Of a stretch of DNA of 64,000 nucleotides, positions 1 through 64,000 are shown piece by piece. Origin of the DNA: Prevotella sp. E13-17 (lineage in GTDB: Bacteria; Bacteroidota; Bacteroidia; Bacteroidales; Bacteroidaceae); NCBI RefSeq assembly GCF_022024035.1, contig NZ_CP091787.1, positions 2,356,001 through 2,420,000 of the forward strand, read 5' to 3'. Under the pieces are notes generated by a model. That model was not told the DNA's origin and did no database searches. It saw only the letters and a program-made list of their open reading frames with translations. The translations under genes and the position numbers were made by a program. The stretch's first letter is position 1; every line of letters begins with the position of its first letter.

Positions 1-2217
1 GTTGCTCTCAAACGTGTTCGAAGGATAGCTGGGAGCGCGATCGCCTGCTGCTATGATGCGCTGTCCGATGCGGGCCACGGCATAAGCGCCCTCCACCCCA
101 TGCTGGCCTTCGAGCGCAACACAAAGTTTCGTTTCGCCCTCTACCTTGGGCACCTTCACACGCAATGTCCAAGCACGCACAGCATGAAACGACGGGGCAA
201 AGAGGTTGTTGGCCTTAAAACCGGTAGCAGTCAGTTTCTTGCCACCGGCATAGACCTCCACTTCACTCAACTGCTGAGGTGCATTAAAGATCTTGAGATA
301 GCGCATCTTACCATGTACGGGCAGCATGGTCAACGTGTCGGCCAGAAACATCTGCTCTTGCCATTGGCACAGGTCTGATGACACGACAGCCATTTGTCCT
401 TCAAAGGGCTGCATGGGTCGCAATCCGAAATAGCTGGGGGTGTAGAGTCGGATGCTATCTACATAGATCTCATCACCTAAATCCACACGCAGGCAACCGC
501 CTGCGATGCGTTGATCGCCCTGACAACTGCTGGGGAAGAAACCTGTCGATGGGTTTCCGTCGAAAAGATAGCCATCCCAAATGCCACGCTCTACGAATGT
601 TGGCTGATGGAAGAAGGCATCACGGGCAGCCTGCACTTGTGGCACAGTCGTCTGTCCGGCACGTTGAAGAGAACGTATCTCCAGGGCATTATTATCCAAC
701 GCAAACATCAATGACTCGTACAGACGATCGGCGTCGGCAGGCACCTCTACGGGCTTCATCTCACCACATCTCTCCGCGTTAACATCTGAGCGATAATTCT
801 TCTTCACAGGCAACAAATCAGAAGCCTTGGTGGTAGCCACTAATAAGAGAGCACGGAAGGGTTGAACAGTGACATTGACCGTACTGCCATAAGCATAAGA
901 ACCAAGCTTATGCTCGCTGGGGTGATATTCCATCAGTGTCACTCTACCACGTTTGGTCAGTCCCACCTCGTGATCAAGTTTTAGTTGTATGCTACGCGGT
1001 GTCCATTCCAGGTTACGCAACACAATGATGCGCAACTGATCGTTACCGCGAGCCACGGCAAAGTCGCCATAAGAAGGAGGAAGAACCAGTCCTGTATTCA
1101 TCAACGGTGCATAGTGGCGATGAACATTGAACAGACGCGCCATGCGAGCCTGTTCTTCATCGCGTAGCAACCAAGGGTTTCCATATATCTGAGGTGCCAA
1201 CACAAGGTTGCGGCCAAAAGCGCTGAGCACCAACTCGTCATCCCAACCATCAAGACACGACGACAGACAGACGCCGTGATCCTCTACCGTGCGTCGCAGT
1301 TCCGGGACCAACGTGCGGCTCATGGCTCCTGCACGATGATGCGGTGCCGTCTGCCAGTTGGTAGAGTTGACATCGGTATAGCTCTCGCGTCCCTCCCACA
1401 GCTGTGTGGTGGCATAGCTATCGGCCTCTGCAAGTCCGAGTCGATGGTTCAACAGTATAAGATCGGGGGAATAGCTGCGACAACGACCCAGCATATCGGC
1501 AAAGTCGCCTGCATGTGAGGGCTGCAGAGGACCACAGACAGCATCAAACTTAAACAGGGCCCAGCCGTATTTACGACACAAGTCTGCTAACATCTGCTTA
1601 CGTGCTTCAGCTGTAGCGGATGTCTGTCCGAAACCGTCAGGACCGCCCCAGAGTCCCAGACGGGTACCCATGTTCTTGGCTTTTTCATTGATTGCATCAA
1701 AGCTATGAGGAAAATGAGTCTTAAAACGCTCACTGTCCATTGTTCCATACCATCGACTACCATCTACGGCACCGGCATCGAAGGCATAGATATCCAACTG
1801 CATGCCATAGGTATCCTTCAACCATTGGAAGTAGTCAAGGTTGACCAGCGTCTGGTGCTCATCGGCACCTTCATTAGTATTGTTGATCCATGAGAAATAC
1901 TCAGCACGCGCAGGCATATAGTCATACAACCTTAGCGTTTGTCTCTCACCTGTGAAATAGACAGAAGCCTCTGCTGGCAGTCCTTTCCAACGAATGGAAA
2001 AGCGAACAGGAACTACAGTTGTAGTTGTCTTCTCAATGGTCAGCAACGAACGTGCATGGTCCCATTTAAAGGACACGGCAGGATTGCTGCCCACACAGAA
2101 CGACGAGTCACGCTGGGGTGTTATTTGAATGTTCTCAATCCGCAACGTCTTTCGAGCATGGGTCGGGACGAATTGTGCCAAGCTGAAAAGCAAGCACAAC
2201 ATGAATGTTTTTTTCAT
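1..2217 (-). CDS. Clan GH-D glycoside hydrolase, alpha-galactosidase-like (3' end outside window)
   Basis: An open frame of 739 codons runs from an ATG at 2217 off the left edge, so the C-terminus is missing. It starts with a signal peptide (MKKTFMLCLLFSLAQF) and so is exported. About residues 90-430 look like a clan GH-D (GH27/GH36/melibiase) barrel: an asparagine-rich 'SWINNTNEG' segment, 'LGLWGGPDGFG', and 'LFKFDAV', whose Asp sits where the family has its nucleophile. The part after residue ~540 has discoidin/CBM-like features ('NPSTGFFPSS', 'GGCLRVDLGDEIYVDSIRLY'). The exact family and substrate cannot be fixed from the sequence; alpha-galactosidase or a related exo-alpha-glycosidase is likely. 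It is separated from the S41 peptidase operon upstream by a terminator. Confidence 0.75.
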   Translation of the reverse strand, partial: MKKTFMLCLLFSLAQFVPTHARKTLRIENIQITPQRDSSFCVGSNPAVSFKWDHARSLLTIEKTTTTVVPVRFSIRWKGLPAEASVYFTGERQTLRLYDYMPARAEYFSWINNTNEGADEHQTLVNLDYFQWLKDTYGMQLDIYAFDAGAVDGSRWYGTMDSERFKTHFPHSFDAINEKAKNMGTRLGLWGGPDGFGQTSATAEARKQMLADLCRKYGWALFKFDAVCGPLQPSHAGDFADMLGRCRSYSPDLILLNHRLGLAEADSYATTQLWEGRESYTDVNSTNWQTAPHHRAGAMSRTLVPELRRTVEDHGVCLSSCLDGWDDELVLSAFGRNLVLAPQIYGNPWLLRDEEQARMARLFNVHRHYAPLMNTGLVLPPSYGDFAVARGNDQLRIIVLRNLEWTPRSIQLKLDHEVGLTKRGRVTLMEYHPSEHKLGSYAYGSTVNVTVQPFRALLLVATTKASDLLPVKKNYRSDVNAERCGEMKPVEVPADADRLYESLMFALDNNALEIRSLQRAGQTTVPQVQAARDAFFHQPTFVERGIWDGYLFDGNPSTGFFPSSCQGDQRIAGGCLRVDLGDEIYVDSIRLYTPSYFGLRPMQPFEGQMAVVSSDLCQWQEQMFLADTLTMLPVHGKMRYLKIFNAPQQLSEVEVYAGGKKLTATGFKANNLFAPSFHAVRAWTLRVKVPKVEGETKLCVALEGQHGVEGAYAVARIGQRIIAAGDRAPSYPSNTFESN

Positions 2218-2270
2218 TTTTAAACTATTACTTGTAATTAGTGAAACGTATTTCCATTTAAGAGAGAATT

Positions 2271-2316
2271 AAAAAACAGGGAGTTAAGATGGGCTATCAC
2301 GTCCGTCTTAACTCCC
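2271..2316 (-). terminator. Rho-independent terminator of the M3-dCMP deaminase-S41 operon
   Basis: Arms of 11 bp at 2279-2289 (GGGAGTTAAGA) and 2306-2316 (TCTTAACTCCC) pair perfectly. On the minus strand they are followed by a T run (2271-2276). The hairpin lies just after the stop of the S41 peptidase and before the next minus-strand gene. Confidence 0.85.
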
Positions 2317-2327
2317 TATTCATTTCC

Positions 2328-3944
2328 CTATTCTGCCTTTGGAAAGGCACGACCCTCCTTGAACACACGAAGTGTCTCGCGGATGGCGGGATCGTTCTGG
2401 TTGAGATATTTCAACCACGATTCTTCATCAAGCATATTATAGATGATGCGGCTCTCCACAAACTGTTCTAACAGTTTAAACGAGCGCTGAATCATCAGAT
2501 TGCGACGTTTCAGTCCGTGCTTGTCAGCATAGGTCGCAAACTTATCTACGATGTTCTGTCGGCGCAGGAACTTGGCAAGCGACAACACATCATCGTACTC
2601 GCTCAACTTAGCGCGGTTCTCATCGGTATAGTCATATCCAAACTGCAGGATAAGTCCCGACATGGTTGCCTCCTTATAATATGAGGTATAGTTGGTTGTG
2701 TCCTCAGGCACGAAGATATCGGGTGTAATACCGCCGCCACCATAGACCACACGTCCATTCTTAGTATGATATTCAGGCCCATCGTGCTTGATACTGTCTT
2801 GCGAGAAGAATTCGCCGTGCTGATAGCGAATCATGAGATCTTCCTCGTAGTTCCTATCCATACCACTGGTATAAGGTTTCTGTATGCATCGTCCCGATGG
2901 TGAGTAGTAGCGAGCTATGGTGAGTCGCATCATCGAACCATCATTGAACTCAACTGGTTGCTGCACCAATCCTTTTCCAAACGAGCGCCGACCAATAATG
3001 GTACCACGATCGTTGTCTTGGATAGCACCTGCAAGAATCTCACTAGCCGAAGCCGACCCCTCGTCGATGAGAACGACCAACGGCATGCTCTGATAACTGC
3101 CGCGGCCATCGCTACGATAATCCTGACGGGGCGAGCGGCGACCCTGTGTATAGACGATGAGTCGGTTCTTGGGCAGGAACTCGTTGGCTATCTGAACAGC
3201 CGACTGCAGGTATCCACCAGTGTTACCGCGCAAGTCGATCACCAGCTGTTGAAAACCTTCCTGCGACAGTTCGGCCAGTGCCACGAGCATCTCGGGATAA
3301 GTATTCTCACCAAAGTTCTTGATCTTAATGTAGCCCGTCTCATCGCTGAGCATATAAGCAGCCGTAACGCTCTTCATGGGTATTTCACCACGGGTCACAG
3401 TGATTTGTCGCAGACGACTTTCACCATAGCGCATAATGCCCAGTTTCACTTTCGTGCCCTTAGGACCTTTCAAGCGGTGCATGGCTTCTTCGTTGGTCAG
3501 AATACTGCCTGTGAAAGCCTCATCATCGACCATGACGATCTTATCGCCTGCCAGCACGCCAGCCTGCTCCGATGGTCCATCCTTCACAACATTCTGGACA
3601 CGAAGTGTATCGTTGCGAATGGTGAACTCGATGCCAACCCCCGAGAACGAGCCACGCAAATCATCGTTGGCCGTCATCACATCTTTAGCCGAAATATAGA
3701 CCGAGTGAGGATCTAGTTCGCTAAGGATGATAGGCATGGCTTTCTCCACAAGGTCAGCCATATCGACCGTGTCCACATACTGATCATCAATGATGTAGAG
3801 CAGATTGCTCAGCTTATTGCTCCCCGAGTTGATAATGTTCAGTCGGTTGCCCGAAAAGTGGTTGGCATAGAATGTGCCGATGAAAATACCCACCACGGCA
3901 CTCAGCGCCAGCCATAAGGGCGAAAAACGATTTTTGCTGTTCAT
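2328..3944 (-). CDS. S41 family carboxy-terminal processing peptidase
   Basis: 538 residues. An N-terminal membrane anchor (about residues 8-28) puts the enzyme at the periplasmic face. A PDZ domain follows (about 85-165, 'GVGIEF', 'GPSEQAGVLAGDKI'), then the S41 domain with 'DLRGNTGGYL', 'DEGSASASEILAGAIQD' and 'GRRSFGKG', which carry the Ser/Lys dyad of CtpA/Prc-type proteases. These enzymes process or degrade exported proteins from the C-terminus. I take the ATG at 3944 (MNSKNRFSPLWL) because the longer frame begins with a TTG inside the deaminase gene. It is the last gene of the operon with the dCMP deaminase and M3 peptidase, and the C-terminal ~150 residues are outside the recognisable protease core. 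Confidence 0.93.
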   Translation of the reverse strand: MNSKNRFSPLWLALSAVVGIFIGTFYANHFSGNRLNIINSGSNKLSNLLYIIDDQYVDTVDMADLVEKAMPIILSELDPHSVYISAKDVMTANDDLRGSFSGVGIEFTIRNDTLRVQNVVKDGPSEQAGVLAGDKIVMVDDEAFTGSILTNEEAMHRLKGPKGTKVKLGIMRYGESRLRQITVTRGEIPMKSVTAAYMLSDETGYIKIKNFGENTYPEMLVALAELSQEGFQQLVIDLRGNTGGYLQSAVQIANEFLPKNRLIVYTQGRRSPRQDYRSDGRGSYQSMPLVVLIDEGSASASEILAGAIQDNDRGTIIGRRSFGKGLVQQPVEFNDGSMMRLTIARYYSPSGRCIQKPYTSGMDRNYEEDLMIRYQHGEFFSQDSIKHDGPEYHTKNGRVVYGGGGITPDIFVPEDTTNYTSYYKEATMSGLILQFGYDYTDENRAKLSEYDDVLSLAKFLRRQNIVDKFATYADKHGLKRRNLMIQRSFKLLEQFVESRIIYNMLDEESWLKYLNQNDPAIRETLRVFKEGRAFPKAE

Positions 3945-3957
3945 TGTCTTGTTTATT

Positions 3958-4383
3958 CTATTCGCCAAGATATACTACCTCGATACCTGCACGTTCAAGC
4001 AGTTCGATGCCGTCGGTCAGACGGTATTTCTCACCATAAACCACACGTTTAATGCCAGCCTGGATGATGAGCTTGGCACACTCGATACAGGGCGATGCGG
4101 TGATGTAGATGGTGGCTCCATCGCTGTTGTTCGACGAGCGAGCCAGCTTAGTGATGGCATTGGCTTCGGCATGCAGCACATAGGGCTTCGAAACGTTGTT
4201 CTCATCCTCACACACATTTTCAAATCCTGTAGGTGTGCCGTTATAGCCATCACTGATGATCATCTTGTTTTTCACGACCAGTGCCCCCACCTGTCGGCGG
4301 GTACAATAGCTATTCTCTGCCCAGATGCGGGCCATGCGCAAATAGCGCGAGTCCAGTTTACTTTGTTTGTCGTTTGATTCCAT
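3958..4383 (-). CDS. Deoxycytidylate (dCMP) deaminase
   Basis: 141 residues, normal size for the cytidine/deoxycytidylate deaminase fold. Zinc ligands are visible: HAEAN at residues 71-75 (His71, catalytic Glu73) and PCIEC at 98-102 (Cys99, Cys102). It converts dCMP to dUMP, feeding dTMP synthesis. The related ComEB competence proteins have the same fold, but no competence genes are near. The start lies 26 bp inside the 3' end of the M3 peptidase gene, which points to translational coupling. Confidence 0.9.
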   Translation of the reverse strand: MESNDKQSKLDSRYLRMARIWAENSYCTRRQVGALVVKNKMIISDGYNGTPTGFENVCEDENNVSKPYVLHAEANAITKLARSSNNSDGATIYITASPCIECAKLIIQAGIKRVVYGEKYRLTDGIELLERAGIEVVYLGE

Positions 4384-6457
4384 TTCTCTTTAATAGTGCG
4401 TTAATGGTTGGTTCGCCTCCACGAAAGCGCTTGTATAGCGTCATCGGGTCTTCCGTGCCCCCCTTCGAGAGCACATTGTCGCGGAAGCTCTGCGCCGTTT
4501 TCTGATCAAAGATGCCATGGCGCTTGAACACGGCGAAGGCATCGGCATCCAGCACTTCGGCCCATTTATAGCTGTAGTATCCAGCAGCATAGCCGCCAGC
4601 CATGATGTGTGAGAACTGCACCGTCATGCACGTATCTGTGCGCTGGCGACCAATGATTGCTTTCTTCCAAGCTTTCTTCTCGAAGGGAATGATATCCTCG
4701 TCGAAGGCATCCTTCTTCGTGTAATAAGCCATATCCAGCAGTCCGAAGCTGACCTGTCGCAGACAAGCCGTAGCAGCCATAAAGTTGCGACTCTTCACAA
4801 TGCGGCGAATCAATTCATCGGGCAGAGGTTCACCTGTCTGATAGTGACGGGCAAAGGTGCTGAGGAAGTCTTTTTCCACCGCATAGTTCTCCATAAACTG
4901 TGAAGGCAACTCGACAAAATCCCACCACACATTAGTACCACTGAGGCTCTCAAATCGGGTGTTGGCAAACATGCCGTGCAACGAGTGTCCAAACTCGTGC
5001 AAGAAGGTTTCCACCTCACCCAGTGTCAACAGTGCAGGTTTCTCGGCTGTAGGCTTGGTGAGATTCATCACAACAGACACATGGGGACGCACGTTGACAC
5101 CCTTGCGGTCGATATACTGTCCTTGATATTCTGTCATCCAAGCGCCGCCCTGCTTACCCTTGCGGGGATGGAAGTCGGCATAGAACACGGCGAGATAAGA
5201 GCCATCTTTATCAAACACCTCATAGGCTTTCACATCGGGGTGATATACAGGGATATCCTTATTTTCCTTGAAAGTGATGCCATAGAGGCGGTTGGCCAGG
5301 CCAAAGACACCATCTATCACCTTGTCTAACTGGAAATACGGACGAAGCATCTCGGCATCGAGGTTATACTTCTTCAACTTCAACTTGTGCGAATAGAAGG
5401 CTGCATCCCAGGGTTCCATCGTCAGCTTCTGTCCTTTTAACTTTGCTGTCTGACGTTCGAAGAGTTTTTTCAGCTCATCACGTTCCTCCAAGGCGGTTGG
5501 CTTATAGGCATCCACCAGATCGTTCAACAGTTTATATACACTTTTTACATTCCCTGCCATACGATGCTTCAACACATAGTCAGCATACGTCTTATAGCCC
5601 AACAGCTGTGCAATCTCACGACGCAAGTTAACCAGTCGTTTACAGATATCCAGATTGTTTTGCTCATTGTCGTGAATACACTTCGTATTGTAAGCCATAT
5701 ACATCTGCTGACGCAGCTCGCGTTGTGTGCTATAGGTCATAAACGGCTGGTACGAAGGTCCATCCAACGTAAAGAGCCAACCCTCGCCCGTTGCCTGAGG
5801 GTTATCCTCTTTCCACGCCAATGCAGCTGCATCGATGGCCGACTGTGGCAGTCCTTCCAGCTGGGCGGGATCGGTGATAACAAGTTTGAAGGCTTTGTTT
5901 TCCTTCAACAGGTTCTGTGAGAACTGGAGCGACAACAGCGAGGCTTCCTCGGTCAATTGACGCAGACGTTCTTTACCAGCCTTGTCAAGCAGTGCACCAC
6001 TACGCACGAAGCCATCATACGTAGAGTCCAGCAATCTTTTTTCCTCAGGTGTCAGTTTTCGGTGATGGCGATGCACATATTTTATACGTTCAAACAATCG
6101 CTCATTCAGTCGCACATCGTTGGCATGCTGTGTCAATATGGGCTGCATCTTCTGTGCCAGCGCATCCATCTCGTCGTTGGTCTCAGCGCTCAGCAGGTTG
6201 AAGAACACGGTCGATACCCTATCCAACAGGTCGTAATAGCCTTCGCGCTCTTCTTCGGCATTGATAATCGTATTGTCAAAGGTTGGCTTGGCAGGGTTGT
6301 TGATGGTCTTGTCTATCTGCTCGTTGTCACGTCGTATTCCCTCCATAAAGGCCTCTTCATAATCCTCCAGACGGATACGATCGAAAGGCACCGCATCGTG
6401 AGGCGTCTTATAGTCCTCAAAAAACGGATTCACCCTCTTCTCTATATTTTCGCTCAT
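4358..6457 (-). CDS. M3 family metallopeptidase (oligopeptidase A / dipeptidyl carboxypeptidase-like)
   Basis: 699 residues, the usual length for M3A peptidases. The zinc site HEFGHSLHGM is near residue 485, and the third ligand lies in the following 'LPSQFMENYA' helix. No signal peptide is seen, so it probably acts in the cytoplasm on oligopeptides. Dcp and PrlC cannot be told apart here. It is the first gene of a minus-strand operon; its end overlaps the dCMP deaminase by 26 bp. Confidence 0.93.
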   Translation of the reverse strand: MSENIEKRVNPFFEDYKTPHDAVPFDRIRLEDYEEAFMEGIRRDNEQIDKTINNPAKPTFDNTIINAEEEREGYYDLLDRVSTVFFNLLSAETNDEMDALAQKMQPILTQHANDVRLNERLFERIKYVHRHHRKLTPEEKRLLDSTYDGFVRSGALLDKAGKERLRQLTEEASLLSLQFSQNLLKENKAFKLVITDPAQLEGLPQSAIDAAALAWKEDNPQATGEGWLFTLDGPSYQPFMTYSTQRELRQQMYMAYNTKCIHDNEQNNLDICKRLVNLRREIAQLLGYKTYADYVLKHRMAGNVKSVYKLLNDLVDAYKPTALEERDELKKLFERQTAKLKGQKLTMEPWDAAFYSHKLKLKKYNLDAEMLRPYFQLDKVIDGVFGLANRLYGITFKENKDIPVYHPDVKAYEVFDKDGSYLAVFYADFHPRKGKQGGAWMTEYQGQYIDRKGVNVRPHVSVVMNLTKPTAEKPALLTLGEVETFLHEFGHSLHGMFANTRFESLSGTNVWWDFVELPSQFMENYAVEKDFLSTFARHYQTGEPLPDELIRRIVKSRNFMAATACLRQVSFGLLDMAYYTKKDAFDEDIIPFEKKAWKKAIIGRQRTDTCMTVQFSHIMAGGYAAGYYSYKWAEVLDADAFAVFKRHGIFDQKTAQSFRDNVLSKGGTEDPMTLYKRFRGGEPTINALLKRNGIKRQTK

Positions 6458-6488
6458 ACTTTCTCTTTCTCTATATAATTACGGCATG

Positions 6489-6496
6489 CAAAGATA
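6489..6496 (-). promoter_or_regulatory. -7 promoter box for the M3 peptidase operon
   Basis: TATCTTTG on the minus strand matches the Bacteroidetes -7 consensus TAnnTTTG. It lies about 30 bp upstream of the ATG at 6457. No good -33 TTTG is at standard spacing. Confidence 0.6.
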
Positions 6497-6621
6497 CAAA
6501 ATAAATCCGAGAAAAGCTATAATCCAGTCAACTATTTTATCATTATTTAATCATAATTTCGCATACATTAAAAAGTCCACTATCCTCACGGGCGGTAGAT
6601 AATAAAGCGCAATGCCACAAA

Positions 6622-6802
6622 CGTGCCATCGTGCCATCGTGCCATTTTGTTTTTTCAAAGTTGGGGAGTCTTCGTGGAAAAGGTGTTTAAATATTTATAT
6701 ATAATATTATATATTATAATATATAATATTATATATAAATATCAATAGGCTGATTTAACGCAAAAAATGATTTTCGAAATGGCACGATGGCACGATGGCA
6801 CG
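6622..6802. repeat. Composite palindrome A: 8-bp triplicate arms around a 52-bp perfect AT palindrome
   Basis: The left arm (6622-6647) is three tandem copies of the 8-mer CGTGCCAT. The right arm (6777-6802) is its reverse complement, CGATGGCA-type, also in triplicate; 26 of 27 bases pair. Between them 6691-6742 is a perfect 52-bp palindrome made only of A and T. It lies in the 772-bp gap 6458-7229, which has no convincing gene. Confidence 0.9.
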
Positions 6803-6822
6803 AAACAAGGACACCCCTCAGG

Positions 6823-7046
6823 TTACTCACTTACCCACTTACTCACTTTGGACATTTGGGATTTTCCAATTTCGAAGGTTGAAATGTAGTTGGGAAGGTT
6901 GGATTGGATAGATGTTGGAATAGTATAATTTAAAGTATATAATTATACTATTATATAATATATATATTATATAATAGTATAAAATTCTTATTTCAGAAAA
7001 TCTCAGAATGCAAATGTCCAAAGTGAGTAAGTTGTAAGTGAGTAAG
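6823..7046. repeat. Composite palindrome B: 8-bp triplicate arms around a 38-bp perfect AT palindrome
   Basis: Same design as element A with a different sequence. The left arm (6823-6858) holds TTACTCAC, TTACCCAC, TTACTCAC and then TTTGGACATTTG. The right arm (7011-7046) is its near-perfect inverse. Inside, 6944-6981 is a perfect 38-bp palindrome, almost all A and T. A 60-codon open frame on the minus strand here is repeat-encoded and not called as a gene. Confidence 0.9.
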
Positions 7047-7087
7047 TGAACAACAATTCAATTTCTCTGAAAATAATTACCAAAATA

Positions 7088-7119
7088 TTTGCGCATCTCA
7101 TATATTTTTAGTACCTTTG
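7088..7119 (+). promoter_or_regulatory. Promoter of the HU-like gene
   Basis: TTTG at 7088-7091 and TACCTTTG at 7112-7119 with a 20-bp spacer match the Bacteroidetes -33/-7 consensus. The predicted leader is about 105 nt and contains the 22-bp-period repeats. Confidence 0.75.
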
Positions 7120-7128
7120 CTGGTGCAT

Positions 7129-7194
7129 TCGAGAAATAGCAAATCATGAGTTTTCTAGGGGCAAATGAGCGCTTTTCTGAGGGCAAATGAATCA
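7129..7194 (+). repeat. Three-unit 22-bp-period motif array in the HU leader
   Basis: Units start near 7129, 7151 and 7173. The second and third share TTTTCTAGGGGCAAATGA and TTTTCTGAGGGCAAATGA exactly 22 bp apart; the first (AAATAGCAAATCATGA) is a decayed copy in the same phase. The TTCTAGGGGC core matches the array at 24.7 kb. Confidence 0.7.
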
Positions 7195-7229
7195 TTAACT
7201 TTCTAACCATTAAAAACACACGAAAAATT

Positions 7230-7676
7230 ATGGCAAAACTTAGAATCAAAAAGTATGTGAACCAGGTGAAGAACTCGAAGATGTTCGGTAAGTGGTACGG
7301 ACGCGTGAACTACAACGAGACGCTCTCTACCGACGACCTGTGCCGCCACATCTCCAAGCACGGTACCATCTACACCTCCGATGTGGTGAAGGGTGTCATC
7401 GAGCGCTTCGTGCTCTGCTTCGAGGAACTGCTGCACGAGGGCTACAAGATCAAGCTCGACGGTCTGGGCACGTTCTCGCTGAAGATGAGTACCACGGGTG
7501 CTGGATCGGCGGAGGAATTCGGAGTGCAGAACATCAGGCACCTGCAGGTGAAGTTCAACGGCGACAAGAAGAAGTTCTCGGAGTACGCTAGTCCTACGTT
7601 CATGAAGAACGCTCGCTTCGAGATTGAGCCTGACGCGAGTGAAAAGGAAAAGGAGCAGGGGGAGAATGAGGACTAA
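7230..7676 (+). CDS. HU-like (HU/IHF superfamily) DNA-binding protein
   Basis: 148 residues matching the Bacteroidales HU-like family that precedes smalltalk genes. The N-terminal part (residues 1-30, 'KSKMFGKWYGRV'-like region) leads into the helical dimerisation domain ('TSDVVKGVIERFVLCFEELL') and the beta-arm region ('LDGLGTFSLKM'). The tail after residue ~125 is acidic and low in complexity. Codon use is richer in GC (many -C/-G third positions) than the flanking DNA, so the gene stands out from its AT-rich surroundings. Its stop codon TAA is the first three bases of a REP-like repeat. It likely bends or coats DNA; the biological role of this HU/smalltalk locus is not established. Confidence 0.88.
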   Translation: MAKLRIKKYVNQVKNSKMFGKWYGRVNYNETLSTDDLCRHISKHGTIYTSDVVKGVIERFVLCFEELLHEGYKIKLDGLGTFSLKMSTTGAGSAEEFGVQNIRHLQVKFNGDKKKFSEYASPTFMKNARFEIEPDASEKEKEQGENED

Positions 7677-7745
7677 CCCCTCAAACCCCTCCCCGACCCT
7701 CCCGAGGGAGGTTTAGCCTGCTTCGCAGGGAAGGTATAGCTCGAC
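7674..7745. repeat. REP-like GC-rich palindrome at the HU stop codon
   Basis: The sequence begins with the HU stop (TAACCCCTC) and contains CCCCGACCCTCCCGAGGGAGG (palindromic CCTCCCGAGGGAGG at 7697-7711 region), then a second short hairpin CCTGCTTCGCAGG. The same TAACCCCTCCCCGACCCTCC series occurs at 39.8 kb. Confidence 0.75.
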
Positions 7746-8052
7746 GGCCGACAGGGAAAGTCAAATTTTTCAAAATTGAAAACAAAATTTTTCATTTATT
7801 TTTTTGTCCTCACAAGCCGAATGGATATAAAATACTGTTTAATTTTGAATCAAATTTTGAAGAATTTCCCGCCGTTAGGCGGCCCAACCAATGAAAACTT
7901 TATTTTACCTACGGATTTTACGAATTTTACGAATTTTTATTCCGTTAAAACCCAATCTGTAAAATCCGTATCGCTCGGCTTTGCCGCTTTTACAAAGGCG
8001 GAACGCCGACTAAAAGAATCCGTAGGCCTTTAAAAACAAACAATTAACCGAT
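7746..8052. repeat. Non-coding spacer with nested hairpins between HU and smalltalk genes
   Basis: No gene is supported in this stretch. It holds an outer inverted repeat CCTACGGATT (7908-7917) / AATCCGTAGG (8017-8026) and an inner one CGGATTTTAC (7912-7921) / GTAAAATCCG (7959-7968), with ATTTTACGA repeated at 9-bp steps. An 85-codon open frame across it is low-complexity and follows the repeats. Confidence 0.7.
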
Positions 8053-8151
8053 ATGAAGAAACTGGAAACTTGGAAGTTTGTATTGCAAACTGTTATCGCC
8101 ATACTTACGGCGATTGCCACTAGCCTCGGCGTGGCTAGTTGTATGAATTAA
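8053..8151 (+). CDS. Smalltalk protein (32-residue membrane small protein)
   Basis: 32 residues, too short for most gene finders. The N-terminus MKKLETWKFVLQ and the hydrophobic 'AILTAIATSLGVASC' helix match the Bacteroidales 'smalltalk' family, which is found next to HU-like genes and usually followed by an N-acetylmuramoyl-L-alanine amidase. Here no amidase follows; REP-like repeats and a DUF559 gene take its place. The stop TAA is again the first part of a REP-like repeat (TAACCCCTCC). The molecular function of the family is not known. Confidence 0.85.
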   Translation: MKKLETWKFVLQTVIAILTAIATSLGVASCMN

Positions 8152-8252
8152 CCCCTCCCTTCAAGGGGAGGGGCAGGGGTGGGGTCTGTATCTCCATTGG
8201 CAGTTAGAACAATACTGACCCCACCCCCGACCCCTCCCCTACATGGGAGGGG
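8149..8252. repeat. REPIN-like inverted pair of GC-rich repeats after smalltalk
   Basis: CCCCTCCCTTCAAGGGGAGG... at 8152-8185 ends in GGTGGGGTC, and 8218-8252 carries the inverted GACCCCACCCCCGACCCCTC... form. The two halves flank ~32 bp of unique sequence. They belong to the same family as the arms at 8346, 8795 and 35648. Confidence 0.8.
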
Positions 8253-8353
8253 AGCGCCTACGGAGTCCTCGGATTTTCAACCGCATAGTATGAAAGATTC
8301 CTTTTTAGGGTATGTTCTATAAATTGCATATAGCATCCGCGAACTCCCCTCCC
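8245..8353 (+). repeat. Left copy of a ~110-bp direct repeat flanking the DUF559 gene
   Basis: From GGGAGGGGAG through GAAAGATTCCTTTTTAGGG and CTATAAATTGCATATAGCAT to CGCGAACTCCCCTCCC. The copy at 8829-8938 is roughly 85% identical by eye, with a 20-bp run (CTATAAATTGCATATAGCAT) unchanged. Confidence 0.85.
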
Positions 8354-8836
8354 TTCAAGGGGAGGGGCTGGGGGTGGGGTCTGTAACTAAACAATAATCC
8401 GCAGATTTCTACGTTATTGCAAAGAAAAGCCCCTATGCACTATCCTACAGCTAAAGCAAACGCTACAGAACAAAAAGAGTATCGCAAGGCTCTTCGCAAC
8501 AACATGACCACAGCAGAAGCTACGCTCTGGCGTGCCCTGAAGGGTCGTGGGGCTGGCGGCATGAAATTTCGTCGTCAGCAAGGTATAGGCCCTTATATTC
8601 TTGATTTCTACTGCCCTGGGCATCGGTTTGGAATAGAACTTGATGGTGCCAGCCATGATTACAAATACGAATACGATGAGCAGCGAACTGAATATCTTCG
8701 CGAGCAGGGTATCCGTGTGCTCCGCTTTAGCAATCAGCAGGTGCTTACATCCATGCAAGGTGTCTTGGCTGAGATTGTGCGCGCTGCCAATGAAGTTACA
8801 GACCCCACCCCCGACCCCTCCCCTTGAAGGGAGGGG
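8346..8836 (+). mobile_element. Putative DUF559 element with 42-bp terminal inverted repeats
   Basis: The left terminus 8346-8387 and the right terminus 8795-8836 are inverted repeats matching at 40 of 42 positions. They begin CCCCTCCCTTCAAGGGGAGG on the outer side and end GGTGGGGTCTGTAAC on the inner side. The only gene between them is the DUF559 nuclease. Direct repeats of ~110 bp overlap both ends. Mobility is inferred from this layout and from gene-less copies of the arms elsewhere in the window (8149-8252, 35648-35751). Confidence 0.6.
8435..8827 (+). CDS. DUF559 (Vsr-like, PD-(D/E)XK fold) endonuclease-domain protein
   Basis: 130 residues from the ATG at 8435; a TTG at 8417 in frame is less likely. 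The sequence has the DUF559 hallmarks: 'LRNNMTTAEATLWRALKGR', 'KFRRQQGIGPYILDFYC', and 'FGIELDGASH', which supply the D...ExD-type acidic site of this nuclease fold, followed by 'GIRVLRFSNQQV'. DUF559 proteins resemble very-short-patch repair endonucleases; a substrate for this group is not established. The last residues (TDPTPDPSP) and the TGA stop are encoded inside the right 42-bp inverted repeat, so the repeat is part of the gene. It is the only gene between those repeats. Confidence 0.85.
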   Translation: MHYPTAKANATEQKEYRKALRNNMTTAEATLWRALKGRGAGGMKFRRQQGIGPYILDFYCPGHRFGIELDGASHDYKYEYDEQRTEYLREQGIRVLRFSNQQVLTSMQGVLAEIVRAANEVTDPTPDPSP

Positions 8837-8938
8837 AGTACCTACAGGGACCTTGGATTATCAACCACGCAGTACGAAAGATTCCTTTTTGGGGATATGT
8901 TCTATAAATTGCATATAGCATCCGCGAACTCACCTCCC
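8829..8938 (+). repeat. Right copy of the ~110-bp direct repeat
   Basis: Partner of 8245-8353. It starts inside the right inverted repeat of the DUF559 element and ends TCCGCGAACTCACCTCCC, where a further half-REP (CCTCCCATATATGGGAGGGG) follows. Confidence 0.85.
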
Positions 8939-8981
8939 ATATATGGGAGGGGAGGGGCTGCGCAAGGTTCAAGCTAAGGAA

Positions 8982-8999
8982 GCTAGTTGTATGAACTAG
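8982..8999 (+). pseudogene. Remnant of the 3' end of a smalltalk gene
   Basis: GCTAGTTGTATGAACTAG encodes A-S-C-M-N-stop, the same five residues that end the intact smalltalk protein at 8134-8151 (one silent change in Asn and a different stop). No start or hydrophobic core precedes it. It looks like the tail of a duplicated or disrupted smalltalk gene left next to its terminator. Confidence 0.6.
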
Positions 9000-9003
9000 A
9001 AAT

Positions 9004-9037
9004 TAGGAGCCACTTCACTATGGGCTCCTATTTTTTT
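9004..9037 (+). terminator. Rho-independent terminator of the HU/smalltalk locus
   Basis: TAGGAGCC (9004-9011) pairs with GGCTCCTA (9023-9030), followed by seven T. It lies directly after the smalltalk remnant. Confidence 0.85.
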
Positions 9038-9046
9038 AGACGAACC

Positions 9047-9078
9047 TTTGGACACTACGATTATTTTATATATCTTTG
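9047..9078 (+). promoter_or_regulatory. Promoter of the GH89 - acetyltransferase operon
   Basis: TTTG at 9047-9050 and TATCTTTG at 9071-9078, 20-bp spacer, both matching the Bacteroidetes consensus; the ATG follows 29 bp later. Confidence 0.8.
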
Positions 9079-9107
9079 CAGACATAAAAAGCAAACGAGA
9101 TAAAACT

Positions 9108-11462
9108 ATGAAGATGCTACTCACTGTGGCAATAATGCAGATTGCAATCATCAAGGCTGTTGCCACGCCCATAGACCAACTGTTGGAGCGCATAGACAAA
9201 GGGGCTTCACAGAAATTCAAAATAGAACTAAGACAGGAGAAGACGACCAAAAATGTGGATGCCGTACAAAAGGACTTCTTCGAACTGGACCAGCAGGGAC
9301 AGCGCGTGGTAGTGAGAGGCAACACGTGGGTCAATATTGCCGTTGGCATCAACTGGTACCTGAAATACTACGCAGGCATACATCTGACGTGGAACCACAT
9401 GAACGCCCAACTGCCCAAAGTGTTACCACGCGTAAAAAAACGTGAGCGTCACGACACGCCCCTAAAGTTGCGCTATGCCTACAACTACTGCACATTTTCT
9501 TATTCGATGGCCTTCTGGGACTGGGAGCGCTGGCAACAGGAGATTGACTGGCTGGCGCTGCACGGTGTTAATATGCCACTGGCTATTGTGGGTGAAGAAT
9601 GCGTGTGGCGCGAGATGCTGCTAAAGTTGGGATACAGCGAGAAGCAGATAGGACAATTCATAGCGGGACCAGCCTTTTTGGCTTGGTGGGAAATGAACAA
9701 CCTGGAGGGATGGGGCGGACCACTCCCACGCTCATGGTATGACCGTCAAGCACGGCTTCAGCGACAGATACTGAAACGTATGAAAGAGCTAGGCATGCAC
9801 CCTGTATTGCCTGGCTATTGCGGCATGATGCCTTCAGACTATACCAACGACAAGAAAATACTATGGAATGGTTTTACGCGTCCATCCAATGTTCCAACCA
9901 CAGATCCACGCTTCGACGAAATCAGCAAGTTATACTACGACGAGCTGACACGGCTCTATGGCAAAGCTGACTTTTACTCGATGGACCCCTTCCACGAGAG
10001 CAGCGACGATGCTTCGATAGACTATGCCGAGGCGGGACGCAAACTAATGGCTGCCATGAAACGGACTAACCCACAGGCCACATGGGTGGTGCAGGGATGG
10101 ACGGAGAATCCTCGTCCCGAGATGCTCGATGCCCTTAAGCCTGGCGACCTGCTTATATTGGACCTATTCTCGGAATGTCGCCCCATGTATGGTGCTCCAT
10201 CAATTTGGCGTCGCAAGGATGGTTACAAACAACACCAATGGTTGTTCTGCTTACTCCAGAACTTTGGCGCCAACGTAGGCTTACACGGTCGCATGGATCA
10301 ACTATTAGACAACTTCTACAGCGTGGACCAGCCCACCATGAAGGGCATTGGTTTCACCATGGAGGGCACAGAGAACAACCCTGTGATGTTTGAACTGATG
10401 AGCGAGCTGCCCTGGCGCCCCCAAAAGTTCGAAAAAGAACAGTGGGTCAAAGGCTATGTGCATGCCAGATATGGCCTTCCAACAACCACCGATGAGAAAG
10501 GAAAGAATGCTGACAACACCTCTCAGTTCTCCGCTCGAGCTTGCTCGCTTTCCTCAGAAAGAACTCTCAGTTCTCAACTAGAACGCTCCTGGCTCCTTCT
10601 TGCCCGCACCATATACAACTGTCCGGCTGGCAACAACCAGCAGGGGCCTCACGAGAGCATTTTCTGCGGACGACCTTCACTGAACAATTTCCAGGCTTCA
10701 TCGTGGTCGAAGATGAAGAACTACTACACGCCCGCCTCTACACTGGAGGCAGCACGACTTTTCCTGGAGGGCGTCACACCGATACTTACGAACAGCGATG
10801 ATAGCAAGGCCATTTCACCGACTGGCTGCGAGCGAGCTGCTTTCGACCTTGTTGACATTACCCGTCAGGCGCTGGCCGATCAGGCTCGCGTACAGTATCA
10901 GCACACCATTGCCGACTATAAGGCCTTCGACATAGACGCATTCCGTCGCGACAGTCAGCGTTTTCTCGACATGCTCCTACTGCAAGACGAACTGTTAGGC
11001 ACTTGTCGCGAATTTCGACTAGGCCACTGGCTGGAAGCTGCCAAACGCTGTGGCACCACCACAGACGAACAACAACTCTACGAATGGAACGCCCGTGTAC
11101 AGATCACCACTTGGGGTAATCGCTACTGCGCCGACACAGGTGGATTGCGCGACTATGCACACAAGGAGTGGCAGGGACTACTAAAGGATTTCTATTATCC
11201 CCGTTGGAAAACTTATTTCGATGCTCTCCTGGCACAAATGGAAGCACAGCTACACCCGCAACCCGAGCTATTAGGAGGTGGACCGAACGCCAACAAGACT
11301 GCTGCCGAACTCTTTGCAATGGCTCTGCCACAAGAGGTAGTCATCGACTGGTATGCCATGGAAGAGCCTTGGACAAAGGCTCATAACATCTACTCGGCAG
11401 AACCTGAGGGTAATGCCCTACAGGTAGCTCAAAAAATCATGAACTTTCTCAATGGAAAATAA
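9108..11462 (+). CDS. GH89 alpha-N-acetylglucosaminidase (NAGLU-like)
   Basis: 784 residues from the ATG at 9108, which gives a signal peptide (MKMLLTVAIMQIAIIKAVA) and fits the promoter; an upstream TTG start would sit inside the promoter. It removes terminal alpha-linked GlcNAc from glycans. NAGLU motifs are clear: 'LRYAYNYCTFSYSMAFWDWE', 'HGVNMPLAIVGEECVW', 'YSMDPFHESSD' with Glu297 as likely acid/base, and 'GFTMEGTENNPVMFELMSE' with Glu419 as likely nucleophile. Near residue 475 a low-complexity stretch encoded by 10521-10575 (two TCTCAGTTCTC copies) may be an insertion. The gene overlaps the downstream acetyltransferase by 11 bp. Confidence 0.95.
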   Translation: MKMLLTVAIMQIAIIKAVATPIDQLLERIDKGASQKFKIELRQEKTTKNVDAVQKDFFELDQQGQRVVVRGNTWVNIAVGINWYLKYYAGIHLTWNHMNAQLPKVLPRVKKRERHDTPLKLRYAYNYCTFSYSMAFWDWERWQQEIDWLALHGVNMPLAIVGEECVWREMLLKLGYSEKQIGQFIAGPAFLAWWEMNNLEGWGGPLPRSWYDRQARLQRQILKRMKELGMHPVLPGYCGMMPSDYTNDKKILWNGFTRPSNVPTTDPRFDEISKLYYDELTRLYGKADFYSMDPFHESSDDASIDYAEAGRKLMAAMKRTNPQATWVVQGWTENPRPEMLDALKPGDLLILDLFSECRPMYGAPSIWRRKDGYKQHQWLFCLLQNFGANVGLHGRMDQLLDNFYSVDQPTMKGIGFTMEGTENNPVMFELMSELPWRPQKFEKEQWVKGYVHARYGLPTTTDEKGKNADNTSQFSARACSLSSERTLSSQLERSWLLLARTIYNCPAGNNQQGPHESIFCGRPSLNNFQASSWSKMKNYYTPASTLEAARLFLEGVTPILTNSDDSKAISPTGCERAAFDLVDITRQALADQARVQYQHTIADYKAFDIDAFRRDSQRFLDMLLLQDELLGTCREFRLGHWLEAAKRCGTTTDEQQLYEWNARVQITTWGNRYCADTGGLRDYAHKEWQGLLKDFYYPRWKTYFDALLAQMEAQLHPQPELLGGGPNANKTAAELFAMALPQEVVIDWYAMEEPWTKAHNIYSAEPEGNALQVAQKIMNFLNGK

Positions 11463-12528
11463 ACAAAGACTGCTATCATTAGACGTCCTACGCGGTATGA
11501 CCGTAGCTGGCATGATATTAGTAAACAATGGCTACGGTGAATCATTCACCATGTTGGGACACTCACGCTGGAACGGACTGACGCCCTGCGACCTCGTGTT
11601 TCCTTTCTTTCTCTTCATTGTGGGCATAGCATGTTATCTTTCGCTGGCCAAAGGCGGATTCACCCCCACTCCACAAACGCTACGACGCATTGCCAAGCGC
11701 ACGATATTACTCTTCGTGATAGGCCTGGCCATCAACTGGTTTCATGATGCCCTGAAAGGTGACCCACTGGGCTTCGACCACCTGCGTCTGTGGGCGGTGA
11801 TGCAACGCATAGCCCTATGTTATGGCGCTGTATCGCTCATTGCGCTATATATGAACCATCGCTACATCGTGCCACTCATCATTGCTTTGCTGAGTGGTTA
11901 TACATTATTATTAATATGGGGCAATGGCTACAGCGAAGACCCCACACAGAACATCCTGGCACGTGCCGACAGAAGCCTGTTTGGCTATGCCCACCTATAC
12001 CACAAGAGCCCTGTTGACCCAGAAGGTCTCTTGGGCACCATCTCAAGCATTGCCCACGTACTGATTGGCTTCTACTGCGGCAAAGCCATCTATATGGCTA
12101 AAAACGTAGAACACAAGGTGATGGGGCTCTTTGTCATTGGCACCGTATGTCTGGTGGCTGGCTACCTGCTGAGCTTTGGACTACCACTGAACAAACGCGT
12201 GTGGAGCCCTTCGTATGTACTTGTTACGTGTGCGCTTGCTGCCCTGCTGCAGGCCCTGTTGATGTGGCTGATTGACATTCGTCAAAAAAACAAATGGACC
12301 AAACCCTTCTGCGTCTTCGGCATGAATGCACTCGCACTCTACATAGTGAGCGAGGTGCTTTCCATCATTTTCGGACAATTTAGTGTTAACGATCTTGTTT
12401 ACTGCACATTACATACTTTCATCATTCCTTTACGATGGGCTTCGCTGGCCTATGCGCTAAGTTTCGTCATGTTGAATTATGCTATTGGTTACGCACTCTA
12501 CAGAAAGCAAATTTATATTAAATTATAA
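11452..12528 (+). CDS. HGSNAT-like heparan-alpha-glucosaminide N-acetyltransferase family membrane protein
   Basis: 358 residues with about ten membrane segments. 'LLSLDVLRGMTVAGMILVNN' and 'TPCDLVFPFFLFIVGIA' are typical of the DUF5009/HGSNAT (YeiB-related) family. In animals HGSNAT carries acetyl groups from acetyl-CoA across a membrane onto terminal alpha-glucosamine. Family members in bacteria are mostly uncharacterised. The start overlaps the GH89 stop by 11 bp, so both are made from one mRNA, and the pair suggests joint handling of alpha-GlcN/alpha-GlcNAc ends. Confidence 0.85.
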   Translation: MENKQRLLSLDVLRGMTVAGMILVNNGYGESFTMLGHSRWNGLTPCDLVFPFFLFIVGIACYLSLAKGGFTPTPQTLRRIAKRTILLFVIGLAINWFHDALKGDPLGFDHLRLWAVMQRIALCYGAVSLIALYMNHRYIVPLIIALLSGYTLLLIWGNGYSEDPTQNILARADRSLFGYAHLYHKSPVDPEGLLGTISSIAHVLIGFYCGKAIYMAKNVEHKVMGLFVIGTVCLVAGYLLSFGLPLNKRVWSPSYVLVTCALAALLQALLMWLIDIRQKNKWTKPFCVFGMNALALYIVSEVLSIIFGQFSVNDLVYCTLHTFIIPLRWASLAYALSFVMLNYAIGYALYRKQIYIKL

Positions 12529-12548
12529 ACAGTATCAGTTTTTTTTCG

Positions 12549-12556
12549 TAACTTTG
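12549..12556 (+). promoter_or_regulatory. -7 promoter box for lysS
   Basis: TAACTTTG, 31 bp before the ATG of lysS. No clear -33 element. Confidence 0.6.
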
Positions 12557-12587
12557 CGGCCAAAAGAATATATTCGAATATAAAGAT

Positions 12588-14375
12588 ATGAACGTACTTG
12601 AACTGAGTGAACAAGAAATTCTACGCCGACAGTCGCTCGACGAACTGCGCAAGATGGGCATTAATCCCTACCCCGCCGCAGAGTATTCTGTAAATGCATG
12701 GAGCACAGATATCATTGAAAACTTCGAGGATCTGCCTGTTATTGGTAAAGACGAAGAGGGCAACGACATACGTGAGACCGCTACCCCCGAAAACAGTCGC
12801 ATGGTGAGCATCGCTGGTCGTATCATGAGTAAGAGCATTATGGGAAAGGCCGCCTTTGCCAAGTTGCAAGACTCAAAAGGACGCATACAGGTGTATGTGC
12901 AGCGCGACTCTATCTGCCCCGATGAGAATAAAGACCTCTACAACATCGTATTCAAGAAGTTGCTGGACCTTGGCGACTTCATTGGTGTAAAGGGCTATGT
13001 GTTCAGAACGAAGACGGGCGAGATTAGCGTTCACGTCATGGAGATGACTGTTTTGAGCAAAAGTCTGAAGCCACTGCCCGTGGTGAAGACCGATGCCGAC
13101 GGCAAAGTGTACGATGCTTTTGACGACCCCGAGCTTCGCTATCGCCAGCGCTATGTTGACCTGATAGTAAATGCGGGCGTGAAAGAAACATTCCTCAAGC
13201 GTGCCACCATCATTCGCACCATGCGTAGCATTCTGGACAACGCTGGCTACACCGAGGTGGACACCCCTATCCTGCAGAACATCGCTGGTGGTGCATCGGC
13301 CCGTCCGTTCATCACACACTTCAATGCCCTGAACCAGGACATGTATATGCGTATTGCCACAGAGCTCTATCTGAAGCGCCTCATTGTGGGTGGTTTCGAG
13401 GGTGTCTATGAGATGGGCAAGAACTTCCGCAACGAGGGTATGGACAAGACCCACAACCCGGAGTTCACCTGCATGGAGCTCTATGTGAGCTACAAAGACC
13501 TGCTGTGGGGTATGACCTTCACAGAGAAGATGCTGGAGGAGATTTGTACAGCCGTAAACGGCAAGCCCGAGGTTGAGATTGACGGTAAGGTGATTTCGTT
13601 CAAGGCTCCCTTCCGCCGTCTGCCTATCCTCGATGCTATCAAGGAGAAGACAGGCTTCGACTGTGACGGCAAGAGCGAGGATGAGATACGCCAATTCTGC
13701 CTCTCAAAGGGTATGGATGTTGACGAGACCATGGGTAAGGGTAAGCTGATTGACGAACTCTTTGGTGAGTTCTGCGAAGGCAGTTTCATTCAGCCCACCT
13801 TCATCACAGACTATCCCGTGGAGATGTCGCCCCTGACCAAGATGCACCGTTCTAAGCCCGGCCTTACCGAGCGTTTCGAGCTGATGGTCAACGGTAAAGA
13901 GTTGGCCAATGCTTACTCTGAGCTGAACGACCCCATTGATCAGGAGGAACGCTTCAAAGAGCAGATGCGACTGGCCGACAAGGGCGATGACGAAGCGATG
14001 ATTATCGACCACGACTTCCTGCGTGCACTTCAGTATGGTATGCCGCCAACTTTTGGTATCGGTATCGGCATCGACCGTCTGGTGATGTTGCTTACTGGCA
14101 AGTTCGCTATCGGAGAGGTGATGCTGTTCCCACAGATGAAACCTGAGAAGAAAGCACCTCAGAGCAGCATCCAGGAGTGGGCCGCAATTGGCGTAGCCGA
14201 GGATTGGGTCTATGTACTGCGTAAGGCTGGTTTCTATTTGATTCAAGATATCAAGAACGAGAAGCCTCAGGGCTTGCAGCAGAAGATTGGCGATATCGTC
14301 AAGAAATACAAGCTCGATCTGCAGAAACCAAGTGTTGACGAGGTAGCTGCTTGGATCGAAAAGGCACAATCCTAA
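12588..14375 (+). CDS. lysS: Lysyl-tRNA synthetase, class II
   Basis: 595 residues. It charges tRNA-Lys. The OB-fold anticodon domain is at about 55-190 ('GRIMSKSIMGKAAFAKLQD'), and the class II catalytic core follows with motif 2 'FRNEGMDKTHNPEF' and motif 3 'GIGIGIDRLVMLLTG'. It is about 90 residues longer than the E. coli enzyme. The extra part is a C-terminal extension after residue ~515 ('EEWAAIGVAEDWVYVLRK'-like region to 'VDEVAAWIEKAQS') of the type seen in other Bacteroidetes LysRS. The gpsA gene follows 22 bp downstream. Confidence 0.97.
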   Translation: MNVLELSEQEILRRQSLDELRKMGINPYPAAEYSVNAWSTDIIENFEDLPVIGKDEEGNDIRETATPENSRMVSIAGRIMSKSIMGKAAFAKLQDSKGRIQVYVQRDSICPDENKDLYNIVFKKLLDLGDFIGVKGYVFRTKTGEISVHVMEMTVLSKSLKPLPVVKTDADGKVYDAFDDPELRYRQRYVDLIVNAGVKETFLKRATIIRTMRSILDNAGYTEVDTPILQNIAGGASARPFITHFNALNQDMYMRIATELYLKRLIVGGFEGVYEMGKNFRNEGMDKTHNPEFTCMELYVSYKDLLWGMTFTEKMLEEICTAVNGKPEVEIDGKVISFKAPFRRLPILDAIKEKTGFDCDGKSEDEIRQFCLSKGMDVDETMGKGKLIDELFGEFCEGSFIQPTFITDYPVEMSPLTKMHRSKPGLTERFELMVNGKELANAYSELNDPIDQEERFKEQMRLADKGDDEAMIIDHDFLRALQYGMPPTFGIGIGIDRLVMLLTGKFAIGEVMLFPQMKPEKKAPQSSIQEWAAIGVAEDWVYVLRKAGFYLIQDIKNEKPQGLQQKIGDIVKKYKLDLQKPSVDEVAAWIEKAQS

Positions 14376-14397
14376 TTGTAAATTAGCAATCAGTCTC

Positions 14398-15393
14398 ATG
14401 TTCGACTGCGGAAAAATAGCAATTATCGGTGGAGGCAGCTGGGCAACAGCGATAGCCAAGATTGTGGTGAGTCATACACACCACATTGGTTGGTATATGC
14501 GTCGTGATGATCAAATAGAAGACTTTAAGCGACTGAACCACAATCCAAGATACCTAACCAGCGTACACTTCAACACCAACGAGATTGAATTCGACAGCGA
14601 TCTGAACAAGATTGTAGAAAAGTACGACACATTGGTCTTTGTGGTACCATCACCCTACCTGAAGAATCACCTGAGAAAGCTGAAGACACGTCTCAAGGAC
14701 AAGTTCATTGTAACAGCCATCAAAGGTATTGTGCCCGACGAGAATCTCATCTGTTCGGAATACTTCCATCAGGTGTTTGATGTGTCGCACGACAACCTGG
14801 CCTGCCTTGGAGGTCCCTCGCACGCCGAAGAGGTGGCACTGGAACGACTGAGTTACCTCACCGTTGGATGCGCAAACCTTGAGAAAGCGCAAGCTTTTGC
14901 CGATGTCCTGACCAGCCAGTTTATCAAGACCAAGACATCGACTGACGTCATCGGCATAGAGTATTCATCGGTACTGAAGAACGTCTATGCTATCGCTGCA
15001 GGCATCTGCAACGGATTGAAGTTTGGAGACAACTTTCAGTCTGTCCTTATGGCCAACTCCGTGCAGGAAATGGCACGTTTCCTTCAGGCCGTACACCCTA
15101 TTGAGCGCAATGTGTGCGACTCAGTCTATTTGGGCGACCTGCTGGTGACAGGCTACTCAAACTTTTCACGTAACCGTGTTTTCGGTACAATGATTGGAAA
15201 AGGTTATTCGGTGAAAAGCGCACAAATGGAGATGGAAATGATTGCCGAGGGCTATTTCGGCACCAAGTGCATGAAGGAAATCAATCGCCACTGGCACGTC
15301 AACATGCCCATTCTCGATGCCGTCTATAACATCCTCTACGAGCGCATCACGCCGCAGGTTGAGATTAAATTGCTGACAGACTCATTTAGATAA
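14398..15393 (+). CDS. gpsA: NAD(P)H-dependent glycerol-3-phosphate dehydrogenase
   Basis: 331 residues. It reduces dihydroxyacetone phosphate to sn-glycerol 3-phosphate, the backbone of phospholipids. The Rossmann loop GGGSWATA is at residues 10-17. 'LGGPSHAEEV' and 'EYSSVLKNVYAIAAGICNGL' carry the substrate site including the catalytic Lys. It sits between lysS and pgi, all on the same strand and probably co-transcribed. Confidence 0.95.
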   Translation: MFDCGKIAIIGGGSWATAIAKIVVSHTHHIGWYMRRDDQIEDFKRLNHNPRYLTSVHFNTNEIEFDSDLNKIVEKYDTLVFVVPSPYLKNHLRKLKTRLKDKFIVTAIKGIVPDENLICSEYFHQVFDVSHDNLACLGGPSHAEEVALERLSYLTVGCANLEKAQAFADVLTSQFIKTKTSTDVIGIEYSSVLKNVYAIAAGICNGLKFGDNFQSVLMANSVQEMARFLQAVHPIERNVCDSVYLGDLLVTGYSNFSRNRVFGTMIGKGYSVKSAQMEMEMIAEGYFGTKCMKEINRHWHVNMPILDAVYNILYERITPQVEIKLLTDSFR

Positions 15394-15432
15394 TAATAGG
15401 TAAACATACAACAACACTTTATATAGTAAGAA

Positions 15433-16788
15433 ATGAAAAGTATTAGTCTTGACATCACAAAGGCTGCTTGCTTCCTCGAAGCAGGCGCAGTGAAGGCTTT
15501 CGAGCCTAAAGTGAAAGCCGCACAAGAGGCTTTAGAGAACGGCACTTGCCCAGGCAACGACTTCCTTGGTTGGCTACACCTGCCCTCTTCTATCACACCC
15601 GCATTCCTCGACGAGATTCAGGCTACAGCCAATGTGCTGCGCGAGAACTGCGAGGCTATCGTCGTAGCTGGTATCGGTGGTTCATATTTGGGCGCACGCG
15701 CCGTCATCGAGTCGCTGAGCAACTCGTTCACCTGGCTCATTCAGGACAAGAAGAACCCCACCATCCTCTTTGCAGGCAACAACATCGGTGAAGACTATCT
15801 GTTCGAATTGACAGAATATCTGAAAGGCAAAAAATTTGGTGTTATCAACATCTCGAAGAGTGGTACCACCACCGAGACAGCTCTGACTTTCCGTCTGCTG
15901 AAGAAGCAGTGCGAGGCTCAGCGTGGTAAGGAAGAGGCAAAGAAGGTGATCGTGGCTGTTACCGACGCTAAGCGCGGTGCTGCACGTACCTGTGCTGATA
16001 AGGAAGGCTACAAGAGCTTCATCATCCCCGACAACGTGGGTGGTCGTTTCTCTGTGCTGACTCCTGTAGGTCTGCTGCCTATTGCTTGTGCTGGTTTCGA
16101 CGTGAAGGCTCTCGTTGCTGGTGCTCAGGATATGGAGAAGGCATGTGGCAAGGATGTTCCCTTCGAGCAGAACCTCGCTGCACAGTATGCTGCCGTACGA
16201 AACGGACTCTATCAGAACGGCAAGAAGATTGAGATCATGGTGAACTATCAGCCTAAGCTGCACTTCTTCTCTGAATGGTGGAAGCAGCTCTATGGCGAGT
16301 CTGAGGGTAAGGACGGCAAGGGCATCTTCCCTGCAAGCGTTGACTTCACCACCGATCTGCACTCTATGGGTCAGTGGATTCAGGAAGGCGAGCGCACCAT
16401 CTTCGAGACAGTTATCTCTGTAGAGGAACCCGAGAAGAAGTTGCTTTTCCCCGAGGATGAAGAGAACCTGGATGGTCTGAACTTCCTGGCCGGCAAGCGT
16501 GTTGACGAGGTCAACAAGATGGCTGAGCTGGGTACACGTCTGGCTCACGTGGATGGCGGTGTGCCCAACATGCGCATCAGCGTTCCACAGCTCAATGAGT
16601 ATTACATCGGTCAGCTCATCTACTTCTTCGAGATTGCTTGCGGCATCAGCGGCAACATCCTTGAAGTAAACCCATTCAACCAGCCCGGTGTAGAGGCTTA
16701 CAAGAAGAACATGTTTGCCCTGCTCGAGAAGCCTGGCTATGAAGCTGAGACAAAGGCTATCAAGGCTCGCCTTGAAAGTGAGAAATAA
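15433..16788 (+). CDS. pgi: Glucose-6-phosphate isomerase
   Basis: 451 residues, the short bacterial form. It interconverts glucose 6-phosphate and fructose 6-phosphate. Family signatures seen: '[11 protein letters not shown]', '[11 protein letters not shown]' (phosphate-binding serines), '[12 protein letters not shown]', and '[16 protein letters not shown]' near the C-terminus with the catalytic Lys. The 5-bp gap to the HAD gene indicates one transcript. Confidence 0.97.
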
Positions 16789-16793
16789 AAAAG

Positions 16794-17510
16794 ATGACAG
16801 AACAAGTTATTCAAGGATACTTAGAGAAGCACGGCTTCGGGCTCTTCAGCCCGAAAGCCGTGCTTTTTGATATGGACGGGGTGCTCTACGACTCGATGCC
16901 TAATCATGCAGTTGCATGGCAAGAATCAATGAAGACCTTCGGCATACACATGACAGCCGACGATGCCTACACCACAGAAGGGGCACGAGGCATCGACACC
17001 ATACGCATGATGGTGAAACAACAGCAGGGACGCGACATCTCGCTGGAGGAGGCTCAACGCATGTACGATGAGAAGACTCGTCTTTTTCACCTGATGCCAG
17101 AAGCCAAGATGATGCCAGGCATACAGGATCTGATGCAGAAGATACATGCTGACGGGTTGTCAATCGGCGTGGTGACGGGTAGCGGCCAACGCCCACTCAT
17201 CGAACGACTGTTGCGCGACTTCAAGGAATATCTGGACGAGAGTCGCATTGTCACAGCCTATGATGTGAAACGTGGGAAACCGTATCCAGACCCATATCTG
17301 ATGGGACTTGAGAAAGCCGGCAAGCTGAATCCATGGGAAGCTATTGTCATAGAAAATGCGCCCTTAGGTGTGAAAGCAGGAGTAGCGGCCCGCATATTCA
17401 CCATTGCAGTAAATACGGGGCCGCTAAAAGATGATGTCCTAAAGGACGCAGGAGCTACTCTGGTATTCCCAACGATAGCGTCGTTGGCAGAACACTGGGC
17501 ATTTAAATAA
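16794..17510 (+). CDS. HAD superfamily hydrolase, beta-phosphoglucomutase-like
   Basis: 238 residues. 'LFDMDGVLYDSMP' (Asp26 nucleophile, Asp28) is HAD motif I with a helical cap after it. 'VVTGSGQ' is motif II and 'KPYPDPYLMGLEKAG...VIENAPLGVKAG' covers motifs III and IV. Members act as sugar-phosphate mutases or phosphatases. The position behind pgi suits a sugar-phosphate substrate, but that is inference. Confidence 0.85.
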   Translation: MTEQVIQGYLEKHGFGLFSPKAVLFDMDGVLYDSMPNHAVAWQESMKTFGIHMTADDAYTTEGARGIDTIRMMVKQQQGRDISLEEAQRMYDEKTRLFHLMPEAKMMPGIQDLMQKIHADGLSIGVVTGSGQRPLIERLLRDFKEYLDESRIVTAYDVKRGKPYPDPYLMGLEKAGKLNPWEAIVIENAPLGVKAGVAARIFTIAVNTGPLKDDVLKDAGATLVFPTIASLAEHWAFK

Positions 17511-17527
17511 TACTATAGTCATTGCCC

Positions 17528-18082
17528 TCAATCTTCAGAATCATCGTCGAATTCATCTAACATATCATTATCAACCTTGATGGCAATACCTTGCTGAGCA
17601 TTGATAGTTAGTTCAAGAGGAAGATACTCATCGTCCAAAGCATCGGGGCGAGCTATGGCTACCGAGAACTCCAACTCGCCATCATCCACCTCGTTGAAAC
17701 GCATACTTGACAGCAAGCCATTGCGCTTATAGTCGGCATTCAGATAGGATACAAAGTTATTCTTCGAGAACTTCTTACTGAAAAATACAGACTGGTCGCT
17801 TCTAAGCACGGTCAACGTCACATAGTTATCTTTATACTTTTGCCCAATCTCGTCGGAGAGCATCGGCAGACTATCGCTTGCTGTACGGTCTATCTTGACA
17901 TAATAGACAGCATTCTTCCAACGAACAGTATCCGTCAGATGTTCGTCGTTCATAGCGATAGGAGCCTGTGGACGTTTAGGCACGTACTTTGTCGTTATGA
18001 TATCTTCCTGTTTTTTTTTCTCCTTACAGGCGCCAAGCATCATGATGCCAGCAGCCAACATAAATGGTAGCAAATATCTCAT
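17528..18082 (-). CDS. DUF4738-like lipoprotein
   Basis: 184 residues from the ATG at 18082. A lipoprotein signal is visible ('MLAAGIMMLGAC', Cys at residue 19) and then a mature domain with 'DTVRWKNAVYYVKIDR'. The tail is strongly acidic (DEFDDDSED). It resembles the DUF4738 family of Bacteroidetes exported proteins; function unknown. A longer frame (to 18172) is possible but passes through the promoter. The promoter box ends only 8 bp before this ATG. Confidence 0.7.
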   Translation of the reverse strand: MRYLLPFMLAAGIMMLGACKEKKKQEDIITTKYVPKRPQAPIAMNDEHLTDTVRWKNAVYYVKIDRTASDSLPMLSDEIGQKYKDNYVTLTVLRSDQSVFFSKKFSKNNFVSYLNADYKRNGLLSSMRFNEVDDGELEFSVAIARPDALDDEYLPLELTINAQQGIAIKVDNDMLDEFDDDSED

Positions 18083-18090
18083 AGTGGGGG

Positions 18091-18121
18091 CAAAGATACG
18101 AAAAGTTGCGAAAAGTGCAAA
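18091..18121 (-). promoter_or_regulatory. Promoter of the DUF4738 lipoprotein gene, near-leaderless
   Basis: On the minus strand TTTG (18121-18118) and TATCTTTG (18098-18091) have an ideal 19-bp spacer. Only 8 bp separate the box from the ATG at 18082. Confidence 0.8.
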
Positions 18122-18202
18122 AGGAATAAAGAAGAAATCAATAAAAAAACGCAAAGAGCATCGTGAGCTCATTGCGTTTCTCTCTTATCCTAATAGACAA
18201 TC

Positions 18203-18667
18203 TTAATCCTTTTTAGGGCGTCTGTCGCCGTTGAAACGAGGATTCTGGCGCATCATTTTCTTCATATCTTCGGTGTAGGCTTTGAACTGCTTCTCTGTGA
18301 GAATGGTCTTCAGTTCTGCCTCGTAAGCCTCCTGATTCTTGCGCATCGCCTGACGCAGCGAGTCTCTGTTTGCCTGCGAGAAGTGTTGGCCCTTATGCTG
18401 ACCGCCATTATGCTGGAAACCGCGATTTCCGCCACGCATACCATGTTCACCACGCATATTCTTAGCAAACTTTGTGTTCAGCTCTTTCAAACGAGCCGTC
18501 TGCTCTTCGTTAAGTCCATAGGTCTCAGCCATCTTCTTAGTGCGCTGGTTGATCATCTCCGTAGGATTAATCTGCTTGCGGTTAGGTTTCACACGAGTTG
18601 AATCCTGGGCTGCGACACTCATACTGATGGTCATCAAGGCGACCAATGCCAAAACTATCTTTTTCAT
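18203..18667 (-). CDS. DUF4890-like exported protein (Spy/CpxP-like)
   Basis: 154 residues from the ATG at 18667, which follows an A/G-rich stretch (GGAAAAGGAA) and begins a signal peptide (MKKIVLALVALMTISMSVAA). The mature part is helical and charged: 'MAETYGLNEEQTARLKELN' and 'LKTILTEKQFKAYTEDMKKM', with a Gly/His/Gln-rich middle ('GGNRGFQHNGGQHKGQH'). This layout is like DUF4890 and the periplasmic Spy/CpxP chaperones with LTxxQ motifs. The His-rich linker might bind metal; not tested. Confidence 0.75.
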   Translation of the reverse strand: MKKIVLALVALMTISMSVAAQDSTRVKPNRKQINPTEMINQRTKKMAETYGLNEEQTARLKELNTKFAKNMRGEHGMRGGNRGFQHNGGQHKGQHFSQANRDSLRQAMRKNQEAYEAELKTILTEKQFKAYTEDMKKMMRQNPRFNGDRRPKKD

Positions 18668-18771
18668 CGTTTTTATTCCTTTTCCTTTTAGTTTGTTAAT
18701 ACTACGTTTAATTAGTTGCAACTGTCTTTATGACGTTGCTACGCATGAAAAGTTTAACGACTAAAGACGTA

Positions 18772-19452
18772 TTAATGAATTTTAGCAATCTCGAGTACGG
18801 TCAGTATGCCATGTTCCACCCGGAAACGGACATCCTTGCCAGCAAATGGCATCCCATAGATGCGCGATTCGTCGTGGTGATAACGGGGACGAGGGTCTTG
18901 CGAAAGCACCTGACGAAGCCCCTTCAGTTCGACATCAGAGAACTGTGTCGCCAAGGCATCGGGCAGTTGCACGGTGAGAGGATGCCACTCTACCTGATCG
19001 ACGAAACCGCTACGAGCATCAGGACGGCTGTCGGCATAAACCACATAGGGCTTGATGTCGTAAATAGGTGTACCATCCATCAAGTCGGCACCAGCCACAT
19101 GGATGACGGGTCCGTTCGGAGAGCTTATTTCCACCTTATTTATATATACGCACGAGAGCCCCAAGCGGTTAGGACGAAAGGGTGACCGCGAGGCAAACAC
19201 CCCTACTCGTTCGTTGCCGCCCAACCGAGGTGGCCGAACGGTTAGGTTGGCATTCTCCACACGATTACCACTGAACTCCCATATCAGCCACAGGTAGTCG
19301 AACTGATCTAAGCCACGGATAGCATCGGGGTTCTGAAATTCTGGTACGAAAACAATGGTGCCCTGCAAGTCGTTCATCAAACCACTCTGACGAGGAATGC
19401 CAAACTTTGAGGTCATGGGCGAATGGAAATAGGCTATCGGTTCAATGTTCAT
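18772..19452 (-). CDS. trmO: TrmO/TsaA-type tRNA (t6A37) N6-methyltransferase
   Basis: 226 residues from the ATG at 19452 (MNIEPIAYFHSPM). The upstream open frame to 19599 overlaps the DUF5686 gene and is not used. 'GIPRQSGL', 'GLDQFDYLWLIWEF' and 'RSPFRPNRLGLSCV' are hallmark TsaA/UPF0066 motifs; the family transfers a methyl group from SAM to t6A at tRNA position 37. The C-terminal ~70 residues fit the usual extension. Stop of the upstream DUF5686 gene is 14 bp away. Confidence 0.9.
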   Translation of the reverse strand: MNIEPIAYFHSPMTSKFGIPRQSGLMNDLQGTIVFVPEFQNPDAIRGLDQFDYLWLIWEFSGNRVENANLTVRPPRLGGNERVGVFASRSPFRPNRLGLSCVYINKVEISSPNGPVIHVAGADLMDGTPIYDIKPYVVYADSRPDARSGFVDQVEWHPLTVQLPDALATQFSDVELKGLRQVLSQDPRPRYHHDESRIYGMPFAGKDVRFRVEHGILTVLEIAKIH

Positions 19453-19466
19453 CTTTACGGAATCAT

Positions 19467-22016
19467 TTAGAATGAGGCACGCAACAAGATGCGGATGCCT
19501 TGTTTGCTGACGTTGGGATTGTCTAAATACGACAAGCGTCTGACATATTGTATCTGTAATATCTTGAATATATTGTGTATGCCGACAGACAGTTCCCAAT
19601 AAGGTTTGTGAGAATCCATCACATGATATGCACCATCAGGGAAAACCATCAGAATGTCATTCTGGGAATTTTCATCAAGACAAGGATTATTTTTATCGGT
19701 CAAGCAGCCCCACAAACACTTCACGCTCAACCACTCTCGCCACTTCAATTGACGTAACAAGGGAATACGGTTGAAGAGTTTTCCATTCATATTCCAGTCA
19801 ATCATGAGCGAAGCATATCGGTCGTTCAGAAACTCCATGTTATTGATGAGGTTAAACGTCTGGCGCTGCAACACATAGCTCAGGTTGGCAGAAGGCATGA
19901 TGAGTAGCGGATAGGGCACTCTGTTCCACTGAGCGCCCATCTTGAGATAGGTGTCCACGCGTCCCCACGACATGGGCAACCATATACGATCAGAGAACGA
20001 GGCCTCGGTGAAATTATAATTATAATGACCGCCAAGTACGCCATCGAAGCCCATTGTATGTTTCAATTCAAAGACGGCGACCTCCTTGTTCAACACATGT
20101 CGTCGCTGTTTCGTGTTGACATAGGTTTCACCGGGCGACAAGCGAAAGCCGACAGTAGCCTCCGTATAACGCAACGATGACTGTAGCTGTTGGTCGCGGA
20201 GTCTTTTCAGTTCCATACCACCAATAGGCTTCACCTTCTCGGATTTAGCCTCCACAAAATACTTCAAGCCCCACTCTTTCTCGTATTCGAACTTCAGAGA
20301 CTGGGTGTTATATAGAAACATTTTGTCAATGTCAGTCACCTTAAACGACGTGAACACATTGTCCTTGTCGGTACTCAGAAACTTATCACTGGGCATTGCA
20401 ACGTCACGAGACGACTGGAATGTGACAGCCTGTTTAGGAAACTCGCGAGGCAGATAATCCGGACGATTGAAGGTATAGGTCACCTCGCCACTATAGTAAT
20501 TCTGTTTAGACGCCATGCCTCGTGCATAATAACCCTTCAAAAAGAGGTGCGGATGAAGATTGGCGGTGGTCTGCGCACTGGCTCGAAGGCGCCACTTATC
20601 GTAAAAGTTCTGCGACACAATCGTATTGATAGGACCGATATCCACCTTGCTGGGATGCTCTTTTGTACCCGTTTCCACATAGTTCTCAAAAAGAGCCCTT
20701 AGACCAAAGATGATATACTTAAAGCCGTTCATCTGTTCCATGCCTTTCACAAACTGGCTCATAGAGGCTTCACTTCGAGTCAACTCCACCTGTCGATATT
20801 GTGTCCAGAAGTCCTCTCCGCGATGGTCGGCATGAGGAACTCTTGTTATTTTCTTATTTCCACTCAACAGATGGTCGGGCAACTCATCGAACGAGAAGTC
20901 AGTACGGCGAGTGTTTCTCACCACCATCATCTTTTGAACGAAGTCTAACACCATCAGTTCGACAAACATATCGTCAATGCCCAACACCCATTCACCATTG
21001 TCCAACTGCACAAACTCTTGAAGACATTGCATATTCTCCACCCAGTTGATTTCACTTGAACTTGGAATTGTCAGTTCGCAACGACGCACCTGATACGAGG
21101 AATCGGCCAAGACATATAGTTGTCCGCGGAAACCTATATCTTGCTGGTTGTTGGGAGTAAAGTCAAGGTGGTAGCAGAGATCATTACCCACGTAAACCGT
21201 ATCCGTAATATAATAGCGATAGAAGGCTATCGCATCGCGACCGATGGGACTCGTGAAGGATTGTCGAAGAACGCGAATTTGGTCGTCGAAGATGTCAATA
21301 TCTGCAAACACATCTTTCATCACAGCAGTCAGGATATCGCCAGTCTGAAACAAATCGTTGACGCCCTTTGACGACTGTCCTAGAACAACCTGTCGTTCAA
21401 CCTCAGGCTTTCGTCGGTAGTATTCCTTCGTCACTGTTTCTTCGAGAGAGAGCGGAAGCACCAGTTTATTGTTGTAGGGCGACACCTCTACTTGGTTCAT
21501 CAACCACTCATGCTTCTTGAACATAGGATGATCAATCGTCGAAGGGGAAAGGTCGTTGAGTCCCAACATAATCTTCTGGTAATTACAGAACTGATAGTAG
21601 TCGTGACTCTTCAGGTGATGACGACGTCGTTGAGCTATCACTCGCCTCATCAGTTCAACCGCAGGATTGTTCTTTCTGCTGTATCTGGCGCGCTTAGACT
21701 TCACCGTAACCTCCTGGATATGCTGCGACTCAGCAGAAAGACGTATCACCAGATGATTGGGTGTGGAAGATGTCACATTGACCACATGCGTCACATAACC
21801 CACCGAACTGACACTCAAGGGCCGACCTATGTGTCTGGAAATGGTAAATCGTCCCTCTCCATCGCACGACACTGCCACACGATTGCCACTATACGAGACG
21901 CTGGCATAAGGCACTGGTCCACCGTCATGAGCATCGATAACCTCACCGGTTATCTGCGCCAATGCCGTCTTCATCATCAGCAGGAGAAGAGAAAACAGTA
22001 ATAAACGACGTCTCAA
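19467..22016 (-). CDS. DUF5686 / carboxypeptidase-regulatory-like outer-membrane protein
   Basis: About 849 residues. A TTG at 22016 gives a good signal peptide (LRRRLLLFSLLLLMMKTALA) and lies 30 bp after the promoter; the longer frame reaches into the promoter, and the ATG pair at 21977 would leave too short a signal. The N-terminal domain ('GEVIDAHDGGPVPYASVSYS') is a CarboxypepD-regulatory-like beta sandwich, as in TonB-dependent receptors. The rest is a DUF5686 region, with beta-rich repeats and an aromatic C-terminus ('GIRILLRASF') that suit an outer-membrane barrel. Function not known. Confidence 0.82.
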   Translation of the reverse strand: MRRRLLLFSLLLLMMKTALAQITGEVIDAHDGGPVPYASVSYSGNRVAVSCDGEGRFTISRHIGRPLSVSSVGYVTHVVNVTSSTPNHLVIRLSAESQHIQEVTVKSKRARYSRKNNPAVELMRRVIAQRRRHHLKSHDYYQFCNYQKIMLGLNDLSPSTIDHPMFKKHEWLMNQVEVSPYNNKLVLPLSLEETVTKEYYRRKPEVERQVVLGQSSKGVNDLFQTGDILTAVMKDVFADIDIFDDQIRVLRQSFTSPIGRDAIAFYRYYITDTVYVGNDLCYHLDFTPNNQQDIGFRGQLYVLADSSYQVRRCELTIPSSSEINWVENMQCLQEFVQLDNGEWVLGIDDMFVELMVLDFVQKMMVVRNTRRTDFSFDELPDHLLSGNKKITRVPHADHRGEDFWTQYRQVELTRSEASMSQFVKGMEQMNGFKYIIFGLRALFENYVETGTKEHPSKVDIGPINTIVSQNFYDKWRLRASAQTTANLHPHLFLKGYYARGMASKQNYYSGEVTYTFNRPDYLPREFPKQAVTFQSSRDVAMPSDKFLSTDKDNVFTSFKVTDIDKMFLYNTQSLKFEYEKEWGLKYFVEAKSEKVKPIGGMELKRLRDQQLQSSLRYTEATVGFRLSPGETYVNTKQRRHVLNKEVAVFELKHTMGFDGVLGGHYNYNFTEASFSDRIWLPMSWGRVDTYLKMGAQWNRVPYPLLIMPSANLSYVLQRQTFNLINNMEFLNDRYASLMIDWNMNGKLFNRIPLLRQLKWREWLSVKCLWGCLTDKNNPCLDENSQNDILMVFPDGAYHVMDSHKPYWELSVGIHNIFKILQIQYVRRLSYLDNPNVSKQGIRILLRASF

Positions 22017-22046
22017 AATATAGTAGTTTTTAACAATTAAACTGTG

Positions 22047-22077
22047 CAAAGTTACGAAATAATTTCGTAATATCAAA
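22047..22077 (-). promoter_or_regulatory. Promoter of the DUF5686-trmO genes
   Basis: Minus strand TTTG (22077-22074) and TAACTTTG (22054-22047), 19-bp spacer. It overlaps the divergent promoter of the lipid cluster. Confidence 0.8.
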
Positions 22078-22094
22078 TAAAATATATACTTTTG
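22063..22094 (+). promoter_or_regulatory. Divergent promoter of the inositol-lipid cluster, near-leaderless
   Basis: TTTC at 22063-22066 and TACTTTTG at 22087-22094 with a 20-bp spacer. The ATG at 22104 is only 9 bp after the box. Confidence 0.65.
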
Positions 22095-22103
22095 CACGCA
22101 ACA

Positions 22104-22583
22104 ATGAAAAGACTACCCATCATTCCTACCATGATAGCCACAGGCTTTGGGGCCGGCTTTTGGCCTTGGGGGCCAGGCACTGCCGGTGCTGTGTTGGCTA
22201 CGTCAATATGGTTGGTGCTATCACAATTTCTGATGCCAACCACGACAATGCTCACCACTGGCGTTCTCATTGTCGTGTTTACGTGGCTGGGCACATGGGC
22301 AACAGCCAAGTTAACACCACATTGGGGCGACGATCCCAGCAGAGTGGTTATCGACGAGATGATTGGTGTATGGGTTCCGCTATTGCTGGCATACAACTGG
22401 TGGACTGCTCTTACTGCACTTTTCTTATTTCGTTTCTTTGATATCGTGAAGCCATTGGGCATCCGTTCTCTTGACAGACGCAAAGGTGCCTTCTGGGTGA
22501 TGGCCGACGACCTTCTGGCTGGCATCTATTCAGCCATCGTATTGGCTGTCATTATTTACATCTCAAGCACATGGGCAAGATAA
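22104..22583 (+). CDS. PgpA-family phosphatase (PG-phosphate or PI-phosphate phosphatase)
   Basis: 159 residues, four membrane segments. 'TGFGAGFWPWGPGTAGAV' and 'DDPSRVVIDEMIGVWVPLL' are the PgpA signatures, and 'FRFFDIVKPLGIRSLDRRKG' completes the family core. PgpA removes phosphate from phosphatidylglycerophosphate. In Bacteroides inositol-lipid clusters the homologue acts on phosphatidylinositol phosphate. Its neighbours (GtrA, CDP-alcohol transferase, PAP2/AUR1-like) make the second role more likely here. The ATG is used rather than a TTG 12 bp upstream inside the promoter. Confidence 0.88.
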   Translation: MKRLPIIPTMIATGFGAGFWPWGPGTAGAVLATSIWLVLSQFLMPTTTMLTTGVLIVVFTWLGTWATAKLTPHWGDDPSRVVIDEMIGVWVPLLLAYNWWTALTALFLFRFFDIVKPLGIRSLDRRKGAFWVMADDLLAGIYSAIVLAVIIYISSTWAR

Positions 22584-22978
22584 AACACGAATTGTGGACA
22601 TTCTGCAAAGCACAGCTTTCTGCCCAGGCAGCAACGCTTATCGACTTTCTCACATCTATCTTTCTGGCAGAAGTCATTGGCATCTGGTATTTGTATGCCA
22701 CCTTCGTTGGTGCCGTAACAGGAGGTGCTTTCAACTGCATCATAAACTATCGCTGGGTGTTCGACAATGAAGGACTGAAGAAAAAGAAGGTTGCCTACAG
22801 ATATGCCTTTGTTTGGGCTGGCAGCATTTCCCTGAATACCATTGGTACATACGTGCTGACAGAACTATCCAGCTATTACTTCGTCATCACAAAGGCAATC
22901 GTATCTGTCGTGGTAGCCGTGTTCTGGAACTACCAGTTGCAACGGCTATTCGTCTATAAATCATCACTAAAAGAATAA
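22571..22978 (+). CDS. GtrA family membrane protein
   Basis: 135 residues, four membrane helices: 'AATLIDFLTSIFLAEVIG', 'GAVTGGAFNCIINYRWVF' (GtrA core motif), 'GTYVLTELSSYYFVITKAIV', 'FWNYQLQRLFVYK'. GtrA proteins are thought to help move lipid-linked sugars or related lipids across membranes. The start overlaps the PgpA-like gene by 13 bp. In this cluster it may move or present an inositol lipid, which is inference. Confidence 0.9.
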   Translation: MGKIKHELWTFCKAQLSAQAATLIDFLTSIFLAEVIGIWYLYATFVGAVTGGAFNCIINYRWVFDNEGLKKKKVAYRYAFVWAGSISLNTIGTYVLTELSSYYFVITKAIVSVVVAVFWNYQLQRLFVYKSSLKE

Positions 22979-22994
22979 AAACATTATCAACAAT

Positions 22995-23657
22995 ATGAAC
23001 TACAGAGATTTTCTACAGAAGGTGATCTACATCATGATCAACCCCATCATCAAAGCAATGATTCGCATTGGGTTGACACCTAATATCGTGACCGCATTAG
23101 GATTCGTCGGCAATCTGGTTGCCACCTACTTATTTATCAAGGCTGCCATCTTATTTCCCGACTACGAATGTGCTGCCTATCCACTCATCGCATGGGGCGG
23201 TGGCATCATTCTCTTTGCAGGTTTGTTCGACATGATGGACGGACGTCTGGCACGAATGGGCAACATGTCCTCCACATTCGGTGCCCTGTGGGACTCCACA
23301 CTTGACCGCTATAGCGAACTGGTGACACTATTTGGCATCTGCCTGCTGTTCATCAAGGCTGGCGATGAATGGTTTTGGATGGGCGTCATCACCTTTGCCG
23401 CAATGGTCGGTTCGGTGATGGTGAGCTACGTTCGTGCACGTGCCGAAGGCCTCGACATCGAGTGTAAGGTGGGCTTGATGCAACGTCCAGAACGTGTGGT
23501 AGTCACAGCTATTGTGGCTATCGTGAGTGGTTGCACCTTAAACCTATGGTGGCTTGCGGGTGGCATGATTCTCATTGCCGTGCTTGCCAACATCACAGCA
23601 TTCTGGCGCATCGGTCATTGTTACAGGGAACTGAAGAAGAAGGATGAAGATAAATAA
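22995..23657 (+). CDS. CDP-alcohol phosphatidyltransferase family protein (likely PI-phosphate synthase)
   Basis: 220 residues with several membrane segments. The full CDP-alcohol transferase signature is present at about residues 80-107: DMMDGRLAR, then G in 'MSSTFGALWD', ending in STLDR, which supplies the metal- and CDP-binding aspartates. The enzyme joins CDP-diacylglycerol to an alcohol. Given the cluster, inositol 3-phosphate is the likely acceptor. No inositol-3-phosphate synthase gene is next to it. The stop overlaps the next gene by 14 bp. Confidence 0.88.
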   Translation: MNYRDFLQKVIYIMINPIIKAMIRIGLTPNIVTALGFVGNLVATYLFIKAAILFPDYECAAYPLIAWGGGIILFAGLFDMMDGRLARMGNMSSTFGALWDSTLDRYSELVTLFGICLLFIKAGDEWFWMGVITFAAMVGSVMVSYVRARAEGLDIECKVGLMQRPERVVVTAIVAIVSGCTLNLWWLAGGMILIAVLANITAFWRIGHCYRELKKKDEDK

Positions 23658-24609
23658 GCTATTTTCATTAGAAGGCCTATCGCGACGCGAGATAGTGCTT
23701 GTCCTGGCGTGCTGCCTTGTCTTCTTGTTGCTACAGGGTATCGTCGTTGGACTAATCCCCGCACAAATCGTGATGGTGGGATTGTTCCTACTACTCTACT
23801 TTGCTCACGACTACACCAGGAAGATGGCAGTTGCGCTCTTGCCTTTTATTGCGTTCGAAATCAGCTACGATTGGATGCGCCTATACCCCAACTATCTGGT
23901 GAACGAGGTTGACACACAGGCCATATACGAAACCGAGCGTCAGCTGTTTGGCATCGGCGACGGTGCAAAAAGCATCATTCCCGGCGAGTTCTTCATGAGC
24001 CATCACAATGCCATAGCAGACCTCATGGCAGGCTTCTTTTACCTGTGCTGGGTTCCTGTCCCCATTGCGTTTGGTTTATATCTATTCATCAAAGGCAAGC
24101 GTCGCGACTATCTGCGCTTTGCACTGGCCTTCCTATTTGTCAACTGGTTAGGCTTTATTGGCTATTATATTCACCCCACCGCCCCACCATGGTACGTCTT
24201 GCAATACGGTTTCGAGCCCGATTTCAGTACCCCTGGCAATGTGGCAGGCTTGATACGCTTTGACGAGATGATTGGCATTCCCGTCTTTCAGAGTATCTAT
24301 GTCAACAATTCCAATATCTTTGCAGCGGTACCTTCACTTCATGCAGCCTACATGCTCATAGCCACCATCTACAGTGTAATCAGTCACAGGTCGTGGTTCT
24401 GCACCACCATCTTTGCCTTAATCACCGTAGGCATCTGGTGGACAGCCGTCTATTCGTGCCACCACTACATCATTGATGTTCTTCTGGGCATCGCCACAGC
24501 ATGTGTGGGCATAGCACTGTTCGAAAAACTGTTGATGAGATGGAGCTTCTTCTCTCGGTTCTTCAATGCTTATTCGAGATACATTGGTGAAAACTCCGTA
24601 CGGGGATAA
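23644..24609 (+). CDS. PAP2-superfamily, AUR1-like inositol phosphorylceramide synthase candidate
   Basis: 321 residues, about eight membrane segments. The lipid-phosphatase/AUR1 active site is seen: 'AAVPSLHAAYMLIAT' (catalytic His) and 'SCHHYIIDVLLGIA' (second His and Asp). An N-terminal 'DWMRLYPNYLVNEVDTQAIY' and 'YIHPTAPPWY' resemble fungal and Bacteroidetes AUR1-type synthases, which move phosphoinositol from PI to ceramide. It is the last of four genes; a plain PAP2 phosphatase is the alternative. Confidence 0.8.
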   Translation: MKINKLFSLEGLSRREIVLVLACCLVFLLLQGIVVGLIPAQIVMVGLFLLLYFAHDYTRKMAVALLPFIAFEISYDWMRLYPNYLVNEVDTQAIYETERQLFGIGDGAKSIIPGEFFMSHHNAIADLMAGFFYLCWVPVPIAFGLYLFIKGKRRDYLRFALAFLFVNWLGFIGYYIHPTAPPWYVLQYGFEPDFSTPGNVAGLIRFDEMIGIPVFQSIYVNNSNIFAAVPSLHAAYMLIATIYSVISHRSWFCTTIFALITVGIWWTAVYSCHHYIIDVLLGIATACVGIALFEKLLMRWSFFSRFFNAYSRYIGENSVRG

Positions 24610-24616
24610 TACAAAA

Positions 24617-24649
24617 GTGCCACTTTGCGAAGGCTAAAGTGGCATTTTT
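24617..24649 (+). terminator. Terminator after the inositol-lipid cluster
   Basis: TGCCACTTT (24618-24626) pairs with AAAGTGGCA (24636-24644), followed by five T. The two arms are also the first two units of the 22-bp-period array. Confidence 0.8.
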
Positions 24650-24866
24650 CTTATGCAATAGTGGCACTTTCATCATGCAATAGTGGCACTATTGATCCGA
24701 TTCCAGGGGCTAGAAATGCTAATTCTAGGGGCTAGAAAGAGTGTCTCCAGGGGCTAGAAACAACAATTCTAGGGGCTAGAAAGGGAATTTCTATGGGCTA
24801 GAATAAAATTCAATGCTTTACTTTTGGATTTTAAAAGGGGGCGAATGGTGCTGTTATAGTGGCACC
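24617..24866. repeat. 22-bp-period degenerate motif array (main copy)
   Basis: Motif cores begin at 24617 (GTGCCACTTT), 24639 (GTGGCATTTT), 24661 (GTGGCACTTT), 24683 (GTGGCACTAT), 24705, 24727, 24749, 24771 (each AGGGGCTAGAAA) and 24793 (ATGGGCTAGAA), exactly 22 bp apart. Weaker in-phase matches occur at 24837 and 24859 (GTGGCAC). The sequence between cores is variable. The array fills most of the 350-bp gap to the convergent histidine kinase gene; no gene is seen there. Confidence 0.85.
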
Positions 24867-24959
24867 ATAAGCTGGTCAAACAGCAAGAATAAAGTCGCTG
24901 TTGCACCAGAAGAAAAAAAAGAAAAGCTTATGCCTACGTCCTATGCTGCAGCCATCACA

Positions 24960-26207
24960 CTATTGAATAGGTATTTCAAACCAGAAGGTGGAGCCTTCGT
25001 TCAATACCGATTCCACGCCTACCTGTCCACCCAGACTGTAGGCCAAGGTGCGACAAAGACTCAAGCCGAGGCCGGCACCCGGTATAAACTCATCGACTTT
25101 GAAGAAGCGCTCGAAGATGCGCTCATGATTCTCGGGTGCGATACCCTTACCAGTATCGCGCACCCAGACACGGATACGACCATCTACGGGAGCGTCATAT
25201 CCCACCACAATGCTGCCGGCATCGGTAAACTTAACTGCATTGTTCAAGAGGTGTTTCAGGATTTCGCAGACACGGTTCAGGTCGGATGTAACCATCTGCT
25301 CATCACGGGCAAACTGGGTAGTCATCGTGACACCAGGCTTACAGTCGTGCTGACAACTGTCCACATGCTCCGACAACATCATTCCCAACTCAAAATTGGT
25401 CATCACCAGTTCTTCCTCGCCAGCTTCAATCTTAGATATACTTACCACATCGTCAATAATGCGCAACAGCTTAGATGTATTTTCGTTGACCAATCCTAAC
25501 AAGCTCTTGCGTTCCTCTTCATCAGTAACATCGGGCAAAATACCAGTAAAGCCGACAATGGCATTTAACGGCGTACGAATCTCATGACTGATATTTGCGA
25601 CAAAGGCCGTTTTTAGACGGTCGCTTTCTTCTGCGCGGTTACGAGCACGGATGAGCTCGCTCTCAATATTCTTTTGTTCGTCAATGCGCATCGTGGCACC
25701 TGCAATCATAATAGGCTTCCCATCCACATCACGCTCGGCTATCGTCGCATAACTATCTGCCCAATAGGTCTGTTTAGAATGAGGAACTCTCACCTGATAT
25801 TGAGCTCTACCCAACTCCACGCGTCCACTTACAAGGTCTTCAAAGTTCTTTTTCACCCATTGTCGTCCCGGTTCCAAAATCACAGAATAGACTTCTTCAA
25901 GAGGCGTATTGGTAGCCGGAGTATAATTGTCAGTACCTTCACGGAAATCGTTATCGAAGGTCATCAGACGTTGTCTCACATCCAAATGCCATGTGGACAA
26001 ATGCATCGCCTTCAATATCAACTCATATTCTACATTATGTTTCTTAACCTTATCCAGCTGTTTCAATTCAAATTCAAGATTCAAAGTGATACGATGCTGA
26101 TAAAAAAGCAGCCATATCGACAATAATATAGCGCCTATGAGTCCCACCCACAGGAAGACACTCGACAAGGTCGATTGGTGACTTACATAAAGAAGCAATT
26201 CCTCCAT
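24960..26207 (-). CDS. PAS-domain sensor histidine kinase (orphan)
   Basis: 415 residues from the ATG at 26207. One membrane helix ('VFLWVGLIGAILLSIWLLFY'), a PAS domain (about 55-180), HisKA with the phospho-acceptor in 'NISHEIRTPLNAIVGF' near residue 208, and HATPase_c with 'LLNNAVKFT' (N box), 'VRDTGKGI' (G1) and 'GAGLGLSLC' (G2). It signals to an unknown response regulator; none is next to it. It is convergent with the lipid cluster and divergent from the RlmL-like gene. The promoter box ends 6 bp before the ATG. Confidence 0.92.
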   Translation of the reverse strand: MEELLLYVSHQSTLSSVFLWVGLIGAILLSIWLLFYQHRITLNLEFELKQLDKVKKHNVEYELILKAMHLSTWHLDVRQRLMTFDNDFREGTDNYTPATNTPLEEVYSVILEPGRQWVKKNFEDLVSGRVELGRAQYQVRVPHSKQTYWADSYATIAERDVDGKPIMIAGATMRIDEQKNIESELIRARNRAEESDRLKTAFVANISHEIRTPLNAIVGFTGILPDVTDEEERKSLLGLVNENTSKLLRIIDDVVSISKIEAGEEELVMTNFELGMMLSEHVDSCQHDCKPGVTMTTQFARDEQMVTSDLNRVCEILKHLLNNAVKFTDAGSIVVGYDAPVDGRIRVWVRDTGKGIAPENHERIFERFFKVDEFIPGAGLGLSLCRTLAYSLGGQVGVESVLNEGSTFWFEIPIQ

Positions 26208-26213
26208 TGTCTG

Positions 26214-26244
26214 CAAAATTACGAATTAATTTCTAATAAAGAAA
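26214..26244 (-). promoter_or_regulatory. Promoter of the histidine kinase, near-leaderless
   Basis: Minus strand TTTC (26244-26241) and TAATTTTG (26221-26214), 19-bp spacer. Six bases separate the box from the ATG at 26207. Confidence 0.65.
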
Positions 26245-26261
26245 TAAAAATGCAAAAATAT

Positions 26262-26292
26262 TTTGTTTTTTACCTGAGTTACATTAACTTTG
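26262..26292 (+). promoter_or_regulatory. Promoter of the RlmL-like gene
   Basis: TTTG at 26262-26265 and TAACTTTG at 26285-26292, 19-bp spacer, both perfect matches; ATG at 26316. Confidence 0.85.
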
Positions 26293-26315
26293 CAGATTGA
26301 AACTTTTTTAATTCA

Positions 26316-27791
26316 ATGAACCAAGAATTTGAACTAATCGCCAAAACGTTCATGGGACTGGAACCTGTGCTGGCGAAAGAACTGACCCTGCTGGGGGCAA
26401 ATAATGTACAGATAGGTAGACGCATGGTGTCGTTTACAGGTGACAAAGAAATGATGTATCGCGCGAATTTCTCGCTGCATACCGCTATCAAAATTTTGAA
26501 GCCAATACGTCATTTCAAAGCACAAAGCGCCGATGACGTTTACGAAGCCATTAAGAAAATCGATTGGAGTGAATATCTTGACAACGACCATACCTTTGCG
26601 GTCGATGCCGTTGTGTTCTCAGAAGAATTCCGCCACTCTAAGTTTGTAAGCTACAAAGTAAAAGATGCCATCGTCGATCAGTTTCGCGAGAAGACGGGCT
26701 CACGTCCAAACATCTCTGTAGCCAACCCCGACATCAGACTACATATCCATATTGCAGAATCTGACTGCACGCTGTGTTTAGACTCAAGCGGCGAGTCATT
26801 GCATCGTCGTGGCTATCGTCAAGAAAGCGTCGAGGCTCCCCTTAACGAAGTGTTGGCAGCTGGTATGATCCTGATGACTGGCTGGCAGGGCGACACAGAT
26901 TTCATTGACCCCATGTGTGGCAGTGGCACCTTGCTGGTTGAAGCAGCACTCATCGCTCGCAACATGGCGCCCGGACTGTTCCGCAAGGAATATGCTTTCG
27001 AGAAATGGCCCGACTTCGATGCCGACCTCTTCGACCGGATCTATAATGACGATTCACAGGAACGCGAGTTCAAGCACCATATCTATGGTTACGATATTGA
27101 CATGAAGGCTGTAAACACTGCACGCCTGAATGCAAAGGCTGCCGGTCTTACGTCCGACATCACCGTAGAGCAGCGTGACTTTAAGGATTTTGTTCAGCCT
27201 AAGGAAAAGAGCATCATGGTTTGCAACCCACCCTATGGCGAACGTATCTCTACGCCCGACCTGCTGGGCACTTACCGCATGATTGGCGAACGTCTGAAAC
27301 ATCAGTTCCTCAACAACGAAGCCTGGATTCTGTCATATCGCGAGGAGTGCTTCGAGCAGATTGGACTGAAGCCATCTATCAAAATACCTGTATTCAACGG
27401 CTCTTTGGAATGCGAGTTCCGCAAATATCAGATATTTGACGGCAAACTGAAAGAATTCCGCAAGGAAGGTGGTGTTGTAAAGTCAGAGGAAGAGAAGCGT
27501 CAGATGAGCGAGAAGCATCGTTTCAAGAAGAATCGCGAATTCAAACAACGTCTCGATGAGCAGGGAGAAAACGAAGAAAACGATATTCGTTCATTCACAT
27601 TCCACCGCCATGAAATCAAGTCCAACAAGGATTTCAAAGACAGCAGAAGCCGCAAAGGTGGCAGAGATTTTAAAGGCGACAGAGACAGCAAAGGCAGCAA
27701 GGAGAATCGCAATCGCGGCGGACACGAGCGTTTCGACCGCAGCAAAGGTGGTAAGAAAACATTTAAGCGTAATCGCTATGATGAAGATTAA
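26316..27791 (+). CDS. THUMP-domain RNA methyltransferase (RlmL/YpsC-like)
   Basis: 491 residues. A THUMP RNA-binding domain covers about residues 45-155. The SAM-binding domain follows: 'DFIDPMCGSGTLLVEAALIA' (motif I/X) and the catalytic 'MVCNPPYGERIS' (NPPY) near residue 305. The family makes m2G in 23S rRNA (position 2445 in E. coli RlmL). Residues ~395-491 form an unusual tail rich in Lys, Arg, Gly, Asp and Ser ('SRSRKGGRDFKGDRDSKGSK'), likely disordered and RNA-binding. Overlaps the DPP IV gene by 14 bp. Confidence 0.9.
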   Translation: MNQEFELIAKTFMGLEPVLAKELTLLGANNVQIGRRMVSFTGDKEMMYRANFSLHTAIKILKPIRHFKAQSADDVYEAIKKIDWSEYLDNDHTFAVDAVVFSEEFRHSKFVSYKVKDAIVDQFREKTGSRPNISVANPDIRLHIHIAESDCTLCLDSSGESLHRRGYRQESVEAPLNEVLAAGMILMTGWQGDTDFIDPMCGSGTLLVEAALIARNMAPGLFRKEYAFEKWPDFDADLFDRIYNDDSQEREFKHHIYGYDIDMKAVNTARLNAKAAGLTSDITVEQRDFKDFVQPKEKSIMVCNPPYGERISTPDLLGTYRMIGERLKHQFLNNEAWILSYREECFEQIGLKPSIKIPVFNGSLECEFRKYQIFDGKLKEFRKEGGVVKSEEEKRQMSEKHRFKKNREFKQRLDEQGENEENDIRSFTFHRHEIKSNKDFKDSRSRKGGRDFKGDRDSKGSKENRNRGGHERFDRSKGGKKTFKRNRYDED

Positions 27792-29895
27792 ACCATTTAT
27801 TACTGCTTTATTGCTCATCTTTACATGTATGCCCCTCATGGCTCAACAGAAACTTTTCACGCTGGAAGACCTTAACTTTGGCGGTAAGAACTACCACAAC
27901 CTGCGACCAAAGAACATGTTCCTCACCTGGTGGGGCAATCAGCTGATGTACCAAGACGCAGAGGAAGGCGGAACTGTTGACAACAAGGGCAACAAGAAAG
28001 TGTTATTCAACCTCAAAGAGGTGGGTGCCGATTTCCACTCGGCCATGAATGCCAAGTATCCTTATGCAGACCAGCCGCTTGTATTGCTAAGCAACGGCAA
28101 ACGTCGTATCTTGTATAACTTCAAGACCAAAGCAGTGGTATGGCAACAGGACATGAACCAGAACGAGGCTAACCAGCATTGGAACAAAACATCTAAGGCC
28201 GTAGCCTTCACCCGAAACCACCAGCTGTATGTCAGAGACGCCGATGGCATCGAGACACAACTTACGACTGATGGCTCACGAGATATTGTCTATGGCGAGG
28301 CTGTACATCGCAACGAGTTTGGCATTAACGAAGGTATATTCTGGAGTCCCGACGGCAAGAAGTTCGCTTTTTACCGCATGGACCAATCTATGGTCACCGA
28401 CTACCCCCAGGTCAACATCGACCCACGCATTGCAGAAGTAGAGCCCGACAAATACCCCATGGCAGGTATGACCTCTCACGAGGTTAAGGTTGGCATCTAT
28501 GATTTGAACCTTCAAAAGGTGACCTATCTGAAAACCAACGAGACTTACCTCACCAACATTGCCTGGAGTCCCGACTCCAAGGAAGTGTTTATGTTTGAGT
28601 TGAATCGCGATCAGAACGACTGCAAGCTGAAATGCTATGACGCATCAACAGGCAAGTATCTCTATATGCTGAACCACGAGACAAGCTCAAAGTATGTAGA
28701 ACCGATGCACCCCATCCAGTTTCTGCCTTGGGACAAGAACCTCTTCATCATGCAGAGCCAGAAAGATGGTTTCAATCATTTATACCTTTGTTCTATTAAA
28801 GGCGAAATAATCAAACAGCTCACCCAGGGCTCATGGGTTGTACTCGACGTCCTTGGATTCAATGAGAAAAGCCAGTCGGTCATCATCGCTTCTAATGAAA
28901 AGCATCCATTGCAGCGCAACATCTACAGTGTTAGCGTGAAAACTGGTAAGCGCACACTACTCGACAATGGCGAGGGCGTGCATCATGGCAACCTGTCAAC
29001 AACGGGGCAGAAGCTCGTTGACAAATACTCTACGCCATCAATTCCAAATGCTATCAACATCATCGAAGGATCCAAGAAGTCATATCAGTTGCTGTTGGCT
29101 GACGACCCCTGGAGCGAATATGTGACGCCACAGTTTGAATGTGGATCCATCAAGGCTGCTGACGGTGTCACAGACTTATACTATCGAATGGTAAAACCTG
29201 CCGACTTTGATGCTTCTAAAAAATATCCCACCATCGTTTATGTTTATGGCGGACCTCATGCACACAACGTAGAGGCCTCATGGCACTGGTATAGTCGCTC
29301 TTGGGAGACTTACATGGCACAAAAGGGCTATATCGTATTCATCCTTGACAATAGAGGCTCCGAGAATCGCGGCCTGGCCTTCGAGCAGGCCACCTTCCGA
29401 CAACTGGGACAGATAGAGATGCTGGATCAAATGAAAGGTGTTGACTACCTGAAGTCCCTACCCTATGTTGACACGAACCGCCTTGGCGTACACGGTTGGA
29501 GTTTTGGCGGATTTATGACCATTTCTCTGATGACCAACTACCCCGACGTATTCAAAGTAGGTGTCGCTGGTGGCCCTGTCATCGACTGGAAATGGTATGA
29601 GGTCATGTATGGCGAGCGCTATATGGACACGCCAGAAAGCAATCCCGAGGGGTATGCCAAGACAAGCCTCATCAACAAAGCAAGCCAATTGAAAGGCAAG
29701 CTACAGATTATCATAGGCTACAACGACCCAACCTGCGTACCACAGCACACACTATCGTTTCTGAAAGCTTGTGCAGAGGCTGGCACACAACCCGACTTCT
29801 TCGCTTATCCAGGCGAAGAACATAACATGAGAGGACATGCCAGTGTTCATCTACACGAGCGTATCACTCAGTATTTTGAAGATTATTTGAAATAA
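27778..29895 (+). CDS. S9B dipeptidyl peptidase IV
   Basis: 705 residues. The ATG at 27778 opens a signal peptide (MMKIKPFITALLLIFTCM); the longer open frame upstream lies inside the RlmL-like gene. An N-terminal beta-propeller (about 50-440) precedes the alpha/beta-hydrolase. The triad is visible in 'GVHGWSFGGFMTISL' (Ser), 'GYNDPTC' (Asp) and 'EEHNMRGHASVH' (His). It cleaves X-Pro dipeptides from exported or dietary peptides in the periplasm. It shares a 14-bp overlap with the methyltransferase gene although the two roles seem unrelated. Confidence 0.95.
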   Translation: MMKIKPFITALLLIFTCMPLMAQQKLFTLEDLNFGGKNYHNLRPKNMFLTWWGNQLMYQDAEEGGTVDNKGNKKVLFNLKEVGADFHSAMNAKYPYADQPLVLLSNGKRRILYNFKTKAVVWQQDMNQNEANQHWNKTSKAVAFTRNHQLYVRDADGIETQLTTDGSRDIVYGEAVHRNEFGINEGIFWSPDGKKFAFYRMDQSMVTDYPQVNIDPRIAEVEPDKYPMAGMTSHEVKVGIYDLNLQKVTYLKTNETYLTNIAWSPDSKEVFMFELNRDQNDCKLKCYDASTGKYLYMLNHETSSKYVEPMHPIQFLPWDKNLFIMQSQKDGFNHLYLCSIKGEIIKQLTQGSWVVLDVLGFNEKSQSVIIASNEKHPLQRNIYSVSVKTGKRTLLDNGEGVHHGNLSTTGQKLVDKYSTPSIPNAINIIEGSKKSYQLLLADDPWSEYVTPQFECGSIKAADGVTDLYYRMVKPADFDASKKYPTIVYVYGGPHAHNVEASWHWYSRSWETYMAQKGYIVFILDNRGSENRGLAFEQATFRQLGQIEMLDQMKGVDYLKSLPYVDTNRLGVHGWSFGGFMTISLMTNYPDVFKVGVAGGPVIDWKWYEVMYGERYMDTPESNPEGYAKTSLINKASQLKGKLQIIIGYNDPTCVPQHTLSFLKACAEAGTQPDFFAYPGEEHNMRGHASVHLHERITQYFEDYLK

Positions 29896-29903
29896 CCTAT
29901 AAC

Positions 29904-29942
29904 GTATATTCGACTGCTACTTCTTATAGCAGTCGAATATAC
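29904..29942. terminator. Bidirectional hairpin between convergent DPP IV and symporter genes
   Basis: GTATATTCGACTGCTA (29904-29919) pairs perfectly with TAGCAGTCGAATATAC (29927-29942). Most of the right arm is the last codons of the minus-strand symporter gene, so the terminator is part of the coding sequence. Confidence 0.75.
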
Positions 29943-31434
29943 TTTCTACCAATGGCTTTGACATCTTTGGTGTTATCATACTGACCAACCAAACCACCGG
30001 GAAGCCTCCAACCATCGCAATAGCGCCACAGTTGATGGGATTAATGGGATTACCAAGCAGCATGTTTACCACCGTAAGACCTACCCCCCATACGAAACAT
30101 GCCCACACAGAAACAGTAGTCACGCCACGCCAGTACAATCCCAACATAAATGGTGCCAGAAAAGCACCTGCCAGAGCACCCCATGAGATGCCCATCAGTT
30201 GTGCGATGAATGTTGGGGGATTCAACGCTATCAACAGAGAGATAGCGATAAAAAACACAATCAATACTCTCATCACCACCACCTTGCGATGTTCTGTTCT
30301 TTCGGCAACAACATCATCAATGCTGCCATCCTCCACCTCGCCTGGCAGCGATTTCTTATCGCGGTATATCAGGTCAAGCGTCATCGTACTTGACGAAGTA
30401 AGAACCAATGAGGCCAGCGTTGACATGGAAGCTGAGAGGACCAGCAGAACCACAAGTGCAATTAGTGCTGGCGACAATTGAACCAACATAGCGGGAACAA
30501 TAGAGTCAAAAGCTATTTTTCCATTGTCGGCAACCACCGGATCATAAAGTCGGCCAAAGCCTCCTAAGAAATAGCATCCACCTGCCACGATGAAAGCAAA
30601 GACTGTACTGATGACGGTTCCCCTTCGAATGGCGCTCTCGTCTGAAATGCTATAAAACTTTCCCACCATCTGAGGCAACCCCATAGTACCAAGACTTGTC
30701 AGGATCACCACACCCAACAGTCCCCATGGATCTGGACCGAACCATGTTGCAAACATCCCCTGTTGTCCATCATCACCTGGAAGCGCAGCCAACTTGGATA
30801 CGGCCTCCACAAGACCACCCTGTGCTGCGAGGACGGCTGCAATAACTGCAATGATACCAAAGATCATGATAATGCCTTGAATAAAATCGTTCATCGCTGT
30901 AGCTTTATAGCCACCAAGTATCACATAGACAGCTGTGAGGATTGCCATGATAACTACACAATATTCATAAGGAATGCCAAAGCCCATCTCAAACAACGTA
31001 GAGATACCTTTATAGACACCCGCCGTATATGGAATCAAAAAGACAAAGGCAATGACAGAAGCCGTCACACGCAACCCTTGACTATCGAAACGAGTGCCAA
31101 AGAAATCTGGCATTGTTCTGCTTTCTATATGTTGTGTCATCAACTTTGTCCTACGGCCTAACAACAACCATGCGAGCAACGAACCTATCAAGGCATTACC
31201 CACTCCGATCCACGCAGATGAAAGACCATATTTCCAACCAAACTGACCAGCATAACCCACAAAGACCACTGCCGAGAAATAAGAGGTTCCGAAGGCGAAG
31301 GCTGTAAGCCATGGTCCCACGGAGCGACCACCCAACACAAATCCATCAACACTTTTGGCTTGCTTACGTGAGTAAAGTCCCACGCCAACCATCACAACTA
31401 AAAAAACTACCGTTAAAAGAATTTTTATTATCAT
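29917..31434 (-). CDS. Sodium:solute symporter family protein
   Basis: 505 residues with about 13 membrane helices and the SSS-family pattern: 'FVLGGRSVGPWLTAFAFGTS' near the N-terminus, 'YILGGYKATAMNDFIQGIIM' in the middle, and 'SASMSTLASLVLTSSSTMTLD' (Na2 site serines). It takes up an organic solute together with Na+. The substrate cannot be read from sequence. It is 52 bp downstream of a porin gene on the same strand, so the two probably work as outer- and inner-membrane steps of one uptake path. Confidence 0.92.
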   Translation of the reverse strand: MIIKILLTVVFLVVMVGVGLYSRKQAKSVDGFVLGGRSVGPWLTAFAFGTSYFSAVVFVGYAGQFGWKYGLSSAWIGVGNALIGSLLAWLLLGRRTKLMTQHIESRTMPDFFGTRFDSQGLRVTASVIAFVFLIPYTAGVYKGISTLFEMGFGIPYEYCVVIMAILTAVYVILGGYKATAMNDFIQGIIMIFGIIAVIAAVLAAQGGLVEAVSKLAALPGDDGQQGMFATWFGPDPWGLLGVVILTSLGTMGLPQMVGKFYSISDESAIRRGTVISTVFAFIVAGGCYFLGGFGRLYDPVVADNGKIAFDSIVPAMLVQLSPALIALVVLLVLSASMSTLASLVLTSSSTMTLDLIYRDKKSLPGEVEDGSIDDVVAERTEHRKVVVMRVLIVFFIAISLLIALNPPTFIAQLMGISWGALAGAFLAPFMLGLYWRGVTTVSVWACFVWGVGLTVVNMLLGNPINPINCGAIAMVGGFPVVWLVSMITPKMSKPLVESIFDCYKK

Positions 31435-31486
31435 TTCAATCTTCTATTTCAATTTATATCTTCTCGTTATATACATCCCTAACTTC

Positions 31487-32584
31487 TCAAAACGCCACTT
31501 GCACCTGAGCCTGCAGCCAGTTATAATCCTTTAAGGAAATATTGTCGCCACAAAGACAACGAGTATATTGCAACTGTACGCGACACTTCTTATAATACCA
31601 ATACTGCAGCCCCACGGTGAGATTGGTCTGATCCCAGCCATCAACCTTTGTATTTCTGTCAAAGGTCTCTCCACTAGCCACCAAGTCAAGTGCTCCTCTC
31701 AGGGGAATACACGTCGTGACATAACCACCACGCGAGCCAACATCCCCGTCTTTACCGCCCAGCCATTCTGCACGGATGCTGGCAGGACGTGCTTCCTTAT
31801 ACTGACCAGGAGAGTAAGGCAGGGTCTTGTATTCCACACCAACGCTATAACGGTCACGCTTGTAGTTATCACCTACGGCCACATCGGGATTCCAGGCTGC
31901 GGTACCTACGGCATGACCCGTGCCCAGATAACCAGAACCAGCAATGCGCAGTCCGTCAACCGGACGGACCTCGAGCTTGGCGATAACGTCCTTCTGATTA
32001 TTTCCATCTTTGCGGTTGATACCCTGGCCACTCATCAGTGCCAGCTCGTAGTGCAACTTGTTCTGCAACAGGTCACCATAGACCATCAATCCCTGGTCAC
32101 GTCCGTAGTTCACGCCGTTGAGGGGGTCTGGACCTTCACCAGCCAGATAGAGAACGGCTTGCGAATAGACGTCAATCAGTTCCAACTGTGTCGGCGACAA
32201 CGGATTCTCCATCGAATACGAATGTTTAAACTGTCCGAACCTGACGGTCATGGCCTTGCTGTTCGTGACACGGTAGTCGGTATAGAACTCCTGAACCACA
32301 CTGTTGAAGTCGTGCATAAACAGAAACGACCATCGATCCGTTATTCGCGCTTTTGCCCAAAGCAACGTGCGCTTTAGATTGTAGGAGTTCATGTTGTGCT
32401 GCTTACCAGAACCCGCCTTATCCCGCGAATTCTGATACGACCAACCCGCCTGTGCATAACCATTAAAGGTTATGCGTGATGCCAGATCTTTCGTCCAATC
32501 CCCGCTATTTCCTGACTGTGCAATTGCTGTAGTATTCATCATAATGGCTACTGCAGTCAACAGTAATGTCTGTTTTGTACTCAT
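31487..32584 (-). CDS. Porin, phosphate-selective porin O/P-like
   Basis: 365 residues with a signal peptide (MSTKQTLLLTAVAIMMNTTA). The mature part has alternating beta-strand patterns: 'ITFNGYAQAGWSYQN', 'VTNSKAMTVRFGQFKHSYSM', 'VGLQYWYYKKCRVQLQYTR', and an aromatic end ('QVQVAF') as in outer-membrane barrels. It resembles the OprP/OprO group in Bacteroidetes. Solute specificity is not shown; the symporter downstream likely shares it. The upstream sequence holds TACTTTTG (minus, 32633-32626). Confidence 0.85.
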   Translation of the reverse strand: MSTKQTLLLTAVAIMMNTTAIAQSGNSGDWTKDLASRITFNGYAQAGWSYQNSRDKAGSGKQHNMNSYNLKRTLLWAKARITDRWSFLFMHDFNSVVQEFYTDYRVTNSKAMTVRFGQFKHSYSMENPLSPTQLELIDVYSQAVLYLAGEGPDPLNGVNYGRDQGLMVYGDLLQNKLHYELALMSGQGINRKDGNNQKDVIAKLEVRPVDGLRIAGSGYLGTGHAVGTAAWNPDVAVGDNYKRDRYSVGVEYKTLPYSPGQYKEARPASIRAEWLGGKDGDVGSRGGYVTTCIPLRGALDLVASGETFDRNTKVDGWDQTNLTVGLQYWYYKKCRVQLQYTRCLCGDNISLKDYNWLQAQVQVAF

Positions 32585-32625
32585 AAAAAAAATCTAATTA
32601 TGGTCTTTGCGTTAATAAATCGCAG

Positions 32626-32633
32626 CAAAAGTA
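32626..32633 (-). promoter_or_regulatory. -7 promoter box for porin-symporter operon
   Basis: TACTTTTG on the minus strand, 41 bp upstream of the porin ATG; no clear -33 TTTG. Confidence 0.5.
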
Positions 32634-32800
32634 AACAAAATTATTGTGACAGCCAAGAAAAAAAGCCACAATATTATATTCGAGGTGGTTATTTTATACA
32701 CCGACTTCTCAGCAGATGAACCTGCTGACACAGAACGTTAATTTATGTAGTGAAAAGAAATTATTCTCTTGCGATGACCTATTATTTCGATTAAAAAGCT

Positions 32801-32808
32801 TAACTTTG
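32801..32808 (+). promoter_or_regulatory. -7 promoter box for purD
   Basis: TAACTTTG, 30 bp before the purD ATG at 32839; it supports that start over the longer open frame. Confidence 0.6.
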
Positions 32809-32838
32809 CACTCGATTGTTCAATCAACCACACAGAGT

Positions 32839-34107
32839 ATGAAGATTTTATTGTTAGGAAGTGGCGGCCGCGAGCACGCCTTGGCTTGGAAGATTGCTCA
32901 AAGTGAGCGTGTTGAGAAACTTTTTATTGCACCTGGCAATGCCGGGACAGTTCAAGTTGGCACCAATGTGAACATCAAGGCTGATGACTTTGAGGCCATC
33001 AAAACTTTTGTTGTCGAGAATCAGGTGAACATGGTCGTTGTCGGACCAGAGGATCCCTTGGTAAAAGGAATCTATGACAACCTGAAGAATGACGCCAGAA
33101 CCAAGAACATCCCCGTGATTGGTCCATCAAAAGCCGGTGCAGTATTGGAAGGTTCCAAAGATTTCGCCAAGGCATTCATGATGCGCCACCATATCCCCAC
33201 AGCAAAATATGCCACGTTCGATGGTGAGCACCTGCAGGAAGGTCTGAAGTTCCTTGAAACATTAGAAGCACCTTATGTATTGAAGGCCGATGGCCTTTGT
33301 GCTGGCAAGGGTGTACTTATCCTCCCCACCTTGGAAGAGGCTCAGAAAGAATTAAAGGAAATGCTTGGCGGTATGTTTGGCAACGCATCAAGCCGTGTGG
33401 TGATTGAGGAATTCCTCAGCGGCATCGAATGCTCTGTATTCGTACTCACCGACGGTGATCACTATAAGATTCTGCCCGAGGCCAAGGACTATAAGCGCAT
33501 TGGCGAGGGTGACACCGGTCTGAACACCGGTGGTATGGGTAGCGTGTCTCCCGTTCCTTTTGCCACCAAAGAGTGGATGCAAAAAGTAGAAGACCGCATC
33601 ATCCGTCCTACGGTAGAGGGATTGCGAGCAGAAGACATCGACTATAAAGGCTTTATATTCTTTGGACTTATCAATGTCAAAGGCGAGCCAATGGTCATTG
33701 AGTACAACTGTCGTATGGGCGACCCCGAGACCGAGAGTGTCATGCTTCGACTAAAGAGCGACATCGTTGACTTGTTTGAAGGTGTGGCTGAAGGCAATCT
33801 GGATCAGCGGCCGATTGAATTTGACGAACGTGCCGCTGTTTGTGTCATGTTGGTTTCAGGTGGTTATCCCGAGGCCTACCAGAAAGGCTACCCCATCACT
33901 GGCATTGAGAATGTAGAAGGCAGCATCGTCTTCCATGCAGGAACAGCACAGAAAGACGGACAGGTAGTCACCAACGGTGGTCGTGTCATTGCCGTTTCTT
34001 CCTATGGTGTCAACAAGGAAGAAGCACTCAAGAAGTCATTCACCGAAGCTCAGAAGATTAAGTTCACCGACCAATATTTCCGTCGTGACATCGGTGCCGA
34101 CCTATAA
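32839..34107 (+). CDS. purD: Phosphoribosylamine-glycine ligase
   Basis: 422 residues from the ATG at 32839 ([20 protein letters not shown]), which is the standard GARS start; 41 extra codons upstream overlap the promoter. It joins glycine to phosphoribosylamine in purine synthesis. The ATP-grasp domain shows '[15 protein letters not shown]', '[13 protein letters not shown]' and '[15 protein letters not shown]'. Two membrane-protein genes follow closely on the same strand. Confidence 0.97.
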
Positions 34108-34116
34108 TTGAATGAT

Positions 34117-35088
34117 ATGGAGAAACGCCTACACAACCATATCAGCGAGAGCATATTAACCCTTTACAGCAGTGCAATCTATTGTTTCATCACATGGATT
34201 GCTGCCGGTTTGTTCACGCACAACTTATGGTTACAGATGGCATTGATGGCTGCCACATGCTACCTGATGGTGGAGATGAGCAAGCATCTTATTTTCCTAC
34301 GATTGCGCAGCTGGATGGTCACATCGGCATTTATGATGTTGTCATCCTGTTGCGCATTCAATTACGATTCGACAAGTGCGGGCATCATTGGCATCAGTGC
34401 CGTGGCAACCCTCTTCCTGCTATTGTCCACCTACCAGAATCCTCAGGATGTAGGGCATAGCTACTATGCCTATGTGGTCTTAGGCATAACAAGTTTGTTT
34501 TTTATTAAGGCGCTCTATTTCATCCCCCTGATGTGGCTATTAACACTCCTGATGCTACAATCGTTGAGCTTTCACACTTGGCTGGCATCTATATTAGGCA
34601 CCATCACCCCCTATTGGCTTATCGGTCCTTGGTACATCTACAAACAGGATTACGATATTCTTTCTACTCATTTCGAGCCTTTATTCAACTGGCACACACC
34701 GACAGCGGATGATGTCTTGACACCCATCCGCATCGTCATCTTCGTCATCATTGGCATACTGTTCATACTTGGCGCCATCAATTTCTGGAGTAAGAGTTAC
34801 GAAGAGCGCATCCGCACACGTCAGTATTATGGTTTCCTGCAATGGATGGTATTGGCACTCAGCATCTTCGTTCTGTTGCAACCACAGTATTACGACACGC
34901 TCATCCGTGTGATCATCATCTGCGCCTGTCCTTTTGCAGCCCACTTCTTCACGCTGAACAGTTCAAAAATCACCAACTACCTATTTTTCATCACCTTAGC
35001 CATCATCATGATCTTGTCTGTCATCAGTACCAACGAGTCACTGACAGACATCGCCAACCATACACTTCTGGAGATATGGAATGGATAA
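34117..35088 (+). CDS. Integral membrane protein of unknown function
   Basis: 323 residues from the ATG at 34117 (a TTG nine bases earlier is possible). At least eight hydrophobic helices, among them 'LTLYSSAIYCFITWIAAGLF', 'YYAYVVLGITSLFFIKALYF', 'IVIFVIIGILFILGAINFW' and 'NYLFFITLAIIMILSVIST'. No catalytic motif is recognised. It lies 9 bp after purD and its end overlaps the VTT-domain gene by 13 bp, so it is probably translated with both. Similar proteins follow purD in other Bacteroidales by my recollection, but I cannot confirm that here. Confidence 0.75.
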   Translation: MEKRLHNHISESILTLYSSAIYCFITWIAAGLFTHNLWLQMALMAATCYLMVEMSKHLIFLRLRSWMVTSAFMMLSSCCAFNYDSTSAGIIGISAVATLFLLLSTYQNPQDVGHSYYAYVVLGITSLFFIKALYFIPLMWLLTLLMLQSLSFHTWLASILGTITPYWLIGPWYIYKQDYDILSTHFEPLFNWHTPTADDVLTPIRIVIFVIIGILFILGAINFWSKSYEERIRTRQYYGFLQWMVLALSIFVLLQPQYYDTLIRVIIICACPFAAHFFTLNSSKITNYLFFITLAIIMILSVISTNESLTDIANHTLLEIWNG

Positions 35089-35534
35089 TCGATCTGCTCA
35101 CCAGCTATGGCTATATGGGCATGCTGATAGCGGCATTCTTGGCAGGCAGTGTGTTTCCGTTTTCCAGTGAGGCTGTCATGCTGGGACTGACGGCAACACC
35201 GGGCATTGACTCCTGGCTACTGGTTGTCTATGGAACCATCGGCAATGTGCTGGGCTCATACTTTAACTATGGCATAGGGCGCATGGGCAAACTGGAATGG
35301 ATTGAGAAGTATTTGAAGATCAAGAAAGAGAAAATGGATCAAGCCGAGCGCTTGATGGCAGGTCGCGGTGCATGGATGGGATTCTTTGCATTTCTGCCCA
35401 TATTGGGCAGCGCCATCACCGTCACGCTGGGATTCCTGCGCTCCAACATTGTCATTTCGTTTATTAGCATTGCCATCGGAAAGTTTCTTCGCTATTGGCT
35501 ATTGGTCTATGGTGCAGAACGTCTATTCTGTTAA
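35076..35534 (+). CDS. YqaA/DedA-like (VTT domain) small membrane protein
   Basis: 152 residues. The ATG at 35076 lies inside the end of the previous gene; the longer frame is a shadow. The N-terminal re-entrant-type region 'SVFPFSSEAVMLGLTA' and 'GNVLGSYFNYGIGRMGKLEW' match the YqaA branch of the SNARE-associated/VTT family, and 'FFAFLPILGSAITVTLGFLR' follows. DedA relatives act in lipid or ion handling across the membrane; a role for YqaA is not settled. Confidence 0.85.
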   Translation: MEWIIDLLTSYGYMGMLIAAFLAGSVFPFSSEAVMLGLTATPGIDSWLLVVYGTIGNVLGSYFNYGIGRMGKLEWIEKYLKIKKEKMDQAERLMAGRGAWMGFFAFLPILGSAITVTLGFLRSNIVISFISIAIGKFLRYWLLVYGAERLFC

Positions 35535-35593
35535 TAATTGTGCAACAGCTGCAAATTCTTATCTTTTCGCAATGCACTTTTCGCTAAAATTAC

Positions 35594-35601
35594 TACCTTT
35601 G
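35594..35601 (+). promoter_or_regulatory. -7 promoter box for the DUF2723 gene
   Basis: TACCTTTG. If used, the leader is about 205 nt and includes the whole REPIN-like hairpin at 35648-35751. Confidence 0.5.
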
Positions 35602-35647
35602 CATCAAACTTTTCGAATAGACGAAAGCAGACATGAATAATAACAAT

Positions 35648-35751
35648 ACTGACCCCACCCCCTGCCCCACCCCTACAAGGGAGGGGAGAACCGCAGAGGA
35701 AGCCGCCTCTCTCCCCTCCCTTGTAGGGGTGGGGCAGGGGGTGGGGTCAGT
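35648..35751. repeat. REPIN-like element with perfect 42-bp inverted arms
   Basis: 35648-35689 (starting ACTGACCCCACCCCCTGCCC) is a perfect inverse of 35710-35751, with a 20-bp loop. The arms share the GACCCCACCCC...CCTCCC series of the DUF559 inverted repeats. A 44-codon frame from the ATG at 35633 runs through it without a stop, but there is no other support for a gene. Confidence 0.95.
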
Positions 35752-35811
35752 AACCTTAGTTATATAGAAGCTATAATTTGTATTTTAACGTTAAAAAATT
35801 ACTCATTAACA

Positions 35812-38800
35812 ATGAAACAATTTCGTCTCGTGGACAATATTGTCGGTTGGCTAACCTTCTTGATTGCTGCCGTTGTGTATTGTTCAACCATCGAGCCGAC
35901 AGCCTCTTTTTGGGACTGTCCTGAGTTTATTACGACAGGCTACAAATTAGAAATCGGTCACCCACCCGGTGCACCATTTTTCATGTTGACAGCCAATCTT
36001 TTCTCGCAGCTTACCAGCGACCCCACCCACGTGGCATATATGGTAAACATGATGAGTGCACTGCTGTCGGCCACTTGTATATTGTTCCTTTTCTGGAGCA
36101 TCACACACCTGGCTCGCCGTCTGGTCATCAACCAATGGAGCGAGCTGACACCGGCCAAGACCATTGCCATCGAAGCATCTGGTCTGGTAGGTGCACTTAT
36201 CTACACCTTCAGTGACACGTTCTGGTTTTCGGCTGTCGAGGGCGAGGTCTATGCCTACTCGTCTGCCTTCACTGCTGTCGTGTTCTGGCTGATCCTAAAA
36301 TGGGAAGACCACGCCGACGAACCACATGCCGATCGCTGGTTGGTGCTGATTATGTATATGGTGGGGCTCAGCATCGGTGTCCACCTGCTGAACCTGCTAT
36401 GTCTGCCCGCTATTGTGCTGGTTTACTACTATAAGCGTTTCCCCAATGCCAACGCACTCGGGTCTTTTGTAGCCCTTGGCATATCTGTCATCATTCTGGC
36501 GGCCGTGCTCTATGGCGTAGTGCCTGGCATTATCACCGTAGGCGGATGGTTTGAGCTCTTCTTTGTCAACACGTTAGGTTGTCCGTTCAACACTGGTGAG
36601 TATATCTACCTGCTGCTTTTGGTAGGCATTGTCATTTGGGCTATCTACGAGACACAGAATGCCAAGGATACCCGCGGCAGCTGGATTCGTCAGAACTGTG
36701 CATTCCTGCTTTCTGTTGGCATGCTGGGCATTCCTTTCTATGGCTATGGCTGGTCAGCTGCCATCATTGGCATCATCGCACTCGTTGCCCTGTGGTTTGT
36801 ACTTATCTACAGACCGAAGGCCAACGGTCAGAAGCCTCAGCCACTTGTTTCAGCACGTTTAAAGAACACGATGCTGCTGAGCATGCTCATGCTGATGATT
36901 GGCTATTCTACCTATGCCGTCATCGTGATTCGTTCATCGGCCAACCCACCAATGGACCAGAACTCACCCGAGGACATCTTCACCTTGGGCAACTACCTGA
37001 GCCGCGATCAGTATGGCTATCGCCCTCTGCTCTACGGTCAGGCCTACAACTCTGAATATGCCGTTGGCGAAGACGGACGCGTCAAGATGGATGAGGGTGC
37101 CCCCATGTATCAGCGCAAGGAGAAAGCCAATGCCGACGAGCCCGACCGCTATTTTGTGGTCAGCACAAAGGACAAGCCCGTCTATGCCCAGAACATGTTC
37201 TTCCCCCGCATGTACTCTAACAATCCTCGCCATATCGAGGCCTATGAGAGCTGGTTAGGAGGCGTAGAGGGCCGACAGATGCCATCCAACTATCGTTCTG
37301 GAGAGACGGTGAAGATTCCCACCATGCTCGAGAACCTGCGTTTCTTTATCTCATACCAGTGTAACTGGATGTACTGGCGCTACTTCATGTGGAACTTCGC
37401 AGGTCGCCAGAACGACATCCAGGGTCATGGTGGCGTGGAGAAAGGCAACTGGTTGAGCGGCATTCCGTTTATAGACAACGCCCGCCTGGGCGATCAGTCT
37501 AAACTGCCCGACGATCTGAAAAACAACAAAGGACATAACGTCTTCTACTGCCTGCCGCTCATTCTGGGTCTGATCGGTCTTTTCTGGCAGATTATGGCAT
37601 GCGGACAGAAGGGCGTAAAACAATTCTGGGTGGTATTCTTCTTGTTCTTCATGACAGGTCTTGCCATCGTCATCTATTTGAACCAGACACCCGAACAGCC
37701 ACGCGAACGTGACTATGCCTATGCAGGTTCGTTCTATGCCTACGCCATCTGGTGCGGTCTTGGCGTCATTGCCATCTACGACCTACTGCTCAAGAAGTTG
37801 AAGAAGGTCAATCCTGTCGCCGTAGCAGCCGGGGTAGCAGCCGTCACCGTACTCATCCCCATCCAGATGGCCTCACAGACTTGGGACGACCACGACCGCT
37901 CTGGCCGCTATACATGTCGCGACTTCGGACAGAACTATCTCATGTCGATGCAGGCTGAGGGCAACCCCATCATCTTTACGAATGGCGACAACGACACCTT
38001 CCCACTCTGGTACAATCAGGATGTTGAGGGCGTTCGCACCGATGCACGCGTATGCAACCTCTCTTATCTGCAGACCGATTGGTATATTGACCAGATGATT
38101 CGTCCTGCCTTCGACTCACCAGCACTGCCCATCACATGGAGCCGTCTGGAGTATTGTTCCGGCACTAACGAGTACATACACATCGAACCTAATTTCAAGC
38201 AGGAGGTCCTGAACTACTACAAACAGGATCCCGAGGCTGCCCGCCGCAACTTTGGCGACGAGCCTTTCGAACTGAAAAACGTGCTGAAATACTGGGTACG
38301 CTCAAAGAACCCCGAACTGCAGGTCATCCCAACAGATACGCTTTATATGACCATCGACAAGGAAGCGGTGAAACGTAGTGGCATGCTGATGCAAGGCGAC
38401 TCCATCCCCGACCGCATGGTCATCTCGCTGAAGGGTCTCAGCTCGCTTGACAAGAGCAAACTGATGATGCTGGAACTGCTGGCCAACTGCAACTGGGAGC
38501 GCCCGCTCTACGTTGCCTACACCGTTGGTCAGGAGAACTACATGAACCTGGGCGACAACTTTGTGCAGGAGGGTCTGGCCAACCGCATCACTCCATTTAC
38601 GACCAACGTAAATGGTCGTCCGCTGGAAGGCATGACCGACTTTGACACCGACAAGACCTTCGACAATGTGATGAACCGCTTCAAGTATGGCAATGTCAAT
38701 GCCGAGAACATCTACCTCGACGAGACCGTCATGCGTATGTGCTACACCCACCGTCGTCTGTTGGCTAAGCTGGCAATGGAGTTGGCCTACAAGGGCGAAA

Positions 38801-39165
38801 GCGACAAGGCAGCCAAGGTGTTGGCCAAGTCCGAAGAGGAACTGCCTGCCCGCAATATTCCCCATGAGTATCAGGGTGGCTCACTCGATATGGCTCTGGC
38901 CTATTCACTGATTGGCAACAAGGCCAAGGCGAAAGATCTTCTGTCGCAGGTGTGGAACCGCAGCAAGCAATATGTGGAGTTCTACCTCTCGCTGGATAAT
39001 AATCTGTTCATGATGTCGTCTGGTGATTGCCGCATACAGTTCTACATCATCCAGAGCCTTATCTCTATTGCCGAAGATGTTGACCATGCACTCGCAGCTA
39101 ACTATACAGCGGAGTGGCAGCAAATGATGAATACATTTGTAAGCAAAGGCGGCAAGCTACGCTAA
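35812..39165 (+). CDS. DUF2723 membrane protein (glycosyltransferase-like)
   Basis: 1117 residues. The N-terminal half has about 12 membrane helices with 'YCSTIEPTASFWDCPEFI' and 'HPPGAPFFMLTANLFS', the DUF2723 signature region that resembles lipid-linked-sugar glycosyltransferases (GT-C fold, acidic residue in the first loop). A soluble C-terminal half (after ~690) holds 'NPIIFTNGDNDTFPLWYNQD' and ends in helical repeats like TPRs. In Bacteroidetes the family is linked to protein O-glycosylation; that role is from family knowledge and not shown here. It precedes a polysaccharide deacetylase by 19 bp. Confidence 0.85.
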   Translation: MKQFRLVDNIVGWLTFLIAAVVYCSTIEPTASFWDCPEFITTGYKLEIGHPPGAPFFMLTANLFSQLTSDPTHVAYMVNMMSALLSATCILFLFWSITHLARRLVINQWSELTPAKTIAIEASGLVGALIYTFSDTFWFSAVEGEVYAYSSAFTAVVFWLILKWEDHADEPHADRWLVLIMYMVGLSIGVHLLNLLCLPAIVLVYYYKRFPNANALGSFVALGISVIILAAVLYGVVPGIITVGGWFELFFVNTLGCPFNTGEYIYLLLLVGIVIWAIYETQNAKDTRGSWIRQNCAFLLSVGMLGIPFYGYGWSAAIIGIIALVALWFVLIYRPKANGQKPQPLVSARLKNTMLLSMLMLMIGYSTYAVIVIRSSANPPMDQNSPEDIFTLGNYLSRDQYGYRPLLYGQAYNSEYAVGEDGRVKMDEGAPMYQRKEKANADEPDRYFVVSTKDKPVYAQNMFFPRMYSNNPRHIEAYESWLGGVEGRQMPSNYRSGETVKIPTMLENLRFFISYQCNWMYWRYFMWNFAGRQNDIQGHGGVEKGNWLSGIPFIDNARLGDQSKLPDDLKNNKGHNVFYCLPLILGLIGLFWQIMACGQKGVKQFWVVFFLFFMTGLAIVIYLNQTPEQPRERDYAYAGSFYAYAIWCGLGVIAIYDLLLKKLKKVNPVAVAAGVAAVTVLIPIQMASQTWDDHDRSGRYTCRDFGQNYLMSMQAEGNPIIFTNGDNDTFPLWYNQDVEGVRTDARVCNLSYLQTDWYIDQMIRPAFDSPALPITWSRLEYCSGTNEYIHIEPNFKQEVLNYYKQDPEAARRNFGDEPFELKNVLKYWVRSKNPELQVIPTDTLYMTIDKEAVKRSGMLMQGDSIPDRMVISLKGLSSLDKSKLMMLELLANCNWERPLYVAYTVGQENYMNLGDNFVQEGLANRITPFTTNVNGRPLEGMTDFDTDKTFDNVMNRFKYGNVNAENIYLDETVMRMCYTHRRLLAKLAMELAYKGESDKAAKVLAKSEEELPARNIPHEYQGGSLDMALAYSLIGNKAKAKDLLSQVWNRSKQYVEFYLSLDNNLFMMSSGDCRIQFYIIQSLISIAEDVDHALAANYTAEWQQMMNTFVSKGGKLR

Positions 39166-39184
39166 GCCGCATCCGGATTGATTA

Positions 39185-39796
39185 ATGATTATCGAACAAC
39201 CCGCCATCTACCTGAGATGGCTATATCCTAAAGCACTTTGGCGCATGGACCGTCACGAACGTTCAGTCTATCTGACGTTCGACGACGGTCCCATCCCAGA
39301 GTCCACTCCTTTCATCCTAAAAGTATTGCGCGAAGAAGGTATCAAGGCGACCTTCTTTATGGTGGGCGACAACGTCAGAAAACACCCTGAGCTGTTTCAG
39401 CAGATTCTGGACGAAGGCCATCAGGTGGGCAATCACACCCATAATCATATCAGTGGTTTTCGCCATTCGCTCCACGACTACAGCTATAACGTTGAGAAGG
39501 CCAATGCCTATATCCATAGTCATTTCATGCGCCCACCTCACGGGTGGATGCGCCTGGACCAATATGCTTGGCTCAGCAGGAAATATAAGGTGGTGATGTG
39601 GGACCTCGTGACGCGCGATTATTCAAAATGGATGACGGCAGAGGATATTCTCAACAACGTGAAACGCTATGCACGCAACGGGTCTATCATCACGTTTCAC
39701 GACTCTCTGAAGTCTATCGAAAAACTGAAAACAGCCTTGCCCGCCAGCATCCAATGGCTGAAAGAGCAAGGCTATGAGTTTAAGATATTCAAATAA
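39185..39796 (+). CDS. Polysaccharide deacetylase (NodB homology) family protein
   Basis: 203 residues covering one NodB domain. Motifs: 'VYLTFDDGPIPE' (catalytic Asp and metal Asp), 'VGNHTHNH' (two metal His), 'MRPPHGW' (motif 3), and 'SIITFHDSLKS' (motif 5 His). These enzymes remove N- or O-acetyl groups from polysaccharides. No signal peptide, so either cytoplasmic or attached to a membrane by the N-terminal segment. Stop TAA is the start of a REP-like repeat. Probably one transcript with the DUF2723 gene. Confidence 0.92.
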   Translation: MIIEQPAIYLRWLYPKALWRMDRHERSVYLTFDDGPIPESTPFILKVLREEGIKATFFMVGDNVRKHPELFQQILDEGHQVGNHTHNHISGFRHSLHDYSYNVEKANAYIHSHFMRPPHGWMRLDQYAWLSRKYKVVMWDLVTRDYSKWMTAEDILNNVKRYARNGSIITFHDSLKSIEKLKTALPASIQWLKEQGYEFKIFK

Positions 39797-39876
39797 CCCC
39801 TCCCCGACCCTCCCGAGGGAGGAAGAAAAGGATGGAGTATAAAAGTCTCCCCTCGGGGAGATTTAGAGGGGGTTTA
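39794..39876. repeat. REP-like pair shared by two convergent stop codons
   Basis: TAACCCCTCCCCGACCCTCC at 39794 starts with the deacetylase stop. The inverse form ending GAGGGGGTTTA lies at 39847-39876 and includes the mnmA stop (minus). The two halves form an imperfect hairpin that can serve as terminator for both genes. Confidence 0.8.
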
Positions 39877-40948
39877 CTGTTATCTCTGCCGACCCGTAAC
39901 AACGGTGATGTGCTTCGTCATACACCACGCAGAACTGTCCTGGTGCCACGCCGTGAATCGGGTCTTTTGAGTGTACGACAAAACTTCCCTCACTCGTTTT
40001 TTCCAACGATGCCTCATGAAATTCGGGGGTATGACGAATCTTAAAGGTGATTCGTTCGCCCGGCATCTCGCCATTGATGCTGTGGAATCCATGTATCGGA
40101 AAGTCTTTCTTATAGGCTGTCTCAGGGTCGTAGCCATGCGACACATACAGCAGGTTCTTTGCCACGTCTTTTTTCACGATGAACCAAGGACCACCGCCAA
40201 AGCCTAACCCTTTACGCTGACCGATGGTGTAGAACCAATGTCCGTTGTGCTTACCTATCAACTTACCGGTCTCCAGTTCCAGCACGTCACCCTGTTGTTC
40301 GCCCACGTACCTTTTTATATAGTCCGTATAGTTGATCTTTCCCAAGAAGCAGATGCCCTGTGAGTCGCGACGCTTGGCATTCACCAAGTGTTCACGCTCG
40401 GCAATCAGGCGCACCTCGTCTTTCACATAGTGCCCAATGGGGAAGATGGCTTTCTCCAGTTGCCAGTCGTATATCTGTGCCAGGAAGTCGGTCTGGTCCT
40501 TCACGGGGTCAGGACTGGTGGTCAGCCATTTCTTGCCACCGATGGTTTCCGTTTGAGCATAGTGCCCAGTGGCAATGAGGTCGTAGTCATGACCGCGCTT
40601 CTCGTGGAAGGCTCCAAACTTGATCAGTCGGTTACACATCACGTCGGGGTTGGGCGTCAGTCCGGCCTTCACCTTTTCCATGGTGTAAGCCGTCACCTGA
40701 TTCCAATATTCCTGATGACAGTCCACCACTTCCAACTTGCATCCGTACTTACGTGCCACGGCGGTAGCCATCTCCAAATCTTCCTCGCTGGAGCAGTCCC
40801 ACTCCTCCTGTTCCTCAGGTCCTATTTTGATATAGAAGCAGTCAGGCTGCAGTCCAAGTCGTGCAAACTCGTACACCACCACACTGCTATCCACGCCACC
40901 CGACAAGAGCACAGCGATGCGTTTATCCTTTAATTCATCTATATTCAT
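39863..40948 (-). CDS. mnmA: tRNA-specific 2-thiouridylase
   Basis: 361 residues. It thiolates U34 of tRNAs for Lys, Glu and Gln. The ATP pyrophosphatase P-loop 'AVLLSGGVDSSVVVYEF' is at residues 13-29. 'NPDVMCNRLIKFGAF' contains the first catalytic Cys, and 'RDSQGICFLGKINY' the second. The stop codon TAA lies inside a REP-like repeat. The promoter box ends only 4 bp before the ATG, so the mRNA is probably leaderless. Confidence 0.96.
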   Translation of the reverse strand: MNIDELKDKRIAVLLSGGVDSSVVVYEFARLGLQPDCFYIKIGPEEQEEWDCSSEEDLEMATAVARKYGCKLEVVDCHQEYWNQVTAYTMEKVKAGLTPNPDVMCNRLIKFGAFHEKRGHDYDLIATGHYAQTETIGGKKWLTTSPDPVKDQTDFLAQIYDWQLEKAIFPIGHYVKDEVRLIAEREHLVNAKRRDSQGICFLGKINYTDYIKRYVGEQQGDVLELETGKLIGKHNGHWFYTIGQRKGLGFGGGPWFIVKKDVAKNLLYVSHGYDPETAYKKDFPIHGFHSINGEMPGERITFKIRHTPEFHEASLEKTSEGSFVVHSKDPIHGVAPGQFCVVYDEAHHRCYGSAEITVNPL

Positions 40949-40952
40949 GCTG

Positions 40953-40983
40953 CAAAGTTACGAATAAGTGAGTAAAGAACAAA
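40953..40983 (-). promoter_or_regulatory. Promoter of mnmA, probably leaderless
   Basis: Minus strand TTTG (40983-40980) and TAACTTTG (40960-40953) with a 19-bp spacer are perfect consensus matches. Four bases (CAGC) separate the box from the ATG at 40948. Confidence 0.85.
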
Positions 40984-41118
40984 ATAAAAAACGCTTTTTC
41001 AGTTTGTTAGCTCCAGAAAGACAGCCCAAAACAACAGCTTAAAGCGGCGGTATATTGCGCAAAAAGCTGAGCTTTTGAAACATCATTTCTAAACTATAAA
41101 GACCATCCTAAACTCGAC

Positions 41119-41223
41119 GATCCGCAGGGACGGGTACCTATTCTATTCTGTACCGAAAAGAGGTCGTGTCTGTTACTATTGACACGACCTCTTTGCTATT
41201 CCGTATATAAATCTTGCAAAGGA
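41119..41223 (+). repeat. Direct repeat copy 1 flanking the toxin-antitoxin pair
   Basis: ATCCGCAGGGAC, then a 38-bp hairpin identical to that in copy 2, then TATTCC and CTTGC-AAGG. The copy at 42099-42200 has the same order. With the mnmA promoter this fills the 328-bp gap 40949-41276; no gene is seen in it. Confidence 0.85.
41157..41194. terminator. Hairpin terminator in direct repeat 1
   Basis: AAAGAGGTCGTGTC (41157-41170) pairs perfectly with GACACGACCTCTTT (41181-41194), loop TGTTACTATT. It can terminate the minus-strand toxin-antitoxin transcript. Confidence 0.75.
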
Positions 41224-41276
41224 ATTTGTGGGGTTAGATTGTTTGTTAGAGGTAAAGAGGGGGGGGGCGGTAAAAA

Positions 41277-41552
41277 TTACTTGTCGTTGTAATGTTCCTC
41301 GGCTTGAACTACAAGCACCGTGACGCGGTCGTCGTAGATGTCGTATATGATGCGGTCGTGGGCTGTGATGTGGCGTGAATAGGTCACATCGTTTCCTCCG
41401 ACAAGTGCTTCGGGGTGGCCCAAACCCGTGCGGGGATGCTGCATGATGTCCATCAGAATCTTCGTCGCCTTCTTGAAGAGCTGAGGGTTGGACTTCTTCC
41501 ACTTGCGCAACGTCCGGTCAGCCTCCTTGGAGAACTCAATCGTGTAGGTCAT
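41277..41552 (-). CDS. Txe/YoeB family mRNA-interferase toxin
   Basis: 91 residues from the ATG at 41552, which overlaps the antitoxin stop in an ATGA. 'FSKEADRTLRKWKKSNPQLF', 'TGLGHPEALVGG', 'YSRHITAHDRIIYDI' and the end 'VQAEEHYND' match YoeB, including Glu, Arg, His and Tyr of the ribosome-dependent RNase site. It would cut mRNA at the ribosome when freed from its antitoxin. The gene order (antitoxin first) is normal for this family. Confidence 0.92.
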   Translation of the reverse strand: MTYTIEFSKEADRTLRKWKKSNPQLFKKATKILMDIMQHPRTGLGHPEALVGGNDVTYSRHITAHDRIIYDIYDDRVTVLVVQAEEHYNDK

Positions 41553-41803
41553 AGGCTGTCGAAATATCGCTGCATCTCCTCCGGGGTGCTGCATTTGATA
41601 GTCTCACCCTTGGCATATTCACGGCGAGCCTTGTTGATGGAGCGGCGCATGGCGGGGGTGATGGTGTGGTCATCACTGATGGTGGCGGTACGCACTGAGG
41701 CTATGCCGCGTATCATTTTCAGTGCCCGCTTGATGTCGGCCACGAGCGCATTGTCTTCCAGCGTGATAATCATCTGGGGCGAATTGGGGATGGTTGTTGC
41801 CAT
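41549..41803 (-). CDS. Antitoxin of the YoeB-type pair
   Basis: 84 residues. An N-terminal segment 'PQMIITLEDNALVADIKRAL' followed by a disordered and helical C-terminus ('SINKARREYAKGETIKCSTP') fits an antitoxin that binds the toxin with its tail. It is not an obvious Phd/YefM and I cannot name the Pfam family. A long (~165 nt) leader with hairpin-forming GAGCGAAGCGAG-type sequence precedes it, from the TATCTTTG box at 41978-41971. Confidence 0.8.
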   Translation of the reverse strand: MATTIPNSPQMIITLEDNALVADIKRALKMIRGIASVRTATISDDHTITPAMRRSINKARREYAKGETIKCSTPEEMQRYFDSL

Positions 41804-41970
41804 AATCTATATTATTTCTTTGAATTGTCTGTTGTTGTCTGTCGGTTAACAGTCTGTGGGCTGACAAGTCTGCGGTTCTTGGACTAGCCAAGCGGCAAAG
41901 CCGAGCGAAGCGAGGGCCATGATGCTTGCATTGATGGCCGAGCGTGAGCAGACTCGCACGCTTTTGCGTA

Positions 41971-41978
41971 CAAAGATA
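41971..41978 (-). promoter_or_regulatory. -7 promoter box for the toxin-antitoxin operon
   Basis: TATCTTTG on the minus strand, about 168 bp upstream of the antitoxin ATG. The leader contains a hairpin at about 41890-41915. Confidence 0.55.
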
Positions 41979-42098
41979 CAAAAATATAATAAATTTCGTA
42001 CTATTTATAGGTTAAAAATGAAGAAAAGCGGCAAATTGTCCGTGTTTTCGTGTTAATTTCTATGGGAATAGTCCCTAAACCTTGAACCGCAGAGACGT

Positions 42099-42200
42099 GA
42101 TCCGCAGGGACAGTACTGTTCTATTCTGGACCGAAAAGAGGTCGTGTCTGTTACTATTGACACGACCTCTTTTATATTCCACATTTAAAACTTGCTAAGG
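42099..42200 (+). repeat. Direct repeat copy 2 flanking the toxin-antitoxin pair
   Basis: Second copy of 41119-41223, about 85-90% identical by eye, with the hairpin and loop unchanged. The region 42201-42326 after it has no recognisable feature. Confidence 0.85.
42135..42172. terminator. Hairpin terminator in direct repeat 2
   Basis: AAAGAGGTCGTGTC (42135-42148) pairs with GACACGACCTCTTT (42159-42172); the same stem and loop as in repeat 1. Confidence 0.75.
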
Positions 42201-42326
42201 AGGTTTCTTTACAACTAGCAACCTATTACTGGGTCATCTGCAGAAAGAGCACTGATGCTTGATCGCAAGTATGCAGATGCTATTGGTTGTATTCTTAGCA
42301 GCAATCTTTCTATTTGGTACTCACTA

Positions 42327-42473
42327 CTGTCCCGTTAAAGTGGACTAATCGGTCTTTGAAATAATTGAATTACAGTCTTTTACGAGCAATTTTGAGAGTC
42401 AACGGTTTTGAATTTGTACCTTTGCTGCCAAATTTAACAGGCTACAATGAACCAAGGTCAATACGTTTTCTAA
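42327..42473 (+). mobile_element. Left-end remnant of an IS4-family (DUF4372-type) element
   Basis: CTGTCCCGTTAAAG at the left, a promoter box TACCTTTG (42417-42424), then ATG AAC CAA GGT CAA TAC GTT TTC encoding M-N-Q-G-Q-Y-V-F and a TAA at 42471. Bacteroidetes transposases of the DUF4372/IS4 type start MNQGKYVF or similar, from family knowledge. Nothing after the eighth codon matches; the break joins directly to the 22-bp-period array. Confidence 0.5.
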
Positions 42474-42660
42474 ACTCTACAAATACCCTTTCTAGACTCT
42501 ACAATTACCTTTTCTAAACTCTAGAAACAAACCAAAAGCAGAACTATTGCGTGACAATAGTGGCACTTTAGCCTGTGAAAAGTGCCACTATTCCATGAGC
42601 AAATCGGCACTATTCGCAGGGAAAAGTGCCGCTTTTCTATGAGAGAAGTACCGCTTTAGT
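42470..42660. repeat. 22-bp-period degenerate motif array (second copy)
   Basis: CTAAACTCTA, CTAGACTCTA and CTAAACTCTA cores at 42470, 42492 and 42514, then GTGGCAC (42560), GTGCCAC (42582), TCGGCAC (42604), GTGCCGC (42626) and GTACCGC (42648), each step 22 bp. The last unit overlaps the stop codon of the small minus-strand gene. Both core types of the 24.6-kb array (TAGAAA-type and GTGGCAC-type) are here in reverse order. Confidence 0.85.
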
Positions 42661-42853
42661 ATTCTTTCTCTTCATCCATATCATCCCACACGTTGTGGCG
42701 ACGGGTGTCGGCACCGCCTGGGGGCTCGGGGTCTCCCTCACCCTTATCTACATCGGTGTCACCACTAACACGTGTAAGCGATCCGCAGATCATTTGCTGT
42801 ATCATGATTCTCTGCACTTGAATGGCAGGAACGATATATGTTTTCTTTTTCAT
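42656..42853 (-). CDS. Small Prevotella-type hypothetical protein
   Basis: 65 residues from the ATG at 42853 (MKKKTYIVPAIQVQRIMIQQ). The layout K-K-K-x-Y-I-x-P-x-x-x-V, a short hydrophobic core with 'MICGSL', then a Gly/Asp/Pro-rich middle and an acidic end ('DDMDEEKEY') is one I recognise from many small Prevotella proteins of unknown function, often beside large secreted proteins. No signal peptide in the strict sense. It lies about 130 bp downstream of the large secreted protein gene. Confidence 0.65.
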   Translation of the reverse strand: MKKKTYIVPAIQVQRIMIQQMICGSLTRVSGDTDVDKGEGDPEPPGGADTRRHNVWDDMDEEKEY

Positions 42854-42883
42854 ATTCTTATACTCGTTTTTCTCGTTCAACAT

Positions 42884-43000
42884 ATTTGAGCAAGCTCATT
42901 GTTTCTCTCACTTAACCACGACCTTGAGCTTCGCTCGAGCTCGTTCGCGTTCGGAAACATTTGAGCAAGCTCATTGTTTCTCTCACTTAACCACGACCTT
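42884..43000 (-). repeat. 42-bp direct repeat duplicating the 3' end of the large secreted protein gene
   Basis: 42884-42925 and 42959-43000 are identical over 42 bp (beginning ATTTGAGCAAGCTCATTG). The right copy contains the last codons K-V-V-V-K-stop of the 1342-residue gene; the left copy repeats them without an open frame. Between them lies a GAGCTCGAGCGAAGCTC palindrome-rich spacer. Confidence 0.9.
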
Positions 43001-46000
43001 CTTGCCATTCTTGACGAATACACCGTTCTTCACGCTCTGTACCTTCTGACCGTTCAGGTTGTAAACAACGCCCTCACTTTCAGAGAGGTCAGCATTGAGG
43101 TCACGAATACCCGATGTCACACCATCGATGGTGAAGTCCACGATGCGAGCGCCCATAGTCTTAGCCTCGATGTAAGCACGAGTACCCTTGATGAAGGTAC
43201 CATCATCCTTAGCCGACTTATAGATCTTGTTCTGATAGATGTAGTAGTCACCAGTCTTAACAAACTTGCTTGCGTCATAAGAACCCACGAAGTCGAAGTT
43301 GGTTCCAGCCACCTTAGCCTCACCTGTCTTCACCTGCACACCATTGAAGGTAACAGAAGCAGGAGCAGTAGAAGTCTTCAGCAGCACAGGCGTGTTAGCA
43401 GTAATAGCAGGCGTAGCCATCTTTGTAAAGCTAACCGTAGCATTCTGAGCATCAGCACTTGCCTCAGCATATTCAGCCACCTCTACAGTACCGAACTTAG
43501 CCGTAAGCGTAGCATTGTCAATGTCGAACGGAACCACAAACGTATTCCAGTTGGTGTTAGAGAGTGTACGAGTCAGGGTAACATCTGCGTAGTCAGAAGC
43601 AGCTGGAGTATAGTCAACTCCCTCGTTGATAGAAACAACGTCTGCTACAGCCTTCTTCAGTTCAATGTTAGAAACAGCAATGGCATTATCGGCGCTTACC
43701 GAACCGTTCTTCAAGAAAACTTTGTAGTTTCCATCCTCAACTTCGAATACGAAGTTTACAGCAACAACTGAACCTCCTGAGCTCACAGCTACATTAGGTG
43801 TATGAACAGTCTTTTCTTTAACAATGTCACCATTTTCTTTCGCAATCTGAATAGTAACATCCTTGTCTACCTGTCCCCAGCCACCTACTTGTGCAGTCAT
43901 ACGATAAACAGTATTTTTGAGAGGTATTGTATAGCCTACCGTCTCGCCATATGTATAAATAGTAGTTTTCGCACTATTAGTACCATCAAAACGGAAGTAT
44001 GCGCAAGAACGGGTACCATCACCCTGATTGAATACAGCAAGATTATCGTAGTTACCTTGACCAGAAGTCAGAACAAATGCTCGTGCATGATATGCTCCAC
44101 CTATACCAGCAGAATGGTCAGTTTTCCAACCATCCATAGTACCATCGTTTTCAGATAGAGCAAAGTCACCATTATAAATAGCATTCACCTCGGCAACATT
44201 AGCAGTCCATGTAGTGCCAGTCAGAGCAGTGGTAGCAGCAACTACATTCTTTCCTGATACGGTCTCTGGATTAACAGCCTTGGCTGCAGCAAGTTTAGTG
44301 AGAGCATCAACGTTATTATAAGGTGCATATTCACCATCTTCAAATCCAAGAGTCTTAGCCTCGGCAGCAGCAATGGCATCAGAAAGGGCTGTCTTCTCTG
44401 AAGCGGTTGCCTTTGGCTCGTAGTAAGTCAGAGTCCAGTTGTCATAAACTGTCCATGTGCCACAGTTAGCACCTGGGCGTGAAGGATTCTTAATACCAAT
44501 CTCCAAACTTCCTGTACCACTTCCTCCATCTGCTACATATACATATACCTCATTACTATAGTTACCTGTTGCAAGGGCTGTATAAGCAGAAGATTCGTTA
44601 TTAGGATAGTGTTTGCCACCAAAAGAATAATCACTTGCATATGCATCATTTGCTCCATAATCCATCACTGACTTAAGCTGTGTCTTTGCATCGCCTGCAT
44701 AAAGGTAAGTGATACCACGTGCACCGTCTGCTGCAGATACCTTGACATTGCTTGCTGCACGCTGGAAAGCATCGACGCTCAGTTTATAAAGACCTGGCTC
44801 CAGATTCTCCACAGTCTCTGAATAATAAGTCACTGGACCACTATCTGATTGATTACCAGGATAAACTTGGTATTTCTCAGCCTTAGAACCTGTAATAGTA
44901 ATAGATGTCTCTACATAATTAGTTGCTAATTCAGAATCAAGTGCAGCCTTCGTTGTGATACCTGCCATGCCAGCAGCAGTAGCAGCGTTGATTGACTGTG
45001 TGTTTGCATTGGCCGTGTAATTGTCAACATGAGAAGCGGTGCTTTCAAGTGACCAGATATTTGACGTACCTAGCAGATTAACTCCTTCAACAGCATCAGC
45101 AACAGTAGCTCCACTATTAGCTGCAAGATATTTGCTGTTGTTGGTGTTCAGGAACTTGTAACCGCCGGCAACTTTCGTTACGTTGAAATTGCGGATTCTA
45201 CTGTCAGTACAGTCACCATAACAGAATCCATCGTCGCCCAAATACAATTCACTGTCGAAGTATCTGAGTTGTGTGTTGTTGTTTCCGTCAGTGGCAACCT
45301 TGAATGCCAGTCCCCAGTTGTCGAGCACAGCCTGTGTGTTATAGGCACCAGCACGACTGATATAAGAGTTTGTATAAGTATTGTACATATAATATGTTCC
45401 ATCATATATTGCTGGAGTTGTCAAGGTAATGTTCTGAGCCTCATTATATGTACTACCAACAGCATAACCAATAGCATTTGCAGGAATAGCAAGCGTGAAG
45501 GCGGTGCCTACTGCAAGACCTGATGGTACCTCGAAACTGAAACCATTAGACGTTGGGGTAACTGCTATTGCATCACCATCGAAAGTGACGCCACTGAAAT
45601 CCTTGGTGAGAACTGCGCCTGGATTACTCGTCACCAGATCCTGATAGCTAACCGTAACAGTATTACCAGGCTGGATATATGTCTTGTCAGCAGTTGCCGA
45701 ACCAACAGTATAGGTATAGGAAGCCGGAGCAACCACGAGGTTATTAGCTGCACCTACAGACTTAACATAGTAACGTGTAACAGAGAGTGAATTATTCTCG
45801 GCAACGAGTGTGACACCACCTGTAGTGGCAGTAGTTAGTGTATAACCATCGGTTGTACAGATAATTTTGCTAAGATCCGTAGCTGTAGCATTATAGTTGT
45901 CGCCGGCAACGGCAATATCAAAGTAATACCATGTGTCAGCAGCCATAGCGCCGCCAGCAGGAAGTTCCTCTGCGTAGTCTTGAACAACCTTGCCAATATA

Positions 46001-47011
46001 GGTCATTTTAATCCAATCGACACCAAACCAATTAGTGCTTCTTGCACCGTTGTTCTTTACACCAACACGCAATTCTCCATCATTGACGAAAATACCATCA
46101 GTTGTATATGTATGAAGATCACTATCACCGCAATCATCCGTAACGCCGGCAAAAACCGTAACACTAGAATTATTTGTAGCATAGACGCCACTATTGCCAT
46201 TGGGGGTTCCTTGTGTATTCCACATAGATGCAGAAAGAGTATATCTGCCATCAGGCAGACCCGTCACAGTTTGGTAATAGTCGAAGTATCTAGCATGATT
46301 GTCACACCAGTGTTCTATAGCGGTATTTCCATGAACCCATGAGTTACCACCATCTTTGTTTATAGTCCAACCATTAAAAGAATCGTTAAAACACCCCCAG
46401 AAGTCCCAGTTACTGATAAACTCCGTAACATCAGAACCTGGCGCAATCTCCGTTCCTAAGAATGTTAATGTTACAGCATCAAAATTGGCCCAACGCGCAT
46501 TAATATCAGAATGACCGGCACAAGAAATTGCCAATGTGCCATCAGTAACTTTGGCTATAACTCTAGTATAACGCCAACCTGCTACACCTGAACCAATAGC
46601 TGTTTCTGTACCATTAGCAAGAATATTACCATTTGTGTCACCATTGCGGCTAAAGTAGCTTTCAGCTCCATTGGCAATCAATTTCATCCAAAGATCGGAA
46701 GCATTTGACATTTGAGCTGCCGCTTGTACCTGATAATAACCATTTGGTAAACTTGTTACTGTCTGGCTGATAGTAGCATCCCAAGACGAGCCCCAATTTG
46801 TAAGTTCAATAAAATTGGTAGTACCATCGAAACCTTTTCCATTGTAATAGCGAGCCTGACCTGTAATTGTCCATCCATCAGCATTGTCCGTAAAAGTAGG
46901 ATTGGTGATATACGAAGTCATATCATCACCCGGATTAGGATCTGCCCATGCCAAATTGCCACCCCCAACAAATAGGGCGCAAATAGCCATTAATAGTTTT
47001 AGTCTTCTCAT
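42983..47011 (-). CDS. Large secreted, modular, carbohydrate-binding-like protein with C-terminal sorting tail
   Basis: 1342 residues with a signal peptide (MRRLKLLMAICALFVGGGNL). Two similar N-terminal modules (about 28-170 and 185-335) have 'ADGWTITGQARYYNG' and 'FNGWTINKDGGNSWVHGN' patterns like galactose-binding/CBM sandwich domains. Further modules with 'LSENDGTMDGWKTDHSAG' and 'DGNYKVFLKNGSVSADN' follow. The end ('VYNLNGQKVQSVKNGVFVKN', then KKVVVK) is the usual Prevotella surface-protein tail. No catalytic domain is seen. It probably binds glycans at the cell surface. Serine/threonine/asparagine-rich throughout. A full promoter (47094-47125) precedes it. Confidence 0.78.
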   Translation of the reverse strand: MRRLKLLMAICALFVGGGNLAWADPNPGDDMTSYITNPTFTDNADGWTITGQARYYNGKGFDGTTNFIELTNWGSSWDATISQTVTSLPNGYYQVQAAAQMSNASDLWMKLIANGAESYFSRNGDTNGNILANGTETAIGSGVAGWRYTRVIAKVTDGTLAISCAGHSDINARWANFDAVTLTFLGTEIAPGSDVTEFISNWDFWGCFNDSFNGWTINKDGGNSWVHGNTAIEHWCDNHARYFDYYQTVTGLPDGRYTLSASMWNTQGTPNGNSGVYATNNSSVTVFAGVTDDCGDSDLHTYTTDGIFVNDGELRVGVKNNGARSTNWFGVDWIKMTYIGKVVQDYAEELPAGGAMAADTWYYFDIAVAGDNYNATATDLSKIICTTDGYTLTTATTGGVTLVAENNSLSVTRYYVKSVGAANNLVVAPASYTYTVGSATADKTYIQPGNTVTVSYQDLVTSNPGAVLTKDFSGVTFDGDAIAVTPTSNGFSFEVPSGLAVGTAFTLAIPANAIGYAVGSTYNEAQNITLTTPAIYDGTYYMYNTYTNSYISRAGAYNTQAVLDNWGLAFKVATDGNNNTQLRYFDSELYLGDDGFCYGDCTDSRIRNFNVTKVAGGYKFLNTNNSKYLAANSGATVADAVEGVNLLGTSNIWSLESTASHVDNYTANANTQSINAATAAGMAGITTKAALDSELATNYVETSITITGSKAEKYQVYPGNQSDSGPVTYYSETVENLEPGLYKLSVDAFQRAASNVKVSAADGARGITYLYAGDAKTQLKSVMDYGANDAYASDYSFGGKHYPNNESSAYTALATGNYSNEVYVYVADGGSGTGSLEIGIKNPSRPGANCGTWTVYDNWTLTYYEPKATASEKTALSDAIAAAEAKTLGFEDGEYAPYNNVDALTKLAAAKAVNPETVSGKNVVAATTALTGTTWTANVAEVNAIYNGDFALSENDGTMDGWKTDHSAGIGGAYHARAFVLTSGQGNYDNLAVFNQGDGTRSCAYFRFDGTNSAKTTIYTYGETVGYTIPLKNTVYRMTAQVGGWGQVDKDVTIQIAKENGDIVKEKTVHTPNVAVSSGGSVVAVNFVFEVEDGNYKVFLKNGSVSADNAIAVSNIELKKAVADVVSINEGVDYTPAASDYADVTLTRTLSNTNWNTFVVPFDIDNATLTAKFGTVEVAEYAEASADAQNATVSFTKMATPAITANTPVLLKTSTAPASVTFNGVQVKTGEAKVAGTNFDFVGSYDASKFVKTGDYYIYQNKIYKSAKDDGTFIKGTRAYIEAKTMGARIVDFTIDGVTSGIRDLNADLSESEGVVYNLNGQKVQSVKNGVFVKNGKKVVVK

Positions 47012-47093
47012 AAATAGTTAGTATTGTTAGTTAGTAATAAGTTATTCTTAACGTTTTAGTAATTAGTACGTTAGATATCACATCTATCAGTTG

Positions 47094-47125
47094 CAAAAAT
47101 AGGATATTTTTATGATATGACCAAA
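47094..47125 (-). promoter_or_regulatory. Promoter of the large secreted protein gene
   Basis: Minus strand TTTG (47125-47122) and TATTTTTG (47101-47094), 20-bp spacer; leader about 80 nt. Confidence 0.7.
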
Positions 47126-47274
47126 TAAAATTGCCATAAAAAACAAAAATAGGACGAAAATTTTTCTTTCGCCCTATTTCATTTTATGTTCTTTATCAAT
47201 GATTTTTATCACTTTCTGACAAAATCCAAGGATATAATTTGCCGTTTTTTGGACAAAATCCAAGGATTTAGTGC

Positions 47275-49722
47275 TTAAAGGTTCTTTTGGGGATAAAGCG
47301 CATCCCACCATGTGGAGTCGTCTTTCAGCCATTTGGCAAACCACGCCATCTGGGTGGCCAACCACTTCTCTTTCTTGGCATAGTCCAGGATGTGATGGTT
47401 CTCACCTTTCACCTGAACCAGAGCCACCTCGCGGCCCAACAGCTTGAGCGCGGTGAACATCTGCAGACTCTCTACCAGAGGGACATTGGTGTCGGCATCG
47501 CCATGAAGCAACAGCAACGGGGTGTGAATCTTGTCGGCATTGAACAGTGGCGACTGGTCAACATACAACTGTCGGTGGCTCCAGGGATAGCTGTTGGCCA
47601 TCGACACCTCGCTGTAGTTGTAGCCCCAATAGCCCTGTCCCCAGTAGCTGGTGTGGTTGGCAATGCCGGCATGACTGACGGCAGCGGCAAAGATGTCAGT
47701 CTGCGTCTGCAGATATTGTGTCATGAAACCGCCATACGAAGCGCCCATACATCCCACTTTCTCGGCATTGATGAAGGGATGAGCAGCACAAATCTGCTTC
47801 ACGCCCTCGATGATGTCTTCGGCAGGCCCATGACCAGCGGTGTTGACATGGCGCGAAGCCCACTCCTGACCGAATCCGGTGGCGCCGCTGGGTTCTACGA
47901 TGTAGGCCACATAACCCAGCGAGTTCCAGTACTGAGGGGCATAAGGCGACTCGAAATAACGGCTGGTGGGCGAACAACCACCATAATAATAGACAATCAT
48001 GGGATACTTCTTTGTGGCATCGAAGTCTTTGGGCAGATAGAGACGACCATAGACCGTGTCTCCCTTTGAGTTGGTGTAGTTCCAGTCCTCACAGGTGCCC
48101 AACTCTGCATCTCCCAGGGCCTCGCGACCGTCAAACAGCTGGCTGTCTTTTGCCTTCTTGAAGATGTTGGCGACAGAAGCTACATAGGCAGAGGCTGGTT
48201 CCATGGTCTTATAGGAGAGATAAGCCACGGTGGCGGCATGCGATGCCATGTCATAACGGTAGATGTTATCACCCGTCACGGGCATTCTCTTGATCTGACC
48301 GTTCTGGGGATTGAGCTGATAGAGATAGACATAGTCGCGACACTCAGCACGGAAATAGACCTTTTCATCTACCGACGACCAAACGACATGGCCTGTCACC
48401 GAGGGGTCGAAGTCCTTGGTCAGGGGCTTCACCTGCTTCGTGGCGATATCATAGAGGAAGAGTTCGTTCTCGGTCATACTGGGCGTCACGTCGGCAGCCA
48501 ACTGACAACCGATGCGGTTGAAGGCTTCGGGGCTGCCACTGAACAGGATCTGCCTCCCGTCGGGCGAAAAGGTGCCGCCACCCAAGAATCCCTCACACTG
48601 CATCAGGGTGTCGGTCTGCAGCGTCTGTGCATCGATGACAAACACATCTTGCACCTCGGTAGGACGCTTGGCCAGACGGGAATATGAAGACACGACCAAC
48701 AGTTTTTTACCGTCTTGCGAGATGTCCGACAGGTAGGTGGTCTGACGTCCAAAGGTGATGCGCTGACACAATCCGCTGGCTATGTCGTAGCGTTTCAGGT
48801 AGTATCGTGAGCGCCAGCCTGGCTGACGGTCGTCCATCTCCAGCACCTGATAGACGTCGGCATCCTCCTTGGGACCTTCTTCCTGACAGGTGAAAATCAG
48901 GAAATCCTCCGTGGGACTGATGGTATAGTCATCGCGTGGAATGTCATAAGCCCACTGCCTGCGCTGCCCGGTCAGAGGATTGACCTGATAGAGCACGCGC
49001 TTGTTGCCCTGATACTCTTCTTCGATGTAGGCACAGGTGCGCGGCATCCACCTGCCCATCGACGTGGGGCGCGACAGCAGACGCTGGCTCTTCACGTCGC
49101 GCAGCTCGTAGCTCCACTGGCTGTTGCCACCACGGGCCGTGGTCTGATAGGCCACCATCACATACTGACCGTCTGCCGATAGCGAGACGCTGCGCACGCG
49201 CTTGCCATCGGTCAGGTCGTGTACCATGTAGGGATGTTGCTTGCTGAGCACAGGTGTCAGCGCACGGGTCATGTCCATGGTCACGTGGATGCTGTCACTA
49301 TCGGCTGGCTGAGCCAGAAAACGTACAGCCACCTCGTGGTGCTCGGGGGCCAGTTTCACCTCGCCCTTCACCTCTTGACCATCAACATAGACCTGATAGT
49401 TCTTGGGACCTTTCACGTGGATGGATCCCTTGGTATAGTCGCTGTTGTTCACGTAGAAGCTAAGCACACCCACACTCTTGCTGTCTGCCAACGAGGGCAA
49501 CACATGACCCTCGAAGGTGGTGAGAGGCTGACTTCCCAAGGCCAGCTCGTTGAGAAGGGTTTTCTCGTCAAACTTATCACCTTTCACATTCACAGAGTCC
49601 ATGCACTGCGGTGTCTTCACCGCAAAGGGACCTGCCAGGTTGAAGGCCTTCACGTCGGTCTTCACCTGTGCCGATGCTGCCATACTCAACAGCAGCATGG
49701 CAAACACAATCTTGCGATTCAT
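47275..49722 (-). CDS. S9 family (prolyl oligopeptidase-like) exported peptidase
   Basis: 815 residues from the ATG at 49722 (an ATG directly before is equal). Signal peptide 'MNRKIVFAMLLLSMAASAQ'. A beta-propeller (about 150-530) precedes the alpha/beta-hydrolase. The triad is seen in 'GCMGASYGGFMTQYL' (Ser), 'HGDADTNVPLVES' (Asp) and 'GENHHILDY' (His). It probably cleaves peptides in the periplasm. This gene is distinct from the DPP IV at 27.8 kb. Two GACAAAATCCAAGGAT repeats lie just downstream (47218, 47252). Confidence 0.92.
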   Translation of the reverse strand: MNRKIVFAMLLLSMAASAQVKTDVKAFNLAGPFAVKTPQCMDSVNVKGDKFDEKTLLNELALGSQPLTTFEGHVLPSLADSKSVGVLSFYVNNSDYTKGSIHVKGPKNYQVYVDGQEVKGEVKLAPEHHEVAVRFLAQPADSDSIHVTMDMTRALTPVLSKQHPYMVHDLTDGKRVRSVSLSADGQYVMVAYQTTARGGNSQWSYELRDVKSQRLLSRPTSMGRWMPRTCAYIEEEYQGNKRVLYQVNPLTGQRRQWAYDIPRDDYTISPTEDFLIFTCQEEGPKEDADVYQVLEMDDRQPGWRSRYYLKRYDIASGLCQRITFGRQTTYLSDISQDGKKLLVVSSYSRLAKRPTEVQDVFVIDAQTLQTDTLMQCEGFLGGGTFSPDGRQILFSGSPEAFNRIGCQLAADVTPSMTENELFLYDIATKQVKPLTKDFDPSVTGHVVWSSVDEKVYFRAECRDYVYLYQLNPQNGQIKRMPVTGDNIYRYDMASHAATVAYLSYKTMEPASAYVASVANIFKKAKDSQLFDGREALGDAELGTCEDWNYTNSKGDTVYGRLYLPKDFDATKKYPMIVYYYGGCSPTSRYFESPYAPQYWNSLGYVAYIVEPSGATGFGQEWASRHVNTAGHGPAEDIIEGVKQICAAHPFINAEKVGCMGASYGGFMTQYLQTQTDIFAAAVSHAGIANHTSYWGQGYWGYNYSEVSMANSYPWSHRQLYVDQSPLFNADKIHTPLLLLHGDADTNVPLVESLQMFTALKLLGREVALVQVKGENHHILDYAKKEKWLATQMAWFAKWLKDDSTWWDALYPQKNL

Positions 49723-49760
49723 CATTGCTTTTCTATTTTATTTTTTGTATTAGTCTGATG

Positions 49761-50552
49761 CTATTTTCCAAGTTCCCAGAAAGCCACAGCTGCTGCGGCA
49801 GCCACATTCAGGGAGTCCACGCCATGGGCCATCGGGATGCGCACCACATAATCGGTGCTGGCAATGGTGTCCTTGGGCAATCCGTCGCCCTCTGTTCCCA
49901 TCACGATGGCCAACCGAGTCTCTGCTTTCAGCCTGGGATCGTCGAGGGCTATCGACTTGTCGGTCAGCGCCATCGCCACAGTCTTGAAGCCCATAGTCTT
50001 CAGCTCGTCATAGCTATCCAGCCAGGTCCAAGGCACCAGAAAGACCGACCCCATCGACACACGCACGGCACGTCGGTTCAAAGGGTCGCAGGCATTCCTT
50101 GTCAGCAGCACGGCATCAATGCCCAAAGCTGCTGCCGAACGGAAGATGGCCCCGATGTTTGTCGTGTCCACCACCCCATCAATGACTACCACCCGACGGG
50201 CGCCATCGAGCACACGCGCCATCGAGCATGCAGGCTGACGGCGCATGGCACACAACACACCACGTGTCAAGGTGTAGCCCGTCAACTGCGCCAGCAGTTC
50301 GCGCTCACCCGTATAGACAGGTATATCGCCACATCGTGCAATGATATCAGCCGCATCCCCCGTGATATGTCGGCGTTCGCAAAGCAGCGACACAGGCACA
50401 TACCCCGCGTCCAGCGCCACCCTGATCACCTTCGGGCTCTCAGCAATAAACATCCCCTTTTCAGGATCCAGAACATTGCGCAACTGCGCTTCGGTCAACT
50501 TCCCGAACACCTCCAGTCCCGCATCATTCAACGAAGAAACTTCAATAATCAT
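49761..50552 (-). CDS. TrmH/SpoU family rRNA or tRNA 2'-O-methyltransferase
   Basis: 263 residues. An N-terminal substrate-binding domain (about 1-95) and a SPOUT knot domain with the three motifs 'TTNIGAIFRSAAALG', 'IVMGTEGDGLP' and 'VRIPMAHGVDSLNVAAAAAV'. These methylate the ribose of an RNA nucleotide; the target is not fixed. It follows rsgA on the same strand, after a short spacer with four perfect 7-bp repeats. Confidence 0.93.
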   Translation of the reverse strand: MIIEVSSLNDAGLEVFGKLTEAQLRNVLDPEKGMFIAESPKVIRVALDAGYVPVSLLCERRHITGDAADIIARCGDIPVYTGERELLAQLTGYTLTRGVLCAMRRQPACSMARVLDGARRVVVIDGVVDTTNIGAIFRSAAALGIDAVLLTRNACDPLNRRAVRVSMGSVFLVPWTWLDSYDELKTMGFKTVAMALTDKSIALDDPRLKAETRLAIVMGTEGDGLPKDTIASTDYVVRIPMAHGVDSLNVAAAAAVAFWELGK

Positions 50553-50571
50553 AACCTCTCACCTCTCAATT

Positions 50572-50599
50572 CTCATCTCTCATCTCTCATCTCTCATCT
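50572..50599 (-). repeat. Four tandem heptanucleotides upstream of the SpoU gene
   Basis: CTCATCT repeated four times exactly at 50572-50599, with decayed copies on the left; next to it a TGCGGC/GCCGCA hairpin. It sits in the 64-bp gap between rsgA and the SpoU gene, within ~20 bp of the start codon. Confidence 0.85.
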
Positions 50600-50616
50600 T
50601 GCGGCGCAGCCGCACA

Positions 50617-51537
50617 TCACTGTGCCGCTCTATATTTTCCCTCTTCCTTATCGTTGAGCATCGAGAGATACGACTGATAGCGACTTTCTGCAATGTAGTG
50701 ATTTTCCAAGGCTTCGAGCACGGCGCAACCAGGCTCGTGCGTATGCGTACAATTTGAGAATCGACAGTCTTTCGAAAAGCGGAAGATGTCCTTGAAATAA
50801 CCCGTAATCTCTTCGGGCTCCATGTCGAAGGTACCAAATCCTTTGATACCCGGCGTATCAATTAAGTATCCAGAGGGGGCGATGGGAATCATCTCACTGA
50901 ACGTCGTGGTGTGCATACCCGTATTGTGTGCATCGCTGATCTCCGAGGTGCGCAGGTTGGCATGGGGCGCCAGTCGGTTTATCAGTGTTGACTTGCCCAC
51001 ACCACTATTGCCGCTCAACAGTGTCACCTTGCCATTCAGCATCTGTCGCAGGTCTTCTACACCATCACCTCGACAGGCCGAAATCTGACGACACTCATAA
51101 CCGACAGTCTCGTAGAGCGTTACCATCATCTGTTGATAACGCAACTCATCGGCATCCAGCAGGTCTGTCTTGTTAAACACCAATACCACAGGGACACTAT
51201 AAGCCTCAGCCGATGCGAGAAAACGATCAATAAAAGTGGTTGAAGTTTCTGGTTTACTAATTGTTACAATCAGGAAAGCCTGGTCAACATTAGCCGCAAG
51301 AATATGACTCTGCTTCGATAAATTAATACTCTTGCGGATAATATAGTTGCGGCGGTCCGCTATCTCAACAATCCATCCTTCGCCATTCACCTCCACACGG
51401 TCGCCCACAGCAACGGGGTTGGTGGTGCGAATGCCCTTCAGACGGAAATTACCCTTTATCTTACAATCAAGCAGCTGGCCATCGTCCATGCGGACGGTGT
51501 ACCAGCTGCCAGTATTCTTAATGACCAGTCCTTTCAT
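50617..51537 (-). CDS. rsgA: Ribosome small subunit-dependent GTPase A
   Basis: 306 residues. It helps mature the 30S subunit. N-terminal S1/OB domain (1-70), then a circularly permuted GTPase: 'VFNKTDLL' (G4), '[17 protein letters not shown]' (G1), 'DTPGIKGF' (G3). The zinc-binding region '[14 protein letters not shown]' closes it. The ATG shares one base with the frr stop (TAATG), so the two genes are translationally coupled. Confidence 0.97.
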
Positions 51538-52097
51538 TAAACCGTCATAATCTCCTTGTTCTTAGCCTCAATCAGCTCATCGAGCTTCTTGATATATTTG
51601 TCGTGCAACTTCTGCAACTCTGCCTCGGCATCCTTCTCGTTGTCTTCGCTCAGACCGTCCTTGATGGCCTTCTTCAGCTTATCCTTCACGTCGGCACGCA
51701 CATTGCGCACCTCCACCTTTGCCTTCTCGGCTATCTTATTGCACTGCTTCACCAAGTCACGACGACGCTCTTCTGTGGGCTGAGGAAGTGCCAGTCGAAT
51801 CACCTCGCCATTGTTCTCTGGGGTGATACCGACATCGCTGTCCATGATGGCCTTCTCAATATCACGAATCTGCTTGCGGTCCCAAGGTTTGATGGCGATG
51901 GTTCGTGCATCGGGACAGTTCACCGTGGCCACCTGATTCAGTGGTACTCTGCTTCCATATGACTCCACACGCACGCCATCAAGGATGGCCACGTTGGCAC
52001 GTCCGGCACGAATGCGGCTCAATTCTTCCTCCAAGAACATCGCAGCCATCTCCATGCGCTCTTCACTTTTACTCAATGTCTCTTTAACGTCTATCAT
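51537..52097 (-). CDS. frr: Ribosome recycling factor
   Basis: 186 residues from the ATG at 52097, the standard size. It splits post-termination ribosomes with EF-G. '[19 protein letters not shown]' and '[20 protein letters not shown]' are family signatures, with two long helices at the ends. A box TAAATTTG (minus, 52131-52124) is upstream. The longer open frame to 52229 crosses this promoter and was not used. Confidence 0.97.
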
Positions 52098-52215
52098 AAT
52101 TATTTGATTTAATTTTCTGTTGACAAATTTAGTGGTTTTATTTTGATTGAGCAACAAAAAGGATTTTTTTTTGTAAAAAAACAAAGGAAATGTACTATTT
52201 TTCCAAAATAATATA

Positions 52216-52223
52216 TATCTTTG
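52216..52223 (+). promoter_or_regulatory. -7 promoter box for the secreted 152-residue protein
   Basis: TATCTTTG, 20 bp before the ATG at 52244. No clear -33 TTTG. Confidence 0.6.
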
Positions 52224-52243
52224 CCACAAAATAGTCGAAAGTT

Positions 52244-52702
52244 ATGAAGGTTTTAAGAAGTTTAATTGCAGCACTGCTGCTCACAGTCAGCGCCCAAATG
52301 ATGGCCGACAATTTTGTCTATCTGACCGTTAGTCAGAATGGCTCTGCCAGCAATTTTGAGGTGAGCAAGATTAACAAGATCACATTCGATGCCTCCGACA
52401 TGATTTTCACCATGACCGATGGCACTTCACAGCGTCTGCCACTTTCTGGGTTGTCGAAGATGTTTTTCTCGGATGGCGGGCTCAACAGCATTGCCACACA
52501 GGACATGGCTTCGAAGTGTGAACTGCGCGATGGCACCTTGCGTATTGAGATTGCCAACGGTGAGCGTTGCACACTTTACAATTTGAAAGGTGAGGAGATT
52601 TTTAAAGCCAACGAATCTGTCACGCTCAGCGTCAGCTCGCTGAAAAAGGGCGTCTATATCGTTAAGATTGGAAACGAGGCAAAAAAAATACTCAACAAGT
52701 AG
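52244..52702 (+). CDS. Small secreted protein with C-terminal sorting-like domain
   Basis: 152 residues: signal peptide (MKVLRSLIAALLLTVSAQMM), a short beta-rich module ('VSKINKITFDASDMIFTMTD'), and an end that resembles type IX secretion/por-type sorting domains ('CTLYNLKGEEIFKAN' and 'LKKGVYIVKIGNEAKKIL'). It has no catalytic motif. It lies upstream of two histidine kinases on the same strand and might be a secreted partner, which is only positional inference. Confidence 0.7.
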   Translation: MKVLRSLIAALLLTVSAQMMADNFVYLTVSQNGSASNFEVSKINKITFDASDMIFTMTDGTSQRLPLSGLSKMFFSDGGLNSIATQDMASKCELRDGTLRIEIANGERCTLYNLKGEEIFKANESVTLSVSSLKKGVYIVKIGNEAKKILNK

Positions 52703-52728
52703 AAAACCTTTAAATAACTAAAAACACC

Positions 52729-54711
52729 TTGCTACTAACACCTTTCATCATTAACGTCATCTGCCTTCTTTTGTTCTTTTCAATAGGAGGCTACCTCTTC
52801 TATTTGCATCGGAAAGGAGTGCAGAAAAGACAGGAAAACGCAAACATGTCAAGCAGTCTGTCCGAAATCTTATCACCTCTAAAAATGAAAATTTGGGTGT
52901 ATCATGTGGACCGACAGACGTTTTCGTGGATTGACAATGACGGTCGTCCAGGCAAGATGATAAAGGCATTGGAGTTTGCGCGCGATTACCTGCACGACGA
53001 CTTCACACGCATCAACGAGGCTTTCGGCCGACTCATCAACAATCAGGAAGAGAAGGTGACGCTGTTCATCAAGGATGAAGACACATCTGACGAGAAGAAA
53101 GAAACCCGCTATTTCAATTTGGAGCTGTCGTTATACCGATATCCCAACGGCAAGCCATACCTGATCTTTGGTGCGCGTCGCGACATCACCAAAAAGCACC
53201 AGCGCATCAACTATGAGAAGGAAGTGCTGCTGCGCTATCAGAACATCTTTGATTCGTCTTTTTCTGGGCTGGCAATCTTTGCGCCAGATGGCACCATGAT
53301 TGATGCCAACGAGGAGTTTGCTAAAATCCTGCGCATGACACGCGAGGAGCTCAGGGCCAGCAACATCACTGTCATGGACAGCTTTGGCGAGGACATCATT
53401 GACATCGTCAAGCAACACGAGGTGCATGTCTGCTGCATTGCACACCCTCAGCCCAATCGTGATCCCGTATATATTGAAATACAACTCAAGCCTATCTTCG
53501 ACGAAAACGGCAACTTGAAATACATATTCTGCACTGGAAGAGACATGGGCGAGTTCGTGCATGCGTTCAGAAAGCTGAAAGAAGGGACACAGCAACTTGA
53601 TGTGGTCAACAAGGAGATTACGAACTACATCAGCAATATAGACTACATTCTGCAAATGGGTGGTCTGCGCATCATCAAGTATTCACCAACCACCCACGAC
53701 TTAACGATCTTTGATGGCAATCACAAGGAGCTCTATACACTGACTCAGGTGCGCTGTATGGTATTTGTTGACGATGCCGACAAACGTGTTCTCACGCACG
53801 CCTTTAAGATGCTCGACAACAAAACACCTAAACCTATCACTACGAATGTCAAGACCATCATTCGCAACAAGGGTACAGAGGTGCTGTACCTACAGTTCGA
53901 CCTGCTGCCTGTCTTCGACGAGAATGGTGCCGTCAAGTCTTACTTTGGCATCTGCCGAGACGTAAGCCAGACCAAATGGACCGAGCATCTGCTTGCCATT
54001 GAGACGGCACGTGCACAGGAGGTGGAGAGCATCAAGAATGCGTTCCTGCGCAACATGAGTCACGAGATTCGCACACCGCTGAACACAGTGGTTGGCTTTG
54101 CCGAACTCTTCAATGCGGCAGCATCACCCGAAGACGAAAGTGTGTTCATCGAAGAAATCAAGAACAGCTCGGCTCATTTGTTGCGGCTCATCAACGACAT
54201 CCTGTTCCTCTCAAGACTGGATGCCAAGATGATTGAGATCAATCCGAAGCCGACGGATTTCAGCAAGTCATTTGAAGAACACTGCTACGAAGGATGGAAC
54301 GGCCACATGAAAGAAGGTGTGAAATTCAATATTGAGCAGCCCTACAACCAGCTCTTCGTGGATATCGACGACACACAAGTGGGGTATGTCATCCGTAAGA
54401 TCATTGAGAACGCAACCACCTATACCGACCATGGCTCTATCAGCGCCCGCTACGACTATATCGACGGCAAACTGTTTATCACTATCGAAGACACTGGACG
54501 TGGCATCAAAAAGGAGGACCTGCCACGCATCTTCGAACGATTTGTATTAGGCACGAACAAAGGCACGGGCCTCGAACTGGCCATCTGCAAGGAGTTACTC
54601 CAACAGATGGGGGGCACTATCAGTGTTTATTCGGAAGACGAAAAGGGAACATCTGTAGTGATCACCCTACCATGTAATGCAATAACCATTGAAAGAAAGG
54701 CTTCGCTATGA
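52729..54711 (+). CDS. Multi-PAS sensor histidine kinase with altered G2 box
   Basis: 660 residues from a TTG at 52729, which keeps the membrane helix ('NVICLLLFFSIGGYLFYLH'); the first ATG (52846) would remove it. Two PAS domains (about 160-290 and 320-425), HisKA with 'NMSHEIRTPLNTVVGFAELF', and HATPase_c with 'IIENATTYT' and 'EDTGRGIKKEDL'. The G2 loop reads GTGLELAIC, where GxGLGL is the rule, so ATP binding may be weak. Overlaps the next kinase gene by 4 bp (ATGA). Confidence 0.88.
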   Translation: MLLTPFIINVICLLLFFSIGGYLFYLHRKGVQKRQENANMSSSLSEILSPLKMKIWVYHVDRQTFSWIDNDGRPGKMIKALEFARDYLHDDFTRINEAFGRLINNQEEKVTLFIKDEDTSDEKKETRYFNLELSLYRYPNGKPYLIFGARRDITKKHQRINYEKEVLLRYQNIFDSSFSGLAIFAPDGTMIDANEEFAKILRMTREELRASNITVMDSFGEDIIDIVKQHEVHVCCIAHPQPNRDPVYIEIQLKPIFDENGNLKYIFCTGRDMGEFVHAFRKLKEGTQQLDVVNKEITNYISNIDYILQMGGLRIIKYSPTTHDLTIFDGNHKELYTLTQVRCMVFVDDADKRVLTHAFKMLDNKTPKPITTNVKTIIRNKGTEVLYLQFDLLPVFDENGAVKSYFGICRDVSQTKWTEHLLAIETARAQEVESIKNAFLRNMSHEIRTPLNTVVGFAELFNAAASPEDESVFIEEIKNSSAHLLRLINDILFLSRLDAKMIEINPKPTDFSKSFEEHCYEGWNGHMKEGVKFNIEQPYNQLFVDIDDTQVGYVIRKIIENATTYTDHGSISARYDYIDGKLFITIEDTGRGIKKEDLPRIFERFVLGTNKGTGLELAICKELLQQMGGTISVYSEDEKGTSVVITLPCNAITIERKASL

Positions 54712-56435
54712 TATTGTTGGATTCCATATTCTCTTCATTCATCACCATCAACATTCTGATGGTTTTTGTGATGATATTCATTCTGGCGATGACCTTCTTC
54801 ATCGTGAACAGGCGATTTAGCATCGTCACAGCCCAAAATCAGCTACTGAAGGCATTAACACTTTATGTGAAGCACCATGAGTCTTTCGACAATGAAGAAG
54901 AAGAGCATCTCGACACCTCATTAGCAGAGCTTGGAGAAAACTACCAAAGGGCTTTCGAGAGTACCCTCGCGGCCATGTCGTTCTATACGCCTGACGGCAA
55001 ACTAATAGAGGTAAACAATGCCATGCGCAAGCTGTGCCACTTTGATGAGAAGGGCGACACCTACTACCTCCATGTCAACATGTTCGACACCCCTCATCTC
55101 ATCAAGGACTTTAAACGTGACAGAACAGAGGAGTTTCACGTATGCCAGCACATGTATCAGCCTGAGATTGGCATTGACCAGTTTATCGAGGCAAAGATTC
55201 GTCCTGTATTTGACAACGAGGGTAACAAAGCGTTCTATATGTTTGCCGCACGCGACATCACCGACGAACGCAGAACGTATCTTGAGCAACAGCATCGCGA
55301 CAAGGAATTGCAGGAGGCCAATAGCACCATCATGGAATACGAGAGCGAGCTACGCTATTTGCTGGAAAGCAGCAAAATGTTTGTATGGCACACCATCGAC
55401 AAAGAGGGTATCATACACTTCTCGCAATCGCTGCGCGACAAAGGCTATACAGAAACTTTCGAAGAGTATATCTCTACCATCAACATATCGCAGCGTGCAC
55501 AAGCTGCCAAGGCTCTGAAAGAGCTATTGAATAGTGATGAACCACTCAACACGATACATCTCTTCGACCGTACATTCCTCGACGACCAGTCTGGCTGGTA
55601 CTTGATCAGCGGCGTACCTTTCTACGACGAGAAGGGGGAAAGAACAGGCTACATGGGCATCGTGAAAGACGTGAGTGGACTCATGGAGGCTCAGGAGAAA
55701 TTGAAAGAGGAGACCCTGCGTGCCGAGAATTCTGGCCGACTGAAGAGTGTCTTTCTGGCCAATATGACCCACGAGATACGCACACCGCTGAATGCCATCG
55801 TGGGATTCTCTGACTTGCTGCAGATGGTCGATGAGCCTGAAGACCGCAAAGAGTTCATTCGCATCATCCGCAATAACTGCGACATGCTGATGCGACTCAT
55901 CGACGACATCCTCGAAGCGTCCGACATGAATCAGGGACCGCAATCCATCCATCCGGAAGACGTTGACTTTGCAGTGGCATTCAACGATATCTGCGAGACC
56001 CTGCGACAGCGTGTGCAGAATCCCAATGTGACATTTATCGCTGAAAACGCTTATCAGTCATTCAACACCTGCATCGACAAAGGACGTATCCAGCAGGTGG
56101 TCACCAACTTTGTGACCAACGCTGTGAAATACACTAAAGAGGGACATATCAAGGTGGGCTATCAATACACCACCTGTCCTAACAAGCCTGCCGACAGCGA
56201 GAGAGGACTTTACATCTACTGTGAAGACACGGGGGCAGGCATTCCGAAAGAAAAACAAGCAGATGTATTCAAGCGCTTCGTCAAGCTCAACGACTTCGTA
56301 CAGGGCACAGGCCTGGGACTGAGCATCAGCAAGAGCATTGCCGAACGCTGCAATGGAGATATCGGTGTCACAAGTGAGGGCGAGGGCCACGGCTCTACGT
56401 TCTGGCTATGGATACCTTGTCAACTGAAAGGATGA
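54708..56435 (+). CDS. PAS sensor histidine kinase
   Basis: 575 residues. An N-terminal membrane helix ('INILMVFVMIFILAMTFFIV'), two PAS domains (about 75-190 and 205-320), HisKA 'NMTHEIRTPLNAIVGFSDLL', and a complete HATPase_c with 'VTNAVKYT', 'CEDTGAGIPKEKQ' and 'GTGLGLSISKS'. It has the same plan as the kinase before it and overlaps it by 4 bp, so they look like a duplicated pair. No response regulator gene is beside them. Confidence 0.92.
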   Translation: MILLDSIFSSFITINILMVFVMIFILAMTFFIVNRRFSIVTAQNQLLKALTLYVKHHESFDNEEEEHLDTSLAELGENYQRAFESTLAAMSFYTPDGKLIEVNNAMRKLCHFDEKGDTYYLHVNMFDTPHLIKDFKRDRTEEFHVCQHMYQPEIGIDQFIEAKIRPVFDNEGNKAFYMFAARDITDERRTYLEQQHRDKELQEANSTIMEYESELRYLLESSKMFVWHTIDKEGIIHFSQSLRDKGYTETFEEYISTINISQRAQAAKALKELLNSDEPLNTIHLFDRTFLDDQSGWYLISGVPFYDEKGERTGYMGIVKDVSGLMEAQEKLKEETLRAENSGRLKSVFLANMTHEIRTPLNAIVGFSDLLQMVDEPEDRKEFIRIIRNNCDMLMRLIDDILEASDMNQGPQSIHPEDVDFAVAFNDICETLRQRVQNPNVTFIAENAYQSFNTCIDKGRIQQVVTNFVTNAVKYTKEGHIKVGYQYTTCPNKPADSERGLYIYCEDTGAGIPKEKQADVFKRFVKLNDFVQGTGLGLSISKSIAERCNGDIGVTSEGEGHGSTFWLWIPCQLKG

Positions 56436-56469
56436 CCGTAGTAATAATGAAAGATATTTAAATCTAACT

Positions 56470-57342
56470 ATGCAGAAAAGCAGATACTTACTCGCCAGCG
56501 AGCGAGACAAACTATGGGGACTGACCATCACCACTGTCGGTTATGAGGAGATTTCCCCCAACGAGCCATATCCTACTCGCGGACATGCAGATGGATATTA
56601 TTTCGACTGTCAGAAAGGACGCACACTTCAGGAATATCAGTTGCAATATATCATCGAGGGCGAAGGTGTGTTCCGCAGCCAATCACAGAAGGAGACTATC
56701 CTCAAAGAGGGCGACATCTTCATCTTGTTTCCCGGCGAATGGCACACCTACTGTCCATCACGCGAAAAAGGATGGAAGTGTTATTGGATTGGATTCAAGG
56801 GCAACAACATGAACGAGCGGGTGAGAGCAGGCTTCATATCTCCCTCAAAGCCAATCTATCACGTGGGCTATTCGTCCGACATTGAGACGATCTACAAACA
56901 AGCCTACGAGACGGCAGTCGAAGAAGCTGCCTACTCCCAACAGCTCTTGGCTGGCATTGTGAACCACTTGATCGGTCTGATGTACTCATTGGAGCGAAAC
57001 ATTCAACTGAAGACACGCAACGAGGCTCATGTGGATATGATCAGTCGTGCCCGCATGCGCATCCGCGAATCGCTCGAGAGCCCACTCTCCATCCAGCAAA
57101 TAGCCGAGGACATGGGCGTCAGCTACAGCAACTTCCGCAAACTATTCAAAGAGCACACTGGACTGTCGCCCGCCATCTACCAACAGGATCTGCGACTGCA
57201 GCGTGCCAAAGAGTTGCTCAGTTCCACCGACCTCAGCATCAAAGAGATTGCCTATCGCTTGAACTTCGAATCGCCTGATTACTTCTCTGCCAAGTTCAAA
57301 GCAAAAATCGGACGCAAGCCCAGCGAGCTCAGAAATAAATAG
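56470..57342 (+). CDS. AraC family transcriptional regulator
   Basis: 290 residues. An N-terminal cupin ligand domain (about 25-170, 'LKEGDIFILFPGEWHTYCPS'), and a C-terminal pair of helix-turn-helix motifs ('IQQIAEDMGVSYSNFRKLFK' and 'IKEIAYRLNFESPDYFSAKF'). No receiver domain, so it is not the direct partner of the kinases before it. It may sense a sugar. The rhamnose genes (59.05-61.9 kb) are the nearest candidate targets, by position only. Confidence 0.9.
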   Translation: MQKSRYLLASERDKLWGLTITTVGYEEISPNEPYPTRGHADGYYFDCQKGRTLQEYQLQYIIEGEGVFRSQSQKETILKEGDIFILFPGEWHTYCPSREKGWKCYWIGFKGNNMNERVRAGFISPSKPIYHVGYSSDIETIYKQAYETAVEEAAYSQQLLAGIVNHLIGLMYSLERNIQLKTRNEAHVDMISRARMRIRESLESPLSIQQIAEDMGVSYSNFRKLFKEHTGLSPAIYQQDLRLQRAKELLSSTDLSIKEIAYRLNFESPDYFSAKFKAKIGRKPSELRNK

Positions 57343-57474
57343 CCGGCCGCCGGCCGCAAAAAGAATGTCGATATATCGAGATATCGACATATCGAATGGC
57401 GGCCGCGTCGAAATATCGATATATCGATATCTCGATATTTCGACAAAATCTCCGGCCGCCTGCCGCCAGGCCGC
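57343..57474. repeat. TCGA-every-8-bp array framed by GC-rich palindromes
   Basis: TCGA starts at 57368, 57376, 57384, 57392, then 57408, 57416, 57424, 57432 and 57440: one 8-bp phase with a single 16-bp step. It is framed and interrupted by CCGGCCGCCGGCCGC (57343-57357), GGCGGCCGC (57398-57406) and CCGGCCGCCTGCCGCC (57452-57467). It lies between the convergent AraC and nhaD genes. Confidence 0.95.
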
Positions 57475-57516
57475 AAAAAAAAAGAACTGCCAGCAATGCC
57501 GGCAGTTCTTTTTTTA
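57475..57516. terminator. Bidirectional terminator between AraC and nhaD genes
   Basis: AAGAACTGCC (57482-57491) pairs with GGCAGTTCTT (57501-57510), with A and T runs on the two sides, so it can act on both strands. Confidence 0.85.
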
Positions 57517-57521
57517 CTTCT

Positions 57522-58859
57522 TTAGAAGAACAGCGCCTTCTCTAACCAATAGCAACCAATGCCTGCCAAATAGCCAACAATCACAATCCATGTGATGCGC
57601 TTCAAATACCAGCCAAAGGTGATCTTCTCCAAACCCATCACTACTACACCAGCAGCAGAACCGATGATCAGCATCGAACCGCCCACACCGGCACAGTAGG
57701 CCAGCAACTGCCAGAAGATACCATCTACGGCCATTGCGTCGCCGGCAACCTCACTGACAGGGTACATGTGCATACAACCAGCGACAAGGGGCACGTTGTC
57801 AACCACCGACGACAGCACACCGATGATGCCATTAATCAGATAGTAGTTGCCCGAGAAGGCCTCTGTCAGACCGGTGCCCATGGCTGCCAGCACCTGCACC
57901 TCCTGGAGCACGGCAACAGCCATCAAGATACCCAGGAAGAACATAATTGTCGAGAGATCAATACGCGACAGCAAGTCGCTCACACGCTTAGCCATAGTGT
58001 CGTCTTCGGAGGTGTTATAGTGGAACACTTCTGTCACAGTCCAAAGCACACCCAATACTAAAAGAATGCCCATGAACGGTGGCAGATGAGTCAGGGTCTT
58101 GAAGACAGGTACAAACATCAATCCGCCCACACCCAGCCAGAAGATGATGGTGCGCTGGGTCTTAGAGAACTGGCTGACTTCTAACTTAGGCATATTCTGA
58201 CTCTTATCAAAACGACCTTTCAGCGAATACGACAGGATCACGGCAGGAATGACCATGGATACCAGCGATGGCAGGAAGATCTCGGTCAGCACACCTTGGG
58301 TGGTGACAACTCCCTTAATCCACAACATGATGGTTGTCACGTCGCCAATAGGCGAGAATGCACCACCACTGTTGGCAGAGATGATGATCAAAGCGGCATA
58401 GATCAGTCGCTCTTCGCGGTTCTGCACCAGCTTGCGCAGCACCATCACCATCACGATACTCGTGGTCAGATTGTCGAGAATGGCAGACAGAAAGAAGGTC
58501 ATAAAGGCCATACGCCACAACAACTTACGCTTAGAACTGGTCTTCAGCGTGTCGCGCACAAAATTAAAACCACCATTGGAATCTACAATTTCCACAATGG
58601 TCATGGCACCCATGAGAAAGAACAACGTACCTGCGGCATCGCCCAAGTGGTGCTCGATAACCTCACTGATATGGTGCACTACACTTTCTGCCGGCACCTC
58701 AGGATAGTAGGCACCAGGCGCCACCATGAGAAGTGTCCAACAACACACACACATCAGCAGCGCAATAGCTGCTTTGTTGACTTTTGTCACACTCTCCAAG
58801 GCAATGCAGAGATAGCCTACACAGAAGACTGCGACAATGAAAACGGTTAATGTTGACAT
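57522..58859 (-). CDS. nhaD: NhaD-type sodium:proton antiporter
   Basis: 445 residues, about 12 membrane helices. 'HHLGDAAGTLFFLMGAMTIV', 'FFLSAILDNLTTSIVMVMVL' and 'IISANSGGAFSPIGDVTTIM' are the NhaD/CitM-type ion-transport motifs, and 'SSVVDNVPLVAGCMHMYP' the second half-repeat. It exchanges Na+ or Li+ for H+ at high pH. It stands alone between terminators; TATCTTTG (58934-58927, minus) is its likely promoter. Confidence 0.93.
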   Translation of the reverse strand: MSTLTVFIVAVFCVGYLCIALESVTKVNKAAIALLMCVCCWTLLMVAPGAYYPEVPAESVVHHISEVIEHHLGDAAGTLFFLMGAMTIVEIVDSNGGFNFVRDTLKTSSKRKLLWRMAFMTFFLSAILDNLTTSIVMVMVLRKLVQNREERLIYAALIIISANSGGAFSPIGDVTTIMLWIKGVVTTQGVLTEIFLPSLVSMVIPAVILSYSLKGRFDKSQNMPKLEVSQFSKTQRTIIFWLGVGGLMFVPVFKTLTHLPPFMGILLVLGVLWTVTEVFHYNTSEDDTMAKRVSDLLSRIDLSTIMFFLGILMAVAVLQEVQVLAAMGTGLTEAFSGNYYLINGIIGVLSSVVDNVPLVAGCMHMYPVSEVAGDAMAVDGIFWQLLAYCAGVGGSMLIIGSAAGVVVMGLEKITFGWYLKRITWIVIVGYLAGIGCYWLEKALFF

Positions 58860-58926
58860 TGGATTTTAACTATTACTTATTATAGATTATTGTTGCTGTC
58901 TGTTTACCCTTTATCTTTTCAGTTTG

Positions 58927-58934
58927 CAAAGATA
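58927..58934 (-). promoter_or_regulatory. -7 promoter box for nhaD
   Basis: TATCTTTG on the minus strand, 67 bp upstream of the nhaD ATG. GAGAAAATCA repeats 21 bp apart (58947, 58968) are just upstream. Confidence 0.55.
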
Positions 58935-59009
58935 AACATTTATTTTGAGAAAATCATTTTTCTTAGTGAGAAAATCAAAAAATGAGGCCAGCAAAAGTGT
59001 TATTCTTCG

Positions 59010-59017
59010 TAACTTTG
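59010..59017 (+). promoter_or_regulatory. -7 promoter box for rhaB-rhaA
   Basis: TAACTTTG, 33 bp before the rhaB ATG at 59051; no good -33 element. Confidence 0.6.
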
Positions 59018-59050
59018 CATGCGAACGCTTAAAACAACTAAAACAATTCA

Positions 59051-60535
59051 ATGGAAAACGAAAAATATTTCTTCGCCGTGGACCTTGGGGCGACCAGCGG
59101 ACGCACCATCATTGGCAAAATCGACAATGGCAAGATTGACCTTGAAGAGGTGACGCGCTTCCCTAATAACCTTATCGAGCAGGGCGGTCACTACTACTGG
59201 GATATTCATGCACTTTACTTCGAGATGATTCGTGGACTGAAAGAGGTGGCCACACGACATATCAATATCACATCTATAGGTATCGACACCTGGGGTGTTG
59301 ACCTTGTGTGCATCGGTGAGGATGGAGCCATCCTGCGCAACCCGCGTGCCTATCGAGACCCCATCACCTTCGAGGCGATGGATCACTATCTGGAGCATGT
59401 CTTGCCACGACGCGAGGTTTACGATGTGACGGGCATCCAGTTCATGAACTTCAACTCTATCTTCCAACTTTATGCCATGCAGCGTGAGAACAACTCGGCC
59501 TTGAAGCATGCAGAGAAGATATTGTTTGTCCCCGATGCGCTGTCATGGATGCTGACTGGCGAGATGGTGTGCGAATACACCATCGCCTCAACCTCACAGT
59601 TGCTGAACCCTCGCACCAAGGAACTCGACGAGAAGTTGCTCCATTCCATTGGGCTGCAGCGTTCTAAGTTTGGGCGTATGGTACAGCCAGGCACCGTGAT
59701 TGGCACGCTGACCGAAGAGGTGCAGCGCCTCACCGGACTGGGTGCCGTCCCCGTCATTGCGGTTGCGGGCCACGACACGGGCTCGGCAGTGGCTGCCGTA
59801 CCAGCCAAGAACGAACAGTTTGCCTACCTCTCAAGCGGCACATGGAGCCTGATGGGCATCGAGACGAAAGATGCTATTATCAGCGATCTGAGCTATGAGC
59901 GCAACTTCACCAACGAGGGTGGCATTGAGGGAACCACACGTTTCTTGAAGAACATCTGCGGCATGTGGCTCTACGAGCGCTGCCGACTGGAGTGGCCCGA
60001 AGAGGTGCGCAGGCTCTCCCACCCCGAATTGCAAGGCTCTGCCATGCAGGTTGAGGCATTCCGCTCTATCATCAACCCCGACGATGCCGTTTTCGCAGCA
60101 CCGTCAAGCATGATCGAGGCCATTCAGCAATACTGTCGCAAGACCGGTCAGCCTGTTCCCGAGACGCCTGCAGAGTTCTGCCGTTGCATCTTCGACTCGC
60201 TGGCACTGCGCTACCGCCAGGTGTTCACGTGGCTTCAGGAATTCACGGATACTGACCTCAACACGCTGCATATCATTGGGGGTGGCAGTCTGAACAAATA
60301 TCTCAACCAGTTTACCGCCAACGCAACGGGCGCCACCGTGCTTGCCGGTCCACAGGAATGTACTGCCATTGGCAACATCATGTTGCAGGCAAAAGCATCA
60401 GCACTGGTGAAGGATATCTGGCAGATGCGCTCCATCATTGCCAACTCTACAGAGCTGGTGAAGTATGAGCCACAGGACAAAGCTGTCTGGGACAAGGCCT
60501 ACGAGAAGTATCTCGGCATCACGGCACAGGCCTGA
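59051..60535 (+). CDS. rhaB: Rhamnulokinase
   Basis: 494 residues of the FGGY kinase family. It phosphorylates L-rhamnulose at C1. 'AVDLGATSGRTIIGKI' is the N-terminal phosphate-binding loop, 'GIDTWGVDLVCI' the substrate region, 'ASTSQLLNPRTKELD' and 'AVAGHDTGSAVAAVP' the domain link, and 'IIGGGSLNKYLNQFTANATG' the C-terminal adenosine motif. rhaA follows 98 bp downstream; no aldolase (rhaD) or transporter is in the window after them. Confidence 0.95.
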   Translation: MENEKYFFAVDLGATSGRTIIGKIDNGKIDLEEVTRFPNNLIEQGGHYYWDIHALYFEMIRGLKEVATRHINITSIGIDTWGVDLVCIGEDGAILRNPRAYRDPITFEAMDHYLEHVLPRREVYDVTGIQFMNFNSIFQLYAMQRENNSALKHAEKILFVPDALSWMLTGEMVCEYTIASTSQLLNPRTKELDEKLLHSIGLQRSKFGRMVQPGTVIGTLTEEVQRLTGLGAVPVIAVAGHDTGSAVAAVPAKNEQFAYLSSGTWSLMGIETKDAIISDLSYERNFTNEGGIEGTTRFLKNICGMWLYERCRLEWPEEVRRLSHPELQGSAMQVEAFRSIINPDDAVFAAPSSMIEAIQQYCRKTGQPVPETPAEFCRCIFDSLALRYRQVFTWLQEFTDTDLNTLHIIGGGSLNKYLNQFTANATGATVLAGPQECTAIGNIMLQAKASALVKDIWQMRSIIANSTELVKYEPQDKAVWDKAYEKYLGITAQA

Positions 60536-60633
60536 CGACATGGTGATACTTCCTTTGCGGCGACAAGTGTCCGTCTGATACTGACAACAAGGAGAAAAGA
60601 AAGATATTATAAACTTAAAAACAACGAGAGACT

Positions 60634-61884
60634 ATGAAAGCTGAACTAATTGAGAAAGCCTATGCTGTGGCCAAAGATCGCTATGCAGCTATTGGCGTTG
60701 ACACCGACGCAGTACTCGACCAATTGCAGAAACAACAGATTTCTCTGCACTGCTGGCAGACCGACGATGTTGTTGGTTTCGAGCGTAACGACGCATTGAG
60801 CGGCGGTATTCAGACCACAGGTAACTATCCTGGACGCGCTCGCAACATTGACGAGGTGCGTCAGGACATTGAGTTTGTGAAGACGCTGTTGGCTGGTAAC
60901 CACCGTCTGAACCTGCACGAAATCTATGGTGACTTCCAGGGTAAGTTCGTAGATCGCGACCAGGTAGAGGTCAAGCACTTCCAGAGTTGGATTGACTGGG
61001 CCAAGGAGAACAACATGAAGTTGGACTTCAACTCTACATCATTCTCACACCCCAAGAGTGGCGACCTGACACTGAGCAACCCCGACAAGTCTATCCGCGA
61101 CTTCTGGATCGAGCACACCAAGCGTTGTCGTCGTATTGCCGACGCAATGGGTAAGGCTCAGAACGACCCTTGTATCATGAACATTTGGGTTCACGATGGC
61201 AGCAAGGACATGCCTGTGCAGCGCAAGAAGTATCGTGAGATCTTGGCTGCTTCTCTCGACGAGATTATGGAGGAGAAGCTGGATGGCGTAAAGAACTGTT
61301 TCGAGGCCAAGCTGTTTGGCATCGGTCTGGAGAGCTATACCGTGGGCTCGCACGACTTCTACACAGCTTACTGCGCCACCCGTAAACAGATGTACACACT
61401 CGATACCGGTCACTACGAGCCGACCGAGAACGTGAGCGACTTTGTCAGCACGCTGCTGATGTACGTGCCCGAGCTGATGCTCCACGTGAGCCGCCCAGTA
61501 CGTTGGGACTCTGACCACGTGACCATTATGAACGACCAGACACTGGATCTGTTCAAGGAACTGGTGCGTTGCGATGCTCTGAACAGAGCACACGTGGGTC
61601 TCGACTACTTCGATGCGTCTATCAACCGCATCGGTGCCTACATTGTGGGTACACGTGCCACACAGAAGTGCATTCTGCAGGCACTGCTCGAACCCAAGGA
61701 GTTGCTGCGCAAGTACGAGGACAATGGTCAGTACTTCGAGCGTCTGGCACTGATGGAAGAGGCAAAGTCAATGCCTTTCGGTGCTGTGTTCGACTACTTC
61801 AACCTGAAGAACAACGTACCTGTTGGCGAGGAATACATCGCTGCCATCCAGCAGTACGAGAAGGATGTGACCAGCAAGCGTTAA
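60634..61884 (+). CDS. rhaA: L-rhamnose isomerase
   Basis: 416 residues, the normal size. It converts L-rhamnose to L-rhamnulose, the substrate of the kinase encoded just upstream. Metal-site regions seen: 'SLHCWQTDDVVGFE', 'MKLDFNSTSFSHPKSGDLTL', 'NIWVHDGSKDMPVQRKKY', 'ESYTVGSHDF' and 'DTGHYEPTENVSDF'. A strong hairpin terminator follows at 61946-61982. Confidence 0.97.
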   Translation: MKAELIEKAYAVAKDRYAAIGVDTDAVLDQLQKQQISLHCWQTDDVVGFERNDALSGGIQTTGNYPGRARNIDEVRQDIEFVKTLLAGNHRLNLHEIYGDFQGKFVDRDQVEVKHFQSWIDWAKENNMKLDFNSTSFSHPKSGDLTLSNPDKSIRDFWIEHTKRCRRIADAMGKAQNDPCIMNIWVHDGSKDMPVQRKKYREILAASLDEIMEEKLDGVKNCFEAKLFGIGLESYTVGSHDFYTAYCATRKQMYTLDTGHYEPTENVSDFVSTLLMYVPELMLHVSRPVRWDSDHVTIMNDQTLDLFKELVRCDALNRAHVGLDYFDASINRIGAYIVGTRATQKCILQALLEPKELLRKYEDNGQYFERLALMEEAKSMPFGAVFDYFNLKNNVPVGEEYIAAIQQYEKDVTSKR

Positions 61885-61945
61885 CATCACCCTATGCTCC
61901 ACTCCTCGCAAGCCGCGAGGATGTGGGGTGCTTATATCGGCAAAC

Positions 61946-61982
61946 AAAAGTGGCGCTATTCGCAGTGAATAGCGCCACTTTT
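61946..61982. terminator. Bidirectional terminator after rhaA
   Basis: AAAAGTGGCGCTATTC (61946-61961) is a perfect 16-bp inverse of GAATAGCGCCACTTTT (61967-61982). The GTGGCGC and GCGCCAC cores sit 22 bp apart, as in the 22-bp-period arrays. Confidence 0.85.
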
Positions 61983-62027
61983 GATATCCAAAACGAGACA
62001 TCAAGGGATTCCTCTACTTAGAGGACT

Positions 62028-63962
62028 TTAACTGACGGGGGTATTTTTATCCAGTTTCTCGTAGATGGAGTTGTTGCTCTTATACTCTGGCACGATGGTC
62101 TTCATCTTTGCCACAGTAGCCATATCATCGTACTGTTTCGAGATGGCTATCAGCTCTTCTATCTCTTTGTTCACCTCCTGATAGTCGTACTCGCGCACCT
62201 CTGCAATACGTATCTTCTCATGGAACGAGGGCTTGGTGCCCTCCAACTCGTTGAGCACTTCCTCGTAGAGCTTCTCGCCTGGGCGCAGACCCGTGAACTT
62301 AATCTCTATGTTCTTGGCACCACTCAAGGCAATCATGCGCTTGGCCAGATCGGCAATCTTCACGGGTTTACCCATGTCGAAGACGAAAATCTCGCCGCCA
62401 TGTCCCTTGGTTCCGGCTTCCAGCACCAGCTTACAAGCCTCGGGTATCAGCATGAAGAAGCGCACGATGCGCTCGTCGGTCACGGTGACAGGTCCTCCTT
62501 TCTTGATCTGTTCGCGGAACAAAGGAATCACAGAGCCGTTAGACCCCAGCACATTACCAAAACGAGTGGTCACGAACTGGGTCACCTTCTGGGCGTTGTT
62601 CAGCGACTGAACATAAATCTCACAGATGCGCTTAGAACAACCCATCACATTGGTAGGATTCACAGCCTTATCGGTAGAGACCATCACAAACTTCTTGACG
62701 CCATACTTCACACTCAGATCGGCAAGTACCTTCGTGCCATAAATATTGTTCTGCACGGCCTCACTGGGGTTGTTCTCCATCATCGGCACGTGCTTATAGG
62801 CCGCTGCATGGAACACATAGTCGGGCTTATACATCTCGTAGATCTGTTCCATTCGATCTGCTTTGCAGATGCTGGTGACGATGGTCTCTGCCTTGACTTT
62901 GGGGAAATCGCGTGCCATCATCAGCCGGATGTCATGCTCGGGGGTCTCTGCCTGGTCTATCAGAATCATCTTTTCAGGCTTATAGACGGCAATCTGGCGC
63001 ACCATCTCTGAGCCAATGCTACCTGCCGAACCGGTGATGAGCACTGTTTTTCCTTCAAGCAGCGCCCCCACAGAGTCCATATCGACCTTGATTTCCTGAC
63101 GAGGCAGCAGGTCTTCCACCTGCACCTCGCGCAACTGCATGCGCTGAATTTCGTCTTCAGTCACGTCATCATCCATTTCCCTTGTCGATTCTGCCAAGAA
63201 TATCTTGCAACCGGCCTTGATCAGGCAGTCTTGTAGCGCCGTGTCATTGCGGAAATCCCTAACTCGTAGCGGAGACACCAGAATGCCTTCGATGCCTTCT
63301 CGGGCAACGATGTCTTCTATATCATCCGACACATGATACACATTCAGCCCCATCAGCTGGATCTGGTGTGCACGGTCGTCGTGAGAAATGAAGCCTCTCA
63401 AAATAAAACGCTTGGGGCGTTCGGAGTTGATATTCTTGGCCAAGCCGACGCCACCCTGCAAAGCGCCGTATATCAGCACCTTCATGGCACGCTTATCGTA
63501 GAGTGCAATGCTATAGAGATTCTTCACGAGAATACGGATGCCCCACATGATTACCGTGGCCAAGACAAACGTCAGCAAGATCTCTGTGCTATTGAACGCC
63601 GCTACATCGAAAATATGGAGGCTGTTCATCAGCAACGTATAGCAGAACACAAGCACCATAGACAAGAGGTTACCATAAGCCACACGCATCAGATCCACAA
63701 AGCTACTGAACCTCACGATGCCTGAATAGGTGCGGAATGCGCGAAAGCCCATACAGCCAATCATGGTGTAAATAAGCATCGTTGAGAACACCTGGATGCG
63801 GTTTTCTATGAGCATGTCTGTCTTGCGATACAGCCAGAAAGAAAAAACTCCGGAAAAGAAGAGAATCAGTGCATCTAACAAAAGCATGCACCAATATGGT
63901 AAAGATTTCCTGTTAAAATACCAATTAAGTATCTTATTGAATGACATCATCATGGTTTCCAT
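62028..63962 (-). CDS. CapD/FlaA1-type nucleotide-sugar epimerase/dehydratase
   Basis: 644 residues. Four membrane helices (about 20-150), a CoA-binding-like domain, then an extended SDR domain with 'ITGSAGSIGSEMV' (NAD loop), 'DYVFHAAAYKHVPMMENNPS' and 'MVSTDKAVNPTNVMGCSKR'. This is the layout of membrane UDP-GlcNAc 4,6-dehydratases (WbpM, CapD, PglF), which start the synthesis of dideoxy-amino sugars for capsule or glycoproteins. Product not fixed. The start (63962) is near the window edge, so upstream capsule genes may lie just outside. Confidence 0.92.
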   Translation of the reverse strand: METMMMSFNKILNWYFNRKSLPYWCMLLLDALILFFSGVFSFWLYRKTDMLIENRIQVFSTMLIYTMIGCMGFRAFRTYSGIVRFSSFVDLMRVAYGNLLSMVLVFCYTLLMNSLHIFDVAAFNSTEILLTFVLATVIMWGIRILVKNLYSIALYDKRAMKVLIYGALQGGVGLAKNINSERPKRFILRGFISHDDRAHQIQLMGLNVYHVSDDIEDIVAREGIEGILVSPLRVRDFRNDTALQDCLIKAGCKIFLAESTREMDDDVTEDEIQRMQLREVQVEDLLPRQEIKVDMDSVGALLEGKTVLITGSAGSIGSEMVRQIAVYKPEKMILIDQAETPEHDIRLMMARDFPKVKAETIVTSICKADRMEQIYEMYKPDYVFHAAAYKHVPMMENNPSEAVQNNIYGTKVLADLSVKYGVKKFVMVSTDKAVNPTNVMGCSKRICEIYVQSLNNAQKVTQFVTTRFGNVLGSNGSVIPLFREQIKKGGPVTVTDERIVRFFMLIPEACKLVLEAGTKGHGGEIFVFDMGKPVKIADLAKRMIALSGAKNIEIKFTGLRPGEKLYEEVLNELEGTKPSFHEKIRIAEVREYDYQEVNKEIEELIAISKQYDDMATVAKMKTIVPEYKSNNSIYEKLDKNTPVS

Positions 63963-64000
63963 TTCCCAATACTTAAATCAAACATCACTATTTTTCGATG

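Follow-up and report, generated by a model that had tools for sequence, protein, structure and literature searches.

The described systems that come closest to the locus analyzed here are the EDxHD homing endonucleases, such as I-Bth0305I, and the RAYT/REPtron loci. Free-standing homing genes also exist, according to the available part of PMC3943268. In RAYT/REPtron loci, as set out in the accessible portions of PMC6006769 and PMC3733652, the gene of a Y1 tyrosine (HUH) transposase lies between inverted REP-like palindromes and is accompanied by dispersed palindrome copies and by short inverted-pair derivatives, the REPINs. The same portion of PMC3733652 reports a REP survey that left some palindrome families without a dedicated enzyme, and it describes in-frame palindromes in protein genes, both as Rickettsia palindromic elements and as intragenic REPs. 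The domain of unknown function at issue here, DUF559, is shared by VsrA of Caulobacter, for which the accessible text of PMC12907096 presents genetic evidence of a DNA-damage response caused by the protein and proposes a role as a mismatch repair enzyme, flanking palindromes not being mentioned in that portion.

Our analysis started from a stretch of 64,000 nucleotides (the window) of Prevotella sp. E13-17, whose genome is a single contig of 3.45 Mb. Within it, a DUF559 gene and the palindromic arms on either side form one unit, relatives of which have the same borders at unrelated sites in other genomes and which, in our judgment, rather likely spreads as a homing-type element. The features of the locus are as follows.

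8343..8839, forward strand: whole minimal element (left arm, DUF559 gene, and right arm), 497 bp; its outer arm edges are the ends of homology among relatives at different sites
8343..8388, no strand: left arm, a REP-like palindrome with a C/G-run tail, one half of the inverted pair
8435..8827, forward strand: DUF559 gene, 130 aa, predicted Vsr/EDxHD-fold nuclease (PF04480, fold prediction)
8794..8839, no strand: right arm, containing the final nine or ten codons of the DUF559 gene together with its stop (inverted pair, translation)
8152..8254, no strand: 103-bp REPIN-like unit, two inverted palindromes with a short spacer, likely an internally deleted derivative
8213..8372, no strand: direct repeat, left copy, in which a spacer of about 88 nt separates a palindrome from an inverted one, overlapping the left arm (repeat search)
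8797..8957, no strand: direct repeat, right copy, overlapping the right arm and the gene end (repeat search)

The gene matches PF04480 over 8435-8827 (E 5.5e-34) and is bracketed by arms of 46 nt that are inverted and 96% complementary. The 42-nt inverted repeats of the preliminary description are thus real and constitute the core of these arms, and the right one does encode the end of the protein, as had been noted, namely the peptide VTDPTPDPSP followed by the stop. A direct repeat at the outer edges, previously put at about 110 bp, is likewise present, but its length is in fact about 160 bp on each side of the gene, as a 98-nt repeat (8213-8310/8797-8894, 84%) and a 71-nt repeat (8302-8372/8887-8957, 86%) merge into one. 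Further palindromes lie at 8152 and 8931. Judged by eye only, the stem of the window arms lacks a GT[AG]G tag on its 5' side; the tail contains GTGG. Downstream, at 9108-12528, a gene for a NAGLU-family alpha-N-acetylglucosaminidase is followed by one for an HGSNAT-like membrane protein. No empty counterpart of the window insertion was found; the 29 relatives read have neither the HU gene nor DUF559 nor palindromes upstream of NAGLU.

The predicted fold of the window protein matches both I-Bth0305I and Vsr, the latter a mismatch repair enzyme that cuts at T:G mismatches and is linked to a cytosine methyltransferase. DUF559 has a predicted Vsr-like catalytic fold with the E, D, H, and D residues, and, as with EDxHD homing endonucleases, DUF559 units occupy conserved sites that are empty in relatives. 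Unlike the I-Bth0305I type, however, the unit reads as neither an intron nor an intein and stands in frame without a splicing part, it has palindromic inverted arms and multi-copy short derivatives, and its 130-aa gene is not accompanied by any additional DNA-binding region. With RAYT/REPtron loci and REPINs it shares the architecture outlined above, but its enzyme is a DUF559 nuclease, and its borders coincide with the arms across sites, whereas REPtrons reportedly do not move as a unit (PMC6006769, available portion). Rickettsia palindromic elements and intragenic REPs, likened here by description, also place palindromes in frame, but the DUF559 unit carries a nuclease gene between them. It differs from a DDE insertion sequence as well: neither gene content nor Pfam revealed any transposase in the unit. 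The literature searches, with preprints and most subscription papers outside their coverage, turned up no description of DUF559 with palindromic ends.

In Escherichia coli, the DUF559 gene ycjD is similar in that an arm-like palindrome encodes its 3' end and a second, inverted palindrome lies downstream; it is dissimilar in that no left arm was found and in that most genomes having it seem to carry it at one fixed place, between sapF and fabI, most of the sapF-ycjD-fabI stretch being present in 3,363 of 5,426 genomes. As a strain-level test the species yielded no clean empty site, since in all three further genomes that were inspected fabI has a different cassette next to it. Four E. coli genomes contain a different DUF559 variant, which in the one inspected also lies at sapF-fabI (L518 and L519 are the E. 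coli loci at this junction).

DUF559 is widespread, being present in 87 of 150 congeneric genomes and, at the level of the phylum, in 198 of 345 genomes and 102 of 155 genera; matches are found in 2 of 50,697 phage records and in 45 of 72,556 plasmid records, some of the latter chromosome-sized. The genome of the window has five DUF559 genes, all five with an inverted arm pair. To score bracketing, we applied one rule throughout: the left flank was matched locally against the reverse-complemented right flank, and a score of at least 18 was required. Among high-scoring matches, which are not random draws, arms bracket 61 of 74 congeneric loci (sham intervals, 3/154), 14 of 29 phylum-top loci (sham, 0/5), and 52 of 78 GTDB loci whose record titles span several phyla (sham, 1/626), one of 30 phylum-top and two of 80 GTDB loci having been left out for short flanks. 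The corresponding figure is 17 of 40 (sham, 1/344) in a phylum sample taken in list order, one locus per genome, from genomes without an earlier locus, two loci near contig ends being skipped. An HNH control family in the same genus is bracketed at 0 of 27 loci, even at a score of 14 (three of 30 were unusable). Bracketing exceeds chance, because sham intervals and HNH loci nearly never reach 18. The survey of DUF559 flanks, proposed for Bacteroidetes in the preliminary description, finds brackets far above control rates in the genus, phylum, and GTDB samples; most homologues in the genus and GTDB sets possess such repeats, and these follow DUF559 by genome and by locus instead of being equally common elsewhere. 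DUF559 genes in general often have such palindromes beside them, but matched pairs lie far above the rate obtained by cross-pairing flanks of different loci. Across several genomes, arm similarity is 0.76 within a locus (n = 32), whereas different loci of one genome score 0.28 (n = 160).

The arms also delimit what is shared. In 58 pairs of elements at different sites, DNA homology overruns the arms by at most 7 nt, and it extends to within 5 nt of an outer arm edge at one or both ends in 29 and at both ends in 8; homology continues into the host genes in 44 of 45 same-site pairs, pairs in either set not being independent. The arms of close relatives (at least 65% protein identity) at different sites have a median similarity of 0.71 (25 pairs) versus 0.34 for most pairs. 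Over all different-site pairs, arms and protein correlate weakly (rho 0.118, a value equaled or exceeded in 13 of 500 permutations), and the signal sits in the close pairs. Borders at the arms, empty sites, and control rates agree in upholding the earlier proposal that gene and repeats constitute one self-standing element.

Filled and empty sites, whose comparison had been suggested at the outset, are available at two places. A DegT-like aminotransferase gene of the window's genome holds an in-frame insertion of 528 bp net that is absent in all 21 readable relatives, of which 18 have equal length and three a longer native stretch without palindromes (loci L279-L302 were examined, L294, L301, and L302 being unreadable at the junction, and L303-L307 were left out). 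About 9 to 12 nt of the target seem to have been replaced, and no target duplication was seen in this insertion, the only one examined for duplication. At the yicC-gmk junction, read in 110 of the 139 genomes with gmk (in nine without the yicC end, 350 nt upstream were scored instead), DUF559 is present at 18 loci, and palindromes occur at 17 of these 18 versus 2 of the 92 without DUF559. The left arm of the elements begins no more than about 20 nt from the yicC stop. The right arm, in most of the 18 carriers, abuts gmk at approximately its fourth or fifth codon, the native start being gone. Carriers of the gmk site are distributed nearly at random on the host tree, a quick tree scored by parsimony with gains and losses pooled (15 changes over 99 rows, compared with 16.8 in shuffles, 12 of 100 of which were as low). 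One place with many carriers and no host-tree pattern is what homing would predict; repeated loss could also produce it. More widely, 47 of 74 congeneric loci, in 12 site clusters formed by single linkage on neighbor genes, share their site with another genome; siteB merges two paralogous host genes and was excluded as an example of a twice-hit site. In the window's genome, the nadD-like gene that follows gmk (L031) starts with an arm-like peptide, and this operon may hold a second remnant.

In-frame residence extends well beyond DegT. The DUF559 domain has extensions of at least 60 aa on both sides at 7 of the 74 loci from the genus, 14 of the 30 phylum-top loci, 9 of the 40 in the phylum sample, and 19 of the 80 from GTDB. 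Pfam, run on 17 of these 49 frames, identified as host domains MetG (L154, L171), MetH (L424, L141, L156), PriA (L148), class I tRNA synthetase (L168), HsdM (L138, L150, L443), MmeI (L146), Mur ligase (L155), and UvrD helicase (L427), and LeuS was recognized by eye at L071, L093, and L135; some of these host genes are essential. The fusions are predicted from reading frames, and their linkers look arm encoded, for example, PLPMGEGRGEG (L138) and LPSPSGRGAGGEG (L139). Freedom of the arms from stop codons, considered as the cause of this tolerance, would be a weak effect only, with stops in 24.7% of arm frames versus 33.5% of random stretches. The LeuS-like frame of L135 contains one repeat-encoded peptide at two places, once without and once with DUF559. 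These in-frame insertions, like the recurrent homing-like sites and the two further bracketed families discussed below, go beyond the preliminary description.

The palindromes are also dispersed. The pattern CCCCTCYCN{2,8}GRGAGGGG has 63 copies in the window's genome and 0 to 302 in congeners. Among genomes at least 90% complete, at least five copies are present in 31 of 38 with a strong DUF559 match versus 2 of 33 others (p 5e-11, kinship ignored), and among all 150 congeneric genomes in 62 of 79 versus 12 of 71 (kinship again ignored); at least one exception carries another arm type (G039, L051). The 103-bp unit at 8152-8254 has at least 19 copies including its own, based on the 30 of 78 genome matches that were read (L001-L030), one other copy being identical. 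Its spacer contains, beside the arm, 22 nt resembling the end of the DUF559 gene (8774-8795), a likeness equaled in 7 of 2,000 shuffles. An inverted palindrome pair, multiple copies, and internal sequence from a larger element are what mark a REPIN- or MITE-type derivative, and the unit, which displays all of them, is likely an internally deleted derivative of the DUF559 element.

Borders, empty sites, patchy recurrence, the company of gene and arms, palindrome abundance, and the deletion derivative are all drawn from sequence comparison, and they suggest the following course of events. The DUF559 enzyme, a predicted Vsr/EDxHD nuclease, would recognize the arm palindromes as hairpin or duplex and would cut or nick DNA at or near the target, probably aided by these palindromes. 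Host repair would then copy the unit in, replacing little target DNA and leaving no target duplication, and spread would need no transposase. Since the arms can be translated inside genes or at gene starts, insertions would probably be tolerable, and where the unit has annexed the start of the next gene its loss would be costly.

Other explanations have to be weighed against homing. The arms might act in RNA, their stem insulating or excising the inserted stretch like the intervening sequences of 23S rRNA, with the enzyme as a passenger or RNA-level partner and spread by some other route. Long inverted arm pairs and the location of units in transcribed operons would suit such a role, as would the 23S_rRNA_IVP family, which is named for intervening sequences, is also bracketed, and is found at the gmk junction as well. 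However, the in-frame fusions, joined by linkers that the arms encode, imply translation instead of removal, and the predicted fold is that of a DNA homing endonuclease, so we regard this role as unlikely, if worth keeping in mind. An ancient insertion at each site followed by many losses, with no present drive, appears unlikely too. Vertical descent would also predict that the DUF559 lineage mostly follows the site, as it does (15 changes versus 34.7 in shuffles), and a small number of gmk junctions resemble remnants (L376, L385, L390), but 15 changes for 18 carriers would call for numerous clean losses with start codons restored, more than one DUF559 lineage is present at argC and likewise at etf, and near relatives reside in different host genes (L034, L129).

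We consider it quite improbable that DUF559 is a passenger, for instance, a nuclease of the mismatch repair type, on palindromes spread by another enzyme such as RAYT. The window's genome does have three Y1_Tnp genes, a few genomes hold palindromes without a detected DUF559, and VsrA, with the same domain, is the proposed mismatch repair enzyme mentioned above (PMC12907096, accessible text). Within the stretch read, however, none of the three Y1_Tnp loci has these palindromes, which leaves RAYT unsupported as their owner, and palindromes coincide with DUF559 by genome and locus in a unit whose borders are the arms. One of the three (L065, G000:C1:1135871-1136230), a Y1_Tnp gene of the RAYT/IS200 class, lies between a different, 67-nt inverted repeat. 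A chance or low-complexity artefact, whereby C/G-run repeats match one another anywhere, is scarcely credible: the arms are of low complexity and cross-paired flanks do reach 18 in 13% (genus), 4% (phylum-top), and 20% (GTDB) of cases, but the sham and HNH controls contradict it, as do the unit borders and the empty sites.

If the homing reading is correct, DUF559, as a widespread domain of unknown function, would acquire a role, and the nuclease domains with Pro/Gly-rich linkers inside MetH, MetG, PriA, HsdM, and other proteins would be explained. REP-like palindromes are abundant in many bacteria, and those of the C/G-run type would gain a candidate owner gene in several phyla.

The yicC-gmk junction of some congeners holds other small genes, PDDEXK_3 (L334, L344) and 23S_rRNA_IVP (L359, L392), one of each confirmed by Pfam and the others assigned by likeness. 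A genus-wide survey of both families found PF13366 loci (L458-L487) bracketed in 21 of 24 cases at a score of at least 14 and in 16 of 24 at 18 (sham, 0/48 at 16; six of 30 loci unusable), and PF05635 loci (L488-L517) in 21 of 26 and 16 of 26 cases at the same scores (sham, 2/52 at 16; four of 30 unusable), each family with its own, different inverted repeats. PF05635 is not known as a nuclease family, and for this reason bracketing alone does not prove nuclease action. The brackets of these two families suggest that small genes owning repeats may form a broader class. Tentatively, and as something short of probable, we envisage a transposase-free class in which small genes (DUF559, PDDEXK_3, 23S_rRNA_IVP), each with private inverted repeats, would home by break and copy into shared operon junctions, take over housekeeping start codons and so make loss of the element costly, enter genes in frame via repeat-encoded linkers, and be the source of much orphan REP-like repeat DNA in bacterial genomes. 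In the window itself, ACGGATTTTACGAATTTTACGAATT-type repeats that have an inverted partner adjoin the DUF559 element at 7910-8027 and resemble the PDDEXK_3 brackets.
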